From: Pseudonocardia sp.
Lineage (GTDB): Bacteria > Actinomycetota > Actinomycetes > Mycobacteriales > Pseudonocardiaceae
Direction of reading: 5' to 3'
Assembly: GCA_025869365.1 (NCBI GenBank)
Contig: JAOZVV010000187.1
Location: 1-64,000 of the forward strand
Length of the DNA stretch: 64,000 bases
The notes below the pieces were generated by a model that had not been told where the DNA came from, made no database searches, and was given only the letters and a program-made list of their open reading frames with translations. Below are positions 1 to 64,000 of the stretch, piece after piece (position 1 is the stretch's first letter; each line of letters opens with the position of its first letter). Position numbers and translations under genes: made by a program.

Positions 1-2
1 GC

Positions 3-146
3 CTGGTCTGGGGGGACGAGCAGGCGGCGAGCCGCAACGTCGTCGAGGTGTACGTGGGATACCTGCGCCGCAAGCTCGACGCGGCCGGCGCCGGACACCT
101 GCTGCGCACGGTCCGCGGGCACGGGTACCTGGTCGGCACGGGGTGA
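3..146 (+). CDS. Response regulator, C-terminal end (partial)
   Basis: Only the last 47 residues are in the window; the gene runs off the left edge. The visible part is the end of an OmpR/PhoB-type winged-helix DNA-binding domain: VVEVYVGYLRRKLD forms the recognition-helix region and TVRGHGYLV the terminal hairpin wing, both diagnostic of this family. The stop overlaps the GTG start of the downstream sensor kinase (GTGA), so the two are translationally coupled. It should be the transcription factor phosphorylated by that kinase. The receiver domain is not visible, so neither the stimulus nor the target genes can be read. Confidence 0.9.
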   Translation: MVWGDEQAASRNVVEVYVGYLRRKLDAAGAGHLLRTVRGHGYLVGTG

Positions 147-1528
147 GCAGGCGGGCCGCGGCCCGGCGAGGGGTCCGGTTGCGGGCCTGGTGGCGGCGGC
201 GCTCGCTGCGGGTCCGGATCACCCTGGTGGTCGGCGTGGTGGCCGTCGTCGCGCTGTTGGCGTTGAGCCGGCTCGGCGTCGGCCTGCTCTACACGACCCT
301 CCTCGGTGCGGCGGACGCCGAGCTCCGGACCCAGGCCCAGACCGTCGCCACCCGACTCAGCAGCGGGGAGACGGCGAGCGCTCCGGGCATCGCGCCGTCC
401 GTGCGGATCACGGACGTGGCCGGGAACCCCGTCGACGGGCGCGGCCCGCTGCCGTTGCGGCCGTCTGAGATCCGGGAGCTGGCGGCGGGGAAGGCGCAGT
501 CGGTGTTCCGCGGACCGGACTCCGCCCGCTGGCTGGCCGTCTCCGCGGTGCTCCCGGACGGCACGACGAAGCTGGTCCTGGCCTCCGGGGACCTCGTGGG
601 CGGGGCGACCCTGCTGGCCAGGGCGGCCGTCGGGTTCGTGGTCGCGGCGCTGGTGGTGGCGGTGATCGTCGCGCTCGCGGCGTGGACCGCGACCCGGTTC
701 GCGCTGCGCCCCGTGGACCGGATGCGCTCCGCGGCCGCCGCCCTCCCGCCGGGGGAACGGCTGCCGGTGCCCGTCGCGCGGGACGAGCTGCGGTCCCTGG
801 CCGAGGAGCTGAACTCGCTGCTGGCCCGCCGGGACGACGCCGTCACCCGGCTCGAGCGCTTCACCGGCGATGCGGCCCACGAGCTGCGGTCCCCGGTCGC
901 GGCGATCCGCGCGCAGGCGGAGGTCGCCGTCGCCCATCCCGACCCCGAGCTGGCCGAGGAGACGCTGCGGGACGTCGCGCGGGAGGCGCAGCGGCTCTCC
1001 GCGCTGCTCTCGGACCTGCTGGCCCTGGCGCGGGCGGACGCCGGGCAGCGACCCGCGGCGGAGCCGGTGGACCTGGTGGCCGCCGCGCGGCTGGCCGTGT
1101 CCCGCGCGGGTGCGGAGGGGCCGGTGCTCGAGCTGGTCGCGCCCACGCCCGTCGCGGTCGCGGCGAGTTCGGCGGAGATCGGCCTGGTGCTGGACAACCT
1201 GATCGGCAACGCCCGCCGCTACGCCCGCACGCTCGTGCGGATCGAGGTGCTCCCGGCGGGGCGGCGGACCCGGCTCGTGGTCTCCGACGACGGCCCCGGC
1301 ATCCCCGCCGAGGACCGCCGCCGGGTCTTCGACCGCTTCACCCGTCTCGCCCCGGAGGCGGACGGCGGCCACGCGGGCCTGGGTCTGGCCCTGGTGGAGG
1401 CGCTGGTGGCGGGCCGGGGCGGCGAGGTCGCCGCGGGGGCGTCCGCCTGGGGCGGCGCCCGCCTCGAGGTCCGCTGGCCCGCACCCGCGCGGCCCGCACA
1501 CGACGACGGAGATCCCGCGACTCGGTGA
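143..1528 (+). CDS. Sensor histidine kinase
   Basis: Complete 461-residue membrane kinase of an OmpR-type two-component pair. A basic N-terminus precedes a first membrane segment (about residues 25-52). An extracytoplasmic sensor of about 100 residues follows, then a second membrane segment (about 155-182) and a HAMP linker. The HisKA motif FTGDAAHELRSP places the phospho-accepting His at about 246. The ATPase domain shows the N box (NLIGNARRYA), G1 (DDGPGIP), F box (RVFDRF) and G2 (GHAGLGLALV). It overlaps the upstream regulator by 4 nt. Its stop codon lies inside the left arm of a long inverted repeat. The signal sensed is unknown. Confidence 0.95.
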   Translation: MSRRAAARRGVRLRAWWRRRSLRVRITLVVGVVAVVALLALSRLGVGLLYTTLLGAADAELRTQAQTVATRLSSGETASAPGIAPSVRITDVAGNPVDGRGPLPLRPSEIRELAAGKAQSVFRGPDSARWLAVSAVLPDGTTKLVLASGDLVGGATLLARAAVGFVVAALVVAVIVALAAWTATRFALRPVDRMRSAAAALPPGERLPVPVARDELRSLAEELNSLLARRDDAVTRLERFTGDAAHELRSPVAAIRAQAEVAVAHPDPELAEETLRDVAREAQRLSALLSDLLALARADAGQRPAAEPVDLVAAARLAVSRAGAEGPVLELVAPTPVAVAASSAEIGLVLDNLIGNARRYARTLVRIEVLPAGRRTRLVVSDDGPGIPAEDRRRVFDRFTRLAPEADGGHAGLGLALVEALVAGRGGEVAAGASAWGGARLEVRWPAPARPAHDDGDPATR

Positions 1529-1609
1529 CGGGAATACCGCGACTCGCGGGGGTCCCGGAGCCGCCCCCGCGGCAGGCCCGCGAGTCGCGGTATTTCCGTC
1601 ACCGAGTCG
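1518..1609. repeat. 33-bp inverted repeat overlapping the kinase stop
   Basis: Left arm 1518-1550 and right arm 1577-1609 are reverse complements over 33 positions with a single mismatch, separated by a 26-bp loop. The left arm contains the last codons and TGA of the histidine kinase. The arms carry the word CGAGTCGCGGT, which recurs many times at 56.9-57.3 kb. A transcript through it would fold into a very stable stem, so terminator function is possible, but no U-tract follows. It may instead be a member of a dispersed repeat family. Confidence 0.85.
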
Positions 1610-1651
1610 GGGTGCGGGTCGGGGTCCGGGCCGGCCTGACACGATCAACCG

Positions 1652-2497
1652 ATGCCGGTCCTGCGCTGCACGACAGTCGTCGACGCCCCGCGCCGTCTCG
1701 TGGCCGGCCTGCTCCGGGACGCCGAGGCCGCGCGGGAGGCACTCGCCCGGGCCGGGCACGACTTCACCTCCTCGGTCCGGCTGCTGGTGCCCGGGGACGA
1801 GGCGGTCCTGGTCGCCCGGATCGTGCCGGGCGTCCGGCTCGGGTTCCGGACGCGGATCCTGCGCATCTCCCCGGACGGGATGACGTCCGTGCTGGTCGCC
1901 GGGCCGGCGCGCGCGCTCACGCACACCACGACGCTCGCCGAGGACGGCCGTGGCACCCGGCTCGTCGACGAGATCGCGTGGACCTCCCCGCTCGGCGCGC
2001 TCGGCCGGATCGCCGACGCCGTGCTGGTCCGCCGGCTGATCCGCGACGTCCTCGACGCCCGGTCCGCCGCCTTCGCCGAGCGCGCGGCCGCCCTGGCCGG
2101 GGGACGGGTCGTCGTGGCCACCGCCCTGGTCCGGGACCGGACGGTGCTCGCGGCGCGCCGGTCGTACCCGCCGGAGCTGGCGGGCCGCTGGGAGCTGCCC
2201 GGCGGCGGCGTCGAGCCGGGGGAGACCGAGCCGGCCGCCGTCGCCCGCGAGTGCCGTGAGGAGCTGGCGAGCGACGTCGTCGCGGGGGAGCGGCTCGGCA
2301 CCGACCTGATGGTGTCCGGTGCGGTGCTGCGGGTGTGGTCCGCCGCCCAGGTACCCGGGGACGCGGAGCCCCAGGCCCTGGAGCATCTCGAGATCCGCTG
2401 GGTGGGCGCGGCGGAGCTGGCCACGCTGGGCTGGGTGGAGGCGGACCGGGCCGCCGTCGCGGACCTGCAGCGGCTGCTGGGCGAGCAGCCCGACTAG
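1652..2497 (+). CDS. SRPBCC-Nudix fusion protein
   Basis: This 281-residue protein joins two folds. Residues about 1-150 resemble a polyketide-cyclase/SRPBCC ligand-binding domain (DAPRRLVAGLL at the start, TRLVDEIAWTSPLG near the end). Residues about 151-281 are a Nudix hydrolase with the box GGGVEPGETEPAAVARECREE, giving the GX5EX7RE and EE core. The usual Gly after the EE pair is Ala here (REELAS). Nudix enzymes hydrolyse nucleoside-diphosphate-linked substrates with Mg2+; the substrate cannot be told. The start is an ATG about 120 bp after the kinase, just beyond the inverted repeat. The fusion may couple ligand binding to hydrolysis, which is inference. Confidence 0.8.
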   Translation: MPVLRCTTVVDAPRRLVAGLLRDAEAAREALARAGHDFTSSVRLLVPGDEAVLVARIVPGVRLGFRTRILRISPDGMTSVLVAGPARALTHTTTLAEDGRGTRLVDEIAWTSPLGALGRIADAVLVRRLIRDVLDARSAAFAERAAALAGGRVVVATALVRDRTVLAARRSYPPELAGRWELPGGGVEPGETEPAAVARECREELASDVVAGERLGTDLMVSGAVLRVWSAAQVPGDAEPQALEHLEIRWVGAAELATLGWVEADRAAVADLQRLLGEQPD

Positions 2498-2606
2498 GGC
2501 AGCCGTCCGGGTGCCACCCGCCGCGGCCACCGCGGTGGGCTGCGCCGAACCGGTGATCACGGGACGGGGTGGAACCGGACGGGCGCCGGGCCCGTCGAAC
2601 GCAGAC

Positions 2607-3512
2607 ATGACGGTCCCACCGCACGCGGTCCTCGACGCCCACCTCCGCCGCCAGGCCGGGGTGATCACCCGGCGGCAGGCCCTCGCCGCAGGTCTCTCGC
2701 CGGACGCCGTCGACCGGCGGCTGGCCGCCCGGCGCTGGAAGCCCCTGCACCCCCAGGTCTACCTGGACGGTTCCCACCGCACCACCGACGAGGTCCGGGT
2801 CCGCGCGGCGGTGCTGTGGGCGGGCGCGGACGCCGTCCTCTCCGGCGTCGCCGCGGCGTGGTGGCACGGGATCTCGCCCGCGCTGCCGGCGACGGTGCAG
2901 GTCACCGTCCCGCGGTCCCGCTGTCCCCGGCCCAGGCCGGGGGTGGGCGTACGGCGGCGGGAGATCGCGGCGGAGGACCTGACGTCCCGGCACGGGGTCC
3001 CGGTCACCGCGGTGCCGCTGACCGTGCTGGAGGCCGCCGTCGAGCTCGGGACGGACGGCGGCCCGTTCCTCGACCGCGCCCTGCAGGTCTCCACGACGTT
3101 CCCCGCGGTGCTCGGGGCCTACCGCCGCAACCTCGGTAGGCACGGCTCGTCGACGATGCACACCCTGCTCGCCGCCGCCGCGGACGGCGCGGCGTCGGCG
3201 GCCGGACGCGCGCTCGCGGACCTGCTGCGCGAGGCCCGGCTCCCGGGATGGCGGCCGAACTTCCCGGTCGCCGGGTTCGGGGTGGACGTCGCGTTCCCGG
3301 AGCACCGCGTCGCCATCGAGGTCGACGGGTGGGCGTGGCACGTCGATGAGGGCCGGCGGCAGCGGGACCTGTGGCGGCGGACCGTGCTCGTCCGGGGCGG
3401 GTGGACGGTGCTCCGCTTCACCTGGCACGACCTCGTCGGGCGGCCGCGGGCGGTGCTCGCCGAGATCGTGCACGCCCTCGCCCGGGGGCGGCGGGCCCTC
3501 ACCGGCGCGTGA
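2607..3512 (+). CDS. DUF559/AbiEi-like N-terminal domain protein
   Basis: 301 residues from the ATG at 2607. The N-terminus (LRRQAGVITRRQALAAGLS, then RRLAARRWKPLHPQVYL) matches the winged-helix start seen in AbiEi-type and related actinobacterial proteins. The C-terminus (FGVDVAFPEHRVAIEVDGWAWH ... FTWHDL) is a DUF559/Vsr-like restriction-endonuclease fold; the D and E-V-D residues would be metal ligands. Such genes are common single-copy actinobacterial genes. A toxin partner is not adjacent here, so I do not call a toxin-antitoxin system. The frame stays open upstream to about 2319 inside the previous gene; I chose the first ATG outside it. Confidence 0.75.
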   Translation: MTVPPHAVLDAHLRRQAGVITRRQALAAGLSPDAVDRRLAARRWKPLHPQVYLDGSHRTTDEVRVRAAVLWAGADAVLSGVAAAWWHGISPALPATVQVTVPRSRCPRPRPGVGVRRREIAAEDLTSRHGVPVTAVPLTVLEAAVELGTDGGPFLDRALQVSTTFPAVLGAYRRNLGRHGSSTMHTLLAAAADGAASAAGRALADLLREARLPGWRPNFPVAGFGVDVAFPEHRVAIEVDGWAWHVDEGRRQRDLWRRTVLVRGGWTVLRFTWHDLVGRPRAVLAEIVHALARGRRALTGA

Positions 3513-3809
3513 TCGGGCTGAATCGGTCGAGAGCGGGCGGGATCACTGTGTGAGCTAGGTCATCCCGGAAGCCATGATCATCCGTGCGGAACATCCCGCC
3601 GCGGCCGCCGCGGCCCGACGTTCCCGGGCGAGGATCACGGCCGATCCGCGCGGCGGACCCCACGGGTGTCGGGGCTGCCCATGCATCCGGCGGGCATGAT
3701 CGTCGCATCGGCGCGGGACACCGCGCTCACGGCGGCCCGGCGCGCACAACCGCTGATCAGCGGGCATGCGGGAGGCCCGGACGGCCCCCGACGCGGGCGC
3801 CCGCGGTCC
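3513..3809. other. Intergenic gap without a supported gene
   Basis: About 300 bp between convergent genes. Short open frames exist on both strands, but none has a convincing ribosome site or recognisable protein. No strong hairpin was noticed. Confidence 0.5.
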
Positions 3810-3959
3810 TCAGTAGACGCGGGCGTTCTTGATCGCGCGCGCGAGCGCCTTGCCGCCGAGATCCTTCGTGTCGATCTTCGAGAGCCGGAGCGCGACGACC
3901 GGGCAGCTCTTGCACCGCTTCGGCTTCGAACGGCAGCACTTCCTCTTCACCTTGGCCAT
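3810..3959 (-). CDS. Small Cys-rich basic protein (49 aa)
   Basis: A 49-residue frame on the minus strand, divergent from typA. It begins MAKVKRKCCRSKPKRCKSC and ends KNARVY. The first 20 residues have four Cys (positions 8, 9, 16, 19) among many Lys and Arg, suggesting a small metal-binding or nucleic-acid-contacting protein. I recall similar short proteins next to actinobacterial typA genes, which supports a real gene, but no function is known to me. The product is highly basic overall. The start ATG lies 63 bp from the typA start, so the two share a short divergent promoter region. Confidence 0.75.
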   Translation of the reverse strand: MAKVKRKCCRSKPKRCKSCPVVALRLSKIDTKDLGGKALARAIKNARVY

Positions 3960-4022
3960 CGTTTGGCGAGCCTATGCTCACCGCGCGAGGGGGTCCAGGG
4001 TTCGGGCGAGATACCGTGAACT

Positions 4023-5966
4023 GTGAGCACACCCGGATCCACACTCGAGGCCGCCCCGGAGTCCGCCGATCGCGGGCTTCCCGACGCGCGCCACGAGCTG
4101 CGCAACGTCGCCATCGTGGCGCACGTCGACCACGGAAAGACCACCCTCGTCGACGCCATGCTGCGCGCCTCGGGCGCGTTCGGTGAACGCGCGGAGCTCG
4201 TGGACCGGGTGATGGACTCCGGTGACCTGGAGCGCGAAAAGGGCATCACCATCCTCGCGAAGAACACCACGGTCAACTGGCACGGGGTGACGGTCAACGT
4301 CATCGACACCCCCGGCCACGCGGACTTCGGTGGCGAGGTCGAGCGCGGCCTGTCCATGGTCGACGGCGTGGTGCTGCTCGTGGACGCCTCCGAGGGCCCG
4401 CTCCCGCAGACCCGCTTCGTCCTGCGCAAGACCCTCGCCGCCGGCCTGCCGGTGATGCTGGTCGTCAACAAGACGGACCGCTCCGACGCCCGGATCGCCG
4501 AGGTCGTCGACGAGTCGCTCGAGCTGCTCCTCGAGCTGGCCGACGAGCTCGAGCTCGACGAGGAGCAGACCGCACACCTGCTGGACCTCCCGGTCGTCTA
4601 CGCCTCGGGCCGCGCCGGACGCGCGAGCCGCAACCGCCCGGCGGACGGCGAGATGCCGGACTCCGAGGGTCTGCAGCCGCTCTTCGACGTGCTGCTGGAC
4701 ACCGTGCCGCCGCCCGCGGACGACCCGGAGGCGCCGCTGCAGGCGCACGTCACCAACCTCGACGCCACGAACTTCCTCGGCCGCATCGCGCTCTGCCGGA
4801 TCCGCGCGGGCGTCATCCGCCGCGGCCAGCAGGTCGCGTGGATGCAGGAGGGCGGCAAGGTCACCCGCGTCAAGATCACCGAGCTGCTGCGCACCGAGGC
4901 CCTGACCCGCGTGCAGGCCGACGCCGCGTACGCCGGGGACATCGTCGCCGTCGCGGGCATCTCGGACGTGACCATCGGGGACACCCTCGCGGACCCGGAC
5001 AACCCCGTCGCGCTCCCCCGCATCCACGTGGACGAGCCGGCCATCTCGGTGACGATCGGCATCAACACCTCGCCGCTCGTCGGCCGGGACCCGCACCCGG
5101 GCAGCAAGCTCACCGCGCGCCAGGTGAAGAGCCGGCTCGAGTCCGAGCTGGTCGGCAACGTGAGCCTGCGGGTGCTGCCCACCGAGCGCCCGGACACCTG
5201 GGAGGTCCAGGGCCGTGGCGAGCTCGCCCTGGCGATCCTGGTCGAGACCATGCGCCGCGAGGGCTTCGAGATGACCGTCGGCAAGCCCGAGGTCGTCACC
5301 CGCATCATCGACGGCAAGCTGCACGAGCCGTTCGAGCAGATGTCCTGCGACGTGCCGACGGAGAGCCTCGGCGCCGTCACCCAGCTGCTGGCCGCCCGCA
5401 AGGGCGAGATGTCCCAGATGGTCCACGGGGACACCCGGGTCCGGCTGGACTTCCGCGTCCCGTCACGCGGCCTGATCGGCTTCCGCACCGAGTTCCTGAC
5501 GCTCACCCGCGGCGCCGGCATCATGAGCCACGTCTTCGACGGGTACAGCCCCTGGGTCGGTGAGATCAACAACCGGCTCCGCGGCTCCCTGATCGCGGAC
5601 CGCTCCGGTCCCGTCACGGGCTACGCGGTCGACGCGCTCAGCGACCGCGGCGTCCTGTTCGTGGGCCCGGGCACCGCGGTCTACGACGGCATGGTGATCG
5701 GCGAGTACACGCGCAACGAGGACCTCGAGGTCAACATCGTGCGCGAGAAGAAGCTGACCAACATGCGCAAGTCGACGAGCGACGAGCTGGTCAAGCTCAC
5801 CCCGCCGACGGTCCTGAACCTCGAGCAGGCGCTCGAGTTCTGTGCCAACGACGAGTGCGTCGAGGTCACCCCGGAGAACGTCCGGATCCGCAAGGTCGAG
5901 CTGGACTCGCACCTGCGCGGCCGCCAGCGCGCCCGTACGAAGGCCGCGAACGCAGGCAAGGCCTGA
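4023..5966 (+). CDS. typA: Translational GTPase TypA/BipA
   Basis: 647-residue ribosome-associated GTPase of the EF-G/LepA superfamily. The GTP-binding motifs are clear: G1 AHVDHGKTT (about residues 33-41), the switch EREKGITI, G3 DTPGHADFGG and G4 NKTD. An EF-Tu-like domain II follows, then the TypA-specific C-terminal region (RGLIGFRTEFLTLTRG, NMRKSTSDE). TypA acts in ribosome assembly and stress adaptation. The GTG start lies just after the divergent Cys-rich gene's promoter. A strong hairpin follows at 6001-6045. Position next to an LpqW-like gene matches M. tuberculosis Rv1165-Rv1166. Confidence 0.97.
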   Translation: MSTPGSTLEAAPESADRGLPDARHELRNVAIVAHVDHGKTTLVDAMLRASGAFGERAELVDRVMDSGDLEREKGITILAKNTTVNWHGVTVNVIDTPGHADFGGEVERGLSMVDGVVLLVDASEGPLPQTRFVLRKTLAAGLPVMLVVNKTDRSDARIAEVVDESLELLLELADELELDEEQTAHLLDLPVVYASGRAGRASRNRPADGEMPDSEGLQPLFDVLLDTVPPPADDPEAPLQAHVTNLDATNFLGRIALCRIRAGVIRRGQQVAWMQEGGKVTRVKITELLRTEALTRVQADAAYAGDIVAVAGISDVTIGDTLADPDNPVALPRIHVDEPAISVTIGINTSPLVGRDPHPGSKLTARQVKSRLESELVGNVSLRVLPTERPDTWEVQGRGELALAILVETMRREGFEMTVGKPEVVTRIIDGKLHEPFEQMSCDVPTESLGAVTQLLAARKGEMSQMVHGDTRVRLDFRVPSRGLIGFRTEFLTLTRGAGIMSHVFDGYSPWVGEINNRLRGSLIADRSGPVTGYAVDALSDRGVLFVGPGTAVYDGMVIGEYTRNEDLEVNIVREKKLTNMRKSTSDELVKLTPPTVLNLEQALEFCANDECVEVTPENVRIRKVELDSHLRGRQRARTKAANAGKA

Positions 5967-6000
5967 TCCACCGCAGCACCCCACCGCACCACCGCACCGC

Positions 6001-6045
6001 CGTCCGGGCGGGGTCGATCGCGAGTCGATCGGCCCCGCCCGGACG
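6001..6045 (+). terminator. Hairpin terminator after typA
   Basis: Arms 6001-6020 and 6026-6045 are complementary over 20 bp with one mismatch and a 5-nt loop (CGAGT). It starts 35 bp after the typA stop and precedes the lipoprotein gene. No T-tract follows, which is common for high-GC actinobacterial terminators. Confidence 0.8.
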
Positions 6046-6112
6046 TCGTCGGTCACCGGTTGGGACGATGGCTCCGGCGGGCCGTCCGGTCCGCCCGGGC
6101 GGGAGGACGGGC

Positions 6113-7972
6113 GTGCGGACCCAGCGATCGGTGCTCACCGTGCTCGTCGCGGTGCTGCTCGGGTTCCTGGCCGCCTGCACGAACGCGCCCATCGAGGCGC
6201 CCGCGCCCGCGCCGGCCCCCGCGCCGCCGCCGGCCCCGACGCCGACCCAGGTGGTGGTGGGGGTCGACGATCTCGGCTCCGGGTTCAACCCGCACCTGCG
6301 CGCGGATCGCTCGCCCGTCACGACCGCGCTGTCCACCCTGGTCCTGCCCTCGGTGTTCCGGCCGGACGCGAACGGGGAACTGCAGCTCGACCGCACGATC
6401 GCGACGAGCGCCGAGGTCACCTCCACGAGCCCGTTCACCGTCAGCTACGAGCTCAACGTCCAGGCGTCCTGGTCGTCGAACTCGCCGATCGCGGCGGAGG
6501 ACTTCGTCTACCTGTGGGAGCAGATGCGCTCCCAGCCGGGCACCGCCGACGCGGCGGGCTACAAGCTGATCACCGACGTGCGCTCGCGGGCCGGCGGCAA
6601 GGCGGTCGACGTCGTCTTCTCCGAGCCGTACCCGAACTGGTCGCACCTCTTCTCGGGCCTGCTCCCGGCGCACATCCTCAAGGACGCCCCGGGCTCCTGG
6701 ACCGGTGCGCTGGCGGGTGGCCTGCCGGCGTCCGGCGGGCCGTTCCGGGTCGTCACGGTCGACCGTTCCCGCGGCGAGGTGGTCCTCGCGCGCAACGACC
6801 TCTACTGGGACACCCCCGCCACGCTGGACCAGATCGTGCTGCGCCGGCTCGACCCGCCGACGCTCGCCGAGGGCCTGCGGACCGGGGACGTCCAGGTCGC
6901 GATCCCGACGTCGGACGCGGCGGTGCGGACCGCGCTGGCGTCCCTGGGGACGGCGGTGCGCACCCAGCCCGTGCCGCGGCCCACCGTCACCGAGCTGGGG
7001 CTCCGCTCCGACGGCGGCGCGCTCGCGGACACCCGGGTGCGGCAGGCCGTCGGCGCGATCGTGGACCGGGAGGCCGTCCGGACCGCCGTCGCGCCGGACG
7101 CGCTCCCCGCGGACGCGTTCGGCCTCGCCCCCTCCCAGCCCGGCTACGCCTCCACCGCCCCTGCGGGTGCCCCGGCCCGCCCGGACCCGGCCGCGGCGCA
7201 GCAGCTGCTCACCGAGGCCGGCTACACGCGGGACGCGAGCGGCCGGTGGTCCCTCGGCGGCAGCCCGCTGCGGCTGGTGATCGGGGCCGGCGCCGAGCGG
7301 CCGTCGGACGTGGCGGTCGCCCAGCTCGTCGCGCAGCAGCTGCGGGCCGCGGGAATCACGGTCGACGTGATCGCCCCGCCCTCGGCGGACCTGTTCTCGG
7401 CGGCGACGGTGCCGGCCGCCCTGCCGCCCACGACGAGCAGCGCCCCGTCCTCGGGTGCCGCACCGGGCACCACCGCCGCCTCGCCGCCTGCCGCGACCGC
7501 GACGGCCCCGGCCCCGACGACGGGGCCGACGACGGGGCCGACGACCACCGTGCCGCCGACCACCACCCGGTCCTCCGGGGCCCCGGCCCCGGACGCCGCG
7601 GTGTCCCCGGACCTGATCGTGCGGCCCCGCGCGGTCGGTGACGACCTGGGCGCCCAGCTCGCCTCGGACTACGGCTGCGGGACCCCCACCCCGACCGTCC
7701 CGAACCCGCCGCGCAGCCCCGCGGACTTCTGCTCCGCGGCGCTGCAGCCGGTCCTGGACGGTCTCGCGACCGAGGCGATCCCCGACCCGGAGCAGCTGGC
7801 CACCACCGAGCGCGTGCTGTGGGCACAGCTGCCCGCGCTGCCGTTGTTCCAACCCGTGAGCCTCGTCGTGAGCACCGCGACGGGCGACGCCGCGACGGGC
7901 GGGATCGGCCCCGGCCCGCTGACCACCGGCCCGCTGACCGGAGCACAGCGGTGGGCTGCACCACTGCGCTGA
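6113..7972 (+). CDS. lpqW: LpqW-like lipoprotein, SBP family 5 fold
   Basis: 619 residues from the GTG at 6113, preceded by GGGAGGACGG. A signal peptide ends in the lipobox LAAC with Cys22, so the protein should be a lipoprotein. The body is a peptide/nickel-type family 5 solute-binding fold (FVYLWEQMRSQPGT, ASGGPFRVV, DTRVRQAVGAIVDREAVR). In M. tuberculosis the gene after typA is lpqW, which has this fold but regulates PIM/lipoarabinomannan synthesis; position and fold support that assignment. Residues about 430-497 are a low-complexity Ala/Pro/Thr/Ser stretch inside the C-terminal lobe. A plain transport role with the downstream permeases remains possible. An in-frame ATG at 6068 is an alternative start. 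Confidence 0.75.
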   Translation: MRTQRSVLTVLVAVLLGFLAACTNAPIEAPAPAPAPAPPPAPTPTQVVVGVDDLGSGFNPHLRADRSPVTTALSTLVLPSVFRPDANGELQLDRTIATSAEVTSTSPFTVSYELNVQASWSSNSPIAAEDFVYLWEQMRSQPGTADAAGYKLITDVRSRAGGKAVDVVFSEPYPNWSHLFSGLLPAHILKDAPGSWTGALAGGLPASGGPFRVVTVDRSRGEVVLARNDLYWDTPATLDQIVLRRLDPPTLAEGLRTGDVQVAIPTSDAAVRTALASLGTAVRTQPVPRPTVTELGLRSDGGALADTRVRQAVGAIVDREAVRTAVAPDALPADAFGLAPSQPGYASTAPAGAPARPDPAAAQQLLTEAGYTRDASGRWSLGGSPLRLVIGAGAERPSDVAVAQLVAQQLRAAGITVDVIAPPSADLFSAATVPAALPPTTSSAPSSGAAPGTTAASPPAATATAPAPTTGPTTGPTTTVPPTTTRSSGAPAPDAAVSPDLIVRPRAVGDDLGAQLASDYGCGTPTPTVPNPPRSPADFCSAALQPVLDGLATEAIPDPEQLATTERVLWAQLPALPLFQPVSLVVSTATGDAATGGIGPGPLTTGPLTGAQRWAAPLR

Positions 7973-8198
7973 ACGGCGCAACGGAGTTGTCCCATATCCT
8001 GGACGTTACCGTTGGGTAATAAGCTCGTATCTGCGGTTTCTCGGCTGGTCACCCTTTGGTTACGAACCTGGCGGGAAACCTGTGCGGTTCCTAAGTTGCT
8101 CGGGGCGGTGCGCCCGCTCCGAACATGACGAGGCGCCGGCCGACCCGAACAGCGGACCCGGACCCGGGTCCGGCAGGCGCGAGAGACAGAGGACATCG
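7973..8198 (+). promoter_or_regulatory. Likely promoter region of the oligopeptide operon
   Basis: This 226-bp gap is richer in A+T than its surroundings (about 7980-8095), with segments such as TTACCGTTGGGTAATAAG containing a small TTACC/GGTAA dyad. The next gene starts at 8199 with GAGAGACAGAGG upstream. I infer the operon promoter lies here but cannot fix -35 and -10 boxes. Confidence 0.45.
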
Positions 8199-9935
8199 AT
8201 GAGAAGCAAGAGGGCGGTCGCGGCCGCCGGGCTGGCGGCGGTTACGGCTCTGGTCGTGGCGGCCTGTGGTGGCGGTGGTGGCACCACAGCGAGCGGGGGC
8301 GGTGTCTACGGGGACTGCAAGACCGACCCCAACACCTGCAACTCCGTCGCGGCGGACCAGTTGCAGCAGGGCGGGCAGGTCACGATCGCGTCCGAGAAGA
8401 ACATCGACAACTGGAACGTCATCTCGTCCGAGGGCAACACGGACTGGACCGCGTACGCGATGAAGCCCCTGATGCCCTACGTCTTCTACACCGCGCCCGA
8501 CCTGAAGTCGACGTTGAACACCGACGTCATGGACTCCGCCGAGCTGACGAACCCCACCACGGTCACCTACAAGATCAAGCAGGCGGCGACGTGGGACGAC
8601 GGGACGCCCGTCAGCGCGGACGACTTCATCTTCAACTGGAAGACCCAGGCCCCGGCCTACTGCCCGGACTGTGAGACGGCGGGCAACGGCGGCTTCGACC
8701 AGATCGCGAACGTCGTGGGCTCCGACGGTGGCAAGACCGTCACGCTGACGCTCAGCAAGCCCTACACGGACTGGCAGAGCTTCTTCGGCTCGGCGGCGCC
8801 GCTCTATCCCGCGCACATCGCCGCGCAGCAGGGCGACCTCTCCACCCCCGCCGGGCTGAAGGCCGGGTTCGACTACTTCAGCAAGACGGTGCCGAACTAC
8901 ACCGCCGGCCCGTTCAAGGTCGAGAACTGGCAGGACAACGTCGCGCTGACGCTGGTCCCGAACCCGAAGTGGTACGGCGCGACCAAGCCGAAGCTCGACC
9001 GCCTCGTCGTCCGCGTCATCACCGACGCGACACAGGAGCCGATCGCCCTGCAGAACAACGAGGTGCAGGTCCTGTTCCCGCAGCCGCAGGTGGACATCGT
9101 CCAGCAGCTCGCGAGCATCCCGAACGTCTCGCAGAACCAGGCCCAGGGACTGTCCTGGGAGCACTACGACTTCAACCTGGTCAACCCGTTCCTGAAGGAC
9201 AAGGCGCTGCGGCAGGCGCTGTTCACCGCCGTGAACCGGCAGGACGTCATCGCCAAGACGGTGGGGCAGTTCAACCCGGACATCAAGCCGCTGGACAACC
9301 ACATGTTCGTCCCGGAGCAGGAGGGGTACCAGGACAACATCGCCTCGACCGGGCAGGGCACCGGTGACATCGAGAAGGCCAAGCAGATCCTGACCACGGC
9401 CGGCTACACCGGCGTCGGGACCGCGCTGGTCGCCCCGAACGGCCAGGCCGTGCCGCCGCTGCGGATCAAGTACACGACCGGCAACGCCGTGCGGCAGAAC
9501 GAGTGCGAGCTGTTCGCCGGGTACGCGAAGCAGCTGGGCGTCACCGTCGAGGTGTCGACCACGGACAGCCTCGGGACCACGCTGGGCAGCGGTGACTACG
9601 ACGTCATCGTCTTCGGCTGGATCATGTCGCCGTTCCCCTTCGGCGGCGCCCAGCAGCTGTGGCTGTCGACCTCGGCGAGCAACTACGGCAAGTACGTCAA
9701 CCCGCAGGTCGATCAGCTGATCAACGACGCCGCGTCGTCCAGCGACCGGGCCGCGGCGACGCAGCAGCTGAACCAGGCGGACAAGATCATGTCCGACGAC
9801 GCCTACGTCCTGCCGCTCTACCAGAAGCCCACCCTGGTGGCGACGCAGAACACGATCGGCAACATCCGCAACAACGCCTCGCTCGACGGGCCGACCTACA
9901 ACACGGCCGAGTGGGGGATCCGCAGCGGTAGCTGA
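8199..9935 (+). CDS. Oligopeptide-type ABC transporter substrate-binding lipoprotein
   Basis: 578 residues beginning MRSKRAVAAAGLAAV, with lipobox VAAC and a following Gly run, so it is lipid-anchored outside the membrane. It is a family 5 binding protein (ATWDDGTPVSADDFIFNWKTQ, YTAGPFKVENWQDNVALTLVPNPKW, LRQALFTAVNRQDVIAKTVG). It should deliver peptides or similar solutes to the two permeases encoded downstream. A hairpin between this gene and the permease genes fits the usual excess of binding protein over membrane parts. Substrate specificity cannot be read. Confidence 0.92.
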   Translation: MRSKRAVAAAGLAAVTALVVAACGGGGGTTASGGGVYGDCKTDPNTCNSVAADQLQQGGQVTIASEKNIDNWNVISSEGNTDWTAYAMKPLMPYVFYTAPDLKSTLNTDVMDSAELTNPTTVTYKIKQAATWDDGTPVSADDFIFNWKTQAPAYCPDCETAGNGGFDQIANVVGSDGGKTVTLTLSKPYTDWQSFFGSAAPLYPAHIAAQQGDLSTPAGLKAGFDYFSKTVPNYTAGPFKVENWQDNVALTLVPNPKWYGATKPKLDRLVVRVITDATQEPIALQNNEVQVLFPQPQVDIVQQLASIPNVSQNQAQGLSWEHYDFNLVNPFLKDKALRQALFTAVNRQDVIAKTVGQFNPDIKPLDNHMFVPEQEGYQDNIASTGQGTGDIEKAKQILTTAGYTGVGTALVAPNGQAVPPLRIKYTTGNAVRQNECELFAGYAKQLGVTVEVSTTDSLGTTLGSGDYDVIVFGWIMSPFPFGGAQQLWLSTSASNYGKYVNPQVDQLINDAASSSDRAAATQQLNQADKIMSDDAYVLPLYQKPTLVATQNTIGNIRNNASLDGPTYNTAEWGIRSGS

Positions 9936-9945
9936 TGCCGTCGTT

Positions 9946-9978
9946 CGCCCCGGGAAGGTCACGAGCCTTCCCGGGGCG
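9946..9978 (+). terminator. Intra-operon hairpin after the binding protein
   Basis: Perfect 13-bp arms 9946-9958 and 9966-9978 with a 7-nt loop, 10 bp after the stop codon. It lies between the binding-protein gene and the permeases, where a partial terminator or mRNA-stabilising stem would raise binding-protein output. Confidence 0.75.
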
Positions 9979-10036
9979 CACGCCTGCGCGCGGTTGACCT
10001 GCCGCGTTCCCCTCACGAGTCGGAAGAAGCTCGACC

Positions 10037-11020
10037 ATGCTCGCCTTCGCCCTGCGCAGGGTCCTGGTCTCGATCCCGGTCCTGCTGGTCGCGTCGTTCA
10101 TCGTGTTCGCCCTCGGCGCCGCGTCCGCGAACCCCTTGGCGCCGCTGCTGGAGAAGAACCCTCCGGCACCTCCCAACGTCATCGCCGCCGAGACGGTGCG
10201 GTTGCACCTCGACCAGCCGCTGATCCCGCGCTACTTCTCCTGGCTCGGGGGGCTGATCCTGCACGGGGACTTCGGCCCGTCGGTCACGTCCACGATGGAC
10301 ATCGGCGCCGAGCTCGGCCCGCGGTTCCTCGTCACGATCCGGCTGATCGCGCTCGCCATGGTGATCGCGTTGGTCCTCGCGATCGTGGTCGGCGTGCTGA
10401 CGGCGGTGAAGCAGTACAGCAAGACGGACTACATCGCGACGTTCCTCGGCTTCCTGTTCCTCGCGATGCCGTCGTTCTGGCTGGCGATCCTGCTCAAGCA
10501 GGGCGGCATCGCCGTCAACGGCGCCGTCGGGTACCCGGCCATCTACACGATCGGCTCGGCATCGGTACCCCCGCCGACGGGTTTCGGCGCGAACCTCGCA
10601 GACATCCTCGGGCACATGATCCTGCCGACGATCGCGCTGGCGCTGATCTCCTACGCGTCCTGGAGCCGCTTCACCAGGGCGTCCATGCTCGAGGTGCTCA
10701 ACAGCGACTACGTGCGGCTGGCCCGGTCCAAGGGGCTGTCGCGGCGGACCGTGATGGTCAAGCACGCGCTGCGGACCGCGCTCATCCCGCTGACCACGGT
10801 CACCGCGCTGGACATCGCCTCGATCATCGGCGGCGCGGTGGTCACCGAGTTCGTCTTCCAGTGGAAGGGGTTGGGGGACTTCTTCCTCAACGCCGTCCGC
10901 AGCAACGACACCTACGCCACCTCCTCGTGGCTGCTCGTCTCCGCCGTCGTCGTGATCGCGTTCAACCTGATCGCCGATCTGCTCTACGGCGTCCTCGACC
11001 CCAGGATCCGTCATGCCTGA
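10037..11020 (+). CDS. ABC transporter permease, DppB/OppB type
   Basis: 327-residue inner-membrane permease with about six hydrophobic segments. It starts MLAFALRRVLVSIPVLLVASFIVF, typical of the first DppB helix. The EAA-type coupling loop reads DYVRLARSKGLSRRTVMVKHALRTALIP. It forms the transmembrane channel with the next gene product and couples to the ATPases. It overlaps the next permease by 8 nt, so the operon is translationally coupled. Confidence 0.95.
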   Translation: MLAFALRRVLVSIPVLLVASFIVFALGAASANPLAPLLEKNPPAPPNVIAAETVRLHLDQPLIPRYFSWLGGLILHGDFGPSVTSTMDIGAELGPRFLVTIRLIALAMVIALVLAIVVGVLTAVKQYSKTDYIATFLGFLFLAMPSFWLAILLKQGGIAVNGAVGYPAIYTIGSASVPPPTGFGANLADILGHMILPTIALALISYASWSRFTRASMLEVLNSDYVRLARSKGLSRRTVMVKHALRTALIPLTTVTALDIASIIGGAVVTEFVFQWKGLGDFFLNAVRSNDTYATSSWLLVSAVVVIAFNLIADLLYGVLDPRIRHA

Positions 11021-11948
11021 GCACACTGTGACCTCGCCGGAGACCCGCGAGCCCGGAACGCCCGTCACCAGCGGCGTGGACCGCGAGTTCACCGTCGCCG
11101 AGCGGAGCCAGACCCAGCTCGTCCTCCGTCGCTTCCTCCAGCACCGCGCGGCCGTGATCAGCCTCGGTGTCCTCATCGCCGTGATCCTGCTGGCCTACGT
11201 CGGTGGGATGCTGTGGAAGTACGGCGCGGGGGAGATCACCCCGGACAACTCCCAGCCGCCGTCCTGGGACCACCCCTTCGGCACGGACGCGGTGGGCAAG
11301 GACGAGTTCGCGCAGGTCCTGCGCGGCACCCGCATCTCGTTGCAGGTGTCGGTCTCGGTCGCGATCCTGGCGACGCTCGTCGGCACGCTCTGGGGCTCGG
11401 TCGCCGGCTACTTCGGCGGCTGGGTCGACTCGCTGATGATGCGGATCACGGACCTCGTGCTGACGCTGCCGCTGATCGCCGTCGCGGCGATGCTGGCGCA
11501 CAACTTCGGCGGCACCTGGTACCTGATCGCGGCGGTGATCGCGGGCCTGTACTGGGCCTACGTCTCCCGGGTCGCCCGCGGCGTGGTGCTCTCGTTGCGG
11601 GAGAAGGAGTTCGTGGAGGCGGCCAAGGCGCTCGGCGCCACGGACACCCGGATCATCCTGCGCCACCTCGTGCCCAACGCGCTGGGCTCCATCCTGGTCA
11701 ACCTGACGATCCTGGTGGCGCTGGCGATCCTGCTGGAGACGTCGCTGTCCTTCCTGGGCTTCGGCGTCCAGGCACCGGACACCTCGCTCGGCCTGCTGGT
11801 CAGCGAGGCGCAGACGGCGTTGACCACGCGGCCGTGGCTGTTCTACTTCCCCGGCCTGTTCATCATCATCATCGCGCTCACCATCAACTTCATCGGCGAC
11901 GGCCTGCGTGACGCGTTCGACCCGCAGCAGACGAAGGTGCGCCAGTGA
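11013..11948 (+). CDS. ABC transporter permease, DppC/OppC type
   Basis: 311 residues with a cytosolic N-terminal extension of about 45 residues, a first helix, the periplasmic segment HPFGTDAVGKDEFAQVLRG characteristic of DppC proteins, and further membrane helices. The coupling loop is KEFVEAAKALGATDTRIILRHLVPNALG. It pairs with the DppB-type permease. The stop overlaps the GTG start of the first ATPase gene. Confidence 0.95.
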   Translation: MPEHTVTSPETREPGTPVTSGVDREFTVAERSQTQLVLRRFLQHRAAVISLGVLIAVILLAYVGGMLWKYGAGEITPDNSQPPSWDHPFGTDAVGKDEFAQVLRGTRISLQVSVSVAILATLVGTLWGSVAGYFGGWVDSLMMRITDLVLTLPLIAVAAMLAHNFGGTWYLIAAVIAGLYWAYVSRVARGVVLSLREKEFVEAAKALGATDTRIILRHLVPNALGSILVNLTILVALAILLETSLSFLGFGVQAPDTSLGLLVSEAQTALTTRPWLFYFPGLFIIIIALTINFIGDGLRDAFDPQQTKVRQ

Positions 11949-13084
11949 CCTCCTCCGGATCCGTCCACCACGAAGAGATCGACCTGTCCCCGGGCTCGGG
12001 CGACGCCGCCGGGACCCGGCGAGGCCGGGCCGGGGACGTCGTCCTCGAGGTCCGGGACCTCAGCGTCAGCTTCCCCAGCGGGGACGGCCCGGTACGGGCC
12101 GTGCGCGGGGTGGACTACGTGCTGCGCCGGGGCGAGGTGCTCGGGATCGTCGGGGAGTCCGGATCGGGCAAGTCCGTGACCTCGATGGCGATCATGGGTC
12201 TGCTCCCGACCACCGCGACGGTCACCGGACAGGTCCTCTTCGACGGCCGGGACCTGCTGAGCCTGTCCGAGAACGCCCTGAACGGCATCCGCGGCGCCCG
12301 CGTCGCGATGATCTTCCAGGACCCGATGACCTCGCTGAACCCCGTCTACACGATCGGGGCGCAGATCGCCGAGGCCGTGCGGGCCCATCACGACGTGAGC
12401 AAGGAGAAGGCCCTCGAACGGGCCGTCGAGCTGCTCGAGACGGTCCGCATCCCGAACGCCAGGGAGCGGATCTCCTCGTTCCCGCACGAGCTGTCCGGCG
12501 GCATGCGCCAGCGGGTCGTCATCGCGATCGCGATGGCCAACGACCCGGACGTGATCATCGCGGACGAGCCGACGACGGCGCTCGACGTGACGGTCCAGGC
12601 GCAGATCATGGAGGCGCTGCAGGTCGCGCAGGACGCCACCGGTGCCGCGATGGTGCTGATCACCCACGACCTGGGCGTCATCGCCGGCCAGGCGGACCGG
12701 GTGATGGTCATGTACGCGGGCAAGCTCGTCGAGTCCGGCACCGCGGAGGACGTGTTCTACACCCCGCGGATGCCCTACACGCTGGGCCTGCTCGGCAGCC
12801 TGCCGCGGATGGACCGGCCCACGGAGCGGCTCACGCCGATCCCGGGCTCGCCGCCGTCGGTGGTCAACATGCCGCCGGGCTGCCCGTTCGAGCCGCGCTG
12901 CCCGAAGGCCACGGACCTCTGCCGGGAGACCGAACCGGAGCTGCGGGAGACGACCGGCCCGGAGCACCTGGCGGCCTGTCACCACGCCGAGAGCCTGGTC
13001 GGGGTCGTCGCGGACGAGGTGTTCGACGCCCGGGTGGCGGACGCAGACACACTCGCCAAGCTGGCGAGCGAGGGGGAGAAGTGA
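11945..13084 (+). CDS. Oligopeptide ABC transporter ATP-binding protein, DppD type
   Basis: 379 residues. Walker A is GESGSGKS, the signature is LSGGMRQRV, and Walker B is [12 protein letters not shown] followed by the switch THD. The C-terminal peptide-transporter extension has [17 protein letters not shown], whose Cys residues are typical of DppD/OppD proteins. It powers the transporter with the next gene product. The N-terminal 35 residues are Gly/Asp-rich and probably disordered. It overlaps the next gene by 4 nt. Confidence 0.95.
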
Positions 13085-14133
13085 CCGTCGAGACCCGAAC
13101 CGAGGGGCTGGGCCCGGTCCGGACGGACACGCTGCTGTCCGTCCGCAACGTCGTCAAGCACTTCCCCATCCGCTCCGGCGGCCTGGTCCGCCGGACCGTC
13201 GGCGAGGTGCATGCCGTCTGCGGCGTGTCCTTCGACCTCGCCGAGGGGGAGACGCTCGGGCTGGTGGGCGAGTCCGGCTGCGGCAAGTCGACCACCGCGC
13301 GGGTGGTGCTCAACCTGCTGCCCGCCACGTCCGGCGACGTCACCTTCCAGGGGACGGACCTGATGTCGTTGCCGCGCAAGGCGATGCGCAGTCTGCGCCG
13401 GCAGATGCAGATCGTCTTCCAGGACCCGTACGCGTCACTGGACCCCCGGCTGCCCGTCAGCGAGCTCATCGCGGAGCCGCTGCGGATCCACGGCCTCTAC
13501 GACGACGGCGGCCGCCAGCAGGTCCGGGACCTGATGAAGACCGTCGGGCTCAAGCCCGAGCACGGCAACCGGTACGCGCACGAGTTCTCCGGTGGGCAGC
13601 GCCAGCGCATCGGCATCGCCCGCGCGCTGGCGCTGCGCCCGAAGCTCCTGGTGCTCGACGAGCCGGTCTCGGCGCTGGACGTCTCCATCCAGGCGGGCGT
13701 GCTCAACCTGCTCGACGAGCTGCAGACCGAGCTCGGCCTGTCCTACCTGTTCGTCAGCCACGACCTGTCCGTGGTGCGGCACATCGCGGACCGGATCGCC
13801 GTGATGTACCTCGGGAAGATCGTGGAGACGGGGACGGCCGAGCAGCTCTTCACCGGGCCCGCGCACCCGTACACCCAGGCGCTGATCTCGGCGATCCCGT
13901 TGCCGGACCCGCGCAAGGAGCGGGCCCGCGAGCGGATCACCGTGGTCGGGGACCTGCCCAGCCCGGCCAACCCGCCGTCGGGCTGCCGGTTCCGGACGCG
14001 GTGCCCGAAGTTCGCCCACGAGCTCGACACCGCGCAGCAGTCCCGCTGCGTCGACGACGAGCCCACGCTGACGTCGCGCGATCAGGGGCATCCGGTGGCG
14101 TGCCACTACGCGGCCCGACGCGAGCTGCTCTAG
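13081..14133 (+). CDS. Oligopeptide ABC transporter ATP-binding protein, DppF type
   Basis: 350 residues from the GTG at 13081; the frame is open further upstream, but that part overlaps the previous ATPase and encodes nothing recognisable. Walker A GESGCGKST, signature FSGGQRQRI, Walker B LLVLDEPVSALD and the C-terminal GCRFRTRCPKF motif mark it as DppF/OppF. It is the last gene of the five-gene transporter operon. mshB follows after 20 bp, so read-through into mshB is possible. Confidence 0.95.
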   Translation: MTVETRTEGLGPVRTDTLLSVRNVVKHFPIRSGGLVRRTVGEVHAVCGVSFDLAEGETLGLVGESGCGKSTTARVVLNLLPATSGDVTFQGTDLMSLPRKAMRSLRRQMQIVFQDPYASLDPRLPVSELIAEPLRIHGLYDDGGRQQVRDLMKTVGLKPEHGNRYAHEFSGGQRQRIGIARALALRPKLLVLDEPVSALDVSIQAGVLNLLDELQTELGLSYLFVSHDLSVVRHIADRIAVMYLGKIVETGTAEQLFTGPAHPYTQALISAIPLPDPRKERARERITVVGDLPSPANPPSGCRFRTRCPKFAHELDTAQQSRCVDDEPTLTSRDQGHPVACHYAARRELL

Positions 14134-14153
14134 GACGCCCGTAGGCTGGACGC

Positions 14154-15047
14154 GTGACGTTCCCACGCACAGCTGGGCGTCGGCTGCTGCTGGTGCACGC
14201 ACATCCCGACGACGAGACGCTGACCACCGGCGGGGCCATCGCCCGCTACACCGCAGAACCGGACACGTCGGTGACCGTGGTGACCTGCACCCTCGGCGAG
14301 GAGGGCGAGGTCATCCCGCCCGACCTGCGCGAGCTGGCCCCGGACCGGGCGGACCAGCTCGGCGGCTACCGCGTCCACGAGCTGGCGGGCGCCCTGGCCG
14401 CGCTCGGCGGCCCGGACCACCGCTACCTCGGCGGCGCCGCGTACTGGCGGGACAGCGGGATGGTGCTGGCCGGGCACGGCGGTGTCTGGGCGGCCACGCC
14501 GCCGGAGCTGCACCCGCGTGCCTTCGCCGCACCGGCGGCCTACGACGAGCAGCTGGCGCGGCTGCTGGAGATCCTGGACGAGGTCCGGCCCCAGGTGGTC
14601 GTCTCCTACGCCCACGACGGCGGCTACGGGCATCCGGACCACGTGCGCGCCCACCTGCTGGTCACGGCGGCGGTCGAGGCGCGCCGGGACGTCGTCGCGC
14701 GGCTGTTCCACGCCGTCGTCGGGCGGGCCACCCTGGACAAGGGCCTCGCCGGGATCGTCGGGCTGCCGGGCATGCCGTTCGTCCCGCCCGAGGACGACGA
14801 GCTGCCCGGCGTCGCGGACGCCGAGATCACCACCCGGCTGGACGTGTCCGCGCATCGGGAGGCGCGGATCGCGGCCATGCGGGCGCACGAGACGCAGATC
14901 TCGGTGTGGGAGAGCGACTCCGGGCCGGTCGCGCTGGCGATGAGCAACGAGGTCGCCCAGCCCTTCCTGGACGTCGAGGAGTACGTGCTCGCGTACGGTG
15001 CGGGCCCGGCGCCGGAGGACGACCTGTTCGCGGGGCTCGAGCCGTGA
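14154..15047 (+). CDS. mshB: Mycothiol biosynthesis deacetylase MshB
   Basis: 297-residue zinc deacetylase that removes the acetyl group from GlcNAc-inositol in mycothiol synthesis. The N-terminal AHPDDE motif supplies zinc ligands His17 and Asp20 and the catalytic Asp19; GYGHPDHVRAH supplies the third ligand. Length and the segment CTLGEEGEVIPPDLRELAPDRADQLG fit MshB rather than the mycothiol-conjugate amidase Mca. GTG start. Two unknown genes follow at close spacing. Confidence 0.93.
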   Translation: MTFPRTAGRRLLLVHAHPDDETLTTGGAIARYTAEPDTSVTVVTCTLGEEGEVIPPDLRELAPDRADQLGGYRVHELAGALAALGGPDHRYLGGAAYWRDSGMVLAGHGGVWAATPPELHPRAFAAPAAYDEQLARLLEILDEVRPQVVVSYAHDGGYGHPDHVRAHLLVTAAVEARRDVVARLFHAVVGRATLDKGLAGIVGLPGMPFVPPEDDELPGVADAEITTRLDVSAHREARIAAMRAHETQISVWESDSGPVALAMSNEVAQPFLDVEEYVLAYGAGPAPEDDLFAGLEP

Positions 15048-15057
15048 GGTGCCCGCG

Positions 15058-15462
15058 ATGAAGGCGCTGACGTTGATCGGGGTGCTCGTCGCGTCCGCCC
15101 TGCTGGCCGTCGCCGAGCTGCTCTACCAGCCCACCTACGTCGGGACGGTCCCCGTGCCGCTGGGCACGCTGCTGATCCTGGGCACCATGCCGGCGATGAT
15201 CCGCGGGGCCGCGACGGTCGGCGCGACGCCGCTGGTGGCGGGCTCGCCGCTGCTGGTCTGGCTCGTGGTCGTCGGGGTGCTGGGGCTCGGCGGGCCGGGC
15301 GGGGACGTGATGCTGCCGGAGACGTGGCAGTCCCTCGTGCTGATCGTCGCGGCCCTCCTCGCGGGCCTGCTGACGCTGCGCCGGGTGCTGGACGAGTCGT
15401 ACGCCGCGGACAGGGCGGCCGCGGACAGCACGGGGACGGAGACCGCGAGTGCCCGGACGTGA
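15058..15462 (+). CDS. Small membrane protein next to mshB (DUF6113-like)
   Basis: 134 residues from the ATG at 15058, 10 bp after mshB. It has about four hydrophobic segments (starting MKALTLIGVLVASALLAV) and a hydrophilic Asp/Ala/Thr-rich tail. I recall similar four-helix proteins beside mshB in Mycobacterium (Rv1171) and Streptomyces, annotated DUF6113. Function is unknown; conserved adjacency suggests a link to mycothiol synthesis or only to the operon. The stop overlaps the next gene. Confidence 0.7.
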   Translation: MKALTLIGVLVASALLAVAELLYQPTYVGTVPVPLGTLLILGTMPAMIRGAATVGATPLVAGSPLLVWLVVVGVLGLGGPGGDVMLPETWQSLVLIVAALLAGLLTLRRVLDESYAADRAAADSTGTETASART

Positions 15463-16225
15463 GCACGGCCCCATCCCCGACCAGGCCGTCGTCGGGGTGC
15501 TCCGGCCCTTCGTCCGCGCCACCCGCCCGCTGCTCGCGGGCCTGCGCGAGACCGATCCCTTCGGCCTGCGCGGGCGGGTGCAGGGGGCGGCGGCGGAGGA
15601 TGCCGAGCGCTCGTTGAAGGACAAGGTCCTGGACGCCCTCGCGTCCGTCGAGGTGCCGGGGACATCCGCCTGGGCCGCGATGGAGGTCAAGGCGCGCTCG
15701 CACTGGTGGATCTACCGGGTCGGCCGGTTCACCACGCTGGTCGCCGCGATCCCCGGGCTCGGCGGTGCGCTGGCCAGGACGCTGCCCGTGTCCGCCGCGG
15801 TCGGCGCCGCCGGCCAGGGGCTGCTGCTCGTCGCGATCGCGGGGGAGCACGGCATCCACGCCCGGGACCACGAGGACCGGATCATCGAACTGCTCGCCGC
15901 CGTCCTGTTCGGCCGCGAGCTCGCCCTCACCGGGTCCCTCGACGCCGCCGAGGACGCGGCGGCGGACCGCAGGGCGGCCGAGCTCACCGGGGACCTCGGC
16001 GGGAAGGGCGCGAAGCCGACGCCGGCCAAGGTCGGCTCCGCGGTCTGGCGGCTCGGCCGGGCGCTCTACTCGGTCGAGGACGAGCTGGACAAACGCCCGC
16101 ACGGGCGCTTCTACCACGAGGCGTTCGGGATGCTGCCCGTCGTCGGGGTGGTGGGCAAGTACTTCGGGGAGTGGTCCGGCCTCAAGCGTGCGGCCCGGGC
16201 GGCGGAGAAGCATCTCGCCGCGTGA
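15449..16225 (+). CDS. Unknown protein, possibly EcsC-like
   Basis: 258 residues, GTG start inside the end of the previous gene. The central segment (VGRFTTLVAAIPGLGGAL ... VSAAVGAAGQGLLLVAIAGEHGI) followed by RIIELLAAVLFGREL resembles the hydrophobic core of EcsC-family proteins, but I am not certain. The C-terminal part has another hydrophobic stretch (MLPVVGVVGKYFG). No catalytic motif is visible. It converges on the GNAT gene and overlaps its 3' end by about 44 bp. Confidence 0.55.
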   Translation: MPGREHGPIPDQAVVGVLRPFVRATRPLLAGLRETDPFGLRGRVQGAAAEDAERSLKDKVLDALASVEVPGTSAWAAMEVKARSHWWIYRVGRFTTLVAAIPGLGGALARTLPVSAAVGAAGQGLLLVAIAGEHGIHARDHEDRIIELLAAVLFGRELALTGSLDAAEDAAADRRAAELTGDLGGKGAKPTPAKVGSAVWRLGRALYSVEDELDKRPHGRFYHEAFGMLPVVGVVGKYFGEWSGLKRAARAAEKHLAA

Positions 16226-17222
16226 GGGGCGCGGGGACGAGGTAGTGGTAGCGGTGGTGCTCGGTGCAGCCCAGCCGCTCGTAGAACCTCCGTGCGCCGG
16301 TGTTGTCCAGCGCCACCTGCAGGACGGCCCACCGCGCACCCCGCGCCAGTCCCCAGCGGGCCACGGCGGCGGTGAGGGCCGTCCCGACGCCGGAGCGCCG
16401 GGCGGCGGGTGAGATGTCCAGCCGGGACAGGTGCAGGTGGTCCTCGACGAGCGCGCCCCGCACCGCCCCGAGCGGCTCCTGGCCGGCGAAGACGGTCGCC
16501 AGCCCGAAGACCGTGGGGGGCCCGGCCGGGCCGGGGTCGAGGACGTGCCGCTGCGCCCGGGTCGGCTCCGCGCCCACGCCGAACTCCCACCATGTGGACG
16601 TCGCCCGGGCCGTCAGCGAGACGGGGACACGCCCGTCGGAACCGGTCAGAAGAGTGAGATCCGCCACCAGCACGGCGACCTCGGAACCGGCCTCGTGGCC
16701 GTCGTCGAGGACCCAGCCCGCGTGCTGCGCGGCCGTCGACCACCGGGAGCCGACCGGCGTCTGCAGCCGCGCCGGGACCCCCTCGTGCGCCGCGGCGAAC
16801 TCCTCGACGGCGGCGAGTGCGGCCGGGATCGGCAGGCCGGGATCTCCGATGGCGAGGCACGAGTTCGCGCGGCCCGTGAAACCGTCCGCGGCGCGCAGCC
16901 GCCAGGCTCCCAAAGGCTCGTCCACCAGGGCGGGCCAGGCGTCCGCACACAGCGACTCCAGCCGGGACACCGCACTCCAGGAGGCCCGGCGCGGGGGCGC
17001 CGGCGGGACGGCGCGGACCGCGACCACGGCCTCGCGCGCCACCCGGACCGCGCCCTTGCGGGTCTGGACGACGACCGTTCCGGCACCGCCGTCGGACAGG
17101 GTTCCGACGGCGTCGGTGAACAGCGGCCGGCCGTCCCGCTCGCCGATCCGGTGCCGAAGCGCGACCCGGACACCGAGGACGGCGTCGAGGTCCGTGCCCG
17201 GGGTGTTCGCTGAGCCTGTCAC
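16182..17222 (-). CDS. GNAT-family N-acetyltransferase
   Basis: 346 residues. The C-terminal third is a GNAT domain: LSRLDISPAARRSGVGTALTAA holds the acetyl-CoA pyrophosphate loop (R-R-x-G-x-G), and LDNTGARRFYERLGC is motif B. The N-terminal part (VLGVRVALRHRI, VVQTRKGAVRV) is an SH3-like barrel seen in some actinobacterial GNAT proteins near fdxA. The acceptor substrate is unknown. It is divergent from fdxA with an 85-bp gap. The GTG start is the first plausible one. Confidence 0.8.
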   Translation of the reverse strand: MTGSANTPGTDLDAVLGVRVALRHRIGERDGRPLFTDAVGTLSDGGAGTVVVQTRKGAVRVAREAVVAVRAVPPAPPRRASWSAVSRLESLCADAWPALVDEPLGAWRLRAADGFTGRANSCLAIGDPGLPIPAALAAVEEFAAAHEGVPARLQTPVGSRWSTAAQHAGWVLDDGHEAGSEVAVLVADLTLLTGSDGRVPVSLTARATSTWWEFGVGAEPTRAQRHVLDPGPAGPPTVFGLATVFAGQEPLGAVRGALVEDHLHLSRLDISPAARRSGVGTALTAAVARWGLARGARWAVLQVALDNTGARRFYERLGCTEHHRYHYLVPAPLTRRDASPPPGPHA

Positions 17223-17307
17223 TGAGGCTTACCTTCCAATGCCGGAGCCACGACCCGCGGGATAACCTGCCACAGAAGTTTCTACAGGCGTAGTTGGAGG
17301 ACGACCC

Positions 17308-17634
17308 GTGACGTACGTGATTGCAGAGCCTTGCGTCGACCTCAAGGACAAGGCGTGCATCGAGGAATGTCCGGTCGACTGCATCTACGAGGGTGGCCGG
17401 ATGCTCTACATCCACCCCGACGAGTGCGTGGACTGCGGCGCCTGTGAGCCGGTGTGCCCGGTCGAGGCGATCTACTACGAGGACGACGTGCCGGACCAGT
17501 GGGGCGCGTACACGAAGGCGAACGCGGACTTCTTCGCCGAGCTCGGGTCCCCGGGCGGCGCCTCCAAGGTCGGCCTGGTGGAGAGGGACGTCGAGCCGAT
17601 CTCGAGCCTCGCGCCGCAAGAGCACGACGAGTGA
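17308..17634 (+). CDS. fdxA: Seven-iron ferredoxin
   Basis: 108-residue ferredoxin with one [3Fe-4S] and one [4Fe-4S] cluster. Cys9, Cys17 and Cys50 fit the 3Fe site; Cys21, Cys40, Cys43 and Cys46 fit the 4Fe site, with Cys25 as the extra conserved Cys. The motif ECVDCGACEPVCPVEA is the classic binding segment. It serves as a low-potential electron carrier, for example for P450s or other reductive enzymes. GTG start with GGAGG upstream; the stop overlaps dapC by 4 nt, matching Rv1177-Rv1178. Confidence 0.95.
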   Translation: MTYVIAEPCVDLKDKACIEECPVDCIYEGGRMLYIHPDECVDCGACEPVCPVEAIYYEDDVPDQWGAYTKANADFFAELGSPGGASKVGLVERDVEPISSLAPQEHDE

Positions 17635-18728
17635 GCCGGACGGCCCTCCCGGACTTCCCGTGGGACTCCCTCACCGGAGTCCGTGAGCTCGCTGCCGCGC
17701 ACCCGGACGGTCTGGTCGACCTCTCGGTCGGCACCCCCGTCGATCCCGTGCCCGCCGTCGTCCGGGATGCTCTCGCCGGTCCCGCCGCCGAGATCCCGGG
17801 CTACCCGGCGACGCACGGCACCCCCGCCCTGCGGGAGGCGGTCGCCGCGTCGCTCGGGCGCCGCTTCGGGGTGACCGGGCTCGATCCGGAGGCCGTCCTG
17901 CCCACGATCGGCTCGAAGGAGCTGGTCGCCTGGCTGCCGACGTTGCTGGGGCTCGGCCCCGGGGACGTCGTGGGGGTGCCGGCCGTCGCCTACCCCACCT
18001 ACGAGGTCGGCGCGCTGATCGCCGGGGCCACACCCGTCCGGCTGGCGGACGGCGAGACCCCGCCTGCGGGGACCCGGCTGGTCTGGCTCAACTCCCCGTC
18101 GAACCCGACGGGACGGGTCCTCGACGCCGCCGCGCTCAGGGCGTCGGTCGAGGCGGCCCGCGCCGCGGGTGCCGTCGTCGCGTCGGACGAGTGCTACCTC
18201 GCGCTCGCCGCACCCCGGCTCGGCGCGGTCTCGGTGCTGCACCCGGACGTGTGCGGCGGGAACCACGAGGGTCTGCTGGCCGTGCACTCGATGTCGAAGA
18301 CGTCGAACCTCGCCGGCTACCGGGCCGCGTTCGTCGCCGGCGACCCGGTGCTGGTCAGTGCCCTGCTGGAGATCCGCAAGCACGCCGGCATGATCGTCCC
18401 GTACCCGGTGCAGGCGGCGCTCGCCGCGGCCACCGCGGACGACGTCCACGTCGCGGCCCAGGTCGCGCTCTACGACGCCCGGCGCACCCGGCTGCGCGCC
18501 GCCGTCGAGAAGTTCGGGCTCCGGGTGGACCATTCGGAGGCCGGGCTCTACCTGTGGGCCACCGCCGCCCGGCCGTGCCGGGAGACCGCGCAGGACCTCG
18601 CCGAGCTCGGCATCCTGGTTGCGCCGGGCGAGTTCTACGGCGAGTCGGGGGCGCAGCACGTCCGGATCGCGCTGACCGCCACGGACGAGCGGATCGACGC
18701 AGCGGTGAGCCGACTCTCCGGGCGATGA
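17631..18728 (+). CDS. dapC: N-succinyldiaminopimelate aminotransferase DapC
   Basis: 365-residue fold-type I PLP aminotransferase. It has NSPSNPTGR (substrate and PLP contact), SDECY (PLP ring Asp and Tyr) and SMSKTSNLAGYR, with Lys223 as the Schiff-base lysine. Position directly after fdxA and near dapD and dapE supports DapC, which aminates N-succinyl-2-amino-6-oxopimelate in lysine and peptidoglycan DAP synthesis. GTG start overlapping fdxA. Confidence 0.9.
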   Translation: MSRTALPDFPWDSLTGVRELAAAHPDGLVDLSVGTPVDPVPAVVRDALAGPAAEIPGYPATHGTPALREAVAASLGRRFGVTGLDPEAVLPTIGSKELVAWLPTLLGLGPGDVVGVPAVAYPTYEVGALIAGATPVRLADGETPPAGTRLVWLNSPSNPTGRVLDAAALRASVEAARAAGAVVASDECYLALAAPRLGAVSVLHPDVCGGNHEGLLAVHSMSKTSNLAGYRAAFVAGDPVLVSALLEIRKHAGMIVPYPVQAALAAATADDVHVAAQVALYDARRTRLRAAVEKFGLRVDHSEAGLYLWATAARPCRETAQDLAELGILVAPGEFYGESGAQHVRIALTATDERIDAAVSRLSGR

Positions 18729-18774
18729 CGCCCCCGGCCGGTGGCCGGACCCGGCCCGTGACCGAGCCCGGCCC

Positions 18775-19974
18775 GTGACCGAGCCCGGTACCGGGACGAC
18801 GCGGATCCGACCGGTGATCGTCCTGCTCGGGCTGCTCGCCCTCGCCGCGAACCTCCGCGCAGCCCTCGCCGGATACCCGCCGCTGCTGGAGACCGTCCGT
18901 GCTCAGCTCGGGGTCTCCTCCGGCGCCGCGGGACTGGTGCAGGCCGGGGCCGTGCTGATGATGGCCGTCGGGTCGTTCGTCGGGTCCGGGTTCGGCGCGC
19001 GGTTCGGCCGCGAACGTGCGGCCGGCGCCTCCGTCGGCCTCGTGGCGCTCGGCAGCGTCGTCCGCGGCGTCCCCGCGCTCGTGCCGCTGATCGTGGGCAG
19101 CCTCGTCGTCGGCCTCGGGATCGGGCTCGCGGGCGTGCTGCTCGCGGGCATCGTGAAGGAGCGCCTCGCCGCCCGCGCGGGCGCTGTGACCGGCGGCTAC
19201 GTCGTCGCGATGATGATCGGGGCGACCGTCTCCTCGGCCGTGGCGGTGCCGCTGTCCGTGGCTCTCGGGGGCTGGTCGTTCTCGCTCGCCGCGTGGGCCG
19301 TTCCCGCGGTCGTCGCGTGCGCGGTCTGGGCGCCGGTGGCGGTGCGGGCCGGGAGCCCGGGCCGGAGCGGCCCCCGGATGCCGCTCCCGTGGCGGGACCC
19401 GTTCGCCCGCCGGGTCGCCTGCTACCAGTCCGGCACGTCGCTGATGTTCTACGGCTGGCTGACCTGGCTCTCGCCCTACTACGAGAGCCACGGCTGGACG
19501 CCGTCGCGCGCCGGGCTGCTGCTCGCGGCCTGGAGCGTCGCGCAGATCCCGGCCGCCCTGCTCGTGCCCGCCCTGGCCGAGCGTCGCCGGCGCTGGCGGT
19601 TCTGGGCGTCGGTCACGCTGGCCTGTGGCCTGGTCGGGACGCTCGGTGCGTTGCTGGCGCCCGAGCCCGGTGTCGTCGGGCCCTGGCCGTGGGCGGTGCT
19701 GATGGGGATCGGCGTCGGCGCCGGGTTCCCGCTGGGTCTCGCGGTGATCGCCTGGCGGACCCCGGACGGCGCGAGCAGCGCCGCCACCAGCGGCTTCGCC
19801 CTCGGCGTCGGCTACACCACGGCCGGGCTGGGCCCGCTGCTGATGGGGGTGCTGATCGACCTGACCGGCGGCTACGCCGCGGCGATCGTGATCCTGCTCC
19901 TCGCCGGGACGGTGCAGGGCCTGGCGATCCGGCGGATCGGGGACAGGCCTACAGCTCGGCCGCCCGGTCCCTGA
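18775..19974 (+). CDS. MFS transporter, CynX/NimT type
   Basis: 399 residues with about twelve hydrophobic segments. The first helix contains LLALAANLRAALAGYPPLL, where the N-L-R motif is typical of the CynX/NimT (cyanate/2-nitroimidazole) branch of the major facilitator superfamily. The substrate is unknown. GTG start 46 bp after dapC, in the same direction. Its last 26 bp overlap the convergent CHAD gene. Confidence 0.85.
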   Translation: MTEPGTGTTRIRPVIVLLGLLALAANLRAALAGYPPLLETVRAQLGVSSGAAGLVQAGAVLMMAVGSFVGSGFGARFGRERAAGASVGLVALGSVVRGVPALVPLIVGSLVVGLGIGLAGVLLAGIVKERLAARAGAVTGGYVVAMMIGATVSSAVAVPLSVALGGWSFSLAAWAVPAVVACAVWAPVAVRAGSPGRSGPRMPLPWRDPFARRVACYQSGTSLMFYGWLTWLSPYYESHGWTPSRAGLLLAAWSVAQIPAALLVPALAERRRRWRFWASVTLACGLVGTLGALLAPEPGVVGPWPWAVLMGIGVGAGFPLGLAVIAWRTPDGASSAATSGFALGVGYTTAGLGPLLMGVLIDLTGGYAAAIVILLLAGTVQGLAIRRIGDRPTARPPGP

Positions 19975-20896
19975 CCTGCTCCCAGGCCGCCCACCACTCC
20001 GTCCGCTTGTGCTCGGCGCGGGTCCGCTCGCGCTCGACCAGCCGGCCGGCGACGAACACGACGTGGGCGTCCGGATACTCGCCGAGCCCGTCGAGCAGGC
20101 CCCGGATGCGCTCCTCGGCCACGCAGGCGTCCTGGTGGTCCCCGAGGATCTCCTGGAGCACCGCGGTCGCCTGCAGCAGCCGCTTCACCGGCCTGCCGAG
20201 CATCGGCTCCACCAGCTCGCCGACGTACCGGACGCGCTTCACCCGGATCCGCAGCGCGTGCAGCGTCGCGTCCTTCGGGTGCTCACCCGCCCGCTCCACG
20301 TTGCGCCGCAGCTTGTGCGCCTCGGTGCGGACGAGGTCGGCGAGCTCGGGTTGCGCCTGCGTCGCCGAGGGTGTGGGCAGCGGCAGCCGGATCGCGTCCG
20401 CCAGCCGCTCGAGCAGGGCGGCGTAGCGGGGGGCGTCGAGGGCGGCCAGCATCTCCTCCCGGGCTCGCGCCCGCTCGGTCTCCAGCGCCGCGACGAGCCG
20501 TTCGGCGGCCTCCCGCTCGGCCGCCGGCAGGCTCGCCGCCTCCTCGCCGAGCCGCAGCAGCAGGACGTCGAGGTCCCGGACCGGCCCGAGCGCGCGCCCG
20601 AGCCAGCCGAGCTCCTCGCGCAGCCCGTCGGACCACGCGCCGTCGAGCAGGGGGCGGGCGGCCTTCAGCGCGGCCCGCATCCGCCGCACGGATACCCGCA
20701 TCTGGTGCAGGTTCTCGATGTCCGTGCCGTCCCGGGTGCCGGGGTCGTGCACGAGCAGCGCCCGCAGCCGCAGGTCCAGCGCCGCGCGGACGTGGTGGGC
20801 GGGGGTGTCGGCCGGGCTCGCCGTGACCGGGGCCGGGAGGTCGGCGAGGGCGATGGGCCGCCGTCCGTTGCGTGCTTCCATCTCGGGTTCCGGCAC
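19949..20896 (-). CDS. CHAD-domain protein
   Basis: 315 residues. The helical CHAD domain covers most of the length, with conserved basic His-containing motifs: HQMRVSVRRMRAALK near residues 64-78 and LHALRIRVKRVRYVGEL in the second half. CHAD domains bind inorganic polyphosphate. No CYTH triphosphatase domain is fused here. The gene lies 5 bp downstream of dapD on the same strand, so the two are probably co-transcribed. Confidence 0.9.
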   Translation of the reverse strand: MPEPEMEARNGRRPIALADLPAPVTASPADTPAHHVRAALDLRLRALLVHDPGTRDGTDIENLHQMRVSVRRMRAALKAARPLLDGAWSDGLREELGWLGRALGPVRDLDVLLLRLGEEAASLPAAEREAAERLVAALETERARAREEMLAALDAPRYAALLERLADAIRLPLPTPSATQAQPELADLVRTEAHKLRRNVERAGEHPKDATLHALRIRVKRVRYVGELVEPMLGRPVKRLLQATAVLQEILGDHQDACVAEERIRGLLDGLGEYPDAHVVFVAGRLVERERTRAEHKRTEWWAAWEQVRDRAAEL

Positions 20897-20901
20897 TGCG
20901 C

Positions 20902-21849
20902 TCAGTTGGCGTGCAGCGCGGCGTTGAGCGCGATGCCCTCACCGGTGCGGGGGAGGGCCTCGACCGCGCCGCTGACGCTGTTGCGGCGCAGCAGGACGCC
21001 GTCCTGGCCGGAGAGCGTCCGGGCGGCGACCGCGCTGCCGTCCGGCAGGGTCACCTTGGTGCCGGCGGTGACGTAGAGGCCGGCCTCGACCACGCAGTCG
21101 TCGCCCAGGGAGATGCCGATGCCGGCGTTCGCGCCCAGCAGGCACCGCTTGCCGATCGAGATGACCTGCGTGCCGCCGCCGGAGAGCGTGCCCATGATCG
21201 AGGCCCCGCCGCCGACGTCCGAGCCGTCGCCCACGACGACACCCGCGGAGATCCGGCCCTCCACCATCGAGGAGCCGAGCGTGCCGGCGTTGAAGTTCAC
21301 GAAGCCCTCGTGCATGACCGTGGTGCCCTCGGCGAGGTGCGCGCCGAGCCGCACCCGGTCCGCGTCCGCGATCCGCACGCCGGACGGGAGCACGTAGTCC
21401 ACCATCCGCGGGAACTTGTCGACGCCGTACACGGCGACGGCGCCGCGGGCCCGCAGCTTCGCGCGGACGAGCTCGAACCCGGGAACCGCGCACGGGCCGA
21501 AGTTCGTCCAGGCGACGTTCGCGAGCAGCCCGAACTGGCCCTCGAGGTTCACCTCGTGCGGCGCGACCAGGCGGCTGGAGAGCAGGTGCAGGCGCAGGTA
21601 GACATCCGCCGCGTCGACCGGCTTGTCGGCGAGCGAGCCGATCTCGGTCCGGACGATCCGCGTGGTGACCTCGCGCGCCTCGTCGTCCCCCGTGAGCGGC
21701 TCGAGCGCGGCGGTGGCGTCGACGGCGTCCGGCCCCAGCGCGGGGGCCGGGTACCAGGTGTCGAGGATCGTCCCGTCCGGCGTGACGGTGGCGAGGCCGG
21801 TGCCGGACGCGCCCTCGCTGCGGAAACCTGTGCTGAACTCGGTGCTCAC
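20902..21849 (-). CDS. dapD: Tetrahydrodipicolinate N-succinyltransferase DapD
   Basis: 315 residues, actinobacterial DapD type. The left-handed beta-helix of hexapeptide repeats is visible in the C-terminal half ([53 protein letters not shown]). It transfers succinyl from succinyl-CoA to tetrahydrodipicolinate, the step before DapC. An XRE regulator gene ends 16 bp upstream in the same direction, and the CHAD gene follows. Confidence 0.95.
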
Positions 21850-21865
21850 GGCTGCGCAATCTACG

Positions 21866-22453
21866 TCAGTGGTCGCGGTCCTCGGGGCGCCGGTGCGCCG
21901 GGTGGCGCCGGAGCCACTGGTCGACGGTCGGGGGCGGCGGGTCGTGGCGGAACCGGGCGACGCGGACCTCCCACTGGCTGCGCCGCCGTTTCGCGTCCCG
22001 GTACTCGCGATCGCGATGGAACGTCTCCGGCGGCCGTGCCAGCCCGTACCGGCCGCCCCACCAGTCGCCCGAGGTCGGCTCGAGGATCACGTCGAGGTGC
22101 GCGGGGTAGCGGCGGTCGGCACCGTCGAGCAGCCCGCCGTCCGGGACGTCGAGCATCGGGGGCACGACGGCCCCGTCCTCGTCGACCAGCACGAGCCGCA
22201 GACCCGCGACGGCGAGCAGCCTGCCGAGCGTCGCCAGGCTCGGGACCAGGGTCCCGGCCTCGATGCGGCTGACCGTCGAGCGCGCCATGCCCGCCTCCGC
22301 CGCGAGCCCGCGCTGGCTGAGGTCCGCCCTCCGCCGTGCCGCGCGGACCAGCCCGCCGGGGTCCGGCACGACGGGTTCGGCGTGTTCGGCACGGTGCTCG
22401 CCGTTCTCGCCGTGCTGGTCGGAGGGGCTGGGGACGGAGTCCGCGGGGCTCAT
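21866..22453 (-). CDS. XRE-family helix-turn-helix regulator
   Basis: 195 residues from the ATG at 22453. The HTH is [40 protein letters not shown], a textbook Cro/CI domain at residues about 40-80. The C-terminal half is rich in Arg, Trp and Pro ([20 protein letters not shown] ... [19 protein letters not shown]) and is not recognised. The frame remains open upstream through a repeat cluster, but that extension is repeat-derived and was excluded. The gene directly precedes dapD; whether it controls dapD is unknown. Confidence 0.8.
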
Positions 22454-22557
22454 GCTCCCGAGCGTGCAGGGCGCGGCGGCCCGCGGCGGCACGTGCTGAT
22501 CGACATGTGGATAGAGCCTGTGGACAACCGGGGGAGAGGGGTGCTTCCGGGGGACCT

Positions 22558-22930
22558 TTGCTCTGCGCACACCCACGCACCGGGCTGCCTGTGGACAGAT
22601 TTGCTCTGCGCACACCCTCTGCTCTGCGCACACCGACGCACCCTTGCTCTGCGCACACCGACGCACCGCGGCCGGCTCGCCGGCGTCCGTCGGGGTGCAA
22701 GATCACGGGTTGCGGTACAGAACGGCCGCCGGTGGCCGACATGTACCGCGGACGGTGATCAAGGGCCTCCCGGGGATCGGATGATCGCCGAATGCGACCC
22801 GCAACGTGTCATCGCCGGCACCTCCCGGGTCACGAGCAGCGAGCTTGCTCGCCGCGGTGCGTCGGTGTGCGCAGAGCAAGCGTTCCGCTGCTCCGAACGG
22901 CCTATGACGCGTCGGTGTGCGCAGAGCAAA
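22558..22930. repeat. Cluster of TTGCTCTGCGCACACCGACG-type repeats
   Basis: Four forward copies of the word GCTCTGCGCACACC(G)ACGCAC, full or partial, lie at 22558-22580, 22601-22617, 22621-22641 and 22644-22666. Two inverted copies lie at 22857-22879 and 22909-22930. They flank a palindrome at 22701-22760. Copies are nearly identical, suggesting recent spread or gene conversion. Irregular spacing and mixed orientation argue against CRISPR. Confidence 0.9.
22701..22760. repeat. Palindrome GATCAC...GCGGTAC (diverged copy)
   Basis: Arms 22701-22718 and 22743-22760 share GATCAC and GCGGTAC ends with a few mismatches between. The outer parts match the perfect palindrome at 57045-57106 (TTGCGGTAC on the left, ATGTACCGC and GGTGATCA on the right). 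It sits centrally in the repeat cluster. Confidence 0.75.
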
Positions 22931-23029
22931 GGGCCCCCGAGAGGCACCCGGGGACATCCAGACCCCCCGCCCGAGCACCCGACCGCCGTGCGCGACCCGC
23001 CCCCGGCGCCGGCCGGTACCGTCCCTCGG

Positions 23030-24103
23030 GTGACCTCGCAGACCGCGGCCCTCGACCTCACCGCCGATCCCGTCGACCTCACGGCGGCGCTGGTGGACGT
23101 GCCCAGCGTGTCCGGGGACGAGGCCCTGCTGGCCGACCTGCTCGAGATCGCGCTGCGGGAGCAGGCGCCGCACCTGGAGGTCGTGCGCAGCGGAGCGGCG
23201 GTCCTGGCCCGGACGGACCTGGGACGACCGTCCAGGGTCCTGCTCGCCGGGCACATCGACACCGTCCCGATCGCGGACAACGTCCCGAGCCACCGTGACG
23301 GTGCGGTCCTCTACGGCTGCGGGACGTCGGACATGAAGGCCGGGGACGCCGTCTTCGCCCACCTCGCCGCCACCCTCACCGAGCCCCGCCACGACCTGAC
23401 GCTCGTCTTCTACGACTGCGAGGAGGTCGAGGCGGTCCGCAACGGTCTCGGCCGCATCGAGCGCGAGCTGCCGGACTGGCTCCGGGCGGACCTCGCGATC
23501 CTCGGCGAGCCCACGGACGGCGAGGTCGAGGCCGGCTGTCAGGGCACCCTGCGGGTGGAGGTCCGGACCAGCGGCCGGCGGGCGCACTCGGCCCGGTCCT
23601 GGCTGGGGGACAACGCGATCCACCACGCGGGCGCCGTGCTGGCCCGGCTCGCCGCCTACCGACCACGAGACGTCGACATCGACGGCTGCCTCTACCGCGA
23701 GGGTCTGCAGGCCGTCCGGATCGCCGGGGGCGTCGCGGGCAACGTCGTGCCGGACGAGTGCGTCGTCACGGTCAACTTCCGGTTCGCCCCGGACCGCACC
23801 GCGGACGCCGCGGTCGCGCACGTCCGGGAGGTGCTCGACGGCTTCGACCTCGCCGTCACCGATCTGTCGCCGGGGGCGCTGCCGGGTCTGAGGGCCCCGG
23901 CGGCGCGACAGTTCCTGGAGGCGACGGGGACGTCGGCGCGGGCGAAGTACGGCTGGACCGACGTGTCCCGCTTCGCCGCGCTCGGCATCCCGGCGATCAA
24001 CTACGGTCCGGGGGACCCGAATCTGGCGCACACGCGCGAGGAGCACGTGGACACCGCCGCCATCACCCGATGCGCCGACGTCCTCCGGCGTTTCCTCGGC
24101 TGA
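23030..24103 (+). CDS. dapE: Succinyl-diaminopimelate desuccinylase DapE
   Basis: 357-residue M20-family metallopeptidase from the GTG at 23030. Metal-binding motifs are [10 protein letters not shown] (His, catalytic Asp), [11 protein letters not shown] (bridging Asp) and YDCEEVEA (catalytic Glu), followed by LGEPTD. The lid domain contains [17 protein letters not shown]. It releases succinate to give LL-DAP. Starts further upstream would read through the repeat cluster and are rejected. Order with dapD matches Rv1201c-Rv1202. Confidence 0.95.
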
Positions 24104-24140
24104 CACCGGCCCGCCGCACGGGCCTCATTACGCTGCGGGT

Positions 24141-24905
24141 ATGAGCGTGAACGGGGAGCGGGCCAGACCCGAGCAGAGTTTCCGCGGTCCGGTGATGCGA
24201 CGGGACCGGCAGGCCGAGGGCAGCACGACCGACCAGCGCCTCCTGGACTCCCGTGGCCCCAGCGACTGGGTGCACACGGACCCGTGGCGGGTGATGCGGA
24301 TCCAGGCGGAGTTCGTCGAGGGCTTCGGGATGCTCGCCGAGCTGCCGCGCGCCGTCACGGTCTTCGGTTCGGCCCGCACGCCCGTCGACAGCCCCGAGTA
24401 CGCGATGGGCGTGGAGCTCGGCGCCGCGCTGGCGGAGTCCGGCTTCGCGGCGATCACCGGTGGCGGCCCGGGCACGATGGAGGCGGTCAACAAGGGGTGC
24501 TCGGAGGCGGGCGGGCTCTCCGTCGGGCTCGGCATCGAGCTGCCGTTCGAGCAGGGGCTCAACGACTGGGTCGATCTCGGCATCAACTTCCGCTACTTCT
24601 TCGCGCGCAAGACGATGTTCGTGAAGTACTCACAGGCCTTCGTCTGCCTGCCCGGCGGGTTCGGCACGCTCGACGAGCTGTTCGAGGCGCTGTGCCTCGT
24701 CCAGACGAAGAAGGTGACGAAGTTCCCGGTGGTCCTGCTGGGCAGCAAGTACTGGCAGGGCCTCTACGACTGGATCGCGGGCCCGGTCCTGGAGACCGGC
24801 AAGGTCGGGCAGAAGGACCTCGAGCTGCTGCACGTCACCGACGACGTCGACGACGCCGTCAAGGTGGTCCACGAGGCCTACCGGGCGTGGGAGGAGGCGC
24901 ACTGA
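24141..24905 (+). CDS. LOG-family protein (TIGR00730 type), first copy
   Basis: 254 residues with the Rossmann-like LOG fold: GGGPGTMEAVNKGC (nucleotide-binding) and PGGFGTLDELFE (catalytic PGGxGT motif). LOG proteins cleave cytokinin riboside monophosphates or related nucleotides to the base plus ribose phosphate. The N-terminus has about 60 additional residues (RARPEQSFRGPVMRRD). Its TGA overlaps the ATG of a second LOG gene (TGATG). Confidence 0.9.
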   Translation: MSVNGERARPEQSFRGPVMRRDRQAEGSTTDQRLLDSRGPSDWVHTDPWRVMRIQAEFVEGFGMLAELPRAVTVFGSARTPVDSPEYAMGVELGAALAESGFAAITGGGPGTMEAVNKGCSEAGGLSVGLGIELPFEQGLNDWVDLGINFRYFFARKTMFVKYSQAFVCLPGGFGTLDELFEALCLVQTKKVTKFPVVLLGSKYWQGLYDWIAGPVLETGKVGQKDLELLHVTDDVDDAVKVVHEAYRAWEEAH

Positions 24906-25498
24906 TGGGCGCGGAACACGCGGGACGGGACCCGCACGCGGTCTGCGTCTACTGCGGCTCCTCCGACGGGGTCCCCCGGCGCTACCTCGACCTCGCCGTC
25001 GAGGTCGGCAGGGAGATCGCGGCCCGTGGCTGGTCCCTGGTCTCCGGCGGCGGCCGGACGTCGATGATGGGTGCGGTCGCGATCGGCGCGCGGGAGGGCG
25101 GCGCGCGGACCATCGGCGTCATCCCGCAGAGCATGGTCGAGCGGGAGTGGGCGGACCACGACTCCGACGAGCTCCTCATCACCGAGACGATGCGGGAGCG
25201 GAAAGCGCTGATGGAGGCGCACGCGAACGCGTTCCTCGCCCTCCCCGGCGGCATCGGGACCTGCGAGGAGCTGTTCGAGGTGTGGTCGGCCGGGGCGCTG
25301 GACCTGCACGCCAAGCCCGTCGTGCTGCTGGACCCGGACGGCCACTGGACGGGCCTGCTGGACTGGGTGGGGGAGCTCGCGGCCAAGGGCTTCGCGAGCC
25401 GCTCGCCGTTGGACCGGCTCGTCGTGGCGACGGACGTGCGGAGCGCGCTGGACGCCTGTGCACCCGCGCCGGTCGCCGTGCCACCATCGGTGGCGTGA
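24905..25498 (+). CDS. LOG-family protein, second copy
   Basis: 197 residues from the ATG at 24905. It starts AVCVYCGSSDGVPRRY, with VSGGGRTSMMGAVA and LPGGIGTCEELFEVW, the complete LOG signature. It corresponds best to M. tuberculosis Rv1205, a cytokinin-nucleoside phosphoribohydrolase homologue. It is divergent in sequence from the upstream LOG gene, so this is not a recent tandem duplication. It overlaps folP2 by 4 nt. Confidence 0.92.
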   Translation: MGAEHAGRDPHAVCVYCGSSDGVPRRYLDLAVEVGREIAARGWSLVSGGGRTSMMGAVAIGAREGGARTIGVIPQSMVEREWADHDSDELLITETMRERKALMEAHANAFLALPGGIGTCEELFEVWSAGALDLHAKPVVLLDPDGHWTGLLDWVGELAAKGFASRSPLDRLVVATDVRSALDACAPAPVAVPPSVA

Positions 25499-26367
25499 CG
25501 CCTCTCCCGCTGCGCTTCGGCACCCGTACCCCGGCGCAGGACCGCGCACTGGTGATGGCGATCGTGAACCGCACACCGGACTCGTTCTACGACCGCGGGG
25601 CCACGTTCTCCGACGAGGCCGCGATGGCGAAGGTGGACCGGGTCGTCGCCGAGGGCGCGGACATCATCGACATCGGCGGGGTGAAGGCCGGCCCGGGGGA
25701 CGTCGTGGACGTCGAGGAGGAGATCCGCCGGGTGATCCCGTTCGTCGCCGCCGTCCGGGACCGGCACCCGGACGTCGTGATCAGCGTGGACACCTGGCGC
25801 GGTGCCGTCGGGCGGCTCGCCGTCGCGGAGGGCGCGGACCTGCTCAACGACACGTGGGCCGGCGCGGACCCCACCCTCGCCGAGGTCGCCGCGGACACCG
25901 GGGTCGGGATCGTCTGCTCCCACACCGGGGGTGCCGTGCCGCGGCTGCGGCCCCACCGGGTGCGGTACCCGGACATCGTCGCGGACGTCGTGGCGGAGGT
26001 GACCGGTCACGCGGAACGGCTGGTGGCGATGGGGGTGCCCCGCGAGGGTGTGCTCGTGGACCCCACCCATGACTTCGGGAAGAACACCTTCCACGGCCTG
26101 GCCCTGCTGCGGCACTGCGACACCCTCGTCGCGACGGGCTGGCCGGTCCTGATGGCGCTGTCCAACAAGGATTTCGTGGGGGAGACGCTGGGCGTGGCGC
26201 TGGACGACCGGATCGAAGGGACACTCGCCGCGACGGCGCTCGCGGCGGCCGCGGGCGCCCGCGTGTTCCGGGCGCACCAGGTCGTCGAGACGCGGCGGAC
26301 GGTGGACATGGTCGCCTCGATCGTCGGTACCCGCGCGCCGGCCCGGACGGTCCGCGCCCTCGCCTAG
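25495..26367 (+). CDS. folP2: Dihydropteroate synthase-like protein FolP2
   Basis: 290-residue TIM-barrel protein of the DHPS family. NRTPDSFYDRG is the pterin/phosphate loop, but the usual DIGGESTRPG is DIGGVKAGPGD, and the C-terminal segment is LSNKDFVGE rather than the usual SRK. These changes match the FolP2 paralogue (Rv1207), reported to lack DHPS activity, so a folate role is doubtful. It starts at a GTG inside the preceding LOG gene and lies upstream of gpgS. Confidence 0.88.
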   Translation: MTPLPLRFGTRTPAQDRALVMAIVNRTPDSFYDRGATFSDEAAMAKVDRVVAEGADIIDIGGVKAGPGDVVDVEEEIRRVIPFVAAVRDRHPDVVISVDTWRGAVGRLAVAEGADLLNDTWAGADPTLAEVAADTGVGIVCSHTGGAVPRLRPHRVRYPDIVADVVAEVTGHAERLVAMGVPREGVLVDPTHDFGKNTFHGLALLRHCDTLVATGWPVLMALSNKDFVGETLGVALDDRIEGTLAATALAAAAGARVFRAHQVVETRRTVDMVASIVGTRAPARTVRALA

Positions 26368-26599
26368 GCGGCCGGAGCGGAGGAAGCAGGAAGAAAATCA
26401 CCCGGAAGTTTGGTTTAGATTTTACCGGACAAGCACAATCGGGCCCTTCCGATCCTCTTAACCACGCTGTAACGGACCGTGCCTCGAACAGTAATGCGCA
26501 ATGGAATTAATCGAGTACTCGCACGACGTGTTGGACGCCCGAGTTGATGATTGTCGTCGACGCGCTGACCGCGCTCGGAGACTCGACCCGAGGAGAACC
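26368..26599 (+). promoter_or_regulatory. A+T-rich promoter region upstream of gpgS
   Basis: The stretch 26388-26470 is the most A+T-rich in this part of the window (for example GTTTGGTTTAGATTTTACC). It separates folP2 from gpgS, so gpgS probably has its own promoter. The AGGAGA ribosome site is at 26591-26596. Box assignment is uncertain. Confidence 0.5.
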
Positions 26600-27559
26600 A
26601 TGCAGCCGCTCACCGAGGACTGGTTCACCCGACGTACCTGGCAGACCCCGGACTGGACGGTGGGCGACCTGATCGCGGCCAAACGGGGCCGCCGCGTCTC
26701 GGTCGTCCTTCCCGCGTTGAACGAGGAAGCCACGATCGGCGCGATCGTCGCCGGTATAGCGCCCTTCACCAGGGGTGACCGGCCGTTGGTCGACGACCTG
26801 CTCGTGATGGATTCCGGCTCCGAGGACCGGACCATCGAGATCGCCCGCGAGAACGGCGCGCGGGTCGCCCGGCGCACCGATGTCGTGACGCACCTGGAGC
26901 CCGTCCCCGGCAAGGGCGAGGTGCTCTGGCGCTCGCTCGCCGCCACCGACGGGGACGTCGTCTGCTTCATCGACTCCGATCTCGTCGACTTCGACCCGGG
27001 CTTCGTCCCGTCGCTGCTCGGTCCGCTGCTGCTGGCGGACGGGGTGCACCTGGTCAAGGGCTTCTACCGGCGGCCGCTGCGCCTGGAGGTCTCCGACGCG
27101 GAGTCCCTGGACCACGGCGGCGGCCGGGTCACCGAGCTCGTGGCCCGCCCGCTGCTGTCCGCGCTGCGCCCGGAGCTCGCCGGCATCGTGCAGCCGCTCG
27201 GCGGGGAGTACGCCGGCACCCGGGAGCTGCTCGAGTCCGTCCCGTTCGCCACGAGCTACGGGGTGGAGATCGGGTTGCTCCTCGACACCGTCGACGACTT
27301 CGGGCTCGACGCCATCGCGCAGGTCAACCTGGGTGTGCGCAAGCACCGCAACCGCAACCTCATGGATCTCGGGTTCATGTCCCGCCAGATCACGGCGACG
27401 GCGCTGCGCCGCTCCGGGCTGCCGGACACCGGCGCGCCGCTGACACAGTTCGTGCAGGTCGGGGGCGAATGGATCCCGAACAGCCGGGAGCTGATCGTGA
27501 CCGAGCGGCCGCCGATGCGCGAGGTCCTGCCCGCCCGGCAGCCGGATCAGGTCGCCTGA
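26600..27559 (+). CDS. gpgS: Glucosyl-3-phosphoglycerate synthase GpgS
   Basis: 319-residue GT81 glycosyltransferase that makes glucosyl-3-phosphoglycerate, the first step to methylglucose lipopolysaccharide. Motifs: VVLPALNEEATIG (UDP-sugar binding), FIDSDLVDFDPGF (DxD metal site), and the acceptor region LGGEYAGTRELLESVPF ATSYGVEIGLLLD. The ATG at 26600 follows AGGAGA. Context after folP2 matches Rv1207-Rv1208. Acts in the cytosol. Confidence 0.95.
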   Translation: MQPLTEDWFTRRTWQTPDWTVGDLIAAKRGRRVSVVLPALNEEATIGAIVAGIAPFTRGDRPLVDDLLVMDSGSEDRTIEIARENGARVARRTDVVTHLEPVPGKGEVLWRSLAATDGDVVCFIDSDLVDFDPGFVPSLLGPLLLADGVHLVKGFYRRPLRLEVSDAESLDHGGGRVTELVARPLLSALRPELAGIVQPLGGEYAGTRELLESVPFATSYGVEIGLLLDTVDDFGLDAIAQVNLGVRKHRNRNLMDLGFMSRQITATALRRSGLPDTGAPLTQFVQVGGEWIPNSRELIVTERPPMREVLPARQPDQVA

Positions 27560-27602
27560 GTCCGTCTCGCGTGGGTCCCCGCACCCGTGATGGGATGGGC
27601 CG

Positions 27603-27992
27603 GTGGGGACCGCTCTGATCTACCTGCTCGTCGTCGCGGCGGTGGCGGCGGTGGTGTTCGTGCTCGCCGCGATGGTGTTCGGCCGTGGCGAGGAGCTGGC
27701 CCCGCTGGTGCCGGGGGCGACGCCGACCAGGCTGCCCGCGGACTCCGTGCGCGGGGCGGACGTGCGAGGCCTGCGCTTCCAGCAGGTCGTGCGCGGCTAC
27801 AAGATGGGCGAGGTGGACTGGGTGCTCCAACGCCTGGCGGACGAGCTGGACGAGGTCACGGACGAACGTGACGGGCTCGCGGCCCGGGTCGCGGAGCTGG
27901 AGTCCGGGTCCGCGGTCCCGGCGGCCCGGCGCCCGGCGGGCGGGGTGCACCGGCGCACGGACCAGGCCGAGCAGGACGGGCCGCGGGCGTGA
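27603..27992 (+). CDS. Membrane-anchored DivIVA-like protein
   Basis: 129 residues: one N-terminal membrane helix (LIYLLVVAAVAAVVFVLAAMVF), then a DivIVA-type segment LRFQQVVRGYKMGEVDWVLQRLADELDEV that should start a coiled coil. Same position as Rv1209 after gpgS. A role in cell-pole or envelope organisation is suggested only by the domain. It overlaps the next gene by 4 nt. Confidence 0.85.
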   Translation: MGTALIYLLVVAAVAAVVFVLAAMVFGRGEELAPLVPGATPTRLPADSVRGADVRGLRFQQVVRGYKMGEVDWVLQRLADELDEVTDERDGLAARVAELESGSAVPAARRPAGGVHRRTDQAEQDGPRA

Positions 27993-28489
27993 GCGAGCCG
28001 TCGGCGGACTCCCGCCGTGAGCTGACGCTGACCGTGGACGTGCGGGCCCCGGGCCCGGCCGTGTGGGCCTACGTCACGGACTGGGAGGCGCAGGGGGAGT
28101 GGATCCCGGCCACGCGCGTGCGGCGCACCGGCGGGGACGGCCGGTCCGTCGGATCCACGCTCGCCGCGTTCACCGGGATCGGCCCGGTCGGCTTCCTGGA
28201 CACCATGGAGATCACCGAGTGGAGCGAGCCCGTTGCGGGGTCCGACGCGCCGCGGCGCTGCGTCGTCCTGCACACGGGGAAGGTCGTGCGGGGGGACGGG
28301 GTGTTCGAGGTCGTCGATCTCGGGCCGCAACGGTCCAGGTTCGTCTGGACGGAGCTGCTGGATCTCCCGCTCGGGGCCGTCGGCCGGCTGGGCTGGCCGA
28401 TCGTGCGCCCCGGGTTCGCCGCGGGCGTGCAGCTCGCGCTCCGGAAGATGGCGCGGCTGTGCGAGCAGCGGCACCGCGCGGCCGGCTGA
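27989..28489 (+). CDS. SRPBCC-family protein
   Basis: 166 residues with a polyketide-cyclase/START-like pattern: LTVDVRAPGPAVWAYVTDWEAQGEWIPATR at the N-terminus, a beta-rich middle and a long C-terminal helix (GWPIVRPGFAAGVQLALRKM). These proteins bind hydrophobic ligands; the ligand is unknown. GTG start overlapping the DivIVA-like gene, 35 bp upstream of tag. Confidence 0.8.
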   Translation: MSEPSADSRRELTLTVDVRAPGPAVWAYVTDWEAQGEWIPATRVRRTGGDGRSVGSTLAAFTGIGPVGFLDTMEITEWSEPVAGSDAPRRCVVLHTGKVVRGDGVFEVVDLGPQRSRFVWTELLDLPLGAVGRLGWPIVRPGFAAGVQLALRKMARLCEQRHRAAG

Positions 28490-28524
28490 GCAGAACTGTC
28501 GGTCCCCGCCTGTAGCGTCGCGCC

Positions 28525-29121
28525 GTGGTCCAGGACACCTTGCCAGATCAAGATCGCCCGAAGGTCCGGTGCGGGTGGGCGACCTCCGCCCCGGAGTACA
28601 TCGCGTACCACGACGACGAGTGGGGCCGTCCGCTCCACGGCGAGGTCGCGCTCTTCGAGCGGCTCACCCTCGAGGGCTTCCAGTCCGGCCTGTCGTGGCT
28701 GATCATCCTGCGTAAACGGCCCGCGTTCCGGGACGCGTTCGCCGGGTTCGACCCGAAGGCCGTCGCGGCGTTCGACGACTCGGACCGCGCCCGGCTGCTG
28801 GCGGACGCCGGCATCGTCCGGAACCGCCTCAAGATCGACGCGACGATCGACAACGCCCGCGCGGTCCTGGAGCTGGACACCCCGTTGGACGAGATCCTCT
28901 GGTCCTTCGCCCCGGACCCCACCACCCACGTGCGCCCGGCCTCGCTCGCGGACGTCCCGGCCACCACGGCCGAGTCGACGGCCATGGCCAAGGAGCTCAA
29001 GCGGCGCGGTTTCCGGTTCGTCGGGCCGACCACCTGCTACGCGCTGATGCAGGCCGCCGGGCTCGTGGACGACCACGTCGCGGACTGCTGGCGGGCCTCC
29101 GCCGGACGGACGCCTCCATAG
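28525..29121 (+). CDS. tag: DNA-3-methyladenine glycosylase I
   Basis: 198 residues. The zinc-snap ligands are visible: Cys in RCGWA, His in YHDDEWG, and the C-terminal His and Cys in DDHVADC. The helical domain motif LTLEGFQSGLSWLIILRKR carries the catalytic region. It removes 3-methyladenine from alkylated DNA. GTG start. Position matches Rv1210. Confidence 0.95.
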   Translation: MVQDTLPDQDRPKVRCGWATSAPEYIAYHDDEWGRPLHGEVALFERLTLEGFQSGLSWLIILRKRPAFRDAFAGFDPKAVAAFDDSDRARLLADAGIVRNRLKIDATIDNARAVLELDTPLDEILWSFAPDPTTHVRPASLADVPATTAESTAMAKELKRRGFRFVGPTTCYALMQAAGLVDDHVADCWRASAGRTPP

Positions 29122-29324
29122 CGGACGGCCGCCGTATCGGAATCGGGTTCGGACGGTGATTCCTCGATTGCGCAGCGTGCCCGCGTCACCCCGCCGTGGG
29201 CCGTTGATCGCCTCGGTTGCACCTCACCCTCCGCGATAGGGGAGAATGGAGGCACCATCCCGCCGTGCGCGCTCCCCAGCGCACCGGCGCCCTGCATGAG
29301 AACTGACGACGGAGGGAGCAGGAC

Positions 29325-29495
29325 ATGGCGGCGATGAAGCCCCGGACCGGTGACGGACCCCTGGAAGTGACCAAGGAGGGGCGGGGCATCGTGATGAGGG
29401 TGCCGCTCGAGGGCGGCGGCCGGCTCGTTGTCGAGATGACCCCCGAAGAGGCCAGCAACCTGGGTGATGCGCTCAAGGCGGCGTCCCCCAGCTGA
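29325..29495 (+). CDS. DUF3117 small protein (56 aa)
   Basis: 56 residues starting MAAMKPRTGDGPLEVTKEGR and ending LGDALKAASPS. It is preceded by GGAGGGAGCAGGAC, a strong ribosome site. This is the conserved actinobacterial DUF3117 family (Rv1211), with the predicted beta-strand run GIVMRVPLEGGGRLVVEMTPEEA. Function is unknown. It sits alone between tag and a minus-strand small gene. Confidence 0.9.
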   Translation: MAAMKPRTGDGPLEVTKEGRGIVMRVPLEGGGRLVVEMTPEEASNLGDALKAASPS

Positions 29496-29599
29496 GCACC
29501 GGATGCGGACCGCCCACGCCGCGAACCGGCGCGGGGGTCCGCATCGGCCTGCTGCGGGAACTCCTGCGCAGGCCGCCCCGGGGGGCATCGCGTGCGAGG

Positions 29600-29785
29600 T
29601 CAGGTACGGGCGCCCGTCGCGGCGTGGATGCCCTGCTCGCTCAGCCCCGAGGCGGCGAGCTCGAGGAGCTGGATCGACAGGGTGCCGCACCCGCAGAGGC
29701 GGTAGCGGACCCAGCCGTCCGACGTGTGGTGGGTCGAGAGCGTCCGCGCCTCGTCGGTGGGCCGGCTGCAGCTCGCGCAGTACAT
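29600..29785 (-). CDS. Small zinc-ribbon-like protein (61 aa)
   Basis: 61 residues beginning MYCASCSRPTDEARTL, with a second Cys pair in RLCGCGTLSIQLLE. Two CxxC/CxC knuckles spaced by about 25 residues suggest a small zinc ribbon. It is divergent from the CGNR zinc-finger gene and separated from it by fewer than 80 bp. No family name can be given. Confidence 0.6.
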   Translation of the reverse strand: MYCASCSRPTDEARTLSTHHTSDGWVRYRLCGCGTLSIQLLELAASGLSEQGIHAATGART

Positions 29786-29862
29786 CGTATGACTCCTCGT
29801 GAGAGTAATGTGTGTCAGTGTTTGACGCCTTACGATGCGAGGGTAGCAGGAGTAATAGCTCA

Positions 29863-30408
29863 GTGGACTTCATCGGTTACAGAAGTGACGCACTCGGCGC
29901 TGCCGTCGAGCTGGTCAACACGGTCACGGCCGGGCCGGCCGGCGAGACCCCACCGCCGAACCAGCTCCGCGAGGTGCTGCTCGCGCACGGCTACCTGGCG
30001 GGCAGGGCGCCGGCGTCGGTCGAGCCGACGTTGCGCGGCTGGGCGGACCGGTTGCGCACGGTGTTCGATGCCGCGGACCTCGACGAGACCGCGGCCGCCG
30101 TCAACGGGGTGCTCGCGGATGTCGTGATCGGGCCGCACCTGACCCGCCACGACGACGAGAGCTGGCATCTGCACTACTCGCCCCCGAACGCCGCGGTGGT
30201 CGACCGGGTCCGCTCCACGACCGCCTTCGCGCTCGCGATGCTGGTGTCCGAGTACGGGATGGACCGCCACGGCGTGTGCGCGGCGGACGGCTGCCGCCGC
30301 GTCTTCGCGGACACCTCGCGCAACGCCGCCCGCCGCTACTGCTCCCCGGCCTGCGCCAACCGTTCGGCGGTCGCGGCCCACCGCGCCCGCCAACGCTCCT
30401 CCCGCTGA
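29863..30408 (+). CDS. CGNR zinc-finger transcription-factor-like protein
   Basis: 181 residues from the GTG at 29863, preceded by AGGAG at 29848-29852; an upstream GTG at 29812 is an alternative. The N-terminal ABATE-like domain (LGAAVELVNTV) is followed by the CGNR finger: CAADGCRRVFADTSRNAARRYC SPACANRSAVAAHRAR, with four Cys. Such proteins are thought to bind nucleic acid and act as stress-linked regulators. The target is unknown. Confidence 0.85.
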   Translation: MDFIGYRSDALGAAVELVNTVTAGPAGETPPPNQLREVLLAHGYLAGRAPASVEPTLRGWADRLRTVFDAADLDETAAAVNGVLADVVIGPHLTRHDDESWHLHYSPPNAAVVDRVRSTTAFALAMLVSEYGMDRHGVCAADGCRRVFADTSRNAARRYCSPACANRSAVAAHRARQRSSR

Positions 30409-30445
30409 CCCCTGCGGGTCGGCACCCGGGGTCGCGCCGCCCCGC

Positions 30446-30496
30446 GGGTCACAGGGCGCGGTAGGGGTTCGCGGTAGGGGTCACAGGGCGCGGTAG
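30446..30496. repeat. Short direct duplication at the glgA 3' end
   Basis: The 19-bp word GGGTCACAGGGCGCGGTAG occurs at 30446-30464 and 30478-30496, offset by 32 bp. The second copy contains the end and stop of glgA; the first copy, just past the stop, repeats the codons for the terminal YRAL in another frame. It looks like a small tandem duplication. Confidence 0.85.
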
Positions 30497-31641
30497 ACGG
30501 CGACGGTCCGTTCCGCCGCCTGCTCCCAGGCGAACTCGCGCACGGCCCGTTCCCGCCCCGCGACGCCCATCGCCTCCGCCCGCGACGGGTCCGCGAGCAG
30601 GGCGTTGACGGCGTCCGCGAGGCCGGCGCGGAAGGCGTCCGTGTCGTGCTCGTCGTAGTGCACGAGCGTCCCCGTCACGCCGTCCTCGACGACCTCCGGG
30701 ATCCCGCCCACGTCCGAGGCGACGACGGCCGTGCCGCACGCCATCGCCTCCAGGTTCACGATGCCGAGCGGCTCGTAGACCGAGGGGCACACGAACACGG
30801 TCGCGGCGGAGAGCAGCTGGCGGACCTCCGGGGTGCCGAGCATGCGCCGCACCCAGATCACGCCGGGCCGGGCCGCGGCGAGCTCGCTGACCGCCTTCTC
30901 CGTCTCCTCGGCGATCTCCGGGGTGTCCGGCGCACCCGCGCACAGCACGATCTGGGCGTCCGGGCTGATCGAGTGGGCCGCGGCGACGAGGTGCCCGAGG
31001 CCCTTCTGCCGGGTGATCCGCCCGACGAACACGACGATCGGCCGGTCCGGGTCCACCCCGGCCGCGACGACCGCGTCCCGGCCCTGGTCCGGACGGTAGA
31101 ACTCGGTGTCGATCCCGTTGTGCACCACGTGGACCCGGGCAGGGTCCAGCGCCGGGTAGCAGTCCAGCACGTCGTCCCGCATGCCCCGGCTCACGGCGAT
31201 CACCGCGTCCGCGGACTCGTACGCCGTCCGCTCGACCCAGGAGGAGAGGCGGTAGCCGCCGCCGAGCTGCTCGGCCTTCCACGGGCGTCGCGGCTCCAGG
31301 GAGTGCGCGGTCGCGACGTGCGGGATGCCGTGGAGGATCTTGGCGAGGTGGCCCGCCATGTTGGCGTACCAGGTGTGCGAGTGGGCGACGTCCGCGCCCT
31401 CGAGACCGGCGACCATCGACAGGTCCACGCCGAGGGTCTGCAGCGCGGCGTTCGCGCCCGCGAGACCGCCCGGGGTCGCGTAGGCCGTCACCCCCTCGCG
31501 GGCCGGGGAGTCCGCACCGCCGAAGCAGTGCACGTCCACGTCCACGAGGGCACGCAGCGCCGGAACGAGATGGGCGACATGGACCCCGGCGCCGCCGTAG
31601 ACGTCCGGGGGATATTCGCGGGTGAGCAGTCCGATCCGCAC
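30481..31641 (-). CDS. glgA: Glycosyltransferase GlgA/GlgM (maltose-1-phosphate or glycogen synthase)
   Basis: 386-residue GT4-type GT-B enzyme. The N-terminal domain starts RIGLLTREYPPDVYGGAGVHV; the nucleotide-sugar domain shows FVGRITRQKGL and the E-x7-E motif in VYEPLGIVNLEAMACGTAVVAS. The M. tuberculosis counterpart Rv1212c was shown to make maltose-1-phosphate from ADP-glucose (GlgM), so alpha-glucan synthesis by that route is likely. GTG start at 31641. It is divergent from glgC, which makes its ADP-glucose substrate. Confidence 0.92.
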   Translation of the reverse strand: MRIGLLTREYPPDVYGGAGVHVAHLVPALRALVDVDVHCFGGADSPAREGVTAYATPGGLAGANAALQTLGVDLSMVAGLEGADVAHSHTWYANMAGHLAKILHGIPHVATAHSLEPRRPWKAEQLGGGYRLSSWVERTAYESADAVIAVSRGMRDDVLDCYPALDPARVHVVHNGIDTEFYRPDQGRDAVVAAGVDPDRPIVVFVGRITRQKGLGHLVAAAHSISPDAQIVLCAGAPDTPEIAEETEKAVSELAAARPGVIWVRRMLGTPEVRQLLSAATVFVCPSVYEPLGIVNLEAMACGTAVVASDVGGIPEVVEDGVTGTLVHYDEHDTDAFRAGLADAVNALLADPSRAEAMGVAGRERAVREFAWEQAAERTVAVYRAL

Positions 31642-31776
31642 GCGGGCACACGCTATCTCGTCGATCGGTACCCGGACAGGCCCGTCTCGGTGTGGCCCAC
31701 CACCCGTCGGGCGCACTAGGGTTCTCCCCGTGACCGTGCGACTGCTGGACGGGCTGTCCGGGAAGGGCGGCGGGCG

Positions 31777-33021
31777 ATGACGTCCTCGCGGATGCTGACG
31801 CCGGGGGGCATGCCGGCCAACGTGTTGGGCATCGTCCTCGCCGGTGGCGAGGGCAAGAGACTGTGGCCCCTCACGGCGGACCGTGCGAAGCCGGGTGTGC
31901 CGTTCGGCGGCAACTACCGGCTCATCGACTTCGTGCTCTCCAACCTGGTGAACGCCGGGGTGCACCAGATCTGCGTCCTGACCCAGTACAAGTCGCACTC
32001 GCTGGACCGGCACATCTCCACCACATGGCGGCTCTCGAGCGTGCTCGGGCAGTACATCACCACGGTCCCGGCCCAGCAGCGGCTCGGCCGCCGCTGGTAC
32101 ACCGGCAGCGCGGACGCGATCTTCCAGAGCCTCAACCTCGTCTACGACGAGAGGCCGGACTACATCGCGGTCTTCGGTGCGGACCACGTGTACCGGATGG
32201 ACCCGAGCCAGATGATCGCGCAGCACATCGCGACCGGCACCGGCGTCACCGTCGCCGGGATCCGGGTGCCGCGGATGGAGGCGAAGGCCTTCGGGTGCAT
32301 CGACTCGGACGCGGACGGCAAGATCGTCGGGTTCCTGGAGAAGCCCTCGGACCCGCCGCACGTCCCGGACGACCCCGAGGTCACGTTCGCCTCGATGGGC
32401 AACTACGTCTTCACCACGGACACGCTCATCGCGGCGCTGCGGGCGGACGCCGAGGACCCGGACTCGGACCACGACATGGGCGGGGACATCATCCCGCGCC
32501 TGGTCAACGAGGGTGACGCGCACGTCTACGACTTCGCGGACAACGTCGTGCCCGGCGCGACGGACCGGGACTCCGGGTACTGGCGAGACGTCGGCACGAT
32601 CGACGCCTACTACGACTCCCACACGGACCTGGTGAGTGTCCACCCGATCTTCAACCTCTACAACGAGCGCTGGCCGATCCGCACCGCGACGCCGCCGCTC
32701 CCGCCGGCCAAGTTCGTGGAGGGCGGGATCGCGCAGGACTCCATCGTCGGCGCGGGCACGATCATCTCCGGCGCCATCGTGCGCCGGTCGACGATCGCCC
32801 CGAACGTCATGGTGCAGGCCGGGGCCGAGGTCTCGGACTCGGTGATCCTGCCCGGGGTGAAGATCGGCCGGGGCGCCGTGGTGCGCCGGGCGATCCTGGA
32901 CAAGAACGTCGTGGTGCCCGACGGCGCGCTGATCGGGGTGGACCTCGCCCTGGACCGGGCGCGCTACACCGTGAGCCCGGGTGGCGTCGTCGTCCTCGGC
33001 AAGGGCGTCACCGCCCTGTAG
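31777..33021 (+). CDS. glgC: Glucose-1-phosphate adenylyltransferase GlgC
   Basis: 414 residues. It has the pyrophosphorylase signature [25 protein letters not shown], then [18 protein letters not shown] and [13 protein letters not shown]. The C-terminal hexapeptide beta-helix ([24 protein letters not shown]) carries the allosteric domain. It produces ADP-glucose for GlgA/GlgM. Divergent from glgA with about 135 bp between, a probable shared regulatory region. Confidence 0.96.
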
Positions 33022-33046
33022 AGCGGTGCCTCCGCATCCCCGGCGA

Positions 33047-33712
33047 TCAGAGGCGGGTGGCGCAGAGCAGGCCCTCGCCCAGCGGGAGCAGGGCCGGGAC
33101 CAGCCGGGCGTCGTCCCGGGCGAGGTCCGCGGCGTCCTGCAGGGCCGCCGCGGCGAGGTCCGCGCGCTCGTTGCCGTCGTGGCCCGCGCGGTCGATCCCG
33201 GGGTCCGCCAGCACCCCCTCCAGCACGACGACGCCACCCGGCCGGAGCAGCCGTACGGCCTCCGCGAGGTAGCGCGGGTACTCCGTGGGCACGGCGTCGA
33301 CGAAGACGAGGTCGTAGCCGCCGTCGGTGAGCCGCGGGAGCACCTCGAGCGCCATCCCGTTGATCAGCCGGAGCCGGGACGGGCCGTAGCCGGCGTCGAG
33401 GAAGGACCGGCGGGCCACGCGCTGCAGCTCCGGGTCCACGTCGATCGAGGTCAGGGTCCCGTCCGGGGCCATCCCGCGGAGCAGCCACAGGCCGCTGACG
33501 CCCGCCCCGGTACCGATCTCGACGACGGCGCGCGCCGACGTCGTCGCGGCGAGGAACGCCAGCGCCGCGCCGACCCCGCTGCTCACGGGGCCCGCACCGG
33601 CTGCCGTGCCGCGGGCACGCGCCGCCGCGAGGACGTCGTCCTCGGCGAGGTAGCCGTCGGCGGAAACCGGCGGCCGGTCCGCCCGGTCGCTCGCCGCCAT
33701 GGGGCCGGTCAT
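33047..33712 (-). CDS. Class I O-methyltransferase (Rv1220c type)
   Basis: 221 residues, SAM-dependent methyltransferase_3 family. Motif I is VVEIGTGAGVSGLWLL, followed by TSIDVDPELQRVAR (SAM ribose contact) and DLVFVDAVPTEYPRYLAEAVRLLRPGGVVVLEGVL. The substrate is unknown; caffeoyl-CoA/catechol-type acceptors are typical for the family. It faces glgC and is divergent from sigE, as in M. tuberculosis. Confidence 0.92.
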   Translation of the reverse strand: MTGPMAASDRADRPPVSADGYLAEDDVLAAARARGTAAGAGPVSSGVGAALAFLAATTSARAVVEIGTGAGVSGLWLLRGMAPDGTLTSIDVDPELQRVARRSFLDAGYGPSRLRLINGMALEVLPRLTDGGYDLVFVDAVPTEYPRYLAEAVRLLRPGGVVVLEGVLADPGIDRAGHDGNERADLAAAALQDAADLARDDARLVPALLPLGEGLLCATRL

Positions 33713-33856
33713 GGGACGAACTTACTGTGCGCGGGCCCCGGCCTCGGCGCGGGCGGGAGGGAAGATCGCCGAATTTCCCGGATCGATCGATTTCACAGGC
33801 TCTTCTCAGACGCATCTCACGCATCTGTCATGGGGGTGCGGCACCGTAGGTCCCAT

Positions 33857-33880
33857 GGAACCGGGGTCGTCGGTTCCGTA
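33857..33880 (+). promoter_or_regulatory. Possible ECF-sigma promoter upstream of sigE
   Basis: GGAACC at 33857-33862 is followed after about 15 bp by GTA at 33878-33880, resembling the GGAAC -35 element of SigE-type promoters; GGAACC also pairs with GGTTCC at 33872-33877. This would allow autoregulation of sigE. The spacing and the -10 match are only approximate. Confidence 0.4.
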
Positions 33881-33960
33881 TCGGCTCCCCTGAGGAACTA
33901 CTCGGGTGCGCTGCCCGTTGCCACGAAGGCACGACCCGCCGCAGGAGGTGCGCTACCCCG

Positions 33961-34626
33961 ATGACCGACCGACCGGCCACCGTGGGCTTCGACGCGGAAA
34001 CGGTGACAGTCTCGTCCCCGGGCTCCGTGTCGCTGCCCGGCGACGGGCCCGCTTGGACCCCGCCGAGCTGGGACGAGGTCGTCCGGGAGCACGCGGACCG
34101 GGTCTACCGGCTCGCCTACCGCCTCACCGGCAACCCGCACGACGCGGAGGACCTCACCCAGGAGACCTTCATCCGGGTCTTCCGCTCACTCGCCAACTAC
34201 AAGCCCGGCACGTTCGAGGGCTGGCTGCACCGCATCACCACCAACCTCTTCCTGGACATGGTCCGCCGTCGCGCCCGCGTGCGCATGGAGGGCCTGCCCG
34301 AGGACACGGACCGGATCCCCGGCGGGGGCCCGGAGCCGGAGACGGTCTTCTCGGAGACCCACCTGGACCCGATGCTGCAGGACGCCCTGGACGAGCTGCC
34401 CCCGGAGTTCCGGGCCGCGGTCGTGCTGTGTGACGTGGAAGGTCTCTCCTACGAGGAGATCGGCGCCACGCTCGGCGTGAAGCTGGGTACCGTGAGGAGC
34501 AGGATCCACCGCGGCCGTGCCCAGCTGCGGGCGGCGCTCGAGCGTCGCCGCGCCCAGGGCGAGGTGCTGCGGCCGGAGACGGGTCGGGGCGAGCTGGTGA
34601 TGGCCGGGGAGGGTGCGGGACGATGA
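33961..34626 (+). CDS. sigE: ECF RNA polymerase sigma factor SigE
   Basis: 221 residues. Region 2: [34 protein letters not shown] and the -10-recognising [17 protein letters not shown]. Region 4: [48 protein letters not shown]. It directs transcription of envelope-stress genes. The downstream anti-sigma factor overlaps by 4 nt (ATGA), and htrA and tatB follow, exactly the Rv1221-Rv1224 order. Confidence 0.96.
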
Positions 34627-35390
34627 CCGAGGCGCGCCGGAGGTTCGTCCGCGGACCCGGCTGGGGTACTGATCACCTGTCGTCGGACGCGGTGGTCGCC
34701 TTCGTCGACGGCGAGCTCGCCGCCGGTGCCCACGAGCGGGCCACCGCACACGTCCGCGGCTGCCTGGAGTGCACCGCCGAGGTGCGCGCCCAGCGTCAGA
34801 TCCGTACCCGGCTGCGCGGCGCGGACGCCCCGGGCGTCCCGTCGTCCCTGCTCGCGGCCCTGCAGTCGATCCCGCAGGACGCCGAGCTCCCGCCGCCCCC
34901 GCCCGGTCTGGCGATGACCGCGGACGGCACGCTCGTCTCGGTGCTCAGGCCCGAGATGATGCCGGACGTCGTCCGGCCCGCCACCTCCGTGCGGCCCCCT
35001 TTCGGGCGCACGCTCTCCGACGCCCCCGCAGGGCTGCCCGACGGGCTCGCGGTGGAGGGTGACGAGCCGGTCCGACAGGGCCGTAGCCGCCGCCTGCGCG
35101 CCGGTGCGGTCGGTGCGGTGTCCGGACTGGCGCTGGGAGCGCTGGCACTCGGCACCGTCCCGTCCGCGGGTGTCGCCCACACCGGCATCCCCACCTCGCG
35201 CGGGGTGCTCGGCGGATCGGTGCTCGGCAGCACCGGTGCCGTGGTCCCCGCCGCCCGGCTGCAGAGCATCCCCGCCTCGGGACGCGCGACGACGACGCCG
35301 GCTCCCACGGCCAATAGCTCCGCCCCGGTACTCCCCGCGGAGATCCTGCAGGACACGAACCCCGCGTTCCCACCCGCCGGCCTGCGCTGA
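34623..35390 (+). CDS. rseA: Anti-sigma-E factor RseA
   Basis: 255 residues. The zinc anti-sigma motif is [18 protein letters not shown] (H-x3-C-x2-C) near residues 38-55. A hydrophobic stretch at about 158-186 ([25 protein letters not shown]) could anchor it in the membrane. It should sequester SigE until stress triggers release. Its start overlaps the sigE stop. The C-terminal tail is Ala/Pro/Thr-rich. Confidence 0.9.
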
Positions 35391-35494
35391 GGCACGGGTC
35401 CGACGGCCCGGCCGGGCCCGGCTACGCGGACTTCACCCCCCGTCCGGCAGGCTGAACCGGTCCGATCAGATCCGTCCCCGGGAGCCGGCCTGCG

Positions 35495-37099
35495 ATGTCA
35501 GACGAGCAGGACGCGCGTGAGCGCGCCGAGCCGGACCCGGCAGCGCCCCCGCAGGACACAGCGCAGGCCCCACCCGGCCCGGCCGAGATCGAGGACGTCC
35601 GCTCGGAGGGCGCCGGCGGTCCGCCCCGGCTGACCCCGCGGCCCCTGGAGCGACCCGCTGTGGAACCCGCCGCGGCGGCGGCCTTCTCCCGGCCGGACGG
35701 CGTCGAGGGGGCCTTCGCCGGCGTGGCCCCGACGGCCTCGAGCAACGGCCGCACCCACCTCGCCCCGGCCCCCACCGCGGCCCTGGCGACGGCGTTCGGC
35801 CGTCCCGCCACGGACGCCCCTTCCCTGCAACGCCCGCCCGACGAGGCCGGCGACGCGGACGGCCGTGGTCCGGACCCGTTCTGGAACCCCGACGCGGCGC
35901 GCGATCCCTGGCGGGACCCCGGCACGCCCGTCGAGCTCGGCCCGCCGCACTCGGGCGGCACCGAGGACGGGATCAGCTCCCCGGCGCGGGTCGGGGCTCG
36001 CCTGAGCATGCGCGAACTGCTGTTCGGGCGCCGGGTGGACCCGAAGGCGCTCGCCCTGCTCGGCGTGGTCGCCCTGCTCATCGGCGCGGTCGGAGGGCTC
36101 GTCGGCCGGTACACCGCGGAGGGCGCCAACTCGCTCACCGAGCCGGGTGCCACCCTCACCTCGACGTCGGGCGGCAAGGAACGCCCGCCCGGCTCGGTCG
36201 CGGACATCGCGCAGCGGGTCCTCCCCGCGGTGGTCTCGCTCGACGTCAAGGTCGGCCAGGAGAGCGGCACCGGCTCCGGCGTCGTGATCGACAAGGCCGG
36301 CTACGTACTCACGAACAACCACGTCGTCGCCCCGGCGGCGGGGGCGCAGGGCGCCACCATCGAGGCCGTCTTCAGCGACGGGACGCGGGCGCCGGCGGCG
36401 ATCGTCGGGCGGGACCCCAAGACGGACCTGGCCGTGGTCAAGGTCCGGGTCACCAACCCGACCGTCGCGACCATCGGGACGTCGTCCTCGCTGGTCGTCG
36501 GGGACGGCGTGATCGCGATCGGGTCCCCGCTGGGCCTGGCCGGCACCGTCACCGAGGGCATCGTCAGCGCCATCGACCGGCCGATCCGGCTCGGCGGCGA
36601 CGGCTCGGACGTCGCGGTCATCGACGCCGTGCAGACCGACGCGGCGATCAACCCCGGCAACTCCGGCGGCCCGCTGGTGGACTCCACCGGCGCCGTCGTC
36701 GGGATCAACAGCGCGATCCGCAGCCTGGGCGCGACCCAGGACGAGGGCGGCTCGATCGGCCTCGGGTTCGCCATCCCGATCGACGACGCGCGGGTGATCG
36801 CCGAGGAGCTGATCCGCACCGGCGCGGTCACGCACGCGGACCTGGGCGTCAACGCCCGGTCGGTCACCGACGGCGCCTCGGACGGCGCCGAGGTGCAGAA
36901 CGTCGTGCAGGGCGGGGCCGCCGCCGCGGCGGGGATCCTCGAGGGCGACGTGATCGTCAAGGTCGGGGACCGGGACGTCGCGGGGGCGGACGAGCTCGTC
37001 GTCGCGGTCCGCGAGCGCAACCCCGGGGACGTCGTCACGGTCCAGCTGGTCCGGGACGGGCGGCCCCTCACGGTGACGGCCACGCTGGCCTCGGACTGA
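35495..37099 (+). CDS. htrA: HtrA/DegP-type serine protease
   Basis: 534 residues. A long acidic, Pro/Ala-rich cytosolic region (1-180) precedes one membrane helix (about 185-207). The trypsin-like domain has His276 (TNNHVVA), Asp311 (PKTDLAVVKV) and Ser390 (GNSGGPL), so the triad is complete. A PDZ domain ends the protein (ADLGVNARSV ... AGILEGDVIVKVGDRDVAGADELV). It degrades or refolds damaged envelope proteins. Lies between rseA and tatB, a SigE-linked set. Confidence 0.95.
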   Translation: MSDEQDARERAEPDPAAPPQDTAQAPPGPAEIEDVRSEGAGGPPRLTPRPLERPAVEPAAAAAFSRPDGVEGAFAGVAPTASSNGRTHLAPAPTAALATAFGRPATDAPSLQRPPDEAGDADGRGPDPFWNPDAARDPWRDPGTPVELGPPHSGGTEDGISSPARVGARLSMRELLFGRRVDPKALALLGVVALLIGAVGGLVGRYTAEGANSLTEPGATLTSTSGGKERPPGSVADIAQRVLPAVVSLDVKVGQESGTGSGVVIDKAGYVLTNNHVVAPAAGAQGATIEAVFSDGTRAPAAIVGRDPKTDLAVVKVRVTNPTVATIGTSSSLVVGDGVIAIGSPLGLAGTVTEGIVSAIDRPIRLGGDGSDVAVIDAVQTDAAINPGNSGGPLVDSTGAVVGINSAIRSLGATQDEGGSIGLGFAIPIDDARVIAEELIRTGAVTHADLGVNARSVTDGASDGAEVQNVVQGGAAAAAGILEGDVIVKVGDRDVAGADELVVAVRERNPGDVVTVQLVRDGRPLTVTATLASD

Positions 37100-37117
37100 C
37101 CCGCGTAGGCTGGCAGC

Positions 37118-37534
37118 GTGTTCGACTCCGTCGGCTGGGGCGAGATCCTGGTCCTGATCGTCGCGGGCCTGTTCATCCTCGGCCCCGAGAGACTGCCGAG
37201 CGCCGCGGCGTGGCTCGGCAAGACCGTCCGTCAGGTGCGGGAGTACGCCACCGGCGCCAAGGACCAGTTGCGCAACGAGCTCGGCCCGGAGTTCGACGAG
37301 CTGCGCAAACCGCTGGAGGACCTGCGCGGCCTGCGGAACTTCAACCCGCGCACCGCGGTCCGCCGCTCGCTCTTCGACGACGGGGACCTCTTCGGCGAGA
37401 AGCCCAACGGCCACGCCCCGGGCGCGAACGGCAGCGGCGGCGCCACCACCCCGCAGCAGCACCCGGCCGCACCCAAGGTGCCGGAGAAGCTCGCCCCGAA
37501 CGAGCGCCCCCCGATCGACCCCGACGCCACCTGA
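37118..37534 (+). CDS. tatB: Twin-arginine translocase subunit TatB
   Basis: 138 residues with the single N-terminal membrane helix [22 protein letters not shown], including the conserved Glu and the LGPERLP hinge, then an amphipathic helix and a disordered Pro/Ala tail. It is part of the Tat receptor complex for folded proteins. GTG start, 18 bp after htrA, so likely co-transcribed. Confidence 0.95.
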
Positions 37535-37564
37535 CCCCGGCCATCCGGGGTGGGGAGTCGGGGC

Positions 37565-38992
37565 TCAGCCGAGCAGCGGCGGGCGGCGCCGGTGGTGCTC
37601 CGTCGCGGTCTCGAAGGCGTGGGCCGCGGCCAGGACCCTGCCGTCGGCATGCCGCGGGCCCACGATCTGCAGGCCCACCGGCAGCCCCGCCGAGGTGAAG
37701 CCGCAGGGGACGCTCGCGGCGGGCTGCTGGGTCATGTTGAACGGGTAGGTGAACGGCGTCCAGGACGTCCAGCGCGGTGACGCCGAGCCCGCCGGCACCT
37801 CCAGCCCGCCCGGGAACGCCGCGATCGGCAGCGTCGGGGTGAGCAGCAGGTCGTAGTCCGTGTGGAAGGCCCCCATCAGCGTGCCCAGCTCGTTGCGGAC
37901 GGCCATGGCACCGAGGTAGTCCAGCGCGCTGTACCGCGCGCCCTCCTCGGCGATCTCCACCAGCGACGGGTCCATCTGCGCCCGCGCCTCGGGCCCCAGG
38001 TGCTCGATCGTCTTCGCCGCGCCGGAGAACCAGAGCACGTGGAAGGGGTCGACCGGGTCCGCGAAGCCGGGGTCCGCGGGCTCGACCGTCGCGCCGAGGG
38101 CGGCGAAGACCTCCGCGGCCGCGGAGAACGCGGCCGCGACCTCGGGGTCCACGGTCGCGAAGCCCAGCGTCGGGCTGACGGCGATCCGCAGCCCCTCGAC
38201 GCCGTCGACGAGGGCGTCGGTGAACGTGCGGGCGTACTCGGGGAGCAGCCAGGGGTCCCGCGCGTCGAAGCCGGAGATCACGTCGAGCAGGAGCGCGGCG
38301 TCCGCGGCCGTGCGGGTCATCGGCCCGACGTGCGCGAGGGTGCCGAACGGGCTGCCCGGGTGGTGCGCGACGCGGCCGTAGGTCGGCTTGTGCGCGACCG
38401 TCCCGGTGAACGCGGCCGGGATGCGCACCGAGCCGCCGCCGTCCGTGCCGAGGGACAGCGCGCCCATCCCGAGCCCGACGGCCGCGGCGGACCCGCCGCT
38501 CGATCCGCCGGCGGTGAGCGAGGGGTTCCAGGGGTTGGTGGTGACCCCGGTCAGCGGCGAGTCCGTGACGCCCTTCCAGGCCAGCTCCGGCGTCGTCGTC
38601 TTGCCCAGGAAGACCGCACCGGCGGCGCGCGAGCGGGCGACGGGAGGGCCGTCGACCTCGGCGGGCACCTCCGGCGACGTGCGGGAGCCCCGGCGGGTGG
38701 GCCAGCCGGTCGTCAGCAGGATGTCCTTGATCGACATCGGCACGCCGTCCAGCGGCCCCCGCGGGGTGCCGGCCCGCCAGCGCGCCTCGGACGCCTTCGC
38801 CGCGGCCTGCGCGCCCTCGGCGTCGACCAGGTTGAACGCGGTGACGGTGTCGTTCAGCGCGGCGATCCGGTCCAGTGCGTCCCGGGTCGCCTCGACGGGG
38901 GAGAGGTCACCGGTCCGGTAGGCGGCGAGGAGCTCGGTGGCCGCGAGGTCGGCGGTGCTGTGGGTGGCGGGGGTGCTGGTGGGGGTGCTCAC
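37565..38992 (-). CDS. Amidase (amidase-signature family)
   Basis: 475 residues. The Ser-cisSer-Lys machinery is visible: Lys89 in PMSIKDILL, the Ser pair in TAGGSSGGSAA (164/165) and Ser188 in TDGGGSVRIPA. The family hydrolyses amides or amino-acid amides to acid plus ammonia. It lies 3 bp downstream of the hydroxyacid dehydrogenase, so the two are one operon inside the GntR-linked cluster. The substrate is unknown. It converges with tatB. Confidence 0.92.
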   Translation of the reverse strand: MSTPTSTPATHSTADLAATELLAAYRTGDLSPVEATRDALDRIAALNDTVTAFNLVDAEGAQAAAKASEARWRAGTPRGPLDGVPMSIKDILLTTGWPTRRGSRTSPEVPAEVDGPPVARSRAAGAVFLGKTTTPELAWKGVTDSPLTGVTTNPWNPSLTAGGSSGGSAAAVGLGMGALSLGTDGGGSVRIPAAFTGTVAHKPTYGRVAHHPGSPFGTLAHVGPMTRTAADAALLLDVISGFDARDPWLLPEYARTFTDALVDGVEGLRIAVSPTLGFATVDPEVAAAFSAAAEVFAALGATVEPADPGFADPVDPFHVLWFSGAAKTIEHLGPEARAQMDPSLVEIAEEGARYSALDYLGAMAVRNELGTLMGAFHTDYDLLLTPTLPIAAFPGGLEVPAGSASPRWTSWTPFTYPFNMTQQPAASVPCGFTSAGLPVGLQIVGPRHADGRVLAAAHAFETATEHHRRRPPLLG

Positions 38993-38995
38993 GGG

Positions 38996-39958
38996 TCAGC
39001 CCTTTCCGGAGACGTAGCCGAGGCTCTTGTCGACGACGTTGCGCAGCGGCTCGCCGGCGCGGTAGCGGGTGAGGTTGTCACAGAACAGGTCCAGCAGCAT
39101 GTCCCGCCAGCCCAGGACGTCCCCGGACATGTGCGGCGAGACGATCACGTTCGCCATGCCCCACAGCGGCGAGTCGTCCGGCAGCGGTTCGGTCTCGAAC
39201 ACGTCGAGCGCGGCACCGGCGATCCGGCCGCCGGTCAGCGCGTCGACGAGGTCCTGCTCGACCACGAGCCCGCCGCGCCCCACGTTGATCACCCGGGCGC
39301 TGTCCGGCAACGCGTCCAGCGCCGCTGTGTCCAGCAATCCGCGGGTGGCGTCCGTGAGCGGCGCGGCCAGGACGAGGTAGTCCGTGGCGGGCAACAGGCC
39401 CCCGAGGGTGTCGAAGGCGTGCACGCCGTCCGCGGCGCGCCGGCCGACCAGCTCGACCCGCAGCCCGACGGCCCGGAGCAGGTCCGCGATCGCGTGCCCG
39501 ATCGGCCCGCTGCCGACGACCGTGGCCCGCTTCCCGGCCACGCCCTCGGTCTCGCGGTGCCGCCACTGCGTGCGGGACTGCAGCGCGAGCGTCCCGGGCA
39601 GGTCCTTGGCGAAGGCGAGCACGCAGCCCAGCACGTACTCGGCCATGGGCCGGTCGAAGACGCCGCGCGAGTTCGTCAGGACGGCGTCCGAGGTGATCAG
39701 CTCCGGGAAGGTGACCTTGTCCACGCCCGCGCTGGCCGTGTGCACCCACCGGACGGAGTCCGCCGCGTGCCACGCGCCCGGGACGGCGGGGGAGAGGAAG
39801 TCCCAGGTGAGCAGGACGTCCGCGCCGGGCAGGGCGTCGGCCAGGGTGGCCCCGCTCGCGAAGCGGATCTCGGCCCCGTCCGCGCGTTCCTCGAGGCCGA
39901 TCGGAGGGGTGTCGCCCGTGAGCACGGCGATCACCGGTTGACCAGCAGAAACGGGCAC
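38996..39958 (-). CDS. D-2-hydroxyacid dehydrogenase
   Basis: 320 residues from the GTG at 39958, which has GAAAGGATC upstream. The Rossmann motif is VVGSGPIGHAIADLLRAVG; catalytic Arg lies in NVGRGGLV, Glu in FETEPLPDDSPLW, and His in VSPHMSGD. These enzymes interconvert 2-oxo acids and D-2-hydroxy acids with NAD(P). Its promoter region contains an ATTGTCAACAAT operator-like site. The frame is open beyond 39958 but runs over that site. Confidence 0.9.
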   Translation of the reverse strand: MPVSAGQPVIAVLTGDTPPIGLEERADGAEIRFASGATLADALPGADVLLTWDFLSPAVPGAWHAADSVRWVHTASAGVDKVTFPELITSDAVLTNSRGVFDRPMAEYVLGCVLAFAKDLPGTLALQSRTQWRHRETEGVAGKRATVVGSGPIGHAIADLLRAVGLRVELVGRRAADGVHAFDTLGGLLPATDYLVLAAPLTDATRGLLDTAALDALPDSARVINVGRGGLVVEQDLVDALTGGRIAGAALDVFETEPLPDDSPLWGMANVIVSPHMSGDVLGWRDMLLDLFCDNLTRYRAGEPLRNVVDKSLGYVSGKG

Positions 39959-40016
39959 GCCGAAGATCCTTTCGAAGGTGGGGGAGGCGATTGACACGCT
40001 AGGAAGCGCTCGTATG

Positions 40017-40028
40017 ATTGTCAACAAT
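40017..40028. promoter_or_regulatory. GntR operator-like palindrome 1
   Basis: ATTGTCAACAAT: half sites ATTGT and ACAAT around a 2-bp centre. It lies between the divergent hydroxyacid dehydrogenase (start 39958) and the DUF3830 gene (start about 40077). It matches the two sites at 41439 and 43080. FCD-type GntR proteins typically bind such short TTGT/ACAA palindromes. Confidence 0.75.
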
Positions 40029-40076
40029 CCGCGTGATCCCCACGCGTTCGGCCGGTTCCCGATCAGTAGTCACGAG

Positions 40077-40598
40077 GTGTGTGCGTTGCCGAAGTTCATC
40101 AGGATCTCCCTCGAGCGCCGTGGCGTCTCGTGCGTCGCCGAGCTGCTGGAGAAGGACGCCCCGCGGACCACCGCCGCGGTGTGGGAGGCCCTCGCCGACG
40201 GCCCGATCGGGGGTCCCGCGCAGCACGCCAAGTACGCCCGCAACGAGGTGTACTCGATCGTCCCGCGCTTCGGCCCGAAGATCGGCCAGGAGAACCCCAC
40301 GATCACCCCGATCCCGGGCGACGTGTGCTACTTCGACTTCCACGGCGGCATGCTCGACGCGTCCTTCAAGGAGGACCAGGACATCGACCAGGCCGAGGGC
40401 GGGATCGACCTGGCGATCTTCTACGGTCGTAACAACCTCCTGCTCAACGGGGACGTGGGCTGGGTGCCCGGAAACGTGTACGCGGCCATCGTGGAGAATC
40501 TCGACGCGATGGCGGAGGCGTGCCACGACGTGTGGCGCTCCGGCAGTGTGGGGGAGCGGCTCGTCTACGAGCGCGCTCCCGAGCGGTCGTCCGAGTAG
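40077..40598 (+). CDS. DUF3830 family protein
   Basis: 173 residues from the GTG at 40077; a TTG at 40086, with GAGG 8 nt upstream, is the alternative. The pattern IRISLERRGVSCVAELLEKDAPRTTAAVWEALADGPIGGPAQHAKYARNEVY and GDVCYFDFHGGMLD fits DUF3830, a cyclophilin-like-fold family without assigned activity. It is followed at 27 bp by a racemase-fold gene. I recall DUF3830 genes near amidases and maleate-isomerase-like genes elsewhere, which fits this cluster, but I could not check it. Confidence 0.8.
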   Translation: MCALPKFIRISLERRGVSCVAELLEKDAPRTTAAVWEALADGPIGGPAQHAKYARNEVYSIVPRFGPKIGQENPTITPIPGDVCYFDFHGGMLDASFKEDQDIDQAEGGIDLAIFYGRNNLLLNGDVGWVPGNVYAAIVENLDAMAEACHDVWRSGSVGERLVYERAPERSSE

Positions 40599-40625
40599 CC
40601 ACTCGGACCGTCGAGTGGAGTCCCC

Positions 40626-41408
40626 GTGCCCGCTGAGCTCTCCGTCGGACTCGTCGAGTCCGCGCCCGGTGAGAGTCCCGCCGATCCGGACGCGCCGGGC
40701 GTCGGGGTCGTCGCGCCGTTCGACTTCGCGCTGGACCGCGAGCTCTGGCGCTGGGTTCCCGAGGACGTCTCGCTCTACCTGACCCGGCTGCCGTTCTTCA
40801 CCACCCCGGTGACCGTGGAGATGGCCGTCGCGGTGGGGGACCGACGCGCGCTGCGCCGGGCCACCCGGGACGTGCTCACCCCGCGGCCGGGCACCGTCAC
40901 GTTCGCCTGCACGTCGGGCAGCTTCGTCAGTGGTGTCCAGGGCGAGTACGTGCTGCGTCGGACGATGCTCGAGGCCGGCGCGCCGACGGCCTCGACCACC
41001 AGCGGTGCGCTGATCGACGCGCTGCAGATCCTCGGCATCACCAAGCTCGCGATCGCGACGCCCTACATCGACGCCGTGACGCGCCGGCTGGTCGGCTACC
41101 TCGCGGACCAGGGTGTGGAGACCGTCGCCAGCGAGGGCCTCGGCCTGCTCGGCAACATCTGGCGGGTGAGCTACGACCAGGTCGTGGACATCGTCCGGGC
41201 GGTGGACCGCCCGGAGGCGGAGGCGCTGTTCATCAGCTGCACCAACCTGCCGACCTACGACGTCATCGAGCCGTTGGAGCAGGCGCTGGGCAAGCCGGTG
41301 CTGACGGCGAACCAGGTGACGATGTGGGCCTCGCTGCGGGCGATCGGGCGGCGCGCGGTCGGCGGCGGCCGCCTGCTGACCGCGCCCGAGCAGCTGTCCA
41401 TGACGTGA
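40626..41408 (+). CDS. Asp/Glu racemase-fold enzyme (maleate isomerase-like), two-Cys form
   Basis: 260 residues. Both catalytic Cys of the family are present: TFACTSGSFVSG (about residue 98) and LFISCTNLPTYDVI (about residue 205). With the C-terminal KPVLTANQVTMW this fits maleate cis-trans isomerase and arylmalonate-decarboxylase relatives. The likely chemistry is isomerisation, racemisation or decarboxylation of a small dicarboxylate or amino acid. GTG start. A GntR operator-like site follows before the paralogue. Confidence 0.85.
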   Translation: MPAELSVGLVESAPGESPADPDAPGVGVVAPFDFALDRELWRWVPEDVSLYLTRLPFFTTPVTVEMAVAVGDRRALRRATRDVLTPRPGTVTFACTSGSFVSGVQGEYVLRRTMLEAGAPTASTTSGALIDALQILGITKLAIATPYIDAVTRRLVGYLADQGVETVASEGLGLLGNIWRVSYDQVVDIVRAVDRPEAEALFISCTNLPTYDVIEPLEQALGKPVLTANQVTMWASLRAIGRRAVGGGRLLTAPEQLSMT

Positions 41409-41438
41409 GTCGGGTCCGGGGGCTCGACATGTTGTCCG

Positions 41439-41450
41439 GTTGTCGACAAT
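41439..41450. promoter_or_regulatory. GntR operator-like palindrome 2
   Basis: GTTGTCGACAAT, immediately before the possible ATG at 41452 of the second racemase-fold gene; an additional half site TTGTC lies at 41432-41436. Being almost on the start codon, a bound regulator would block initiation directly, or the mRNA has a very short leader. Confidence 0.75.
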
Positions 41451-41460
41451 CATGGTGGCC

Positions 41461-42198
41461 ATGAGCACCGGTACGCCTCCCACCGTCGGCATCCTCTACC
41501 CGGGCTACTCGGCCGAGGACGACTACCCGCGGGCCGAGCAGCTGCTCGGGGACGCACGTCTCCCGCTGGTGCACACCCTGATGCGCGAGGACGCCCACCG
41601 CGTCGACGCGCTGCTGGACGTCGGCGGGGACGAGATCCTCGCGGACGGCGCCCGGGCCGTCGCGGCGCAGGCGGGTCCCCTGGACTCGATCATCTGGGCC
41701 TGTACGTCGGGGAGTTTCGTCTTCGGCTGGGACGGGGCGACCGCCCAGGTCGAGGCCCTGCGCAAGGTCGCCGGGGTGCCGGCGTCGAGCACGTCGTTCG
41801 CCTTCGTCGACGCGTGCCGCCGGCTGGGGGTCACGAAGGTCGCCATCGGCGCGACGTATCCGGACGACGTCGCCGAGCACTTCGTCGAGTTCCTCGGCAA
41901 GGCCGGGATCACGGTCCTCTCGCTGTCCGCGAGGGGGATCATCACCGCGGCCGAGGTCGGGACGTTGCCGGGGGACCTCGTGCTGGACCTCGCCGCGGCG
42001 GCGGATCATCCGCAGGCGCACGCCGTCCTGCTGCCGGACACCGCGCTGCACACGGTGGACCTGCTCGACGCCCTCGACGCGCGGGTGGGCAAGCCGGTGC
42101 TGACCGCGAACCAGGTGAGCATCTGGCAGGGGCTGCGCCTCGCCGGACAGGACGACCCGCGGACGGGCTTCGGGGCGCTGTTCGCCGTCGGCCGGTGA
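41461..42198 (+). CDS. Asp/Glu racemase-fold enzyme, paralogue lacking the second Cys
   Basis: 245 residues from the ATG at 41461 (or 248 from 41452). The first catalytic Cys is kept (IIWACTSGSFVFGW), but the second motif reads VLLPDTALHTVD, with Asp where the two-Cys enzyme has Cys (SCTNLPT). The C-terminus KPVLTANQVSIWQGLRLAG matches the preceding enzyme. A one-Cys active site implies different chemistry from a two-base isomerase, or a non-catalytic partner. The GntR gene follows after 29 bp. Confidence 0.85.
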   Translation: MSTGTPPTVGILYPGYSAEDDYPRAEQLLGDARLPLVHTLMREDAHRVDALLDVGGDEILADGARAVAAQAGPLDSIIWACTSGSFVFGWDGATAQVEALRKVAGVPASSTSFAFVDACRRLGVTKVAIGATYPDDVAEHFVEFLGKAGITVLSLSARGIITAAEVGTLPGDLVLDLAAAADHPQAHAVLLPDTALHTVDLLDALDARVGKPVLTANQVSIWQGLRLAGQDDPRTGFGALFAVGR

Positions 42199-42227
42199 CG
42201 GGAACCGAAGGGGGGCTGAGGGGACAC

Positions 42228-42950
42228 ATGGAGCTCGACACGAGCGGGCTGGAACCCGTGGAGCGGCGGTCGACGGCGGCGATCGTCGCGGACCGCATCC
42301 GCACGGCGATCATGCGGGGGACGTTCCCGCCGGGGACCCAGCTCGGCGAGGTCGAGCTCGCGACCCGGCTCGGGGTGAGCCGGGGACCGCTGCGCGAGGC
42401 GATGCAGCGGCTCGTCGCCGAGGGTCTGCTGCGCAGCGAGCGGCATCGCGGGCTGTTCGTCCGGGACCTCGACGCCGCGGACGTGCGGGACGTCTACACC
42501 GCGCGGACCGCCGTCGAGCGTGCCGCGGCCCTGCTGCTCCTGGCCGAGGGGGACCGCAGCGTCGGCGTGGAGCGGCTGACGGCCGCGCTCGCGACCATGG
42601 AGGCCGCCGCGGCGGCGGGGGACGCCGTCGCGCTGGCGGACGCGGACCACGAGTTCCACGCCGAGCTCGTCGCGGCCTCCGGGAGCCCGCGGCTCTACCG
42701 GATGTCCCGCGCCCTGCTCGTCGAGACGCGGATGTGCCTGGCCGCGCTGCAGCAGACCGCCCCACCGGCGGCGGACCTGCTGGAGGAGCACCGCGCGCTG
42801 CGCGACGCCCTGCGGGACGGCGACTCCGCCCGGTTCGTGGGGATGCTGGAGGCGCACATGGCGGACGCGGTCGCGCGGATCCTGGACGTCGCGGCCGTCG
42901 CGGACCTGCCGGAGGGGGAGCCCGACCGGCCGGGGGCGGTCCCCGCCTGA
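42228..42950 (+). CDS. GntR-family regulator with FCD domain
   Basis: 240 residues. The winged HTH is ADRIRTAIMRGTFPPGTQLGEVELATRLGVSRGPLREAMQRLVAEGLL (residues about 15-65). The all-helical FCD domain follows, with candidate metal or effector ligands in DADHEFHAEL, EEHRAL and LEAHMADAV. FCD regulators usually sense small carboxylic acids. Three matching palindromes at 40017, 41439 and 43080 suggest it controls all transcripts of the cluster. Confidence 0.92.
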   Translation: MELDTSGLEPVERRSTAAIVADRIRTAIMRGTFPPGTQLGEVELATRLGVSRGPLREAMQRLVAEGLLRSERHRGLFVRDLDAADVRDVYTARTAVERAAALLLLAEGDRSVGVERLTAALATMEAAAAAGDAVALADADHEFHAELVAASGSPRLYRMSRALLVETRMCLAALQQTAPPAADLLEEHRALRDALRDGDSARFVGMLEAHMADAVARILDVAAVADLPEGEPDRPGAVPA

Positions 42951-42976
42951 CCGCTGCCGTCGCCGGGCGCCGCCGT

Positions 42977-43029
42977 GGCAGGACGGCCACCTTCCTGCCG
43001 GATCCTGGCGTGCAGGTGGCCTTCCTGCC
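42977..43029 (+). terminator. Inverted repeat after the GntR gene
   Basis: 16-bp arms 42977-42992 and 43014-43029 with one mismatch, 26 bp after the gntR stop. Likely terminator. Its core (CAGGA-x-GGCCACCTTCCTG) resembles the longer palindrome after the aminotransferase at 44398-44454. Confidence 0.75.
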
Positions 43030-43079
43030 CTTCGCGCGGGTCTTGCGAGCGGGCACCCCCCGTGGTTCCATCGACGCAG

Positions 43080-43091
43080 ATTGTCGACAAC
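43080..43091. promoter_or_regulatory. GntR operator-like palindrome 3
   Basis: ATTGTCGACAAC, with a second half site CGACAATT at 43093-43100, 41 bp upstream of the aminotransferase ATG. It is the mirror image of site 2 over the 12-bp core. Confidence 0.75.
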
Positions 43092-43131
43092 CCGACAATT
43101 GCTCGTCGAGACCGCTCAGGGAGCCCGTTCC

Positions 43132-44388
43132 ATGGCACAGCTGTCCCCGATGCTCACCCAGGCCACCCCGGTCCAGGCCGCGCGTGGCGAGGGCGTCTTC
43201 CTCTTCGACACCCAAGGACGCAAGTACCTGGACTTCACGGCGGGCATCGGCGTCACCAGCACCGGTCACTGCCACCCCAAGGTCGTCGCGGCAGCCCAGG
43301 AGCAGGTCGCGACCCTGATCCACGGCCAGTACACGACGGTCATGCACCAGCCGCTGCTCACGCTCACCGAGCGGCTCGGCGAGGTGCTCCCCGAGGGCAT
43401 CGACAGCCTGTTCTTCGCCAACTCCGGCAGCGAGGCCGTCGAGGCGTCGGTGCGGCTCGCCCGGCACGCCACCGGCCGGCCGCTGATCCTGGCCTTCGAC
43501 GGGGGCTTCCACGGCCGCACCATGGGCGCCGGGGCGCTGACCACCTCCGGCGCGAAGATCCGCTCCGGGATCGGCCCGATGATGGGCGGTACCGCGTTCG
43601 CGCCCTTCCCGTACGCCTACCGCTACGGCTGGACGGAGGAGCAAGCCACCGAGTTCGCGCTCAAGGAGCTCGACCGGCAGCTGATCACCACCGCTCCCGC
43701 GGCGGACGTCGCCGCGTTCCTCATCGAGCCGGTGCTGGGCGAGGGCGGCTACGTGCCCACCCCGCCGGCGTTCCTGAACGGCCTGCGCGAGCGCGCGGAC
43801 CGGCACGGCATCCTGCTGATCGCGGACGAGGTGCAGACCGGCTACGGCCGCACCGGGAAGTTCTGGGGCCACCAGCACGCGACCGCCGCCGTGCCGGACA
43901 TCCTGATCACCGCGAAGGGTCTGGCCAGCGGTTTCCCGCTCTCGGCGATCGCCGCGCCACGCGAGCTGATGGCCAAGGCCCGGCCGGGCTCGCAGGGCGG
44001 AACCTACGGCGGCAACGCCGTCGCCTGTGCCGCCGCGATCGCGACGCTGGACGTCGTGCAGGAGGAGGGCCTCGTCGAGAACGCCGCGACCCAGGGCCGC
44101 AGGCTCCTGGAGGCCGTCCGCGCCGCCTCGGCGGACGTCCCGGTCGTCGGTGACGTCCGTGGCCTCGGCCTGATGGTCGGGATCGAGTTCACCGCACCGG
44201 ACGGCACCCCGGACACCGCCACCGCCGTCAAGGCGCACGCGGCCGCGGCCGACCAGGGCCTGCTGCTGCTGACCTGCGGCCCGTTCGGCAACGTCGTCCG
44301 GATGATCCCGCCGCTGGTGGTGAACGCCGAGCAGATCGACGAGGGCGTCGCCCTCTGGACCAAGGTCCTGGGCAGCGTCGTCAACTGA
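43132..44388 (+). CDS. Class III aminotransferase (GabT-like)
   Basis: 418 residues. It has the PLP signature LLIADEVQTGYGRTGKFWGHQH followed by ILITAKGLASGFPLSA with the PLP-binding Lys. GSEAVEASVRLARHATGR and FDGGFHGRTMGA are the usual cofactor segments. The family transfers the omega-amino group of GABA, beta-alanine, ornithine or similar donors. GGGAG ribosome site. It has its own GntR operator-like site and is bracketed by two related palindromes. Confidence 0.9.
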   Translation: MAQLSPMLTQATPVQAARGEGVFLFDTQGRKYLDFTAGIGVTSTGHCHPKVVAAAQEQVATLIHGQYTTVMHQPLLTLTERLGEVLPEGIDSLFFANSGSEAVEASVRLARHATGRPLILAFDGGFHGRTMGAGALTTSGAKIRSGIGPMMGGTAFAPFPYAYRYGWTEEQATEFALKELDRQLITTAPAADVAAFLIEPVLGEGGYVPTPPAFLNGLRERADRHGILLIADEVQTGYGRTGKFWGHQHATAAVPDILITAKGLASGFPLSAIAAPRELMAKARPGSQGGTYGGNAVACAAAIATLDVVQEEGLVENAATQGRRLLEAVRAASADVPVVGDVRGLGLMVGIEFTAPDGTPDTATAVKAHAAAADQGLLLLTCGPFGNVVRMIPPLVVNAEQIDEGVALWTKVLGSVVN

Positions 44389-44397
44389 CTCCGCCGC

Positions 44398-44454
44398 GGT
44401 TCAGGAAAGCCACATTCAGGTAAGGAGATTTCCTGAATGTGGCTTTCCTGAACC
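44398..44454. terminator. Perfect 23-bp palindrome between convergent genes
   Basis: Arms 44398-44420 and 44432-44454 are exact reverse complements, with an 11-nt loop. Left arm begins GGTTCAGGAAAGCCAC. It lies 10 bp after the aminotransferase stop and 10 bp before the mrp stop, so it can terminate both transcripts. Confidence 0.88.
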
Positions 44455-44463
44455 TGGCAGGGG

Positions 44464-45618
44464 CTACTTGCGGACCGGGGAGATGTTGAGGCTCATCCCC
44501 GCCAGGCCCCGGCTCCGCACCGTGAGGGCGTCCGCGATCCCCTGCAGCGCCTGCGCCGCGGGGCTCTCCGGCTGCGCCCGGACGATCGGGGTGCCCGAGT
44601 CCCCGCACTCCCGCAGCCTCGTCTCCAGCGGGATCTGGCCCAGCAGCTTCACCGGGGCCCCGAGGATCTTGGTGAGCGAGTCCGCGACGGTCCGGCCGCC
44701 GCCGGAGCCGAAGATCTCGTTGCGCGAGCCGTCCGGCATCTCCATCCAGGACATGTTCTCGACGACGCCCGCGATCCGCTGACGGGTCTGCTGCGCGATC
44801 GAGCCCGCGCGCTCCGCGACCTCGGCCGCGGCCTGCTGCGGGGTGGTCACCACGATCAGCTCCGCGCCCGGGATCAGCTGCGCGGTGGAGATCGCGATGT
44901 CCCCGGTGCCGGGCGGCAGGTCCAGCAGCAGGACGTCCAGGTCTCCCCAGAACACGTCCGCGAGGAACTGCTGCAGCGCACGGTGCAGCATCGGCCCGCG
45001 CCACACGACCGGGGTGTTGTCCTGCACGAACATCCCGATGGAGATGACCTTCACGCCGTGCGCCTGCGGCGGCATGATCATGTTGTCGACCTTGGTGGGC
45101 CGGGTGCCCGCGCCGAGCATCCGCGGCACCGAGTGGCCGTAGATGTCCGCGTCCACGACGCCGACCTTGAGCCCCTTGGCGGCCATGGCCGCGGCGAGGT
45201 TGACCGTCACCGAGGACTTGCCGACGCCGCCCTTGCCGGACGCGATGCAGTAGACCCTGGTCAGCGACCCCGGCTGCGCGAACGGGATGACCGGTTCCTC
45301 GGAGTCCCCGCGCAGGCTCTTGCGCATCGCGGTGCGCTGCTCGTCGCTCATCACGTCGAGCTCCACGAGGACCTCCCGGACCCCGGGCACCTCCATGACC
45401 GCGTTCGTGACCCGCGAGGTGATGGTCTCCCGCATCGGGCAGCCGGCGACGGTGAGGTAGACCCCGACGGCCGCCACGCCGCCGGGCGACACGGCGACGC
45501 TCTTGACCATCCCGAGGTCCGTGATGGGCCGGTGGATCTCGGGGTCCTCGACCTTGGCGAGGGCGGCCCGGACGGCCTGCTCCATGGTCTCGGTGCTGGT
45601 GTTTCCCATAACGGACAT
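44464..45618 (-). CDS. mrp: Mrp/ApbC iron-sulfur cluster carrier P-loop protein
   Basis: 384 residues from the ATG at 45618 (GGAG 6 nt upstream). An N-terminal MIP18/DUF59 domain (ALAKVEDPEIHRPITDLGMV ... TVAGCPM) precedes the MinD-like ATPase with deviant Walker A SGKGGVGKSS, DADIYGHS and LLLDLPPGTGD. It delivers Fe-S clusters to apoproteins. The family's C-terminal CxxC is not evident here: the tail near ENMSWMEMPDG lacks it, as in several actinobacterial Mrp proteins. Divergent from a MarR gene; position matches Rv1229c. Confidence 0.92.
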   Translation of the reverse strand: MSVMGNTSTETMEQAVRAALAKVEDPEIHRPITDLGMVKSVAVSPGGVAAVGVYLTVAGCPMRETITSRVTNAVMEVPGVREVLVELDVMSDEQRTAMRKSLRGDSEEPVIPFAQPGSLTRVYCIASGKGGVGKSSVTVNLAAAMAAKGLKVGVVDADIYGHSVPRMLGAGTRPTKVDNMIMPPQAHGVKVISIGMFVQDNTPVVWRGPMLHRALQQFLADVFWGDLDVLLLDLPPGTGDIAISTAQLIPGAELIVVTTPQQAAAEVAERAGSIAQQTRQRIAGVVENMSWMEMPDGSRNEIFGSGGGRTVADSLTKILGAPVKLLGQIPLETRLRECGDSGTPIVRAQPESPAAQALQGIADALTVRSRGLAGMSLNISPVRK

Positions 45619-45753
45619 CTGGGTCTCCGCTGAACCTTCCGTGTGACGCGTACCCGGGAGCGCGGCGAGGTGGTGGTTCCGGCGCACCTGGTTGGCTCGT
45701 TCCATGCTACGTGCGCCCCCGCCGCCCCCCGCGCATCCGTAGCATCTGTGTAC

Positions 45754-46347
45754 GTGACGGACATCGCTGACGCCCCGCAGGGGCTACGGAGGTCCGCGCA
45801 CGGGGGGAACAGCAAGGATCCGGGACGGGCGCGCACGGTGCCCACCCCGGAGGAGCTGGCGTCGTGGCGTGCGTTCCTGCGCGCCCACGCTGCGATCACC
45901 CGGGCGCTGGAGACCGAACTGGAGGCCGAGCAGCGACTCTCGCTGGCGGCCTACGACGTGCTGGTGCAGCTGGCCGAGGCGCCGGGGCACCGGCTGCGGA
46001 TGACCGAGCTGGCGGACGCCGTGCTGCTGTCCCGCTCCGGGGTGACCCGGCTCGTGGACCGGCTCGAACGCACCGGACTGGTGCGCCGGGAACGGGTGGT
46101 GAACGACGGCCGGGGGGTCGCCGCGCTGCTCACCCCGGCCGGGCTGGACCGCCTGCGGACGGCGTCGCGGACGCATCTTCGGGGGGTGACCCGGCACTTC
46201 GTCGAGCATCTGGACCCGGCGGACCTGGCCACCATGGAGCGGATCGGCCGCGCGCTGGCCGCGGGCCAGGCCCTGCTCCCGGCCGGCCGGCACCCGGCGG
46301 ACCGGGTCCCGGGCACCGGCCAGGGGGACCGGCGCCCGTCCGGCTAG
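45754..46347 (+). CDS. MarR-family transcriptional regulator
   Basis: 197 residues from the GTG at 45754 (GTG 45748 also possible). The winged helix is RLRMTELADAVLLSRSGVTRLVDRLERTGLVRRERVVNDGRGVAALLTPAGLDRL. MarR proteins are ligand-responsive dimeric repressors. The N-terminal 30 residues are Gly/Arg-rich and probably flexible. It is divergent from mrp and overlaps the 3' end of the DUF1003 gene by 4 bp. The target is unknown. Confidence 0.88.
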   Translation: MTDIADAPQGLRRSAHGGNSKDPGRARTVPTPEELASWRAFLRAHAAITRALETELEAEQRLSLAAYDVLVQLAEAPGHRLRMTELADAVLLSRSGVTRLVDRLERTGLVRRERVVNDGRGVAALLTPAGLDRLRTASRTHLRGVTRHFVEHLDPADLATMERIGRALAAGQALLPAGRHPADRVPGTGQGDRRPSG

Positions 46348-46874
46348 TCCCCGGTGGACTGCCGGCCCGTCCGGCGGGTCCGGTCCCGCGCGGACGGCTG
46401 CCCGTCGAGGGCGGCCTGCACCGTCGCGGTCAGCCGCTCCAGCTCACCGCGCAGGTAGTCCCGGGTGGCGACCTCGCCGACGGCGATCCGCAGCGCGGCG
46501 AGCTCGCGGGCGAGGTACTCGGTGTCCGCCTTCGTCCGCTCGGCGCGGCGGCGGTCCTCGTCCAGGGCGATGCGGTCCCGGTCGTCCTGCCGGTTCTGCG
46601 CGAGCAGGATCAGCGGGGCGGCGTAGGCGGCCTGGGTGGAGAAGGCCAGGTTGAGCAGGATGAACGGGTAGGGGTCCCACCGGATCTGCCAGGCGATGAG
46701 GTTCAGCGCGATCCAGAACACGACGATCACGCTCTGGATCGCCAGGAACCGACCGGTCCCGAGGAAGCGCGCGACCCGCTCGGAGATCCTGGCGAAACCG
46801 TCCGGGTCCACCTCGAACCGGCGCCGGCCCAGCAGCGGCTGGTCCAGCCGCCGGTTGCTCTGCAGCTCAGGCAT
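46344..46874 (-). CDS. DUF1003 membrane protein
   Basis: 176 residues. Two membrane helices (FLAIQSVIVVFWIALNLIAW and PFILLNLAFSTQAAYAAPLILLAQNRQ) are typical of DUF1003, followed by a charged helical tail. The ATG at 46874 has GGAG upstream and overlaps the upstream MgtE-like gene by 8 nt, so the pair is coupled. Function unknown. Position corresponds to Rv1231c. Confidence 0.88.
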   Translation of the reverse strand: MPELQSNRRLDQPLLGRRRFEVDPDGFARISERVARFLGTGRFLAIQSVIVVFWIALNLIAWQIRWDPYPFILLNLAFSTQAAYAAPLILLAQNRQDDRDRIALDEDRRRAERTKADTEYLARELAALRIAVGEVATRDYLRGELERLTATVQAALDGQPSARDRTRRTGRQSTGD

Positions 46875-48237
46875 GGTCGGCTCCGTTCCGGCCCGCATCG
46901 TCCCGGTCCGCGCCCCGCCGGCCGGCCCCGCGGACCTCGGGGGGCACGGCCGCGAGGACGCCGTTCACCACCGCCCCGTCCTTGCCGCCCTCGACCCCGC
47001 CACCGGGCTCGCCCATCCTGTCCCGCCAGCCGACCGGCAGCAGGTGGTCCAGCACGTCGTCGACGGTGACCGCGCCCAGCAGGTGGTCCTCCCCGTCGAC
47101 GACCGGGGCGGCGACGAGGTTGTACGCCGCGAAGTACCGGGTGATCTCACCGAGCGTCGCGTCCGGGGCCAGCCGGGCGAGCTCGGCGTCGACCACGCCC
47201 GCGACCAGCTCGAACGGCGCCTCGCGGAGCAGTCGCTGGGCGTGCACGCAGCCGAGGTATCGGCCGGTCGGGGTGGCCGAGGGCGGCCGGCAGACGAACA
47301 CCATGCTCGCCAGCGCGGGCGGGATGTCCGGGTTGCGGATGTGCGCCAGCGCCTCGGCCACCGTGGCGTCCGGGCGCAGGATGACCGGCTCGGGGGTCAT
47401 CAGCCCGCCCGCGGTGTCCGACGAGTAGCTCATCAGCCGCCGCACCGGCTCGGAGTCCTCCGGCTCCATCAGGCCCAGCAGCCGACGCGCCTCCTCGTCC
47501 GGGAGCTCGTGCAGCAGGTCCGCGGCGTCGTCCGGGGACATCGCCTCCAGCACGTCCGCGGCACGTTCGGACTCCAGGTGCCCCAGCAGGGTGCGCTGCT
47601 CGGACTCGGACAGCTCTTCGAACACGTCCGCGAGCCGCTCGTCGTCCAGGTTGTCGATGACCTCGTGCTGGCGTTTGCGGGGCAGCTCGGTCAGCGCGGC
47701 GGCGACGTCCGCGGCGCGCATCGTCTCGAAGACGGCGAGCAGCCCCTCGGTGCCCTGGCGGTCCGAGAGCGTCAGCCCCTGCACCGCACTCCACGGCAAC
47801 ACCTGCACCTGGGTGCGACGGGTGAGCCGCAGCCGCCTGGAGCGCAGGGCGAGCCGGCTCACCACCCAGTCCCGCGAGCGGGTCGGCTCGATCGCGGCGT
47901 CGACCACGACGACCTCCTCGCCCGTGTCCCGCATCGTGACGGGCGCGTCGAGCATCTGGCCGAGCACGAGCGTCTCGTTGGGGCGCTGGTGGAACCCGCG
48001 CAGGCTCACCGACCCGGAGGCCAGCGTGACCGCGGCGGGATCGATGTCGGCGACGCGCAGCATCGGCACGAAGATGCGCCGCCGGCTCGACAGCTCGACC
48101 ACCAGGCCCAGCACCCGCGGAGGTGTGGCGTCCACCCGCAGCGTGGCGACGACGTCCCGGACCTTGCCGATCCGCTCGCCGTCCGGCCCGAACACGGCGA
48201 GCCCCGCCATGCGGGCGACGAAGATGCGGGAGGCCAT
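46867..48237 (-). CDS. MgtE-like protein with PRC barrel and CBS domains, no channel domain
   Basis: 456 residues. The N-terminal PRC-barrel-like segment (VFGPDGERIGKVRDVV) is followed by an MgtE N-terminal helical domain (MRAADVAAALTELPRKRQHEVIDNLDDERLADVFEEL) and two CBS repeats (MTPEPVILRPDATVAEALAHI; ALGEITRYFAAYNLVAAPVVDGEDHLLGAVTVDDVLDHLL). The membrane channel of true MgtE transporters is absent. It is probably a cytosolic Mg2+ or nucleotide sensor. Same organisation as Rv1232c. Confidence 0.88.
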   Translation of the reverse strand: MASRIFVARMAGLAVFGPDGERIGKVRDVVATLRVDATPPRVLGLVVELSSRRRIFVPMLRVADIDPAAVTLASGSVSLRGFHQRPNETLVLGQMLDAPVTMRDTGEEVVVVDAAIEPTRSRDWVVSRLALRSRRLRLTRRTQVQVLPWSAVQGLTLSDRQGTEGLLAVFETMRAADVAAALTELPRKRQHEVIDNLDDERLADVFEELSESEQRTLLGHLESERAADVLEAMSPDDAADLLHELPDEEARRLLGLMEPEDSEPVRRLMSYSSDTAGGLMTPEPVILRPDATVAEALAHIRNPDIPPALASMVFVCRPPSATPTGRYLGCVHAQRLLREAPFELVAGVVDAELARLAPDATLGEITRYFAAYNLVAAPVVDGEDHLLGAVTVDDVLDHLLPVGWRDRMGEPGGGVEGGKDGAVVNGVLAAVPPEVRGAGRRGADRDDAGRNGADHA

Positions 48238-48277
48238 ACGCGCAGCCTAGAGCGGTCGCGGCGCTACTGTCCGAGCC

Positions 48278-49147
48278 GTGCCGAACCTGCGATTCGACGT
48301 CGTCGACGTGTTCACCGACCGGCCCTACGCCGGCAACCCGCTCGCGGTCGTCCACGGTGCGGACGCGCTCACCGCCGTGCAGATGCAGGCGGTCGCGGCG
48401 GAGTTCGCGCTCTCCGAGACGGCCTTCACGCTGCCGCCGACCCGGGCCGGGGCGGACTACCGGCTCCGGATCTTCACCCCGGGCCGCGAGCTCCCGTTCG
48501 CCGGGCATCCGAGCGTCGGCGCCGCCTGGGTGCTGGCGCGCGACGGGGTGATCCGCCGCGGCGACGTCGTCCAGGAGTGCGGTGCGGGGCTGCTCCCGGT
48601 CCACGTCGACGCCGACGGCGCGCAGGTCACCGGCGGCGCGCCGGAGATCGGGGACGACCTGGACGCGGCCCTGCTGGCCTTCTCCGTCGGCCTGACCCTC
48701 GACGACGTGGACGGCGCCGCGGCCCCGGGGGTCGCCGCGGCGGGTGTTCCGTACGCGTTCCTCCCGGTGCACGACGACGCCGTCGCACGCCTCGAGCCGG
48801 ACCCGCAGGCGCTCCGCGCGCAGACGGACGGCCTGGTCGGCCTGGCCGTCTACAGCCTCTCGGCGGACGCGTCGGCCGTGCGCCTGCGGATGTTCGCGCC
48901 CGAGGTGGGGGTGGCCGAGGACCCGGCGACGGGCTCCGCGGCCGTCGCGCTGGCCGTGCACCTCGTCGACCGCGGGCTGCTGGAGCCGGCCGGCACGTCC
49001 GCGTTCACGGTGTCGCAGGGTGCCGAGATCGGCCGGCCGTCGACGCTGCACGTCACCGTCGAAGCGGCCGGGGGACGGGCGGTGCGCACGACGGTGCGGG
49101 GCGGTGTCGTCGCCGTCTCGCGGGGGGAGCTGGTGTCCCTCCCCTGA
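48278..49147 (+). CDS. PhzF-family isomerase-like protein
   Basis: 289 residues with the two-lobed PhzF fold. It has [17 protein letters not shown], the catalytic-Glu motif [22 protein letters not shown] and [19 protein letters not shown]. The family includes PhzF (phenazine synthesis) and many uncharacterised isomerases or epimerases. No phenazine genes are near, so the substrate is unknown. Confidence 0.9.
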
Positions 49148-49312
49148 CCGGTCCCGTCCGACGGGAGGGGTGCGACCCGCCGGTAACCCCCTGTCGACCT
49201 CGCGTGGGTGAGAAACCAATCACCTGAGCGCCCACCGGGGGTCGCAGACGTGTCAGCATCCAGGTCAGACTTTGCACCCTGTTCGACGAGCACTCGACGA
49301 GGAGTCCTGCCA

Positions 49313-50284
49313 GTGACGTCCGACGCCAGTACCCAGCTTCGTGCCCGCCGGTCCTGCCTGGCCGTTCCCGGCTCCAGCCAGAAGTTCATCGACAAGGCCC
49401 GGACCCTGAACTCGGACCAGATCTTCCTGGACCTCGAGGACGCGTGCGCGCCGCTGGCCAAGCCCGGCGCCCGCAAGACGATCGTCGCCGCGCTGAACGA
49501 GGGCGGCTGGGGCGACAAGATCCGCGTCGTCCGGGTCAACGACTGGACCACCGAGTGGACCTACCGCGACGTCACCGAGGTCGTCGAGGGTGCCGGCGCC
49601 AACCTGGACGCGATCATGCTGCCGAAGGTGCAGACGCCCGAGCAGATCGTCGCGCTGGACCTGCTGCTGACCCAGATCGAGAAGTCCCTGGGCTACGAGG
49701 TCGGGAAGATCGGCATTGAGGCGCAGATCGAGAACGCGCTGGGCCTGATCAACGTCGACAAGATCGCGACGGCCAGCCCGCGCGTCGAGACGATCATCTT
49801 CGGCCCGGCGGACTTCATGGCGTCGATCAACATGAAGTCCCTGGTCGTGGGCGAGCAGCCGCCCGGCTACGACGTCGGCGACGCCTACCACCACATCCTG
49901 ATGAGCATCCTGATGGCGGCCCGCGCGCACGACAAGCAGGCCATCGACGGCCCGTTCCTGCAGATCCGCGACGTCGACGCGTTCACCCGTGTCGCCGGCC
50001 GCTCCGCCGCGCTCGGCTACGACGGCAAGTGGGTCCTGCACCCCGGCCAGATCGACGCCGCGAACGAGACGTTCTCCCCGCTGCAGAGCGACTACGACCA
50101 CGCCGAGAACATCCTCGACGCCTACGAGTACTTCACGTCCGAGGCGGGCGGGAAGAAGGGCTCGGCGATGATCGGCGACGAGATGATCGACGAGGCGTCC
50201 CGCAAGATGGCGCTGGTGATCTCGGGCAAGGGCCGGGCCGCCGGCATGGAGCGCACGGACAAGTGGACCCCGCCGGAGGCGTGA
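49313..50284 (+). CDS. HpcH/HpaI (CitE-like) CoA-ester lyase
   Basis: 323 residues from the GTG at 49313 (GAGGAG upstream). It starts RRSCLAVPGSSQKFIDKA; metal and substrate residues lie in QIFLDLEDACAP, IMLPKVQTPEQI and GIEAQIENALGLINVDKIA. The length and the C-terminal extension fit malyl-CoA/beta-methylmalyl-CoA lyase-type proteins of actinobacteria. It is followed by an acyl-CoA dehydrogenase at 43 bp, suggesting a C4-C5 CoA-ester pathway. Confidence 0.9.
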   Translation: MTSDASTQLRARRSCLAVPGSSQKFIDKARTLNSDQIFLDLEDACAPLAKPGARKTIVAALNEGGWGDKIRVVRVNDWTTEWTYRDVTEVVEGAGANLDAIMLPKVQTPEQIVALDLLLTQIEKSLGYEVGKIGIEAQIENALGLINVDKIATASPRVETIIFGPADFMASINMKSLVVGEQPPGYDVGDAYHHILMSILMAARAHDKQAIDGPFLQIRDVDAFTRVAGRSAALGYDGKWVLHPGQIDAANETFSPLQSDYDHAENILDAYEYFTSEAGGKKGSAMIGDEMIDEASRKMALVISGKGRAAGMERTDKWTPPEA

Positions 50285-50327
50285 GCGTCACGTCCGAAGA
50301 CCACCCGAACCGCGGAGGAGACAGCCC

Positions 50328-51524
50328 ATGGCCCGCCTGGCCCAGACCGCCGGCCTGACCGACGTCCAGGAAGAGATCCTGTCGACGGTCAAGACGTTCG
50401 TGGACAAGGAGATCATCCCGCACGCGACCGCCCTCGAGCACGCCGACGCGTACCCGCAGGACATCGTCGACGGGATGAAGGAGATGGGGCTCTTCGGCCT
50501 CACCATCCCCGAGGAGTACGGCGGCCTGGGCGAGTCCCTGCTGACCTACGCCCTGGTCGTCGAGCAGATCGCCCGCGGCTGGATGAGCGTCTCCGGCGTG
50601 ATCAACACGCACTTCATCGTGGCGTACATGCTGATGCACCACGGCACGGAGGAGCAGAAGCAGCGCTACCTGCCGCAGATGGCGCTGGGGGAGACCCGGG
50701 GCGCCTTCTCGATGTCCGAGCCGGACCTCGGCTCGGACGTCGCCGCGATCAAGACCCGGGCCAAGCAGGACGGGGACGACTACGTCATCGACGGCGCCAA
50801 GATGTGGCTGACGAACGGCGGCTCGTCGAACCTGATCGCGCTGCTGGTGAAGACGGACCTCGGGCAGCCGAAGCCGTACCAGAACCTCACCACGTTCCTG
50901 GTGGAGAAGCCGTCGGGCTTCGGCGAGGTCCTGCCCGGGCTCACCATTCCCGGCAAGATCGACAAGATGGGCTACAAGGGCGTCGACACCACCGAGGCCG
51001 TGTTCTCCGGCTTCCGGATCCCCGGTGCCCAGATCCTGGGCGGGGAGGCCGGCAAGGGCTTCTCGCACATGATGGACGGCGTCGAGGTCGGCCGGGTCAA
51101 CGTCGCCGCGCGCGCCTGCGGCATCTCGATCCGGGCCTTCGAGCTCGCGGCCGAGTACGCCCAGCAGCGCAGCACGTTCGGCAAGCCGATCGCCGAGCAC
51201 CAGGCCATCGCGTTCAAGCTCGCCGAGATGGGCACCAAGGTCGAGGCGGCCCACCACATGATGGTCAACGCGGCCCGGCTCAAGGACGCCGGAAACCGCA
51301 ACGACGTCGAGGCGGGCATGGCCAAGCTGCTGGCCAGCGAGTACTGCGCCGAGGTCACCCAGGAGGCGTTCCGCATCCACGGCGGCTACGGCTACTCCAA
51401 GGAGTACGAGATCGAGCGCCTCATGCGCGAGGCGCCGTTCCTGCTGATCGGCGAGGGCACCAGCGAGATCCAGAAGACGATCATCTCCCGTGGCCTGCTC
51501 AAGGAGTACAAGCTCCGCGGCTGA
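50328..51524 (+). CDS. Acyl-CoA dehydrogenase
   Basis: 398 residues, FAD-dependent. FAD and substrate motifs: GAFSMSEPDLGSDVAAIKTRA, YVIDGAKMWLTNGG and the C-terminal YEIERLMREAPFLLIGEGTSEIQK, where the Glu of GEGTSEIQ is the expected catalytic base. It introduces a 2,3-double bond in an acyl-CoA. Adjacent to the CoA-ester lyase; such pairs occur with ethylmalonyl-CoA pathway genes, but ccr is not in this window. Confidence 0.93.
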   Translation: MARLAQTAGLTDVQEEILSTVKTFVDKEIIPHATALEHADAYPQDIVDGMKEMGLFGLTIPEEYGGLGESLLTYALVVEQIARGWMSVSGVINTHFIVAYMLMHHGTEEQKQRYLPQMALGETRGAFSMSEPDLGSDVAAIKTRAKQDGDDYVIDGAKMWLTNGGSSNLIALLVKTDLGQPKPYQNLTTFLVEKPSGFGEVLPGLTIPGKIDKMGYKGVDTTEAVFSGFRIPGAQILGGEAGKGFSHMMDGVEVGRVNVAARACGISIRAFELAAEYAQQRSTFGKPIAEHQAIAFKLAEMGTKVEAAHHMMVNAARLKDAGNRNDVEAGMAKLLASEYCAEVTQEAFRIHGGYGYSKEYEIERLMREAPFLLIGEGTSEIQKTIISRGLLKEYKLRG

Positions 51525-51541
51525 GCCCGGGCCACCCGGAT

Positions 51542-51594
51542 CGGACGAACGGCACTCTCGCCCCGTAGGTTGGGGCGGGAGTGCCGTTCGTCCG
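51542..51594 (+). terminator. 23-bp inverted repeat after the acyl-CoA dehydrogenase
   Basis: Arms 51542-51564 and 51572-51594 with one mismatch and a 7-nt loop, 17 bp after the stop. The word GTGCCGTTCGT in its right arm recurs in the hairpin at 62811-62847. Probable terminator and member of a dispersed palindrome family. Confidence 0.82.
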
Positions 51595-51693
51595 TTCGGG
51601 GCTCGCGTGGGCACTGTCCGGTCGGTCCGGTCGTTGGCATGATGTGGGCGTCGAGTTTCCGGCGTCCCGTAACGCATTGCGAGGAGAGAGCAC

Positions 51694-52212
51694 GTGACCA
51701 GCCCCTTCGGCGGCTCCGGACGCCAAGCGCCCGGGCTGCCCAACCTGCCCACCCCGCCCACCGGCTGGCCGGTCGGCTCCTACGCCACCTACGAGGAGGC
51801 GCAGCGGGCTGTCGACCATCTGGCGGACACGGACTTCCCCGTCCGCGACGTGACCATCGTGGGCGTGGACCTGATGCTCGTCGAACGCGTCATCGGTCGT
51901 CTGACCTGGGGTCGGGTGCTGGTCCAGGGTGGCCTGTCCGGTGCCTGGTTCGGCCTGTTCGTCGGCCTCGTGTTCGGCCTCGCCGGCGGCGGGGGCCTCG
52001 GGCTCGCGCTGCTCGTCGCCGCGGGTGGTGCCGTGTTCGGCCTGGCCTTCGCCGCGGTCCAGTACGGCCTGACGCACGGCCGCCGGGACTTCACCTCGGC
52101 GAGCCAGATGGTCGCCGGCCGCTACGACGTGCTCTGCCAGCCCCGCAACGCCGAGAAGGCCCGCGAGGTCCTCGCGAAGCTCGCGATGAGCGGCAACCCC
52201 GGCACCTCCTGA
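51694..52212 (+). CDS. General-stress-protein-17M-like membrane protein
   Basis: 172 residues. The N-terminal segment SYATYEEAQRAVDHLADTDFPVRDVTIVGVDLMLVERV resembles the GSP-17M/YflT-like domain. Two membrane helices rich in Gly follow (GAWFGLFVGLVFGLAG; GLGLALLVAAGGAVFGLAFAAVQYG), then a hydrophilic tail. Same position as Rv1234, upstream of lpqY. Function unknown. GTG start. Confidence 0.82.
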   Translation: MTSPFGGSGRQAPGLPNLPTPPTGWPVGSYATYEEAQRAVDHLADTDFPVRDVTIVGVDLMLVERVIGRLTWGRVLVQGGLSGAWFGLFVGLVFGLAGGGGLGLALLVAAGGAVFGLAFAAVQYGLTHGRRDFTSASQMVAGRYDVLCQPRNAEKAREVLAKLAMSGNPGTS

Positions 52213-52430
52213 TCCGCCCCGCCCGCGCGGGCGGCGGACCGGTCCGATGCGGACCGGAAGGGGGCGTTCACATCTCGGTCCGGTCTCGCCCGGCCTCCCC
52301 GATTGCGGGGTGCGGCCGGGAGCCATAGGTTCGGCGTACCGGTCGCCTGTCGTGACCGGAGTCACACGAGGATGTGTGTCGCCGGCCTGCCGTGCTGCGG
52401 TCGTCCGGTGGCCGTGAACGGGAGGCCGTG

Positions 52431-53816
52431 ATGGGGGAGCCGCCGGGATCCCGGACCAGTGGTCCGGGTCGGATGCGGGCCGGCGGACGGCGGACATGGG
52501 CGGCGGCGGGGGCGGCGCTCCTGTCCTCGGCCGTGATCGCCGGCTGTTCGAGCGCCGCGACCGGGCCACCGGTCCTGAACTTCTACACCCCCGCGGACGG
52601 CGCCACCCAGTACGGGCAGGCGGCAGCGGACTGCACGGCGCAGGCGAACGGCCGCTACACGATCGTCTCGCAGACCCTGCCGAAGGGCGCGGACGACCAG
52701 CGGCTGCAGCTCGCGCGCCGGCTCGTCGCCGGGGACACCGCCGTGGACATCATGGGCATCGACGTCACGTGGACCGCGGAGTTCGCGACCGCCGGATGGA
52801 TCACCAAGCTGCCCCCCGACGTCGCCGCGCAGGTCTCGCAGGGCACGCTCGAGGGTCCGCTGGAGACGGCGAAGTTCAAGGGCGACCTCTACGCCGCGCC
52901 GCTCAACACGAACACCCAGATCCTCTGGTACCGCAAGGACCTCGCCCCGACGCCGCCGAAGACGTGGGACGAGATGATCTCCATGTCCGAGGCGCTGCAG
53001 AAGCAGGGGCTGCCGTCGTACATCGAGGTCCAGGGTGCGCAGTACGAGGGCCTCTCGGTGTGGTTCAACACCATGATCAACAGTGCCGGTGGCCAGATCG
53101 TCGACGAGAACGGCACCGTCCTGATCGGTCAGGAGCCCGGTAAGGGTGCCGCCGAGAAGGCCGCGTCGATCATGCAGCGGGTGGCGGCCTCGCCGGCCTC
53201 GGACCCGTCGCTGTCGGTGGCCAAGGAGAACGACGGCCGGCTCGCGATGGAGGCCGGCACCGCCGCCTTCCAGATCAACTACCCGTTCGTCTACGCCTCG
53301 ATCAACACCCCGCCCCCGGACGGCGGCGGTGGCGGCACCTTCATCGATGCCCAGGGCAAGCCGTCCGCGACGGACACCGGGAAGCGCGTGATCGACGAGT
53401 TCGCCTGGGCCCCGTACCCGTCGGTGATCCCGGGGACCCCGGCGAAGCCGACGATCGGCGGGCTGAACCTGGCCGTCAGCACGACGTCGCTGCACCCGGA
53501 CCTGGCCTTCGAGGCGGTCCAGTGCCTGCGCAGCGAGGCCAACCAGCTGCGCAACGCCACGGACGCCGGTGTCCCGCCGACGCTCGAGTCCCTCTACACG
53601 GACCCGGCGTTCCAGGCGAAGTACCCGGCCTGGCAGGCGATCAAGGAGGCGCTGGACAACGCCAGCGTCCGGCCCAAGACCCCGGCCTACCAGAGCATCT
53701 CGATCGTCCTGTCCGACCTGCTGAACCCGCCCGCGCAGATCGACCCGCAGGCCGTCGTCGGGGAGATGGCCGAGCAGGTCGTCAGCGCGGAGAACTCGGA
53801 GGGACTGGTCCCGTGA
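52431..53816 (+). CDS. lpqY: Trehalose-type ABC transporter binding lipoprotein LpqY
   Basis: 461 residues from the ATG at 52431, with GGAGG about 7 nt upstream. The signal peptide ends at VIAGC, a lipobox. The body is a family 1 sugar-binding protein (LNFYTPADGATQYGQAA, LARRLVAGDTAVDIMGIDVTWTAEFATAGW, APLNTNTQILWYRKDL). Gene order with sugABC matches Rv1235-Rv1238, the trehalose-recycling importer; substrate here is inferred from that. The stop overlaps sugA. Confidence 0.92.
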   Translation: MGEPPGSRTSGPGRMRAGGRRTWAAAGAALLSSAVIAGCSSAATGPPVLNFYTPADGATQYGQAAADCTAQANGRYTIVSQTLPKGADDQRLQLARRLVAGDTAVDIMGIDVTWTAEFATAGWITKLPPDVAAQVSQGTLEGPLETAKFKGDLYAAPLNTNTQILWYRKDLAPTPPKTWDEMISMSEALQKQGLPSYIEVQGAQYEGLSVWFNTMINSAGGQIVDENGTVLIGQEPGKGAAEKAASIMQRVAASPASDPSLSVAKENDGRLAMEAGTAAFQINYPFVYASINTPPPDGGGGGTFIDAQGKPSATDTGKRVIDEFAWAPYPSVIPGTPAKPTIGGLNLAVSTTSLHPDLAFEAVQCLRSEANQLRNATDAGVPPTLESLYTDPAFQAKYPAWQAIKEALDNASVRPKTPAYQSISIVLSDLLNPPAQIDPQAVVGEMAEQVVSAENSEGLVP

Positions 53817-54775
53817 GCATCGACAGTGGAGCCCGCCCGACGGTGCCCGAACAGGGCCGGCCGGCCCCGTCGCACCGGACGGGCAAACCGGCGTTGTCCG
53901 AGGGCAAGAAGGCCGAGCGCAAGCTCGGGCTGCTGCTCTGCGCGCCGGCGGCGATCATCATGGTGCTGGTCACCGGCTACCCCATCGTCTACGCGGTGTG
54001 GCTCTCGCTGCAGCGCTACGACCTGCGGTTCCCCGCTGAGCAGGAGTTCGCCGGCCTCGCGAACTATGCGGCGGTGCTCACGTCGAGCTACTGGTGGAGC
54101 GCCTTCTTCGTCACTGTGATCATCACGGTGATCTCGGTGGCCATCGAGTTCGTGCTCGGGCTCGCGCTCGCGCTGATCATGCACCGGACGATCGTGGCCC
54201 GCGGGCTCACCCGGACCGTCGTGCTGATCCCCTACGGCATCGTCACCGTCGTCGCGGCGTTCAGCTGGCAGTTCGCCTGGACCCCGGACAAGGGGTACCT
54301 CGCGGCCCTGCTGCCCGAGGGGGCCGCGCCGCTGACGGACCAGGTCTCCGCGCTGGCGATCATCATCCTGGCCGAGGTCTGGAAGACGACGCCGTTCATG
54401 GCGCTGCTGCTGATGGCGGGGCTGGCGCTGGTGCCGGACGACCTGCTCAAGGCCGCGCAGGTGGACGGCGCCGGGCCGTGGCAGCGGCTCACGAAGATCA
54501 TCCTGCCGATGATGAAACCGGCGATCCTCGTCGCGCTGCTGTTCCGCACGCTCGACGCCTTCCGCGTCTTCGACAACATCTACATCCTGACCCAGGGCTC
54601 CAACGGGACCGGATCCGTCTCGATGTTGGGCTACGACAACCTGTTCAAGGCCTTCAACCTCGGCATCGGCTCGGCGATCAGCGTGCTGATCTTCATCGCG
54701 GTCGCGCTGATCGCGTTCCTGTTCATCAAGATATTCGGGGCCGCGGCACCCGGATCCGACGAGGGGAAGCGCTGA
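53813..54775 (+). CDS. sugA: Trehalose-type ABC transporter permease SugA
   Basis: 320 residues from the GTG at 53813. Six membrane helices follow a charged N-terminus. The coupling loop is [27 protein letters not shown] (EAA-like). It pairs with SugB in the membrane. It overlaps lpqY (GTGA) and sugB (TGATG), so all are one operon. Confidence 0.93.
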
Positions 54776-55641
54776 TGGCCACGGCGGTTGCCGCTCCGAC
54801 CCGCGGAAGCGGGCAGAGCGCCGCGTCGAAGAAGACCTGGTGGTCCGTCGCCAACCTGGTCGTCCTGCTCTACGCGCTGATCCCCGTCCTGTGGATCCTG
54901 AGCCTGTCCTTCAAGACCGCGGACACGGTGACGGACGGGAACTTCATCCCGCGCTCGTGGACGTTCGAGAACTACGCCCAGGTCTTCCAGATCGACCTGT
55001 TCACCTCGGCGCTGATCAACTCCATCGGCATCGCGATCATCTCGACCGTGCTCGCCGTCGTCATCGGGACGATGGCCGCCTACGCGATCGCCAGGCTGGA
55101 CTTCCCCGGCAAGAAGCTCCTGGTCGGGGTGTCGCTGCTGATCGCGATGTTCCCGCAGATCTCGCTGGTCACACCGCTGTTCAACATCGAGCGCGCGATC
55201 GGGCTCTTCGACACCTGGCCCGGCCTGATCCTGCCGTACATCACCTTCGCCCTGCCGCTGTCCATCTACACGCTCTCGGCCTTCTTCCGGGAGATCCCGT
55301 GGGAGCTGGAGAAGGCGGCCCAGATGGACGGCGCGACGCCGCTGCAGGCCTTCCGCTCGGTGATCGTCCCGCTGGCCGCGCCGGGCGTGTTCACCACCGC
55401 GATCCTGGTGTTCATCTTCTGCTGGAACGACTTCCTGTTCGCCGTCTCGCTGACGTCGACGAGCAGGTCCCAGACGGCGACGGTCGCGATCTCCCAGTTC
55501 ACCGGCGCCTCGCAGTTCGCCGAGCCCACCGGCTCGATCGCGGCGGCAGCCGTCCTGCTCACCATTCCGATCATCATCTTCGTGCTGTTCTTCCAGCGCC
55601 GGATCGTCGCCGGCCTGACCTCCGGTGCAGTGAAGGGTTAA
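54775..55641 (+). CDS. sugB: Trehalose-type ABC transporter permease SugB
   Basis: 288 residues from the ATG at 54775, overlapping the sugA stop. MalG-type permease: first helix [20 protein letters not shown], coupling loop [29 protein letters not shown]. The longer upstream open frame overlaps sugA and was rejected. Confidence 0.94.
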
Positions 55642-55653
55642 GGGGTATCCGAC

Positions 55654-56856
55654 ATGGCTGACATCGTCCTGGACAACGTGGTCAAGCGGTACCCGGACGG
55701 CACGCTGGGCGCCGACCACGTCAACATCGAGATCGCGGACGGCGAGTTCATCATCCTGGTCGGGCCGTCGGGCTGCGGGAAGTCGACGACGCTCAACATG
55801 ATCGCCGGCCTGGAGGACATCTCCGACGGGGAGCTGCGCATCGGCGGCGAGCGGGTCAACGAGAAGGCGCCCAAGGACCGGGACATCGCGATGGTGTTCC
55901 AGTCCTACGCGCTCTACCCGCACATGACGGTGCGGGAGAACATGGCCTTCCCGCTCAAGCTCGCGAAGATGAACAAGGCCGAGATCGAGAAGAAGGTCAA
56001 CGAGGCCGCCGAGATCCTGGACCTCACCCAGCACCTGGACCGCAAACCCGCCAACATGTCCGGCGGCCAGCGGCAGCGGGTCGCGATGGGCCGGGCGATC
56101 GTCCGCAGCCCCAAGGCGTTCCTGATGGACGAGCCGCTGTCCAACCTCGACGCCAAGCTGCGCGTGCAGATGCGGACGATGGTCTCGAAGCTGCAGCAGC
56201 GGCTGGAGACGACGACCGTCTACGTCACGCACGACCAGACCGAGGCCATGACCCTCGGGGACCGCATCGTCGTCATGCGGGGCGGGGTGGTGCAGCAGAT
56301 CGGCTCGCCGCAGACGCTGTACGACACCCCGAAGAACCTGTTCGTCGCGGGCTTCATCGGCTCGCCCGCGATGAACTTCCTCCCGGCGACGCTGGAGAAC
56401 GGGGTGTTCCGCACGGCGCTGGGGGACCTGACGCTCACCGACGAGCTTCGCCAGCACCTCGAGGCCTCCGACGCGCCGCGCGAGCTCATCGTCGGCATCC
56501 GGCCGGAGCACTTCGAGGATGCCTCGCTCGTCGAGGAACACCAGCGGCCGAAGGGCTCGATCTTCACCGCGGAGGTCGACGTGCTGGAGTCCATGGGCTC
56601 GGACAAGTTCGCCTACTTCTCGGTGCAGGGCGAGCAGGCGATGTCCGACGACCTCGCGGACCTCGCCGCGGACGCGGGCACTGCGGACGTCCCGGGAGGG
56701 GACACCGGCACGCTCGTCACCCGCCTCTCCGCGGCCTCGACCGCGACCGAGGGCCGCTCCTCGGAGGTGTGGGTGGACACGAGCAAGATCCAGGTCTTCG
56801 ACCCGCACAGCGGCCGGAACCTGACCACGAAGGAGGCCACGCCCGCGCACGCCTGA
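55654..56856 (+). CDS. sugC: Trehalose-type ABC transporter ATPase SugC
   Basis: 400 residues. Walker [10 protein letters not shown], signature [15 protein letters not shown], Walker [13 protein letters not shown] and the switch THDQTEA. The C-terminal regulatory TOBE/MalK-like domain ([15 protein letters not shown]) has an inserted acidic stretch ([19 protein letters not shown]). It energises LpqY-SugAB. It starts 12 bp after sugB. Confidence 0.95.
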
Positions 56857-56900
56857 CCCCCGCACGTCGCGACGGGGGAGTCGAACCTCAGGGTCCCTGA

Positions 56901-56921
56901 ACGTGCAACGTGCAACGTGCA
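56901..56921. repeat. Tandem ACGTGCA x3
   Basis: Three exact copies of the 7-bp unit ACGTGCA, 44 bp after the sugC stop. It may be a slippage-prone microsatellite. Confidence 0.9.
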
Positions 56922-56942
56922 TCCGAGCGCGAGGTGTCCCGG

Positions 56943-57278
56943 CGAGTCGCGGTCTAGGACCGGGCGAGTCGGGGTGTGAGGCCGCGCGAGTCGCGGTCTG
57001 GGGCCGGGCGAGTCGCGATCTGGGCGAGTCGGGGTCCGGGATCGTGATCACCAGTTGCGGTACCAGGCGGTCATATTCGGCCGCGATGTACCGCAACTGG
57101 TGATCAACCCCTGCCGCGGCTCATCCGCGGCGCGGGACGGACCCGGTGCGGACGGCGTCGCGTACAGATCCGGCGGTCGGCGAGATTCCGCAAGGAGAGG
57201 GCTCGGCCCGGAACGGGTTCGAGACCGCGACTCGCACGGCCTCACACCGCGACTCGCGCGGCCCGAGATCGCGACTCG
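56943..57278. repeat. Nested array of CGAGTCGCGGTCT words around a palindrome
   Basis: Forward words lie at 56943, 56965, 56987, 57009 and 57025 (each 13 bp, consensus CGAGTCGCGGTCT; spacing 22, 22, 22 and 16 bp). Inverted words end at 57234, 57256 and 57278, again 22 bp apart. The same core occurs in the arms of the 1518-1609 repeat. Confidence 0.9.
57045..57106. repeat. Perfect 19-bp palindrome TGATCACCAGTTGCGGTAC
   Basis: Arms 57045-57063 and 57088-57106 are exact reverse complements around a 24-bp loop. It sits at the centre of the CGAGTCGCGG array and resembles the diverged palindrome at 22701-22760. Confidence 0.9.
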
Positions 57279-57309
57279 CGGGGCGGGAGGGCCGACCCGC
57301 GGGGCGGGG

Positions 57310-58149
57310 TCAGCGGGTGGGGTGGGCGCGGAGGTGCTCGACGACCTCGTCGTCCCAGCGGTGGGTGCGGAGCAGGCGGTAGCGCTGGCAGGCGAGCTGC
57401 AGGTAGGCGTCGGTGTCCGTGCGGTTCCCGATCAGGTCGGCCTGCCGCAGCATCCGCACCACCGGCTTGTACTCCTCGGACCACCAGCGGCGGGCGACGG
57501 TCTCGCGGTCGCAGTACCGGTTCTCGTGCTGCATGAGCCGGAACCCCCACGCCTCCACGGTCTGGCTCAGCTCGGCGTAGCTCCACGGGTCCGCGACCTC
57601 GATGGACTCGAGGGCCTTGTCCCGCAGCGGGACCCGATCGATGAAGACCCTCCGCAGGTCCTTGGTGATCAGGTCCCCCCGGTGGACGATGCCGTTCGGG
57701 TCGATCTTCGTGGTCACCTCGGTGACGAACGCGTCGATCGTCCGGAGCTTCAGTGCGATCGCCACGGAGACGCGGTGGTGCCCGTCCTTGACGAAGTGCA
57801 GCCCACCCACCCGGTACACGTCGATCGGCGGGATCGTCTCGCCCCGCCGCTGGGCGCGGGCGAGCCGCTCCCAGCGCTCGCGGGTGCGGGGTGAGCGTGG
57901 GCGGAAGGAGCGGTCGAAGTCCTTCGTCCGGTCGACGCTGCCGACGACCGTCTCCAGCGCGATGAGCTGGAGCCCGAGGCGACGTTCCCCGGTGCGGCCC
58001 AGCGCGGACACCACCTCGTCGAACGGCAGGATCTCGGAGACGTCGTCCGGCTCGTGGCGCAGCCAGGCGGCGAGGCGGGAGAGCACCTGACGGCGACGGA
58101 TCCGCAGGAAGTCGTGTTCCGCATCCGCCTGCGGGAAGCCGGTCTCCAC
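57310..58149 (-). CDS. ParB-like domain protein
   Basis: 279 residues from the GTG at 58149. The middle contains IPPIDVYRVGGLHFVKDGHHRVSVAIALKLRTIDAFV, the ParB/sulfiredoxin-like core with its D-G-H-H-R motif. The N-terminal region (LRIRRRQVLSRLAAWL) and the C-terminal 100 residues (ENRYCDRETVARRWWSEEY) are helical and not recognised. There is no ParA partner or parS site, so it is unlikely to partition chromosomes; a CTPase-type switch or nuclease is possible. The start shares one base with the upstream phosphoesterase stop. Confidence 0.75.
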   Translation of the reverse strand: METGFPQADAEHDFLRIRRRQVLSRLAAWLRHEPDDVSEILPFDEVVSALGRTGERRLGLQLIALETVVGSVDRTKDFDRSFRPRSPRTRERWERLARAQRRGETIPPIDVYRVGGLHFVKDGHHRVSVAIALKLRTIDAFVTEVTTKIDPNGIVHRGDLITKDLRRVFIDRVPLRDKALESIEVADPWSYAELSQTVEAWGFRLMQHENRYCDRETVARRWWSEEYKPVVRMLRQADLIGNRTDTDAYLQLACQRYRLLRTHRWDDEVVEHLRAHPTR

Positions 58150-58796
58150 TACACGTCCCACACCTTCCGGCCGACGACGTTCACGACGCGCGTCGAGCCC
58201 AGCGTCCGGTCCGGAACCGGCTCGCCGTGGGGATGGATGTGCCCGTGCACGAGCCACCGCGGCCGCAACGCCGCGACGAGCCCGTGCAGGCACTCGAAGC
58301 CGCGGTGCGGCCCGTCCTCACGGTCCCCGCAGCGCCGCGGCGGGGCGTGGGTGAGCAGGACGTCCACGCCGCGCCCGTCCTTCCGCCGCGCCCGCCGGGC
58401 GATCCGGGCGAGCCGGCGTGCGCGACGGGCCTGCTCGGCCTCGCTCCACTGGTTCGGCCCCGGGCGGTAGCGCAGGCAGCCGCCGAGCCCGGCGATCCGC
58501 AGGCCCGCCACGTCGAGGACCCGGCCGTCCGCGTTCTCGAAGCCCGCGGGGCCGGGCCACGCGCTCGGCTGGCCGGCCTGCAGCCACAGGCCGCGGCGCT
58601 GGGAGAAGCCGGTGAGATCGCGGTCGTGGTTGCCGGGGACCATGACCCCGGGGCGGTCGAGGGTGTTCGCGATGTCCGCGAGGTAGTCGAACGGGAGATC
58701 CCCGGCGCCCAGGACGAGGGCGACGTCGTGCCACCGGGCGGCGGCGATGCGCAGTCCGGCGACCTCCTCGTCGCTCACGGCCAGTGTTCGGACCAT
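58149..58796 (-). CDS. Metallophosphoesterase
   Basis: 215 residues from the ATG at 58796; a TTG at 58805 is also possible. Calcineurin-like motifs: LGAGDLPF (GD), VMVPGNHDRDL (GNHD), LLTHAPPRRCG and WLVHGHIHPHG (GHxH). The first motif reads AVSDEEV, lacking the usual DxH His, as in several family branches. It should hydrolyse a phosphoester, substrate unknown. Translationally coupled to the ParB-like gene. Confidence 0.85.
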   Translation of the reverse strand: MVRTLAVSDEEVAGLRIAAARWHDVALVLGAGDLPFDYLADIANTLDRPGVMVPGNHDRDLTGFSQRRGLWLQAGQPSAWPGPAGFENADGRVLDVAGLRIAGLGGCLRYRPGPNQWSEAEQARRARRLARIARRARRKDGRGVDVLLTHAPPRRCGDREDGPHRGFECLHGLVAALRPRWLVHGHIHPHGEPVPDRTLGSTRVVNVVGRKVWDV

Positions 58797-58862
58797 CGAG
58801 CGCAAGGGTACGGCGCGCGCGTCGTCCTTGGGTGCTGGCGGTTGATGGGTGAGGATTGGGGA

Positions 58863-59774
58863 GTGACCGGTCCGGAGCGCGAGACCCCCCAGCCGTCACC
58901 GCCGCTGGGGCCCTCGACGGTGGCCCATGCCTTCGACGAGCAGGCCGCCAGCTACGACAAGCTGGTCGGGGCCAATCCCGGCTACCACGAGCACCTGCGG
59001 CTCTCGGCCCGCCGGATGGGTCTTCGCGGGCGGGGCCTGCGCCTGCTCGACCTCGGCTGCGGGACGGGTGCCTCCACCGAGGCGCTGCTCGGCGCGGCCC
59101 CCGGCTCGGAGGTGGTGGCCGTCGACGCCTCGGCCGGGATGCTCCGCCAGGCGAAGAACAAGAACTGGCCGCCCGGCATGCAGTGGGTCCACTCCACGCT
59201 CGCGGAGCTCCCCGCGAAGGGCGTGCGCGGACCCTTCGACGGCATCTTCGCGGCCTACCTGGTGCGCAACCTCCCGGATCCGGACGCCGGCCTGCGGCAG
59301 ATCTTCGACCTGCTCAAACCCGGTGCGCCGGTGGCGATCCACGAGTACTCGGTCCGGGACCACGTGCGCAGCCGGATCGTCTGGGGCCTGGTCTCCTGGA
59401 TGGTGATCATCCCGATGGCGAAGATCCGCAGCGGCGACACCACGCTCTACCGGTACCTGTGGCGGAGCGTGCGGGACTTCGACGGCGTCGACACCTTCAC
59501 CTCGCGGATGGCGAAGGCCGGGTTCACCGACATCCGGGTCCAGACGATGCCGGGCTGGCAGCAGCACGTCGTCCACACGTTCCTCGGACGCAGGCCCGCC
59601 GAGGAGGCCGTCGTCCTGGAGCCCGGCAGGCTCACCCCCGAACACGCCGGCCCCCGGCCGAGCCCGCGGCCGCGGCACACGCCCGACTTCACCGAGCGCG
59701 ACGGCGGCGCCGACGACCTGGGCTACGGGGACGACGTCGAGACCCCGCCGGCCGGGACCCCGCCGACGTCCTGA
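58863..59774 (+). CDS. SAM-dependent methyltransferase (UbiE/CrtT-like)
   Basis: 303 residues from the GTG at 58863 (GAGG 8 nt upstream); ATG 58845 is in frame. Motif I is LRLLDLGCGTGASTEAL, followed by VVAVDASAGML and FDGIFAAYLVRNLPDPDAGLRQIFDLLKPGAP. A hydrophobic stretch VWGLVSWMVIIPMAKI suggests membrane contact and a lipid-like substrate, as for quinone or carotenoid methyltransferases. The C-terminal 60 residues are Pro/Asp-rich. It converges with the Rieske gene. Confidence 0.85.
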   Translation: MTGPERETPQPSPPLGPSTVAHAFDEQAASYDKLVGANPGYHEHLRLSARRMGLRGRGLRLLDLGCGTGASTEALLGAAPGSEVVAVDASAGMLRQAKNKNWPPGMQWVHSTLAELPAKGVRGPFDGIFAAYLVRNLPDPDAGLRQIFDLLKPGAPVAIHEYSVRDHVRSRIVWGLVSWMVIIPMAKIRSGDTTLYRYLWRSVRDFDGVDTFTSRMAKAGFTDIRVQTMPGWQQHVVHTFLGRRPAEEAVVLEPGRLTPEHAGPRPSPRPRHTPDFTERDGGADDLGYGDDVETPPAGTPPTS

Positions 59775-59784
59775 TCCCTCGTCG

Positions 59785-60780
59785 TCAGCGGCCGGACCGC
59801 AACGCGTACCGCCGCTCCGCGTAGGCGATGTCGTCGCGCCACAGCCGCGAGGCGGTGCTCGCGACCAGCGGCCGCAGGGCCCGCGCGACCGTCGTCGCCC
59901 GCGCGAACCCGCGCCGTCCCGAGTACGCGACGACGGCTTCGATCACCGCGGTGCGGGCGGCACCGTCCGGCCCGGGACGCAACGGCGTCGCATGCGTCTC
60001 GACGACGGAGCCGGTGCCCTCGCCGTCGACGATCTCCATCGTGACCGTGCGCGGGTCCGGGCAGCTGAACTCCGCGCGCACCGGTACCCCGAACGGCCCG
60101 GCGACCTTGAACGAGACCTCGACGAGGAACCGGTCCTCGGCGGACGGGCAGTCCACCGGCGGCGCGCTGAGCACCCGCAAGGTGGCGAACGAGTACGGGT
60201 GGAGCCAGGAGCCGTGCCACGGGTCGAGGCGGTTGGCGATCACGTCCGTCGGCTCGCAGCGGCCGAACGCGGTGGCCACGGCGTCGAACGAGCCGGCCCG
60301 CGGCGGGCGGGGACCGAGGAGGGGGCGCTCGGTCGGGGCCTCGCCGTCCGGCAGCGCGTCGTCGAGGCGGACCCAGGTGAGGACCCCGTCGTCGAAGGCG
60401 GGGAGGCTGGGCCAGCCGGGTCGCCCGCCGGGCCCGAGCGACATCCCGTGCCAGCGGCAGACCAGCGCGTCGCCGTGCACGGGGGCGTCGCAGAGGGCGG
60501 CGCCGAGGTGCGGGCACGCACCCGGGCCGGCGTGCACCCCACCCGCGGTGTCCCGCCAGGCGACGACCTCGCGACCGGCCACGATCCGCCCGTACGCCCG
60601 GTCCGCGCGCACCTCCCGGCTGCCGGCGAGCACGAACCAGCCCCCCGACGGCCGGGCCGCGGCCCGGTCCGCCGCGGCCCGGATCAGCGTGGGCGAGGCG
60701 TCCCGCCAGGACGGTTCCTGCTCGGCCCAGCGCGGGATCCGGAGCCGCCGCAGCGGGGTCCGGGGTTCGCGTTCGTCCAT
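59785..60780 (-). CDS. Rieske [2Fe-2S] protein (DUF5914-like)
   Basis: 331 residues. The Rieske cluster motifs are GACPHLGAALCD (C-x-H) and LVCRWHGMSLG (C-x2-H), at residues about 87-115. The rest resembles the DUF5914 C-terminal domain that I recall from actinobacterial Rieske proteins near carotenoid-type genes. It is probably a monooxygenase or ring hydroxylase component. Its gene converges with the methyltransferase with only 10 bp between stops, so the pair may be functionally linked. Confidence 0.78.
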   Translation of the reverse strand: MDEREPRTPLRRLRIPRWAEQEPSWRDASPTLIRAAADRAAARPSGGWFVLAGSREVRADRAYGRIVAGREVVAWRDTAGGVHAGPGACPHLGAALCDAPVHGDALVCRWHGMSLGPGGRPGWPSLPAFDDGVLTWVRLDDALPDGEAPTERPLLGPRPPRAGSFDAVATAFGRCEPTDVIANRLDPWHGSWLHPYSFATLRVLSAPPVDCPSAEDRFLVEVSFKVAGPFGVPVRAEFSCPDPRTVTMEIVDGEGTGSVVETHATPLRPGPDGAARTAVIEAVVAYSGRRGFARATTVARALRPLVASTASRLWRDDIAYAERRYALRSGR

Positions 60781-60850
60781 GTGTCGAATGTAGGACCGCT
60801 CCGCGGGCGCGGCGACACGACCGAATGCCGACGCGCGGGCGGGTGGGAGC

Positions 60851-61957
60851 TCAGAGCCAGTTGTTGCGGCGGAAGTTGCGGTAGAGCAGGCCGCAGGCGA
60901 CCGCGATCAGCAGCAGGACGGCCGGGTAGCCGAATCTCCAGTGCAGCTCCGGCATGGAGTCGAAGTTCATGCCGTAGATGCCGGCCACCATCGTCGGCAC
61001 CGTGATCAGCGCGGCGTAGGCGGTGATCTTGCGCATGTCCGAGTTCTGCCGCATCGAGACCTTCGCCAGCACCGCGTCCACCAGGGTGGTCAGGAGCTCG
61101 TTGAAGCCCGCGACACTCTCCGCGACCGCCGAGAGGTGGTCCTCGACGTCCCGGAAGTACGAGCGGACCTCGTGCGGGATGAGCGCGCTGTACCCCTCGG
61201 TGATCTTCCGCAGTGGCTTGAGCAGCGGCATCACCGCCCGTCGCAGCTCGAGGATCTCGCGCTTCATGACGTAGATCTGCTCGGGATCCATCGTCGAACG
61301 CGGGGCGAAGACCTCGGCCTCGATCTCGTCGATGTCGTCCTCGATGGCCTCGGTGACCTCGAGGTAGGAGTCCACGACGTGGTCCGCGATCGCGTGCAGC
61401 ACGGCGGCCGGGCCGAGGGCGAGCTGTTCCTGGTCCGCCTCCAGGGCGCGCCGGACGTCGTGCAGGCCGCTGTGCTTGCCGTGCCGGACGGTGACGACGA
61501 AGTCCCGGCCGACGAACGCCTGGACCTCGCCGGTCTCGACGATCTCGTTGGCCGTGGTGGGCTCGGCGTGACCGACGTAACAGACGGTCTTGAGGACCAT
61601 GAACAGCGTGTCGTCGTAGCGCTCGAGCTTGGGCCGGTTGTGCGCGTGCACGGCGTCCTCGACGGCGAGCTCGTGCAGGCCGTAGGTCTCGGCGATGCCG
61701 GTGATCTGCTCCTCACTGGGCTCGTGCAGGCCGATCCAGACGAAGCCCTCGCCGCGCTCGCGGACCTCCTCGATCGCGGCGTCGTGGGTGAAGCGCCCGG
61801 GCAGGCGGACGCCGTCGACGTAGACACCGCAGTCCACGACGTAGGCGGACATCGGGACGCGCAGGCGGGGGAGCAGAGCCTCGCCGTTGCGGTTCGGCAG
61901 CTTGGCCCGGTTGCCGGCGGCGCGGATGGCGGGGCGGAGAGAGGACAGGGGCGGCAC
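60851..61957 (-). CDS. corA: CorA-family Mg2+/Co2+ transporter
   Basis: 368 residues. The large cytosolic N-terminal domain is followed by the stalk helix and two C-terminal membrane helices, with the signature YGMNFDSMPELHW at the first helix end. It is a pentameric Mg2+ channel. In-frame Met36 (MSAYVVDCGVY) is a possible later start. Its 300-bp leader holds a short candidate leader peptide and several hairpins. Matches Rv1239c in position. Confidence 0.95.
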   Translation of the reverse strand: MPPLSSLRPAIRAAGNRAKLPNRNGEALLPRLRVPMSAYVVDCGVYVDGVRLPGRFTHDAAIEEVRERGEGFVWIGLHEPSEEQITGIAETYGLHELAVEDAVHAHNRPKLERYDDTLFMVLKTVCYVGHAEPTTANEIVETGEVQAFVGRDFVVTVRHGKHSGLHDVRRALEADQEQLALGPAAVLHAIADHVVDSYLEVTEAIEDDIDEIEAEVFAPRSTMDPEQIYVMKREILELRRAVMPLLKPLRKITEGYSALIPHEVRSYFRDVEDHLSAVAESVAGFNELLTTLVDAVLAKVSMRQNSDMRKITAYAALITVPTMVAGIYGMNFDSMPELHWRFGYPAVLLLIAVACGLLYRNFRRNNWL

Positions 61958-62263
61958 GGGGGTACCTCCTGCGGAGGGACCTCGAGGACGAGGTCGGGCG
62001 AGGGTGTGGACACGAGACGTCCACCGCTGTCGCGCAGCGGCGTCCCGGCGGGCGCATCGCGCCTCCTCGCCGTGGTCCGACGGTGCCTAGCGGCTCCACA
62101 CGGTGGTCACGACGGGGACGCGCTCGGTACTGCACCCTGGAGCGGGGTCCATCGCGCCACCTCCTTCGTCCACCGTCCCCGATCGCCCGGGCCGACAGCA
62201 CCGGGACCTGTGATCAGGGCCGCCCGCCGGAACGCGGGCCACCGGCTAGATTACGCCTCCAGA
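61958..62263 (-). promoter_or_regulatory. Structured leader region of corA
   Basis: On the minus strand the corA leader runs from a 21-codon reading frame (62152-62087) through consecutive hairpins: CCGCTG/CAGCGG (62024-62040), GGAC/GTCC (62008-62022) and a GC-rich segment before the start. I did not recognise an M-box or ydaO consensus, so I do not call a riboswitch, though an Mg2+-linked control element is plausible. The region also holds the promoter of the plus-strand MaoC gene. Confidence 0.5.
62087..62152 (-). CDS. Candidate 21-aa leader peptide upstream of corA
   Basis: A 21-codon frame with an ideal ribosome site (AAGGAGGTGG at 62167-62158, ATG about 6 nt further). It starts MDPAPG and ends TTVWSR. 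The early acidic/Pro residues recall leader peptides whose translation is sensitive to Mg2+, such as Salmonella MgtL. Hairpins lie between it and corA. It may be fortuitous; no conservation can be tested here. Confidence 0.5.
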   Translation of the reverse strand: MDPAPGCSTERVPVVTTVWSR

Positions 62264-62794
62264 ATGTTCTCGGCGATGGAGGCGTTGACGTTGCAGTTCG
62301 GCCGGTATTACGAGGAGTTCGAGGTCGGTGCGGTCTACAAGCACTGGCCCGGCAAGACGGTCACCGAGTACGACGACCACCTGTTCTGCCTCCTCACGAT
62401 GAACCACCACCCGCTCCACCTGGACGCGAACTACGCCGAGGAGACCACCGACTTCAAGAAGAACGTCGTGGTCGGCAACTACATCTACTCGCTGCTGCTG
62501 GGCATGTCGGTGCCGGACGTGTCCGGGAAGGCGATCGCCAACCTCGAGGTGGAGTCGCTCAAGCACACGAAGCCGACCTTCCACGGGGACACCATCTACG
62601 GCGAGACCGAGGTCCTGGACAAGACCGAGTCGAAGTCGAAGGACGACCGCGGCGTGGTCTACGTGGAGACGAAGGGCTACAAGCAGGACGGCACCGTCGT
62701 GTGCACGTTCCGCCGCAAGGTGATGGTGCCCAAGCGGAGCTACGGGGATGCCCGTGGCGGCGAGCAGCCGGGGCGCCCGACCCCGCAGGGCTGA
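62264..62794 (+). CDS. MaoC-family dehydratase
   Basis: 176 residues from the ATG at 62264 (or 172 from 62276); no clear ribosome site, but TAGATT lies 13-18 nt upstream, so a leaderless transcript is possible. The hotdog-fold motif NHHPLHLDANYAEETTDFKKNVVVGNYIYSLLLG includes the hydratase Asp/His site. MaoC enzymes hydrate enoyl-CoA esters; actinobacterial relatives are often encoded with CoA-ester lyase and acyl-CoA dehydrogenase, as found here at 49-51 kb. Confidence 0.88.
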   Translation: MFSAMEALTLQFGRYYEEFEVGAVYKHWPGKTVTEYDDHLFCLLTMNHHPLHLDANYAEETTDFKKNVVVGNYIYSLLLGMSVPDVSGKAIANLEVESLKHTKPTFHGDTIYGETEVLDKTESKSKDDRGVVYVETKGYKQDGTVVCTFRRKVMVPKRSYGDARGGEQPGRPTPQG

Positions 62795-62810
62795 TCGGGC
62801 CCGCCACCGA

Positions 62811-62847
62811 CGGCACGTTCGGGGCGTCCGACGCCCCGGGGGTGCCG
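62811..62847 (+). terminator. Hairpin between convergent MaoC and Nudix genes
   Basis: Outer arms CGGCAC/GTGCCG (62811-62816, 62842-62847) enclose an inner stem GGGGCGT/ACGCCCC (62821-62827, 62831-62837). It lies 17 bp after the MaoC stop. Probable bidirectional terminator. Confidence 0.75.
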
Positions 62848-62856
62848 TTCGTGCGG

Positions 62857-63243
62857 TCAGGAGCGCGGCAGGACGTCCCAGGACGCGAGGGTCTCGGCCA
62901 GGAGCTCGACGGTCGGCAGCGCGTCGAACTCCGCGGCGTCGACGAACCGTGCCTCGTCCGCGTCGTCCCCCGCGGCCAGTTCGCCGCCGACCGCGACACA
63001 GAGGTAGTCCGCGATCACGTACCTGCCCCGGACGACCGTCCCGACGTGCCGGCCGGGGACGACGACGAGGCCGGTCTCCTCCGCCATCTCCCGCACGAGC
63101 GCGGCGGCGTCGTCCTCGCCTGGCTCGACCCGGCCGCCGGGCAGGGACCACAGACCCCGGCCGGGGTCGTGGCCGCGGCGGATCAGCAGCAGGCGGCCCC
63201 CGGCGTCGAAGAGGACCCCGCCGACGCAGGCGATCTCGGACAT
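62857..63243 (-). CDS. Nudix hydrolase
   Basis: 128 residues, a compact MutT-type protein. The Nudix box is complete: [25 protein letters not shown]-terminal strand [32 protein letters not shown] is typical. It hydrolyses nucleoside diphosphate derivatives, possibly oxidised dNTPs; exact substrate unknown. Confidence 0.92.
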
Positions 63244-63335
63244 CGGCGGGACTTTACGCCGGGCTGATCATGTATCGATGCAGTACCGTGGCGGACGTCG
63301 GAGCGCCGGTCCCACCCGCGAGGACGGGAAATCGG

Positions 63336-63365
63336 CGAAATGCCCCCTGGGTGGGGGATATTTCG
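63336..63365. repeat. Imperfect palindrome CGAAATGCCCCC...GGGGGATATTTCG
   Basis: Arms 63336-63347 and 63353-63365 pair with one extra base, 116 bp upstream of the next start. It could be an operator or a stem in the leader of the small membrane gene. Confidence 0.6.
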
Positions 63366-63480
63366 CTACCGTGTGTCGTCGGGTGAACCGGGTACGCTGC
63401 CCGCGTGGCCGGTTCCCGTCAGGGCCGAACTCCGGTAGACATGATCTTGTAAGCAGTCCTCGTGCCTGAACGGTGGTCGT

Positions 63481-63639
63481 GTGAACGTCAAGAAGCTCGT
63501 GACGCTCCTCGTCGTTGCTCTCGTGGTGTTCTTCATCCTGACCAATCCGACGGGGGCATCGAACTCGGTGGCCAACATCGGGAACATCCTGTACAACGCG
63601 GCGCAGTCGGTCACCACGTTCTTCACCAGCCTGCTCTAG
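63481..63639 (+). CDS. Small membrane protein (52 aa)
   Basis: 52 residues from the GTG at 63481. One N-terminal membrane helix (LVTLLVVALVVFFILTNP) is followed by a polar segment (GASNSVANIGNIL) and a hydrophobic end (TTFFTSLL). It ends 3 bp before the PH-domain gene, so the two form an operon. I recall short proteins of this shape beside bacterial PH-domain genes in actinobacteria. Function unknown. Confidence 0.7.
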   Translation: MNVKKLVTLLVVALVVFFILTNPTGASNSVANIGNILYNAAQSVTTFFTSLL

Positions 63640-63642
63640 CCG

Positions 63643-64000
63643 ATGCTGGCGCCCCGGGAGATCGACGAGTACCTGCTCCCCACGGAGCGGCGGGTCATTC
63701 GCGTCCGCCAGCACTGGGCCGTCATGTACAAGCACATCGTCCAGACGGCGCTGTTCGTCCTGGCGATGGTGCTGATCGAGCGCTTCCTCGACGGCAACCT
63801 GGGCGGTGGGTCGGCCTCCGACGGCACGCTCGCGGTCGGCGAGCGCGTCGTGGACAACCTGACGTTCTACCTGGCCTTCGTCGCGGTCGCCCGGTTCACG
63901 GTCAACACGATCCTCTGGTGGATCGAGCGCATCGTCATCACGGACAAGCGCGTCATGCTCGCGCAGGGGATCATCACCCACAACGTGGGCATGATGCCGC
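63643..64000 (+). CDS. PH-domain membrane protein, 5' part
   Basis: 119 residues are visible; the gene runs off the right edge. It begins MLAPREIDEYLLPTERRVIRVRQHW, has two membrane helices (IVQTALFVLAMVLIERFL; LTFYLAFVAVARFTVNTILWW) and enters a bacterial PH (bPH2/YdbS-like) domain with IERIVITDKRVMLAQGII. Function unknown, likely membrane-bound. Confidence 0.8.
   Translation, partial: MLAPREIDEYLLPTERRVIRVRQHWAVMYKHIVQTALFVLAMVLIERFLDGNLGGGSASDGTLAVGERVVDNLTFYLAFVAVARFTVNTILWWIERIVITDKRVMLAQGIITHNVGMMP

Follow-up and report, generated by a model that had tools for sequence, protein, structure and literature searches.

The locus studied here lies at positions 37565–44388 of a 64,000-nucleotide stretch of a Pseudonocardia sp. 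genome (the window). Seven genes stand there between tatB and mrp, and profile matches confirmed all of the open reading frames and families named for them in an initial annotation. The amidase and dehydrogenase genes are on the reverse strand and the other five on the forward strand, making the block divergent. Its genes and three operator sites are as follows.

37565–38992, reverse strand: amidase of the amidase-signature family, PRK06169 type (PF01425, E = 8e-98; NF004815, 699.7 bits, cut-off 506)
38996–39958, reverse strand: D-2-hydroxyacid dehydrogenase (PF02826; nearest solved structure 5mh5)
40016–40029, no strand: operator 1, GATTGTCAACAATC, in the divergent promoter region
40077–40598, forward strand: DUF3830 protein, cyclophilin-like fold (PF12903, 191.9 bits, cut-off 26)
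40626–41408, forward strand: rac1, arylmalonate-decarboxylase/maleate-isomerase-fold protein with Cys95 and Cys205 (PF17645)
41438–41451, no strand: operator 2, GGTTGTCGACAATC, at the rac2 start
41452–42198, forward strand: rac2, a rac1 paralogue with the first Cys (84) kept and Asp196 replacing the second (PF17645)
42228–42950, forward strand: FCD-type GntR regulator, presumed operator binder (PF00392 and PF07729)
43079–43092, no strand: operator 3, GATTGTCGACAACC, ahead of the aminotransferase
43132–44388, forward strand: class III omega-aminotransferase, GABA-transaminase type (PF00202)

Both rac1 and rac2 belong to PF17645, scoring 95.5 and 84 bits against a gathering cut-off of 25.9. By reading of the sequence, several likely starts differ from those of the longest open reading frames: GTG 39958 for the dehydrogenase and ATG 43132 for the aminotransferase. 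DUF3830 probably starts at GTG 40077 or TTG 40086, and rac2 at ATG 41452 or 41461.

In six of ten other genomes examined, tatB adjoins mrp directly; this adjacency was not visible in the short pieces of the remaining four, one of them from the same genus. Together with the three operators, this supports the earlier description of a GntR-controlled catabolic cluster inserted between the two genes. The initial annotation had also proposed looking for DUF3830 together with the racemase-fold pair, an amidase and a GabT-like gene. Among the best 80 of 462 DUF3830 relatives, drawn from named genomes with several pieces stopping at contig ends, all seven genes were present in 56 loci, six in 17, five in 6 and four in 1, a recurrence which argues that the block is not a chance assembly. 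In three Pseudonocardia loci (L052, L061, L064) the block lacks both the D-2-hydroxyacid dehydrogenase and the aminotransferase within the piece examined.

The palindrome TTGTCRACAA occurs at four places in the 5.27 Mb genome, three of them in the block. It is present in all 80 related loci, where 183 of 184 sites fall inside the block plus 400 bases. In 78/80 loci the 350 nt upstream of the DUF3830 match contain a counterpart of operator 1; the positions of operators 2 and 3 hold a site in 30/79 and 60/64 loci, respectively. Because the palindrome is so concentrated in the block, here and in related loci, we regard the seven genes as a regulon, and operator conservation predicts that the block's own FCD-type GntR protein binds these sites. 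The genome's one further site is 47 nt ahead of ectA and may be due to chance, since none of 20 other genera has a site there with at most one mismatch. Operator-like sites also precede unrelated genes at two loci (L174, L175), read from error-prone open reading frame calls in GC-rich DNA, so the palindrome is probably common to other FCD regulators. A genome counted as DUF3830-negative (L176) has gntR, ALDH and aminotransferase genes with operators.

Core block genes stand beside an EhuABCD-type transporter at seven loci from three actinobacterial families. Five of these were scored against NCBIfam (L220, L240, L242, L187 and L246), and in each all four subunits exceeded the curated EhuA/B/C/D cut-offs; the other two (L189, L190) share the gene order of L187, by similarity only. 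At the first four, the transporter set accompanies core genes including DUF3830. At L246, from the genus of L220, rac1, rac2, gntR and the amidase end are beside EhuABCD, an operator lies just upstream of the ehuB frame, and that contig also carries DUF3830, at a distance of about 90 kb. The earlier remark that no transporter is present is right for the window. The genome encodes EhuABCD above cut-offs on another contig, without an operator; in relatives the set is linked to the block. In 17 related loci from 16 genomes, all Pseudonocardia, an AEC-type transporter follows gntR. Other lineages have AEC, MHS, APC or BCCT transporters in or near the block.

Ectoine and hydroxyectoine are salt-protecting molecules made by soil actinobacteria and their neighbours, and the window genome carries ectABC. 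Among genus representatives of the window's family, EhuB over cut-off was found in 25/30 DUF3830-positive and 2/16 negative genomes (Fisher p = 4e-6, not corrected for relatedness), leaving five positive representatives without it; ectoine synthase was found in 30/30 and 8/16, respectively. EhuB did not separate the two groups in family f4 (5/15 positive, 3/15 negative), and one of four further DUF3830-positive genomes has it. The ring hydrolase EutD/DoeA (TIGR02993) had no match at E ≤ 1e-30 in the window genome, which is 90% complete; across 80 genomes it was over cut-off in none and below cut-off in 18. At the thresholds applied, none of the 129 loci counted had an EutB, EutC or EutE homologue. 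Relatives' DoeA-like proteins score about 415 against a curated cut-off of 613, and in f4 such a gene lies within 15 kb of DUF3830 in five of the eight DUF3830-positive genomes having one. Two loci of one genus (L185, L220) have three further genes beside the D-2-hydroxyacid dehydrogenase: one for a DoeA-like hydrolase 44% identical to Ensifer EutD, one for a PLP aminotransferase and one for an ArgE/DapE-type deacylase.

Of the racemase-fold pair, rac1 has both active-site cysteines in 95/95 sequences, and rac2 has Cys then Asp in 99/99. Fold and Cys positions are shared with the arylmalonate decarboxylase/maleate isomerase family, and the two cysteines of rac1 stand at positions that maleate isomerases use; unlike that family, rac1 and rac2 are two adjoining paralogues, one with Cys-Asp instead of Cys-Cys. 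The best NCBIfam model for both is EutA (TIGR02990), at 111.5 and 97.6 bits, far under its curated cut-off of 318. The single-domain DUF3830 protein shares 21–22% identity with the bacterial Pictet-Spenglerases McbB and KslB, with a sequence profile match of only E = 0.22 for McbB. No KipI/PxpB-type protein was among the VIA-align matches listed, which excludes nothing, and a literature search found no paper bearing the name DUF3830.

Aligned to E. coli GabT (1sf2), the aminotransferase retains the substrate-binding Arg/Glu/Arg and the PLP Lys, as expected of a GABA-type enzyme. Relatives add an SSADH-like ALDH, accompanied either by TTC, which scores over cut-off, or by a YdiJ-like enzyme. 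The presence there of a semialdehyde dehydrogenase along with a dehydrogenase of D-malate/tartrate or D-2-hydroxyglutarate type suggests a D-2-hydroxy acid route to D-malate. TTC or YdiJ occurs in 14 of 129 loci, all 14 with the D-2-hydroxyacid dehydrogenase. Seven loci have a Glu/Leu/Val-DH-like gene, four without the D-2-hydroxyacid dehydrogenase and three with both. Lys at one position usually confers glutamate specificity in such enzymes; here that position is Thr (ATGGTRM). This replacement and the alternation (4/7) suggest a pathway step rather than glutamate recycling, yet three of the seven loci have both genes. Away from the contig of the block, the window genome has an ALDH orthologue (71% identity, contig C160) and a Glu/Leu/Val-DH-like gene (69%), neither with an operator. 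The block is part of a pathway to which, in relatives, the ALDH, a D-2-hydroxyacid-oxidising enzyme or amino-acid dehydrogenase, and a transporter also belong.

The initial annotation had left the substrate open; the evidence points to ectoine or hydroxyectoine, neither on its list of candidates. At a probability of roughly three in four, the block is the core of an FCD-GntR-controlled ectoine/5-hydroxyectoine utilisation regulon of Actinobacteria that functions independently of the ring hydrolase EutD/DoeA. It would most likely give soil actinobacteria a hitherto undescribed route for consuming these solutes. From what can be read in sequence (gene set, operators, transporter linkage and relatives' companion enzymes), we infer the solute, each reaction and the step order. 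EhuABCD would import the solute, and DUF3830, rac1 and rac2 would open or isomerise the tetrahydropyrimidine ring; for hydroxyectoine, the C4 proton and C5 hydroxyl would be lost before hydrolysis of the ring imine/enamine. The amidase would then strip the acetyl group from the acetylated ring-opening product, giving a 4-amino-2-oxobutyrate-type acid, and the D-2-hydroxyacid dehydrogenase would reduce the 2-oxo acid (4-amino- or 4-acetamido-2-oxobutyrate type) to D-4-amino-2-hydroxybutyrate; in some lineages the Glu/Leu/Val-dehydrogenase-like enzyme may aminate it instead. The GABA-type aminotransferase would take the 4-amino group, a succinate-semialdehyde-type dehydrogenase would oxidise the aldehyde to D-malate (or L-aspartate), and the tartrate/D-malate- or D-2-hydroxyglutarate-type dehydrogenase of relatives could oxidise D-malate. 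The amide hydrolysis, omega-transamination and 2-oxo acid reduction guessed earlier fit this gene set.

We propose a ring-opening or ring-imine step for DUF3830. More tentatively, opening of the (hydroxy)ectoine ring independently of EutD might be the work of DUF3830, rac1 and rac2 as a new enzyme trio, in which a cyclophilin-fold catalyst related to Pictet-Spenglerases acts on a cyclic amidine/imine with a hetero-oligomeric EutA-fold pair (Cys-Cys and Cys-Asp). The trio would feed a D-2-hydroxy acid route to D-malate that is spread through Actinobacteria.

A narrower function, in which the block handles 5-hydroxyectoine only, or merely converts it to ectoine in place of EutABC with the remainder elsewhere, is conceivable but rather doubtful. 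EutA, the best though far sub-threshold model for rac1 and rac2, is proposed for hydroxyectoine in a passage of PMC5924519, and the pieces of three loci (L226–L228) hold just DUF3830, rac1 and rac2 of the gene set; but the regulon has its own aminotransferase and relatives have the ALDH and D-2-hydroxyacid-oxidising enzymes, so the pathway probably continues to central metabolism. We consider it unlikely that the substrate is some other small nitrogenous compound, whether of maleamate/maleate type, a lactam or an amide resembling GABA or beta-alanine, served by the Ehu-like transporter of neighbouring loci. The rac1 Cys pair at maleate-isomerase positions, the GABA-type aminotransferase with an SSADH-like ALDH, and the AEC, MHS and APC transporters of some loci would suit such a compound, whereas Ehu subunits above ectoine equivalog cut-offs at five loci from three families, and ectoine synthase in every DUF3830-positive representative, speak for ectoine. 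Maleamate/maleate (nicotinate-like), lysine-type 5-aminovaleramide, asparagine-type 2-hydroxysuccinamate and beta-alanine or GABA amides were put aside, as each leaves the Ehu linkage unexplained.

Pantothenate catabolism appears highly improbable. The amidase would yield pantoate and beta-alanine, the latter processed by the omega-aminotransferase and ALDH; in this route ALDH and a TTC-type enzyme take aldopantoate via 3,3-dimethylmalate to 2-oxoisovalerate. The block has the amidase and GABA-type aminotransferase, and an ALDH adjoins a TTC-type dehydrogenase at three loci (L181, L182, L188), but the EhuABCD linkage, the DoeA-like hydrolase, the two racemase-fold genes and DUF3830 would go unexplained, and a literature search found no paper joining two of the three enzyme names.

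The proposed ectoine/5-hydroxyectoine regulon resembles the Proteobacterial system (EhuABCD or UehABC, EutABCDE/DoeAB, Ssd, Atf, EnuR) in its ectoine transporter linkage, EutA-fold protein, GntR-superfamily control, class III aminotransferase and SSADH-like dehydrogenase. It differs in having the amidase, the D-2-hydroxyacid dehydrogenase, DUF3830 and a further EutA-fold protein, in the window genome's lack of an EutD match, in an FCD-type rather than MocR-type (EnuR) regulator, and in a proposed D-malate rather than aspartate route. Passages of PMC13188858 (2026) describe putative Gram-positive ectoine clusters, found through EutD and EutB and termed tentative. Points in common with the present system are the phylum Actinomycetota, an aldehyde dehydrogenase, an amidohydrolase, and transporters of the BCCT, MFS or EhuABCD kind; a word search of the main text gave no instance of 'amidase'. 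A doeBDAC cluster is mentioned in Tsukamurella in a passage of PMC7192451. If correct, our reading would provide an EutD-independent ectoine route, a function for the DUF3830 family, so far without one, and an operator that can be tested. It would also give access to the part that EutA-fold enzymes play in the use of hydroxyectoine, which a passage of PMC8739950 calls unsolved.

Plasmid searches returned distant homologues whose annotated contexts were mostly uninformative, a Sinorhizobium locus excepted. There, the nearest rac1 homologue (42%) lies alongside ehu genes, a class III aminotransferase and an ALDH.

The seven genes that the initial annotation placed between tatB and mrp were all found there, with the families and flanks it had described: an amidase and a D-2-hydroxyacid dehydrogenase on the − strand, and DUF3830, two adjacent arylmalonate-decarboxylase-fold paralogues (rac1 and rac2), an FCD-type GntR regulator and a class III aminotransferase on the + strand. 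The palindrome TTGTCRACAA, presumably the operator of this regulator, recurs among them.

37118–37534, tatB, flank of the block
40018, operator, divergent promoter region
41440, operator, before rac2
43081, operator, before the aminotransferase gene
44464–45705, mrp, flank of the block

Because tatB directly adjoins mrp in 6/10 other genomes of the family (L252–L256, L259), the block looks from gene order as if it had been inserted in the Pseudonocardia lineage, a part of the earlier interpretation that held; in the remaining four, which include a member of the window's own genus, the adjacency was not visible within the fetched piece. We compared DUF3830 relatives from named genomes (best 80 of 462, genes counted as far as the pieces reach), drawn from Pseudonocardia, the nearest named source (92–95% identity), Actinomadura, Nocardiopsis, Saccharopolyspora, Glycomyces and others. 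Seven block genes were present at 56 of these loci, six at 17, five at 6 and four at 1; most kept the divergent gene order, and more distant genomes retained the set in reshuffled order. The D-2-hydroxyacid dehydrogenase and aminotransferase are absent from three Pseudonocardia loci (L052, L061 and L064). Among the 80, no block lies beside tatB or mrp except in Pseudonocardia and one Pseudonocardiales-named MAG (L069). Blocks of this type occur in many Actinobacteria and are centred on DUF3830, a family without an assigned function. One actinobacterial genome (L201, G376:C23) has three DUF3830-like stretches in tandem, of a more divergent, lower-scoring kind. A Mesorhizobium plasmid (L132:9261–11881) offers a different setting for the family, with GntR, DUF3830, a TIGR04076 protein and an aldo/keto reductase by a branched-chain-type ABC transporter.

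The GntR-type control proposed initially was also supported by the operators. In the 80 loci (1.48 Mb), 183 of 184 palindrome sites fell within the block ± 400 bases (reversed control, 1), with a site ≤350 nt upstream of DUF3830 in 78/80 loci, of the aminotransferase in 60/64 and of rac2 in 30/79. The 14-mer GATTGTCRACAATC is present in 78/120 genomes of the family and its reversed control in one. Satellite sites mark aminotransferase genes lying apart from the block (L165–L167, L171, L179) and a Glu/Leu/Val-dehydrogenase-like gene (L170, L172, L173, L177), and a DUF3830-less genome (L176) has operators at gntR, an aldehyde dehydrogenase (ALDH) gene and the aminotransferase. The word is probably common to several FCD regulators, since L174 and L175 carry the identical palindrome ahead of unrelated genes that belong to different catabolic sets and have other GntR genes nearby. 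The whole window genome (5.27 Mb, 200 contigs, 90% complete) has it at four places (reversed control, 1). The fourth, on contig C176 (L260:6421–6430), stands 47 nt ahead of ectA in the ectoine biosynthesis operon, where ectB and ectC come next (ectC assigned by PF06339, the others by reading of sequence and order); as no site with ≤1 mismatch was found at that place in 20 other genera, it may be a lineage-specific feature or a chance occurrence.

The initial annotation had left the substrate unknown; the evidence points to ectoines. One relative (L220) has, in order, an ABC transporter, a presumably RidA-like gene (recognised by eye, no NCBIfam match), rac1, rac2, amidase, DUF3830, gntR, an ArgE/DapE-type deacylase, a PLP aminotransferase, a DoeA-like M24 hydrolase, D-2-hydroxyacid dehydrogenase, aminotransferase and a YdiJ-like gene. 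Its transporter exceeded the NCBIfam cut-offs for the ectoine-type subunits EhuB (264.5/190.9), EhuC (258.1/196.95), EhuD (259.9/205.2) and EhuA (374/345.4). In L246, of the same genus, EhuABCD, all four subunits above cut-off, stand beside rac1, rac2, gntR and an amidase end, an operator immediately precedes the ehuB frame, and DUF3830 is about 90 kb away. All four subunits also passed in L240 and L242 (window's family), in L187 (a third family), whose gene order L189 and L190 share by similarity, and on contig C156 of the window genome. A DoeA-like gene lies ≤15 kb from DUF3830 in G207, G600, G509, G554 and G598. On a Sinorhizobium plasmid (L205:1–9714), a rac1-like arylmalonate decarboxylase (42%) lies by a class III aminotransferase, an ALDH, an amidohydrolase and ehu genes.

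When each genus in the window's family was represented by a single genome, EhuB exceeded its cut-off in 25/30 DUF3830-positive versus 2/16 negative representatives (Fisher p = 4e-6, uncorrected for relatedness; exceptions G005, G013, G026, G040 and G046, and G006 and G027, respectively). Ectoine synthase was found in 30/30 versus 8/16, and among genomes with it EhuB was in 25/30 versus 2/8. In a second actinobacterial family, f4, EhuB did not differ (5/15 versus 3/15); it was in one of four other DUF3830-positive genomes. DoeA-like proteins (E ≤ 1e-30) occurred in 5/30 positive (above 300 bits only in G018) and 1/16 negative genomes of the window's family, never exceeding the curated cut-off, and in 8/15 and 3/15 of f4; none was found in the window genome. 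Most sampled carriers in the window's family thus have the ectoine transporter and lack a EutD-type hydrolase, so that the ring would have to be opened by the block's proteins or by something not found.

Among 129 loci carrying DUF3830 and rac2, 45 have a succinate-semialdehyde-type ALDH divergent to the aminotransferase (44/124 without five duplicate genomes). Adjacent to this ALDH, a tartrate/D-malate-type dehydrogenase (TIGR02089; 514.4 bits in L182 and 515.9 in L181, cut-off 470.4) or a D-2-hydroxyglutarate-dehydrogenase-like protein (YdiJ model, under cut-off) is encoded, the latter in compact clusters in L223, L224 and L232. One or other occurs in 14/129 loci, all 14 also with the D-2-hydroxyacid dehydrogenase. 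A Glu/Leu/Val-dehydrogenase-like gene occurs in seven, four of which (L234–L237) lack the D-2-hydroxyacid dehydrogenase; neither oxidising enzyme was above threshold in these seven, L194 having a YdiJ fragment cut by the piece end. Window-genome orthologues of the ALDH (71% identity) and this gene (69%) lie on other contigs, and no operator was found at either. In the Glu/Leu/Phe/Val-dehydrogenase-like enzyme of L172:4836–6026 and its orthologues, Thr occupies the usual position of the glutamate-specificity Lys.

From block genes, companion enzymes, transporter linkage and co-occurrence, we put at roughly three in four the probability that the regulon serves ectoines, that is compatible-solute catabolism, a known kind of system. 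The D-2-hydroxyacid dehydrogenase would act first, on a 4-amino-2-oxobutyrate-type acid, followed by the omega-aminotransferase and semialdehyde dehydrogenase, and a D-malate- or D-2-hydroxyacid-oxidising enzyme would close the line through D-malate. This enzyme sequence is stereochemically consistent, and we give the D-malate route as written about even odds. Alternatively, the Glu/Leu/Val-dehydrogenase-like enzyme could lead through diaminobutyrate to aspartate. Upstream of the D-malate route, ring opening by DUF3830, rac1 and rac2 is a more tentative proposal, somewhat short of an even chance. Candidates for this step are DUF3830, rac1, rac2 and the amidase, and the compound used may be ectoine, hydroxyectoine or both. 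Excerpts of published work say of the EutABC steps that the "precise enzymatic activities are unknown" (PMC8739950) and term Gram-positive ectoine clusters tentative (PMC13188858).

Two imperfect inverted repeats (42979–43027 and 44402–44450) flank the aminotransferase gene; both are made of one TGAAGGTGGCCTTCCTG-like word (4 matches versus 0.07 expected), and they may be terminators or a small repeated element.
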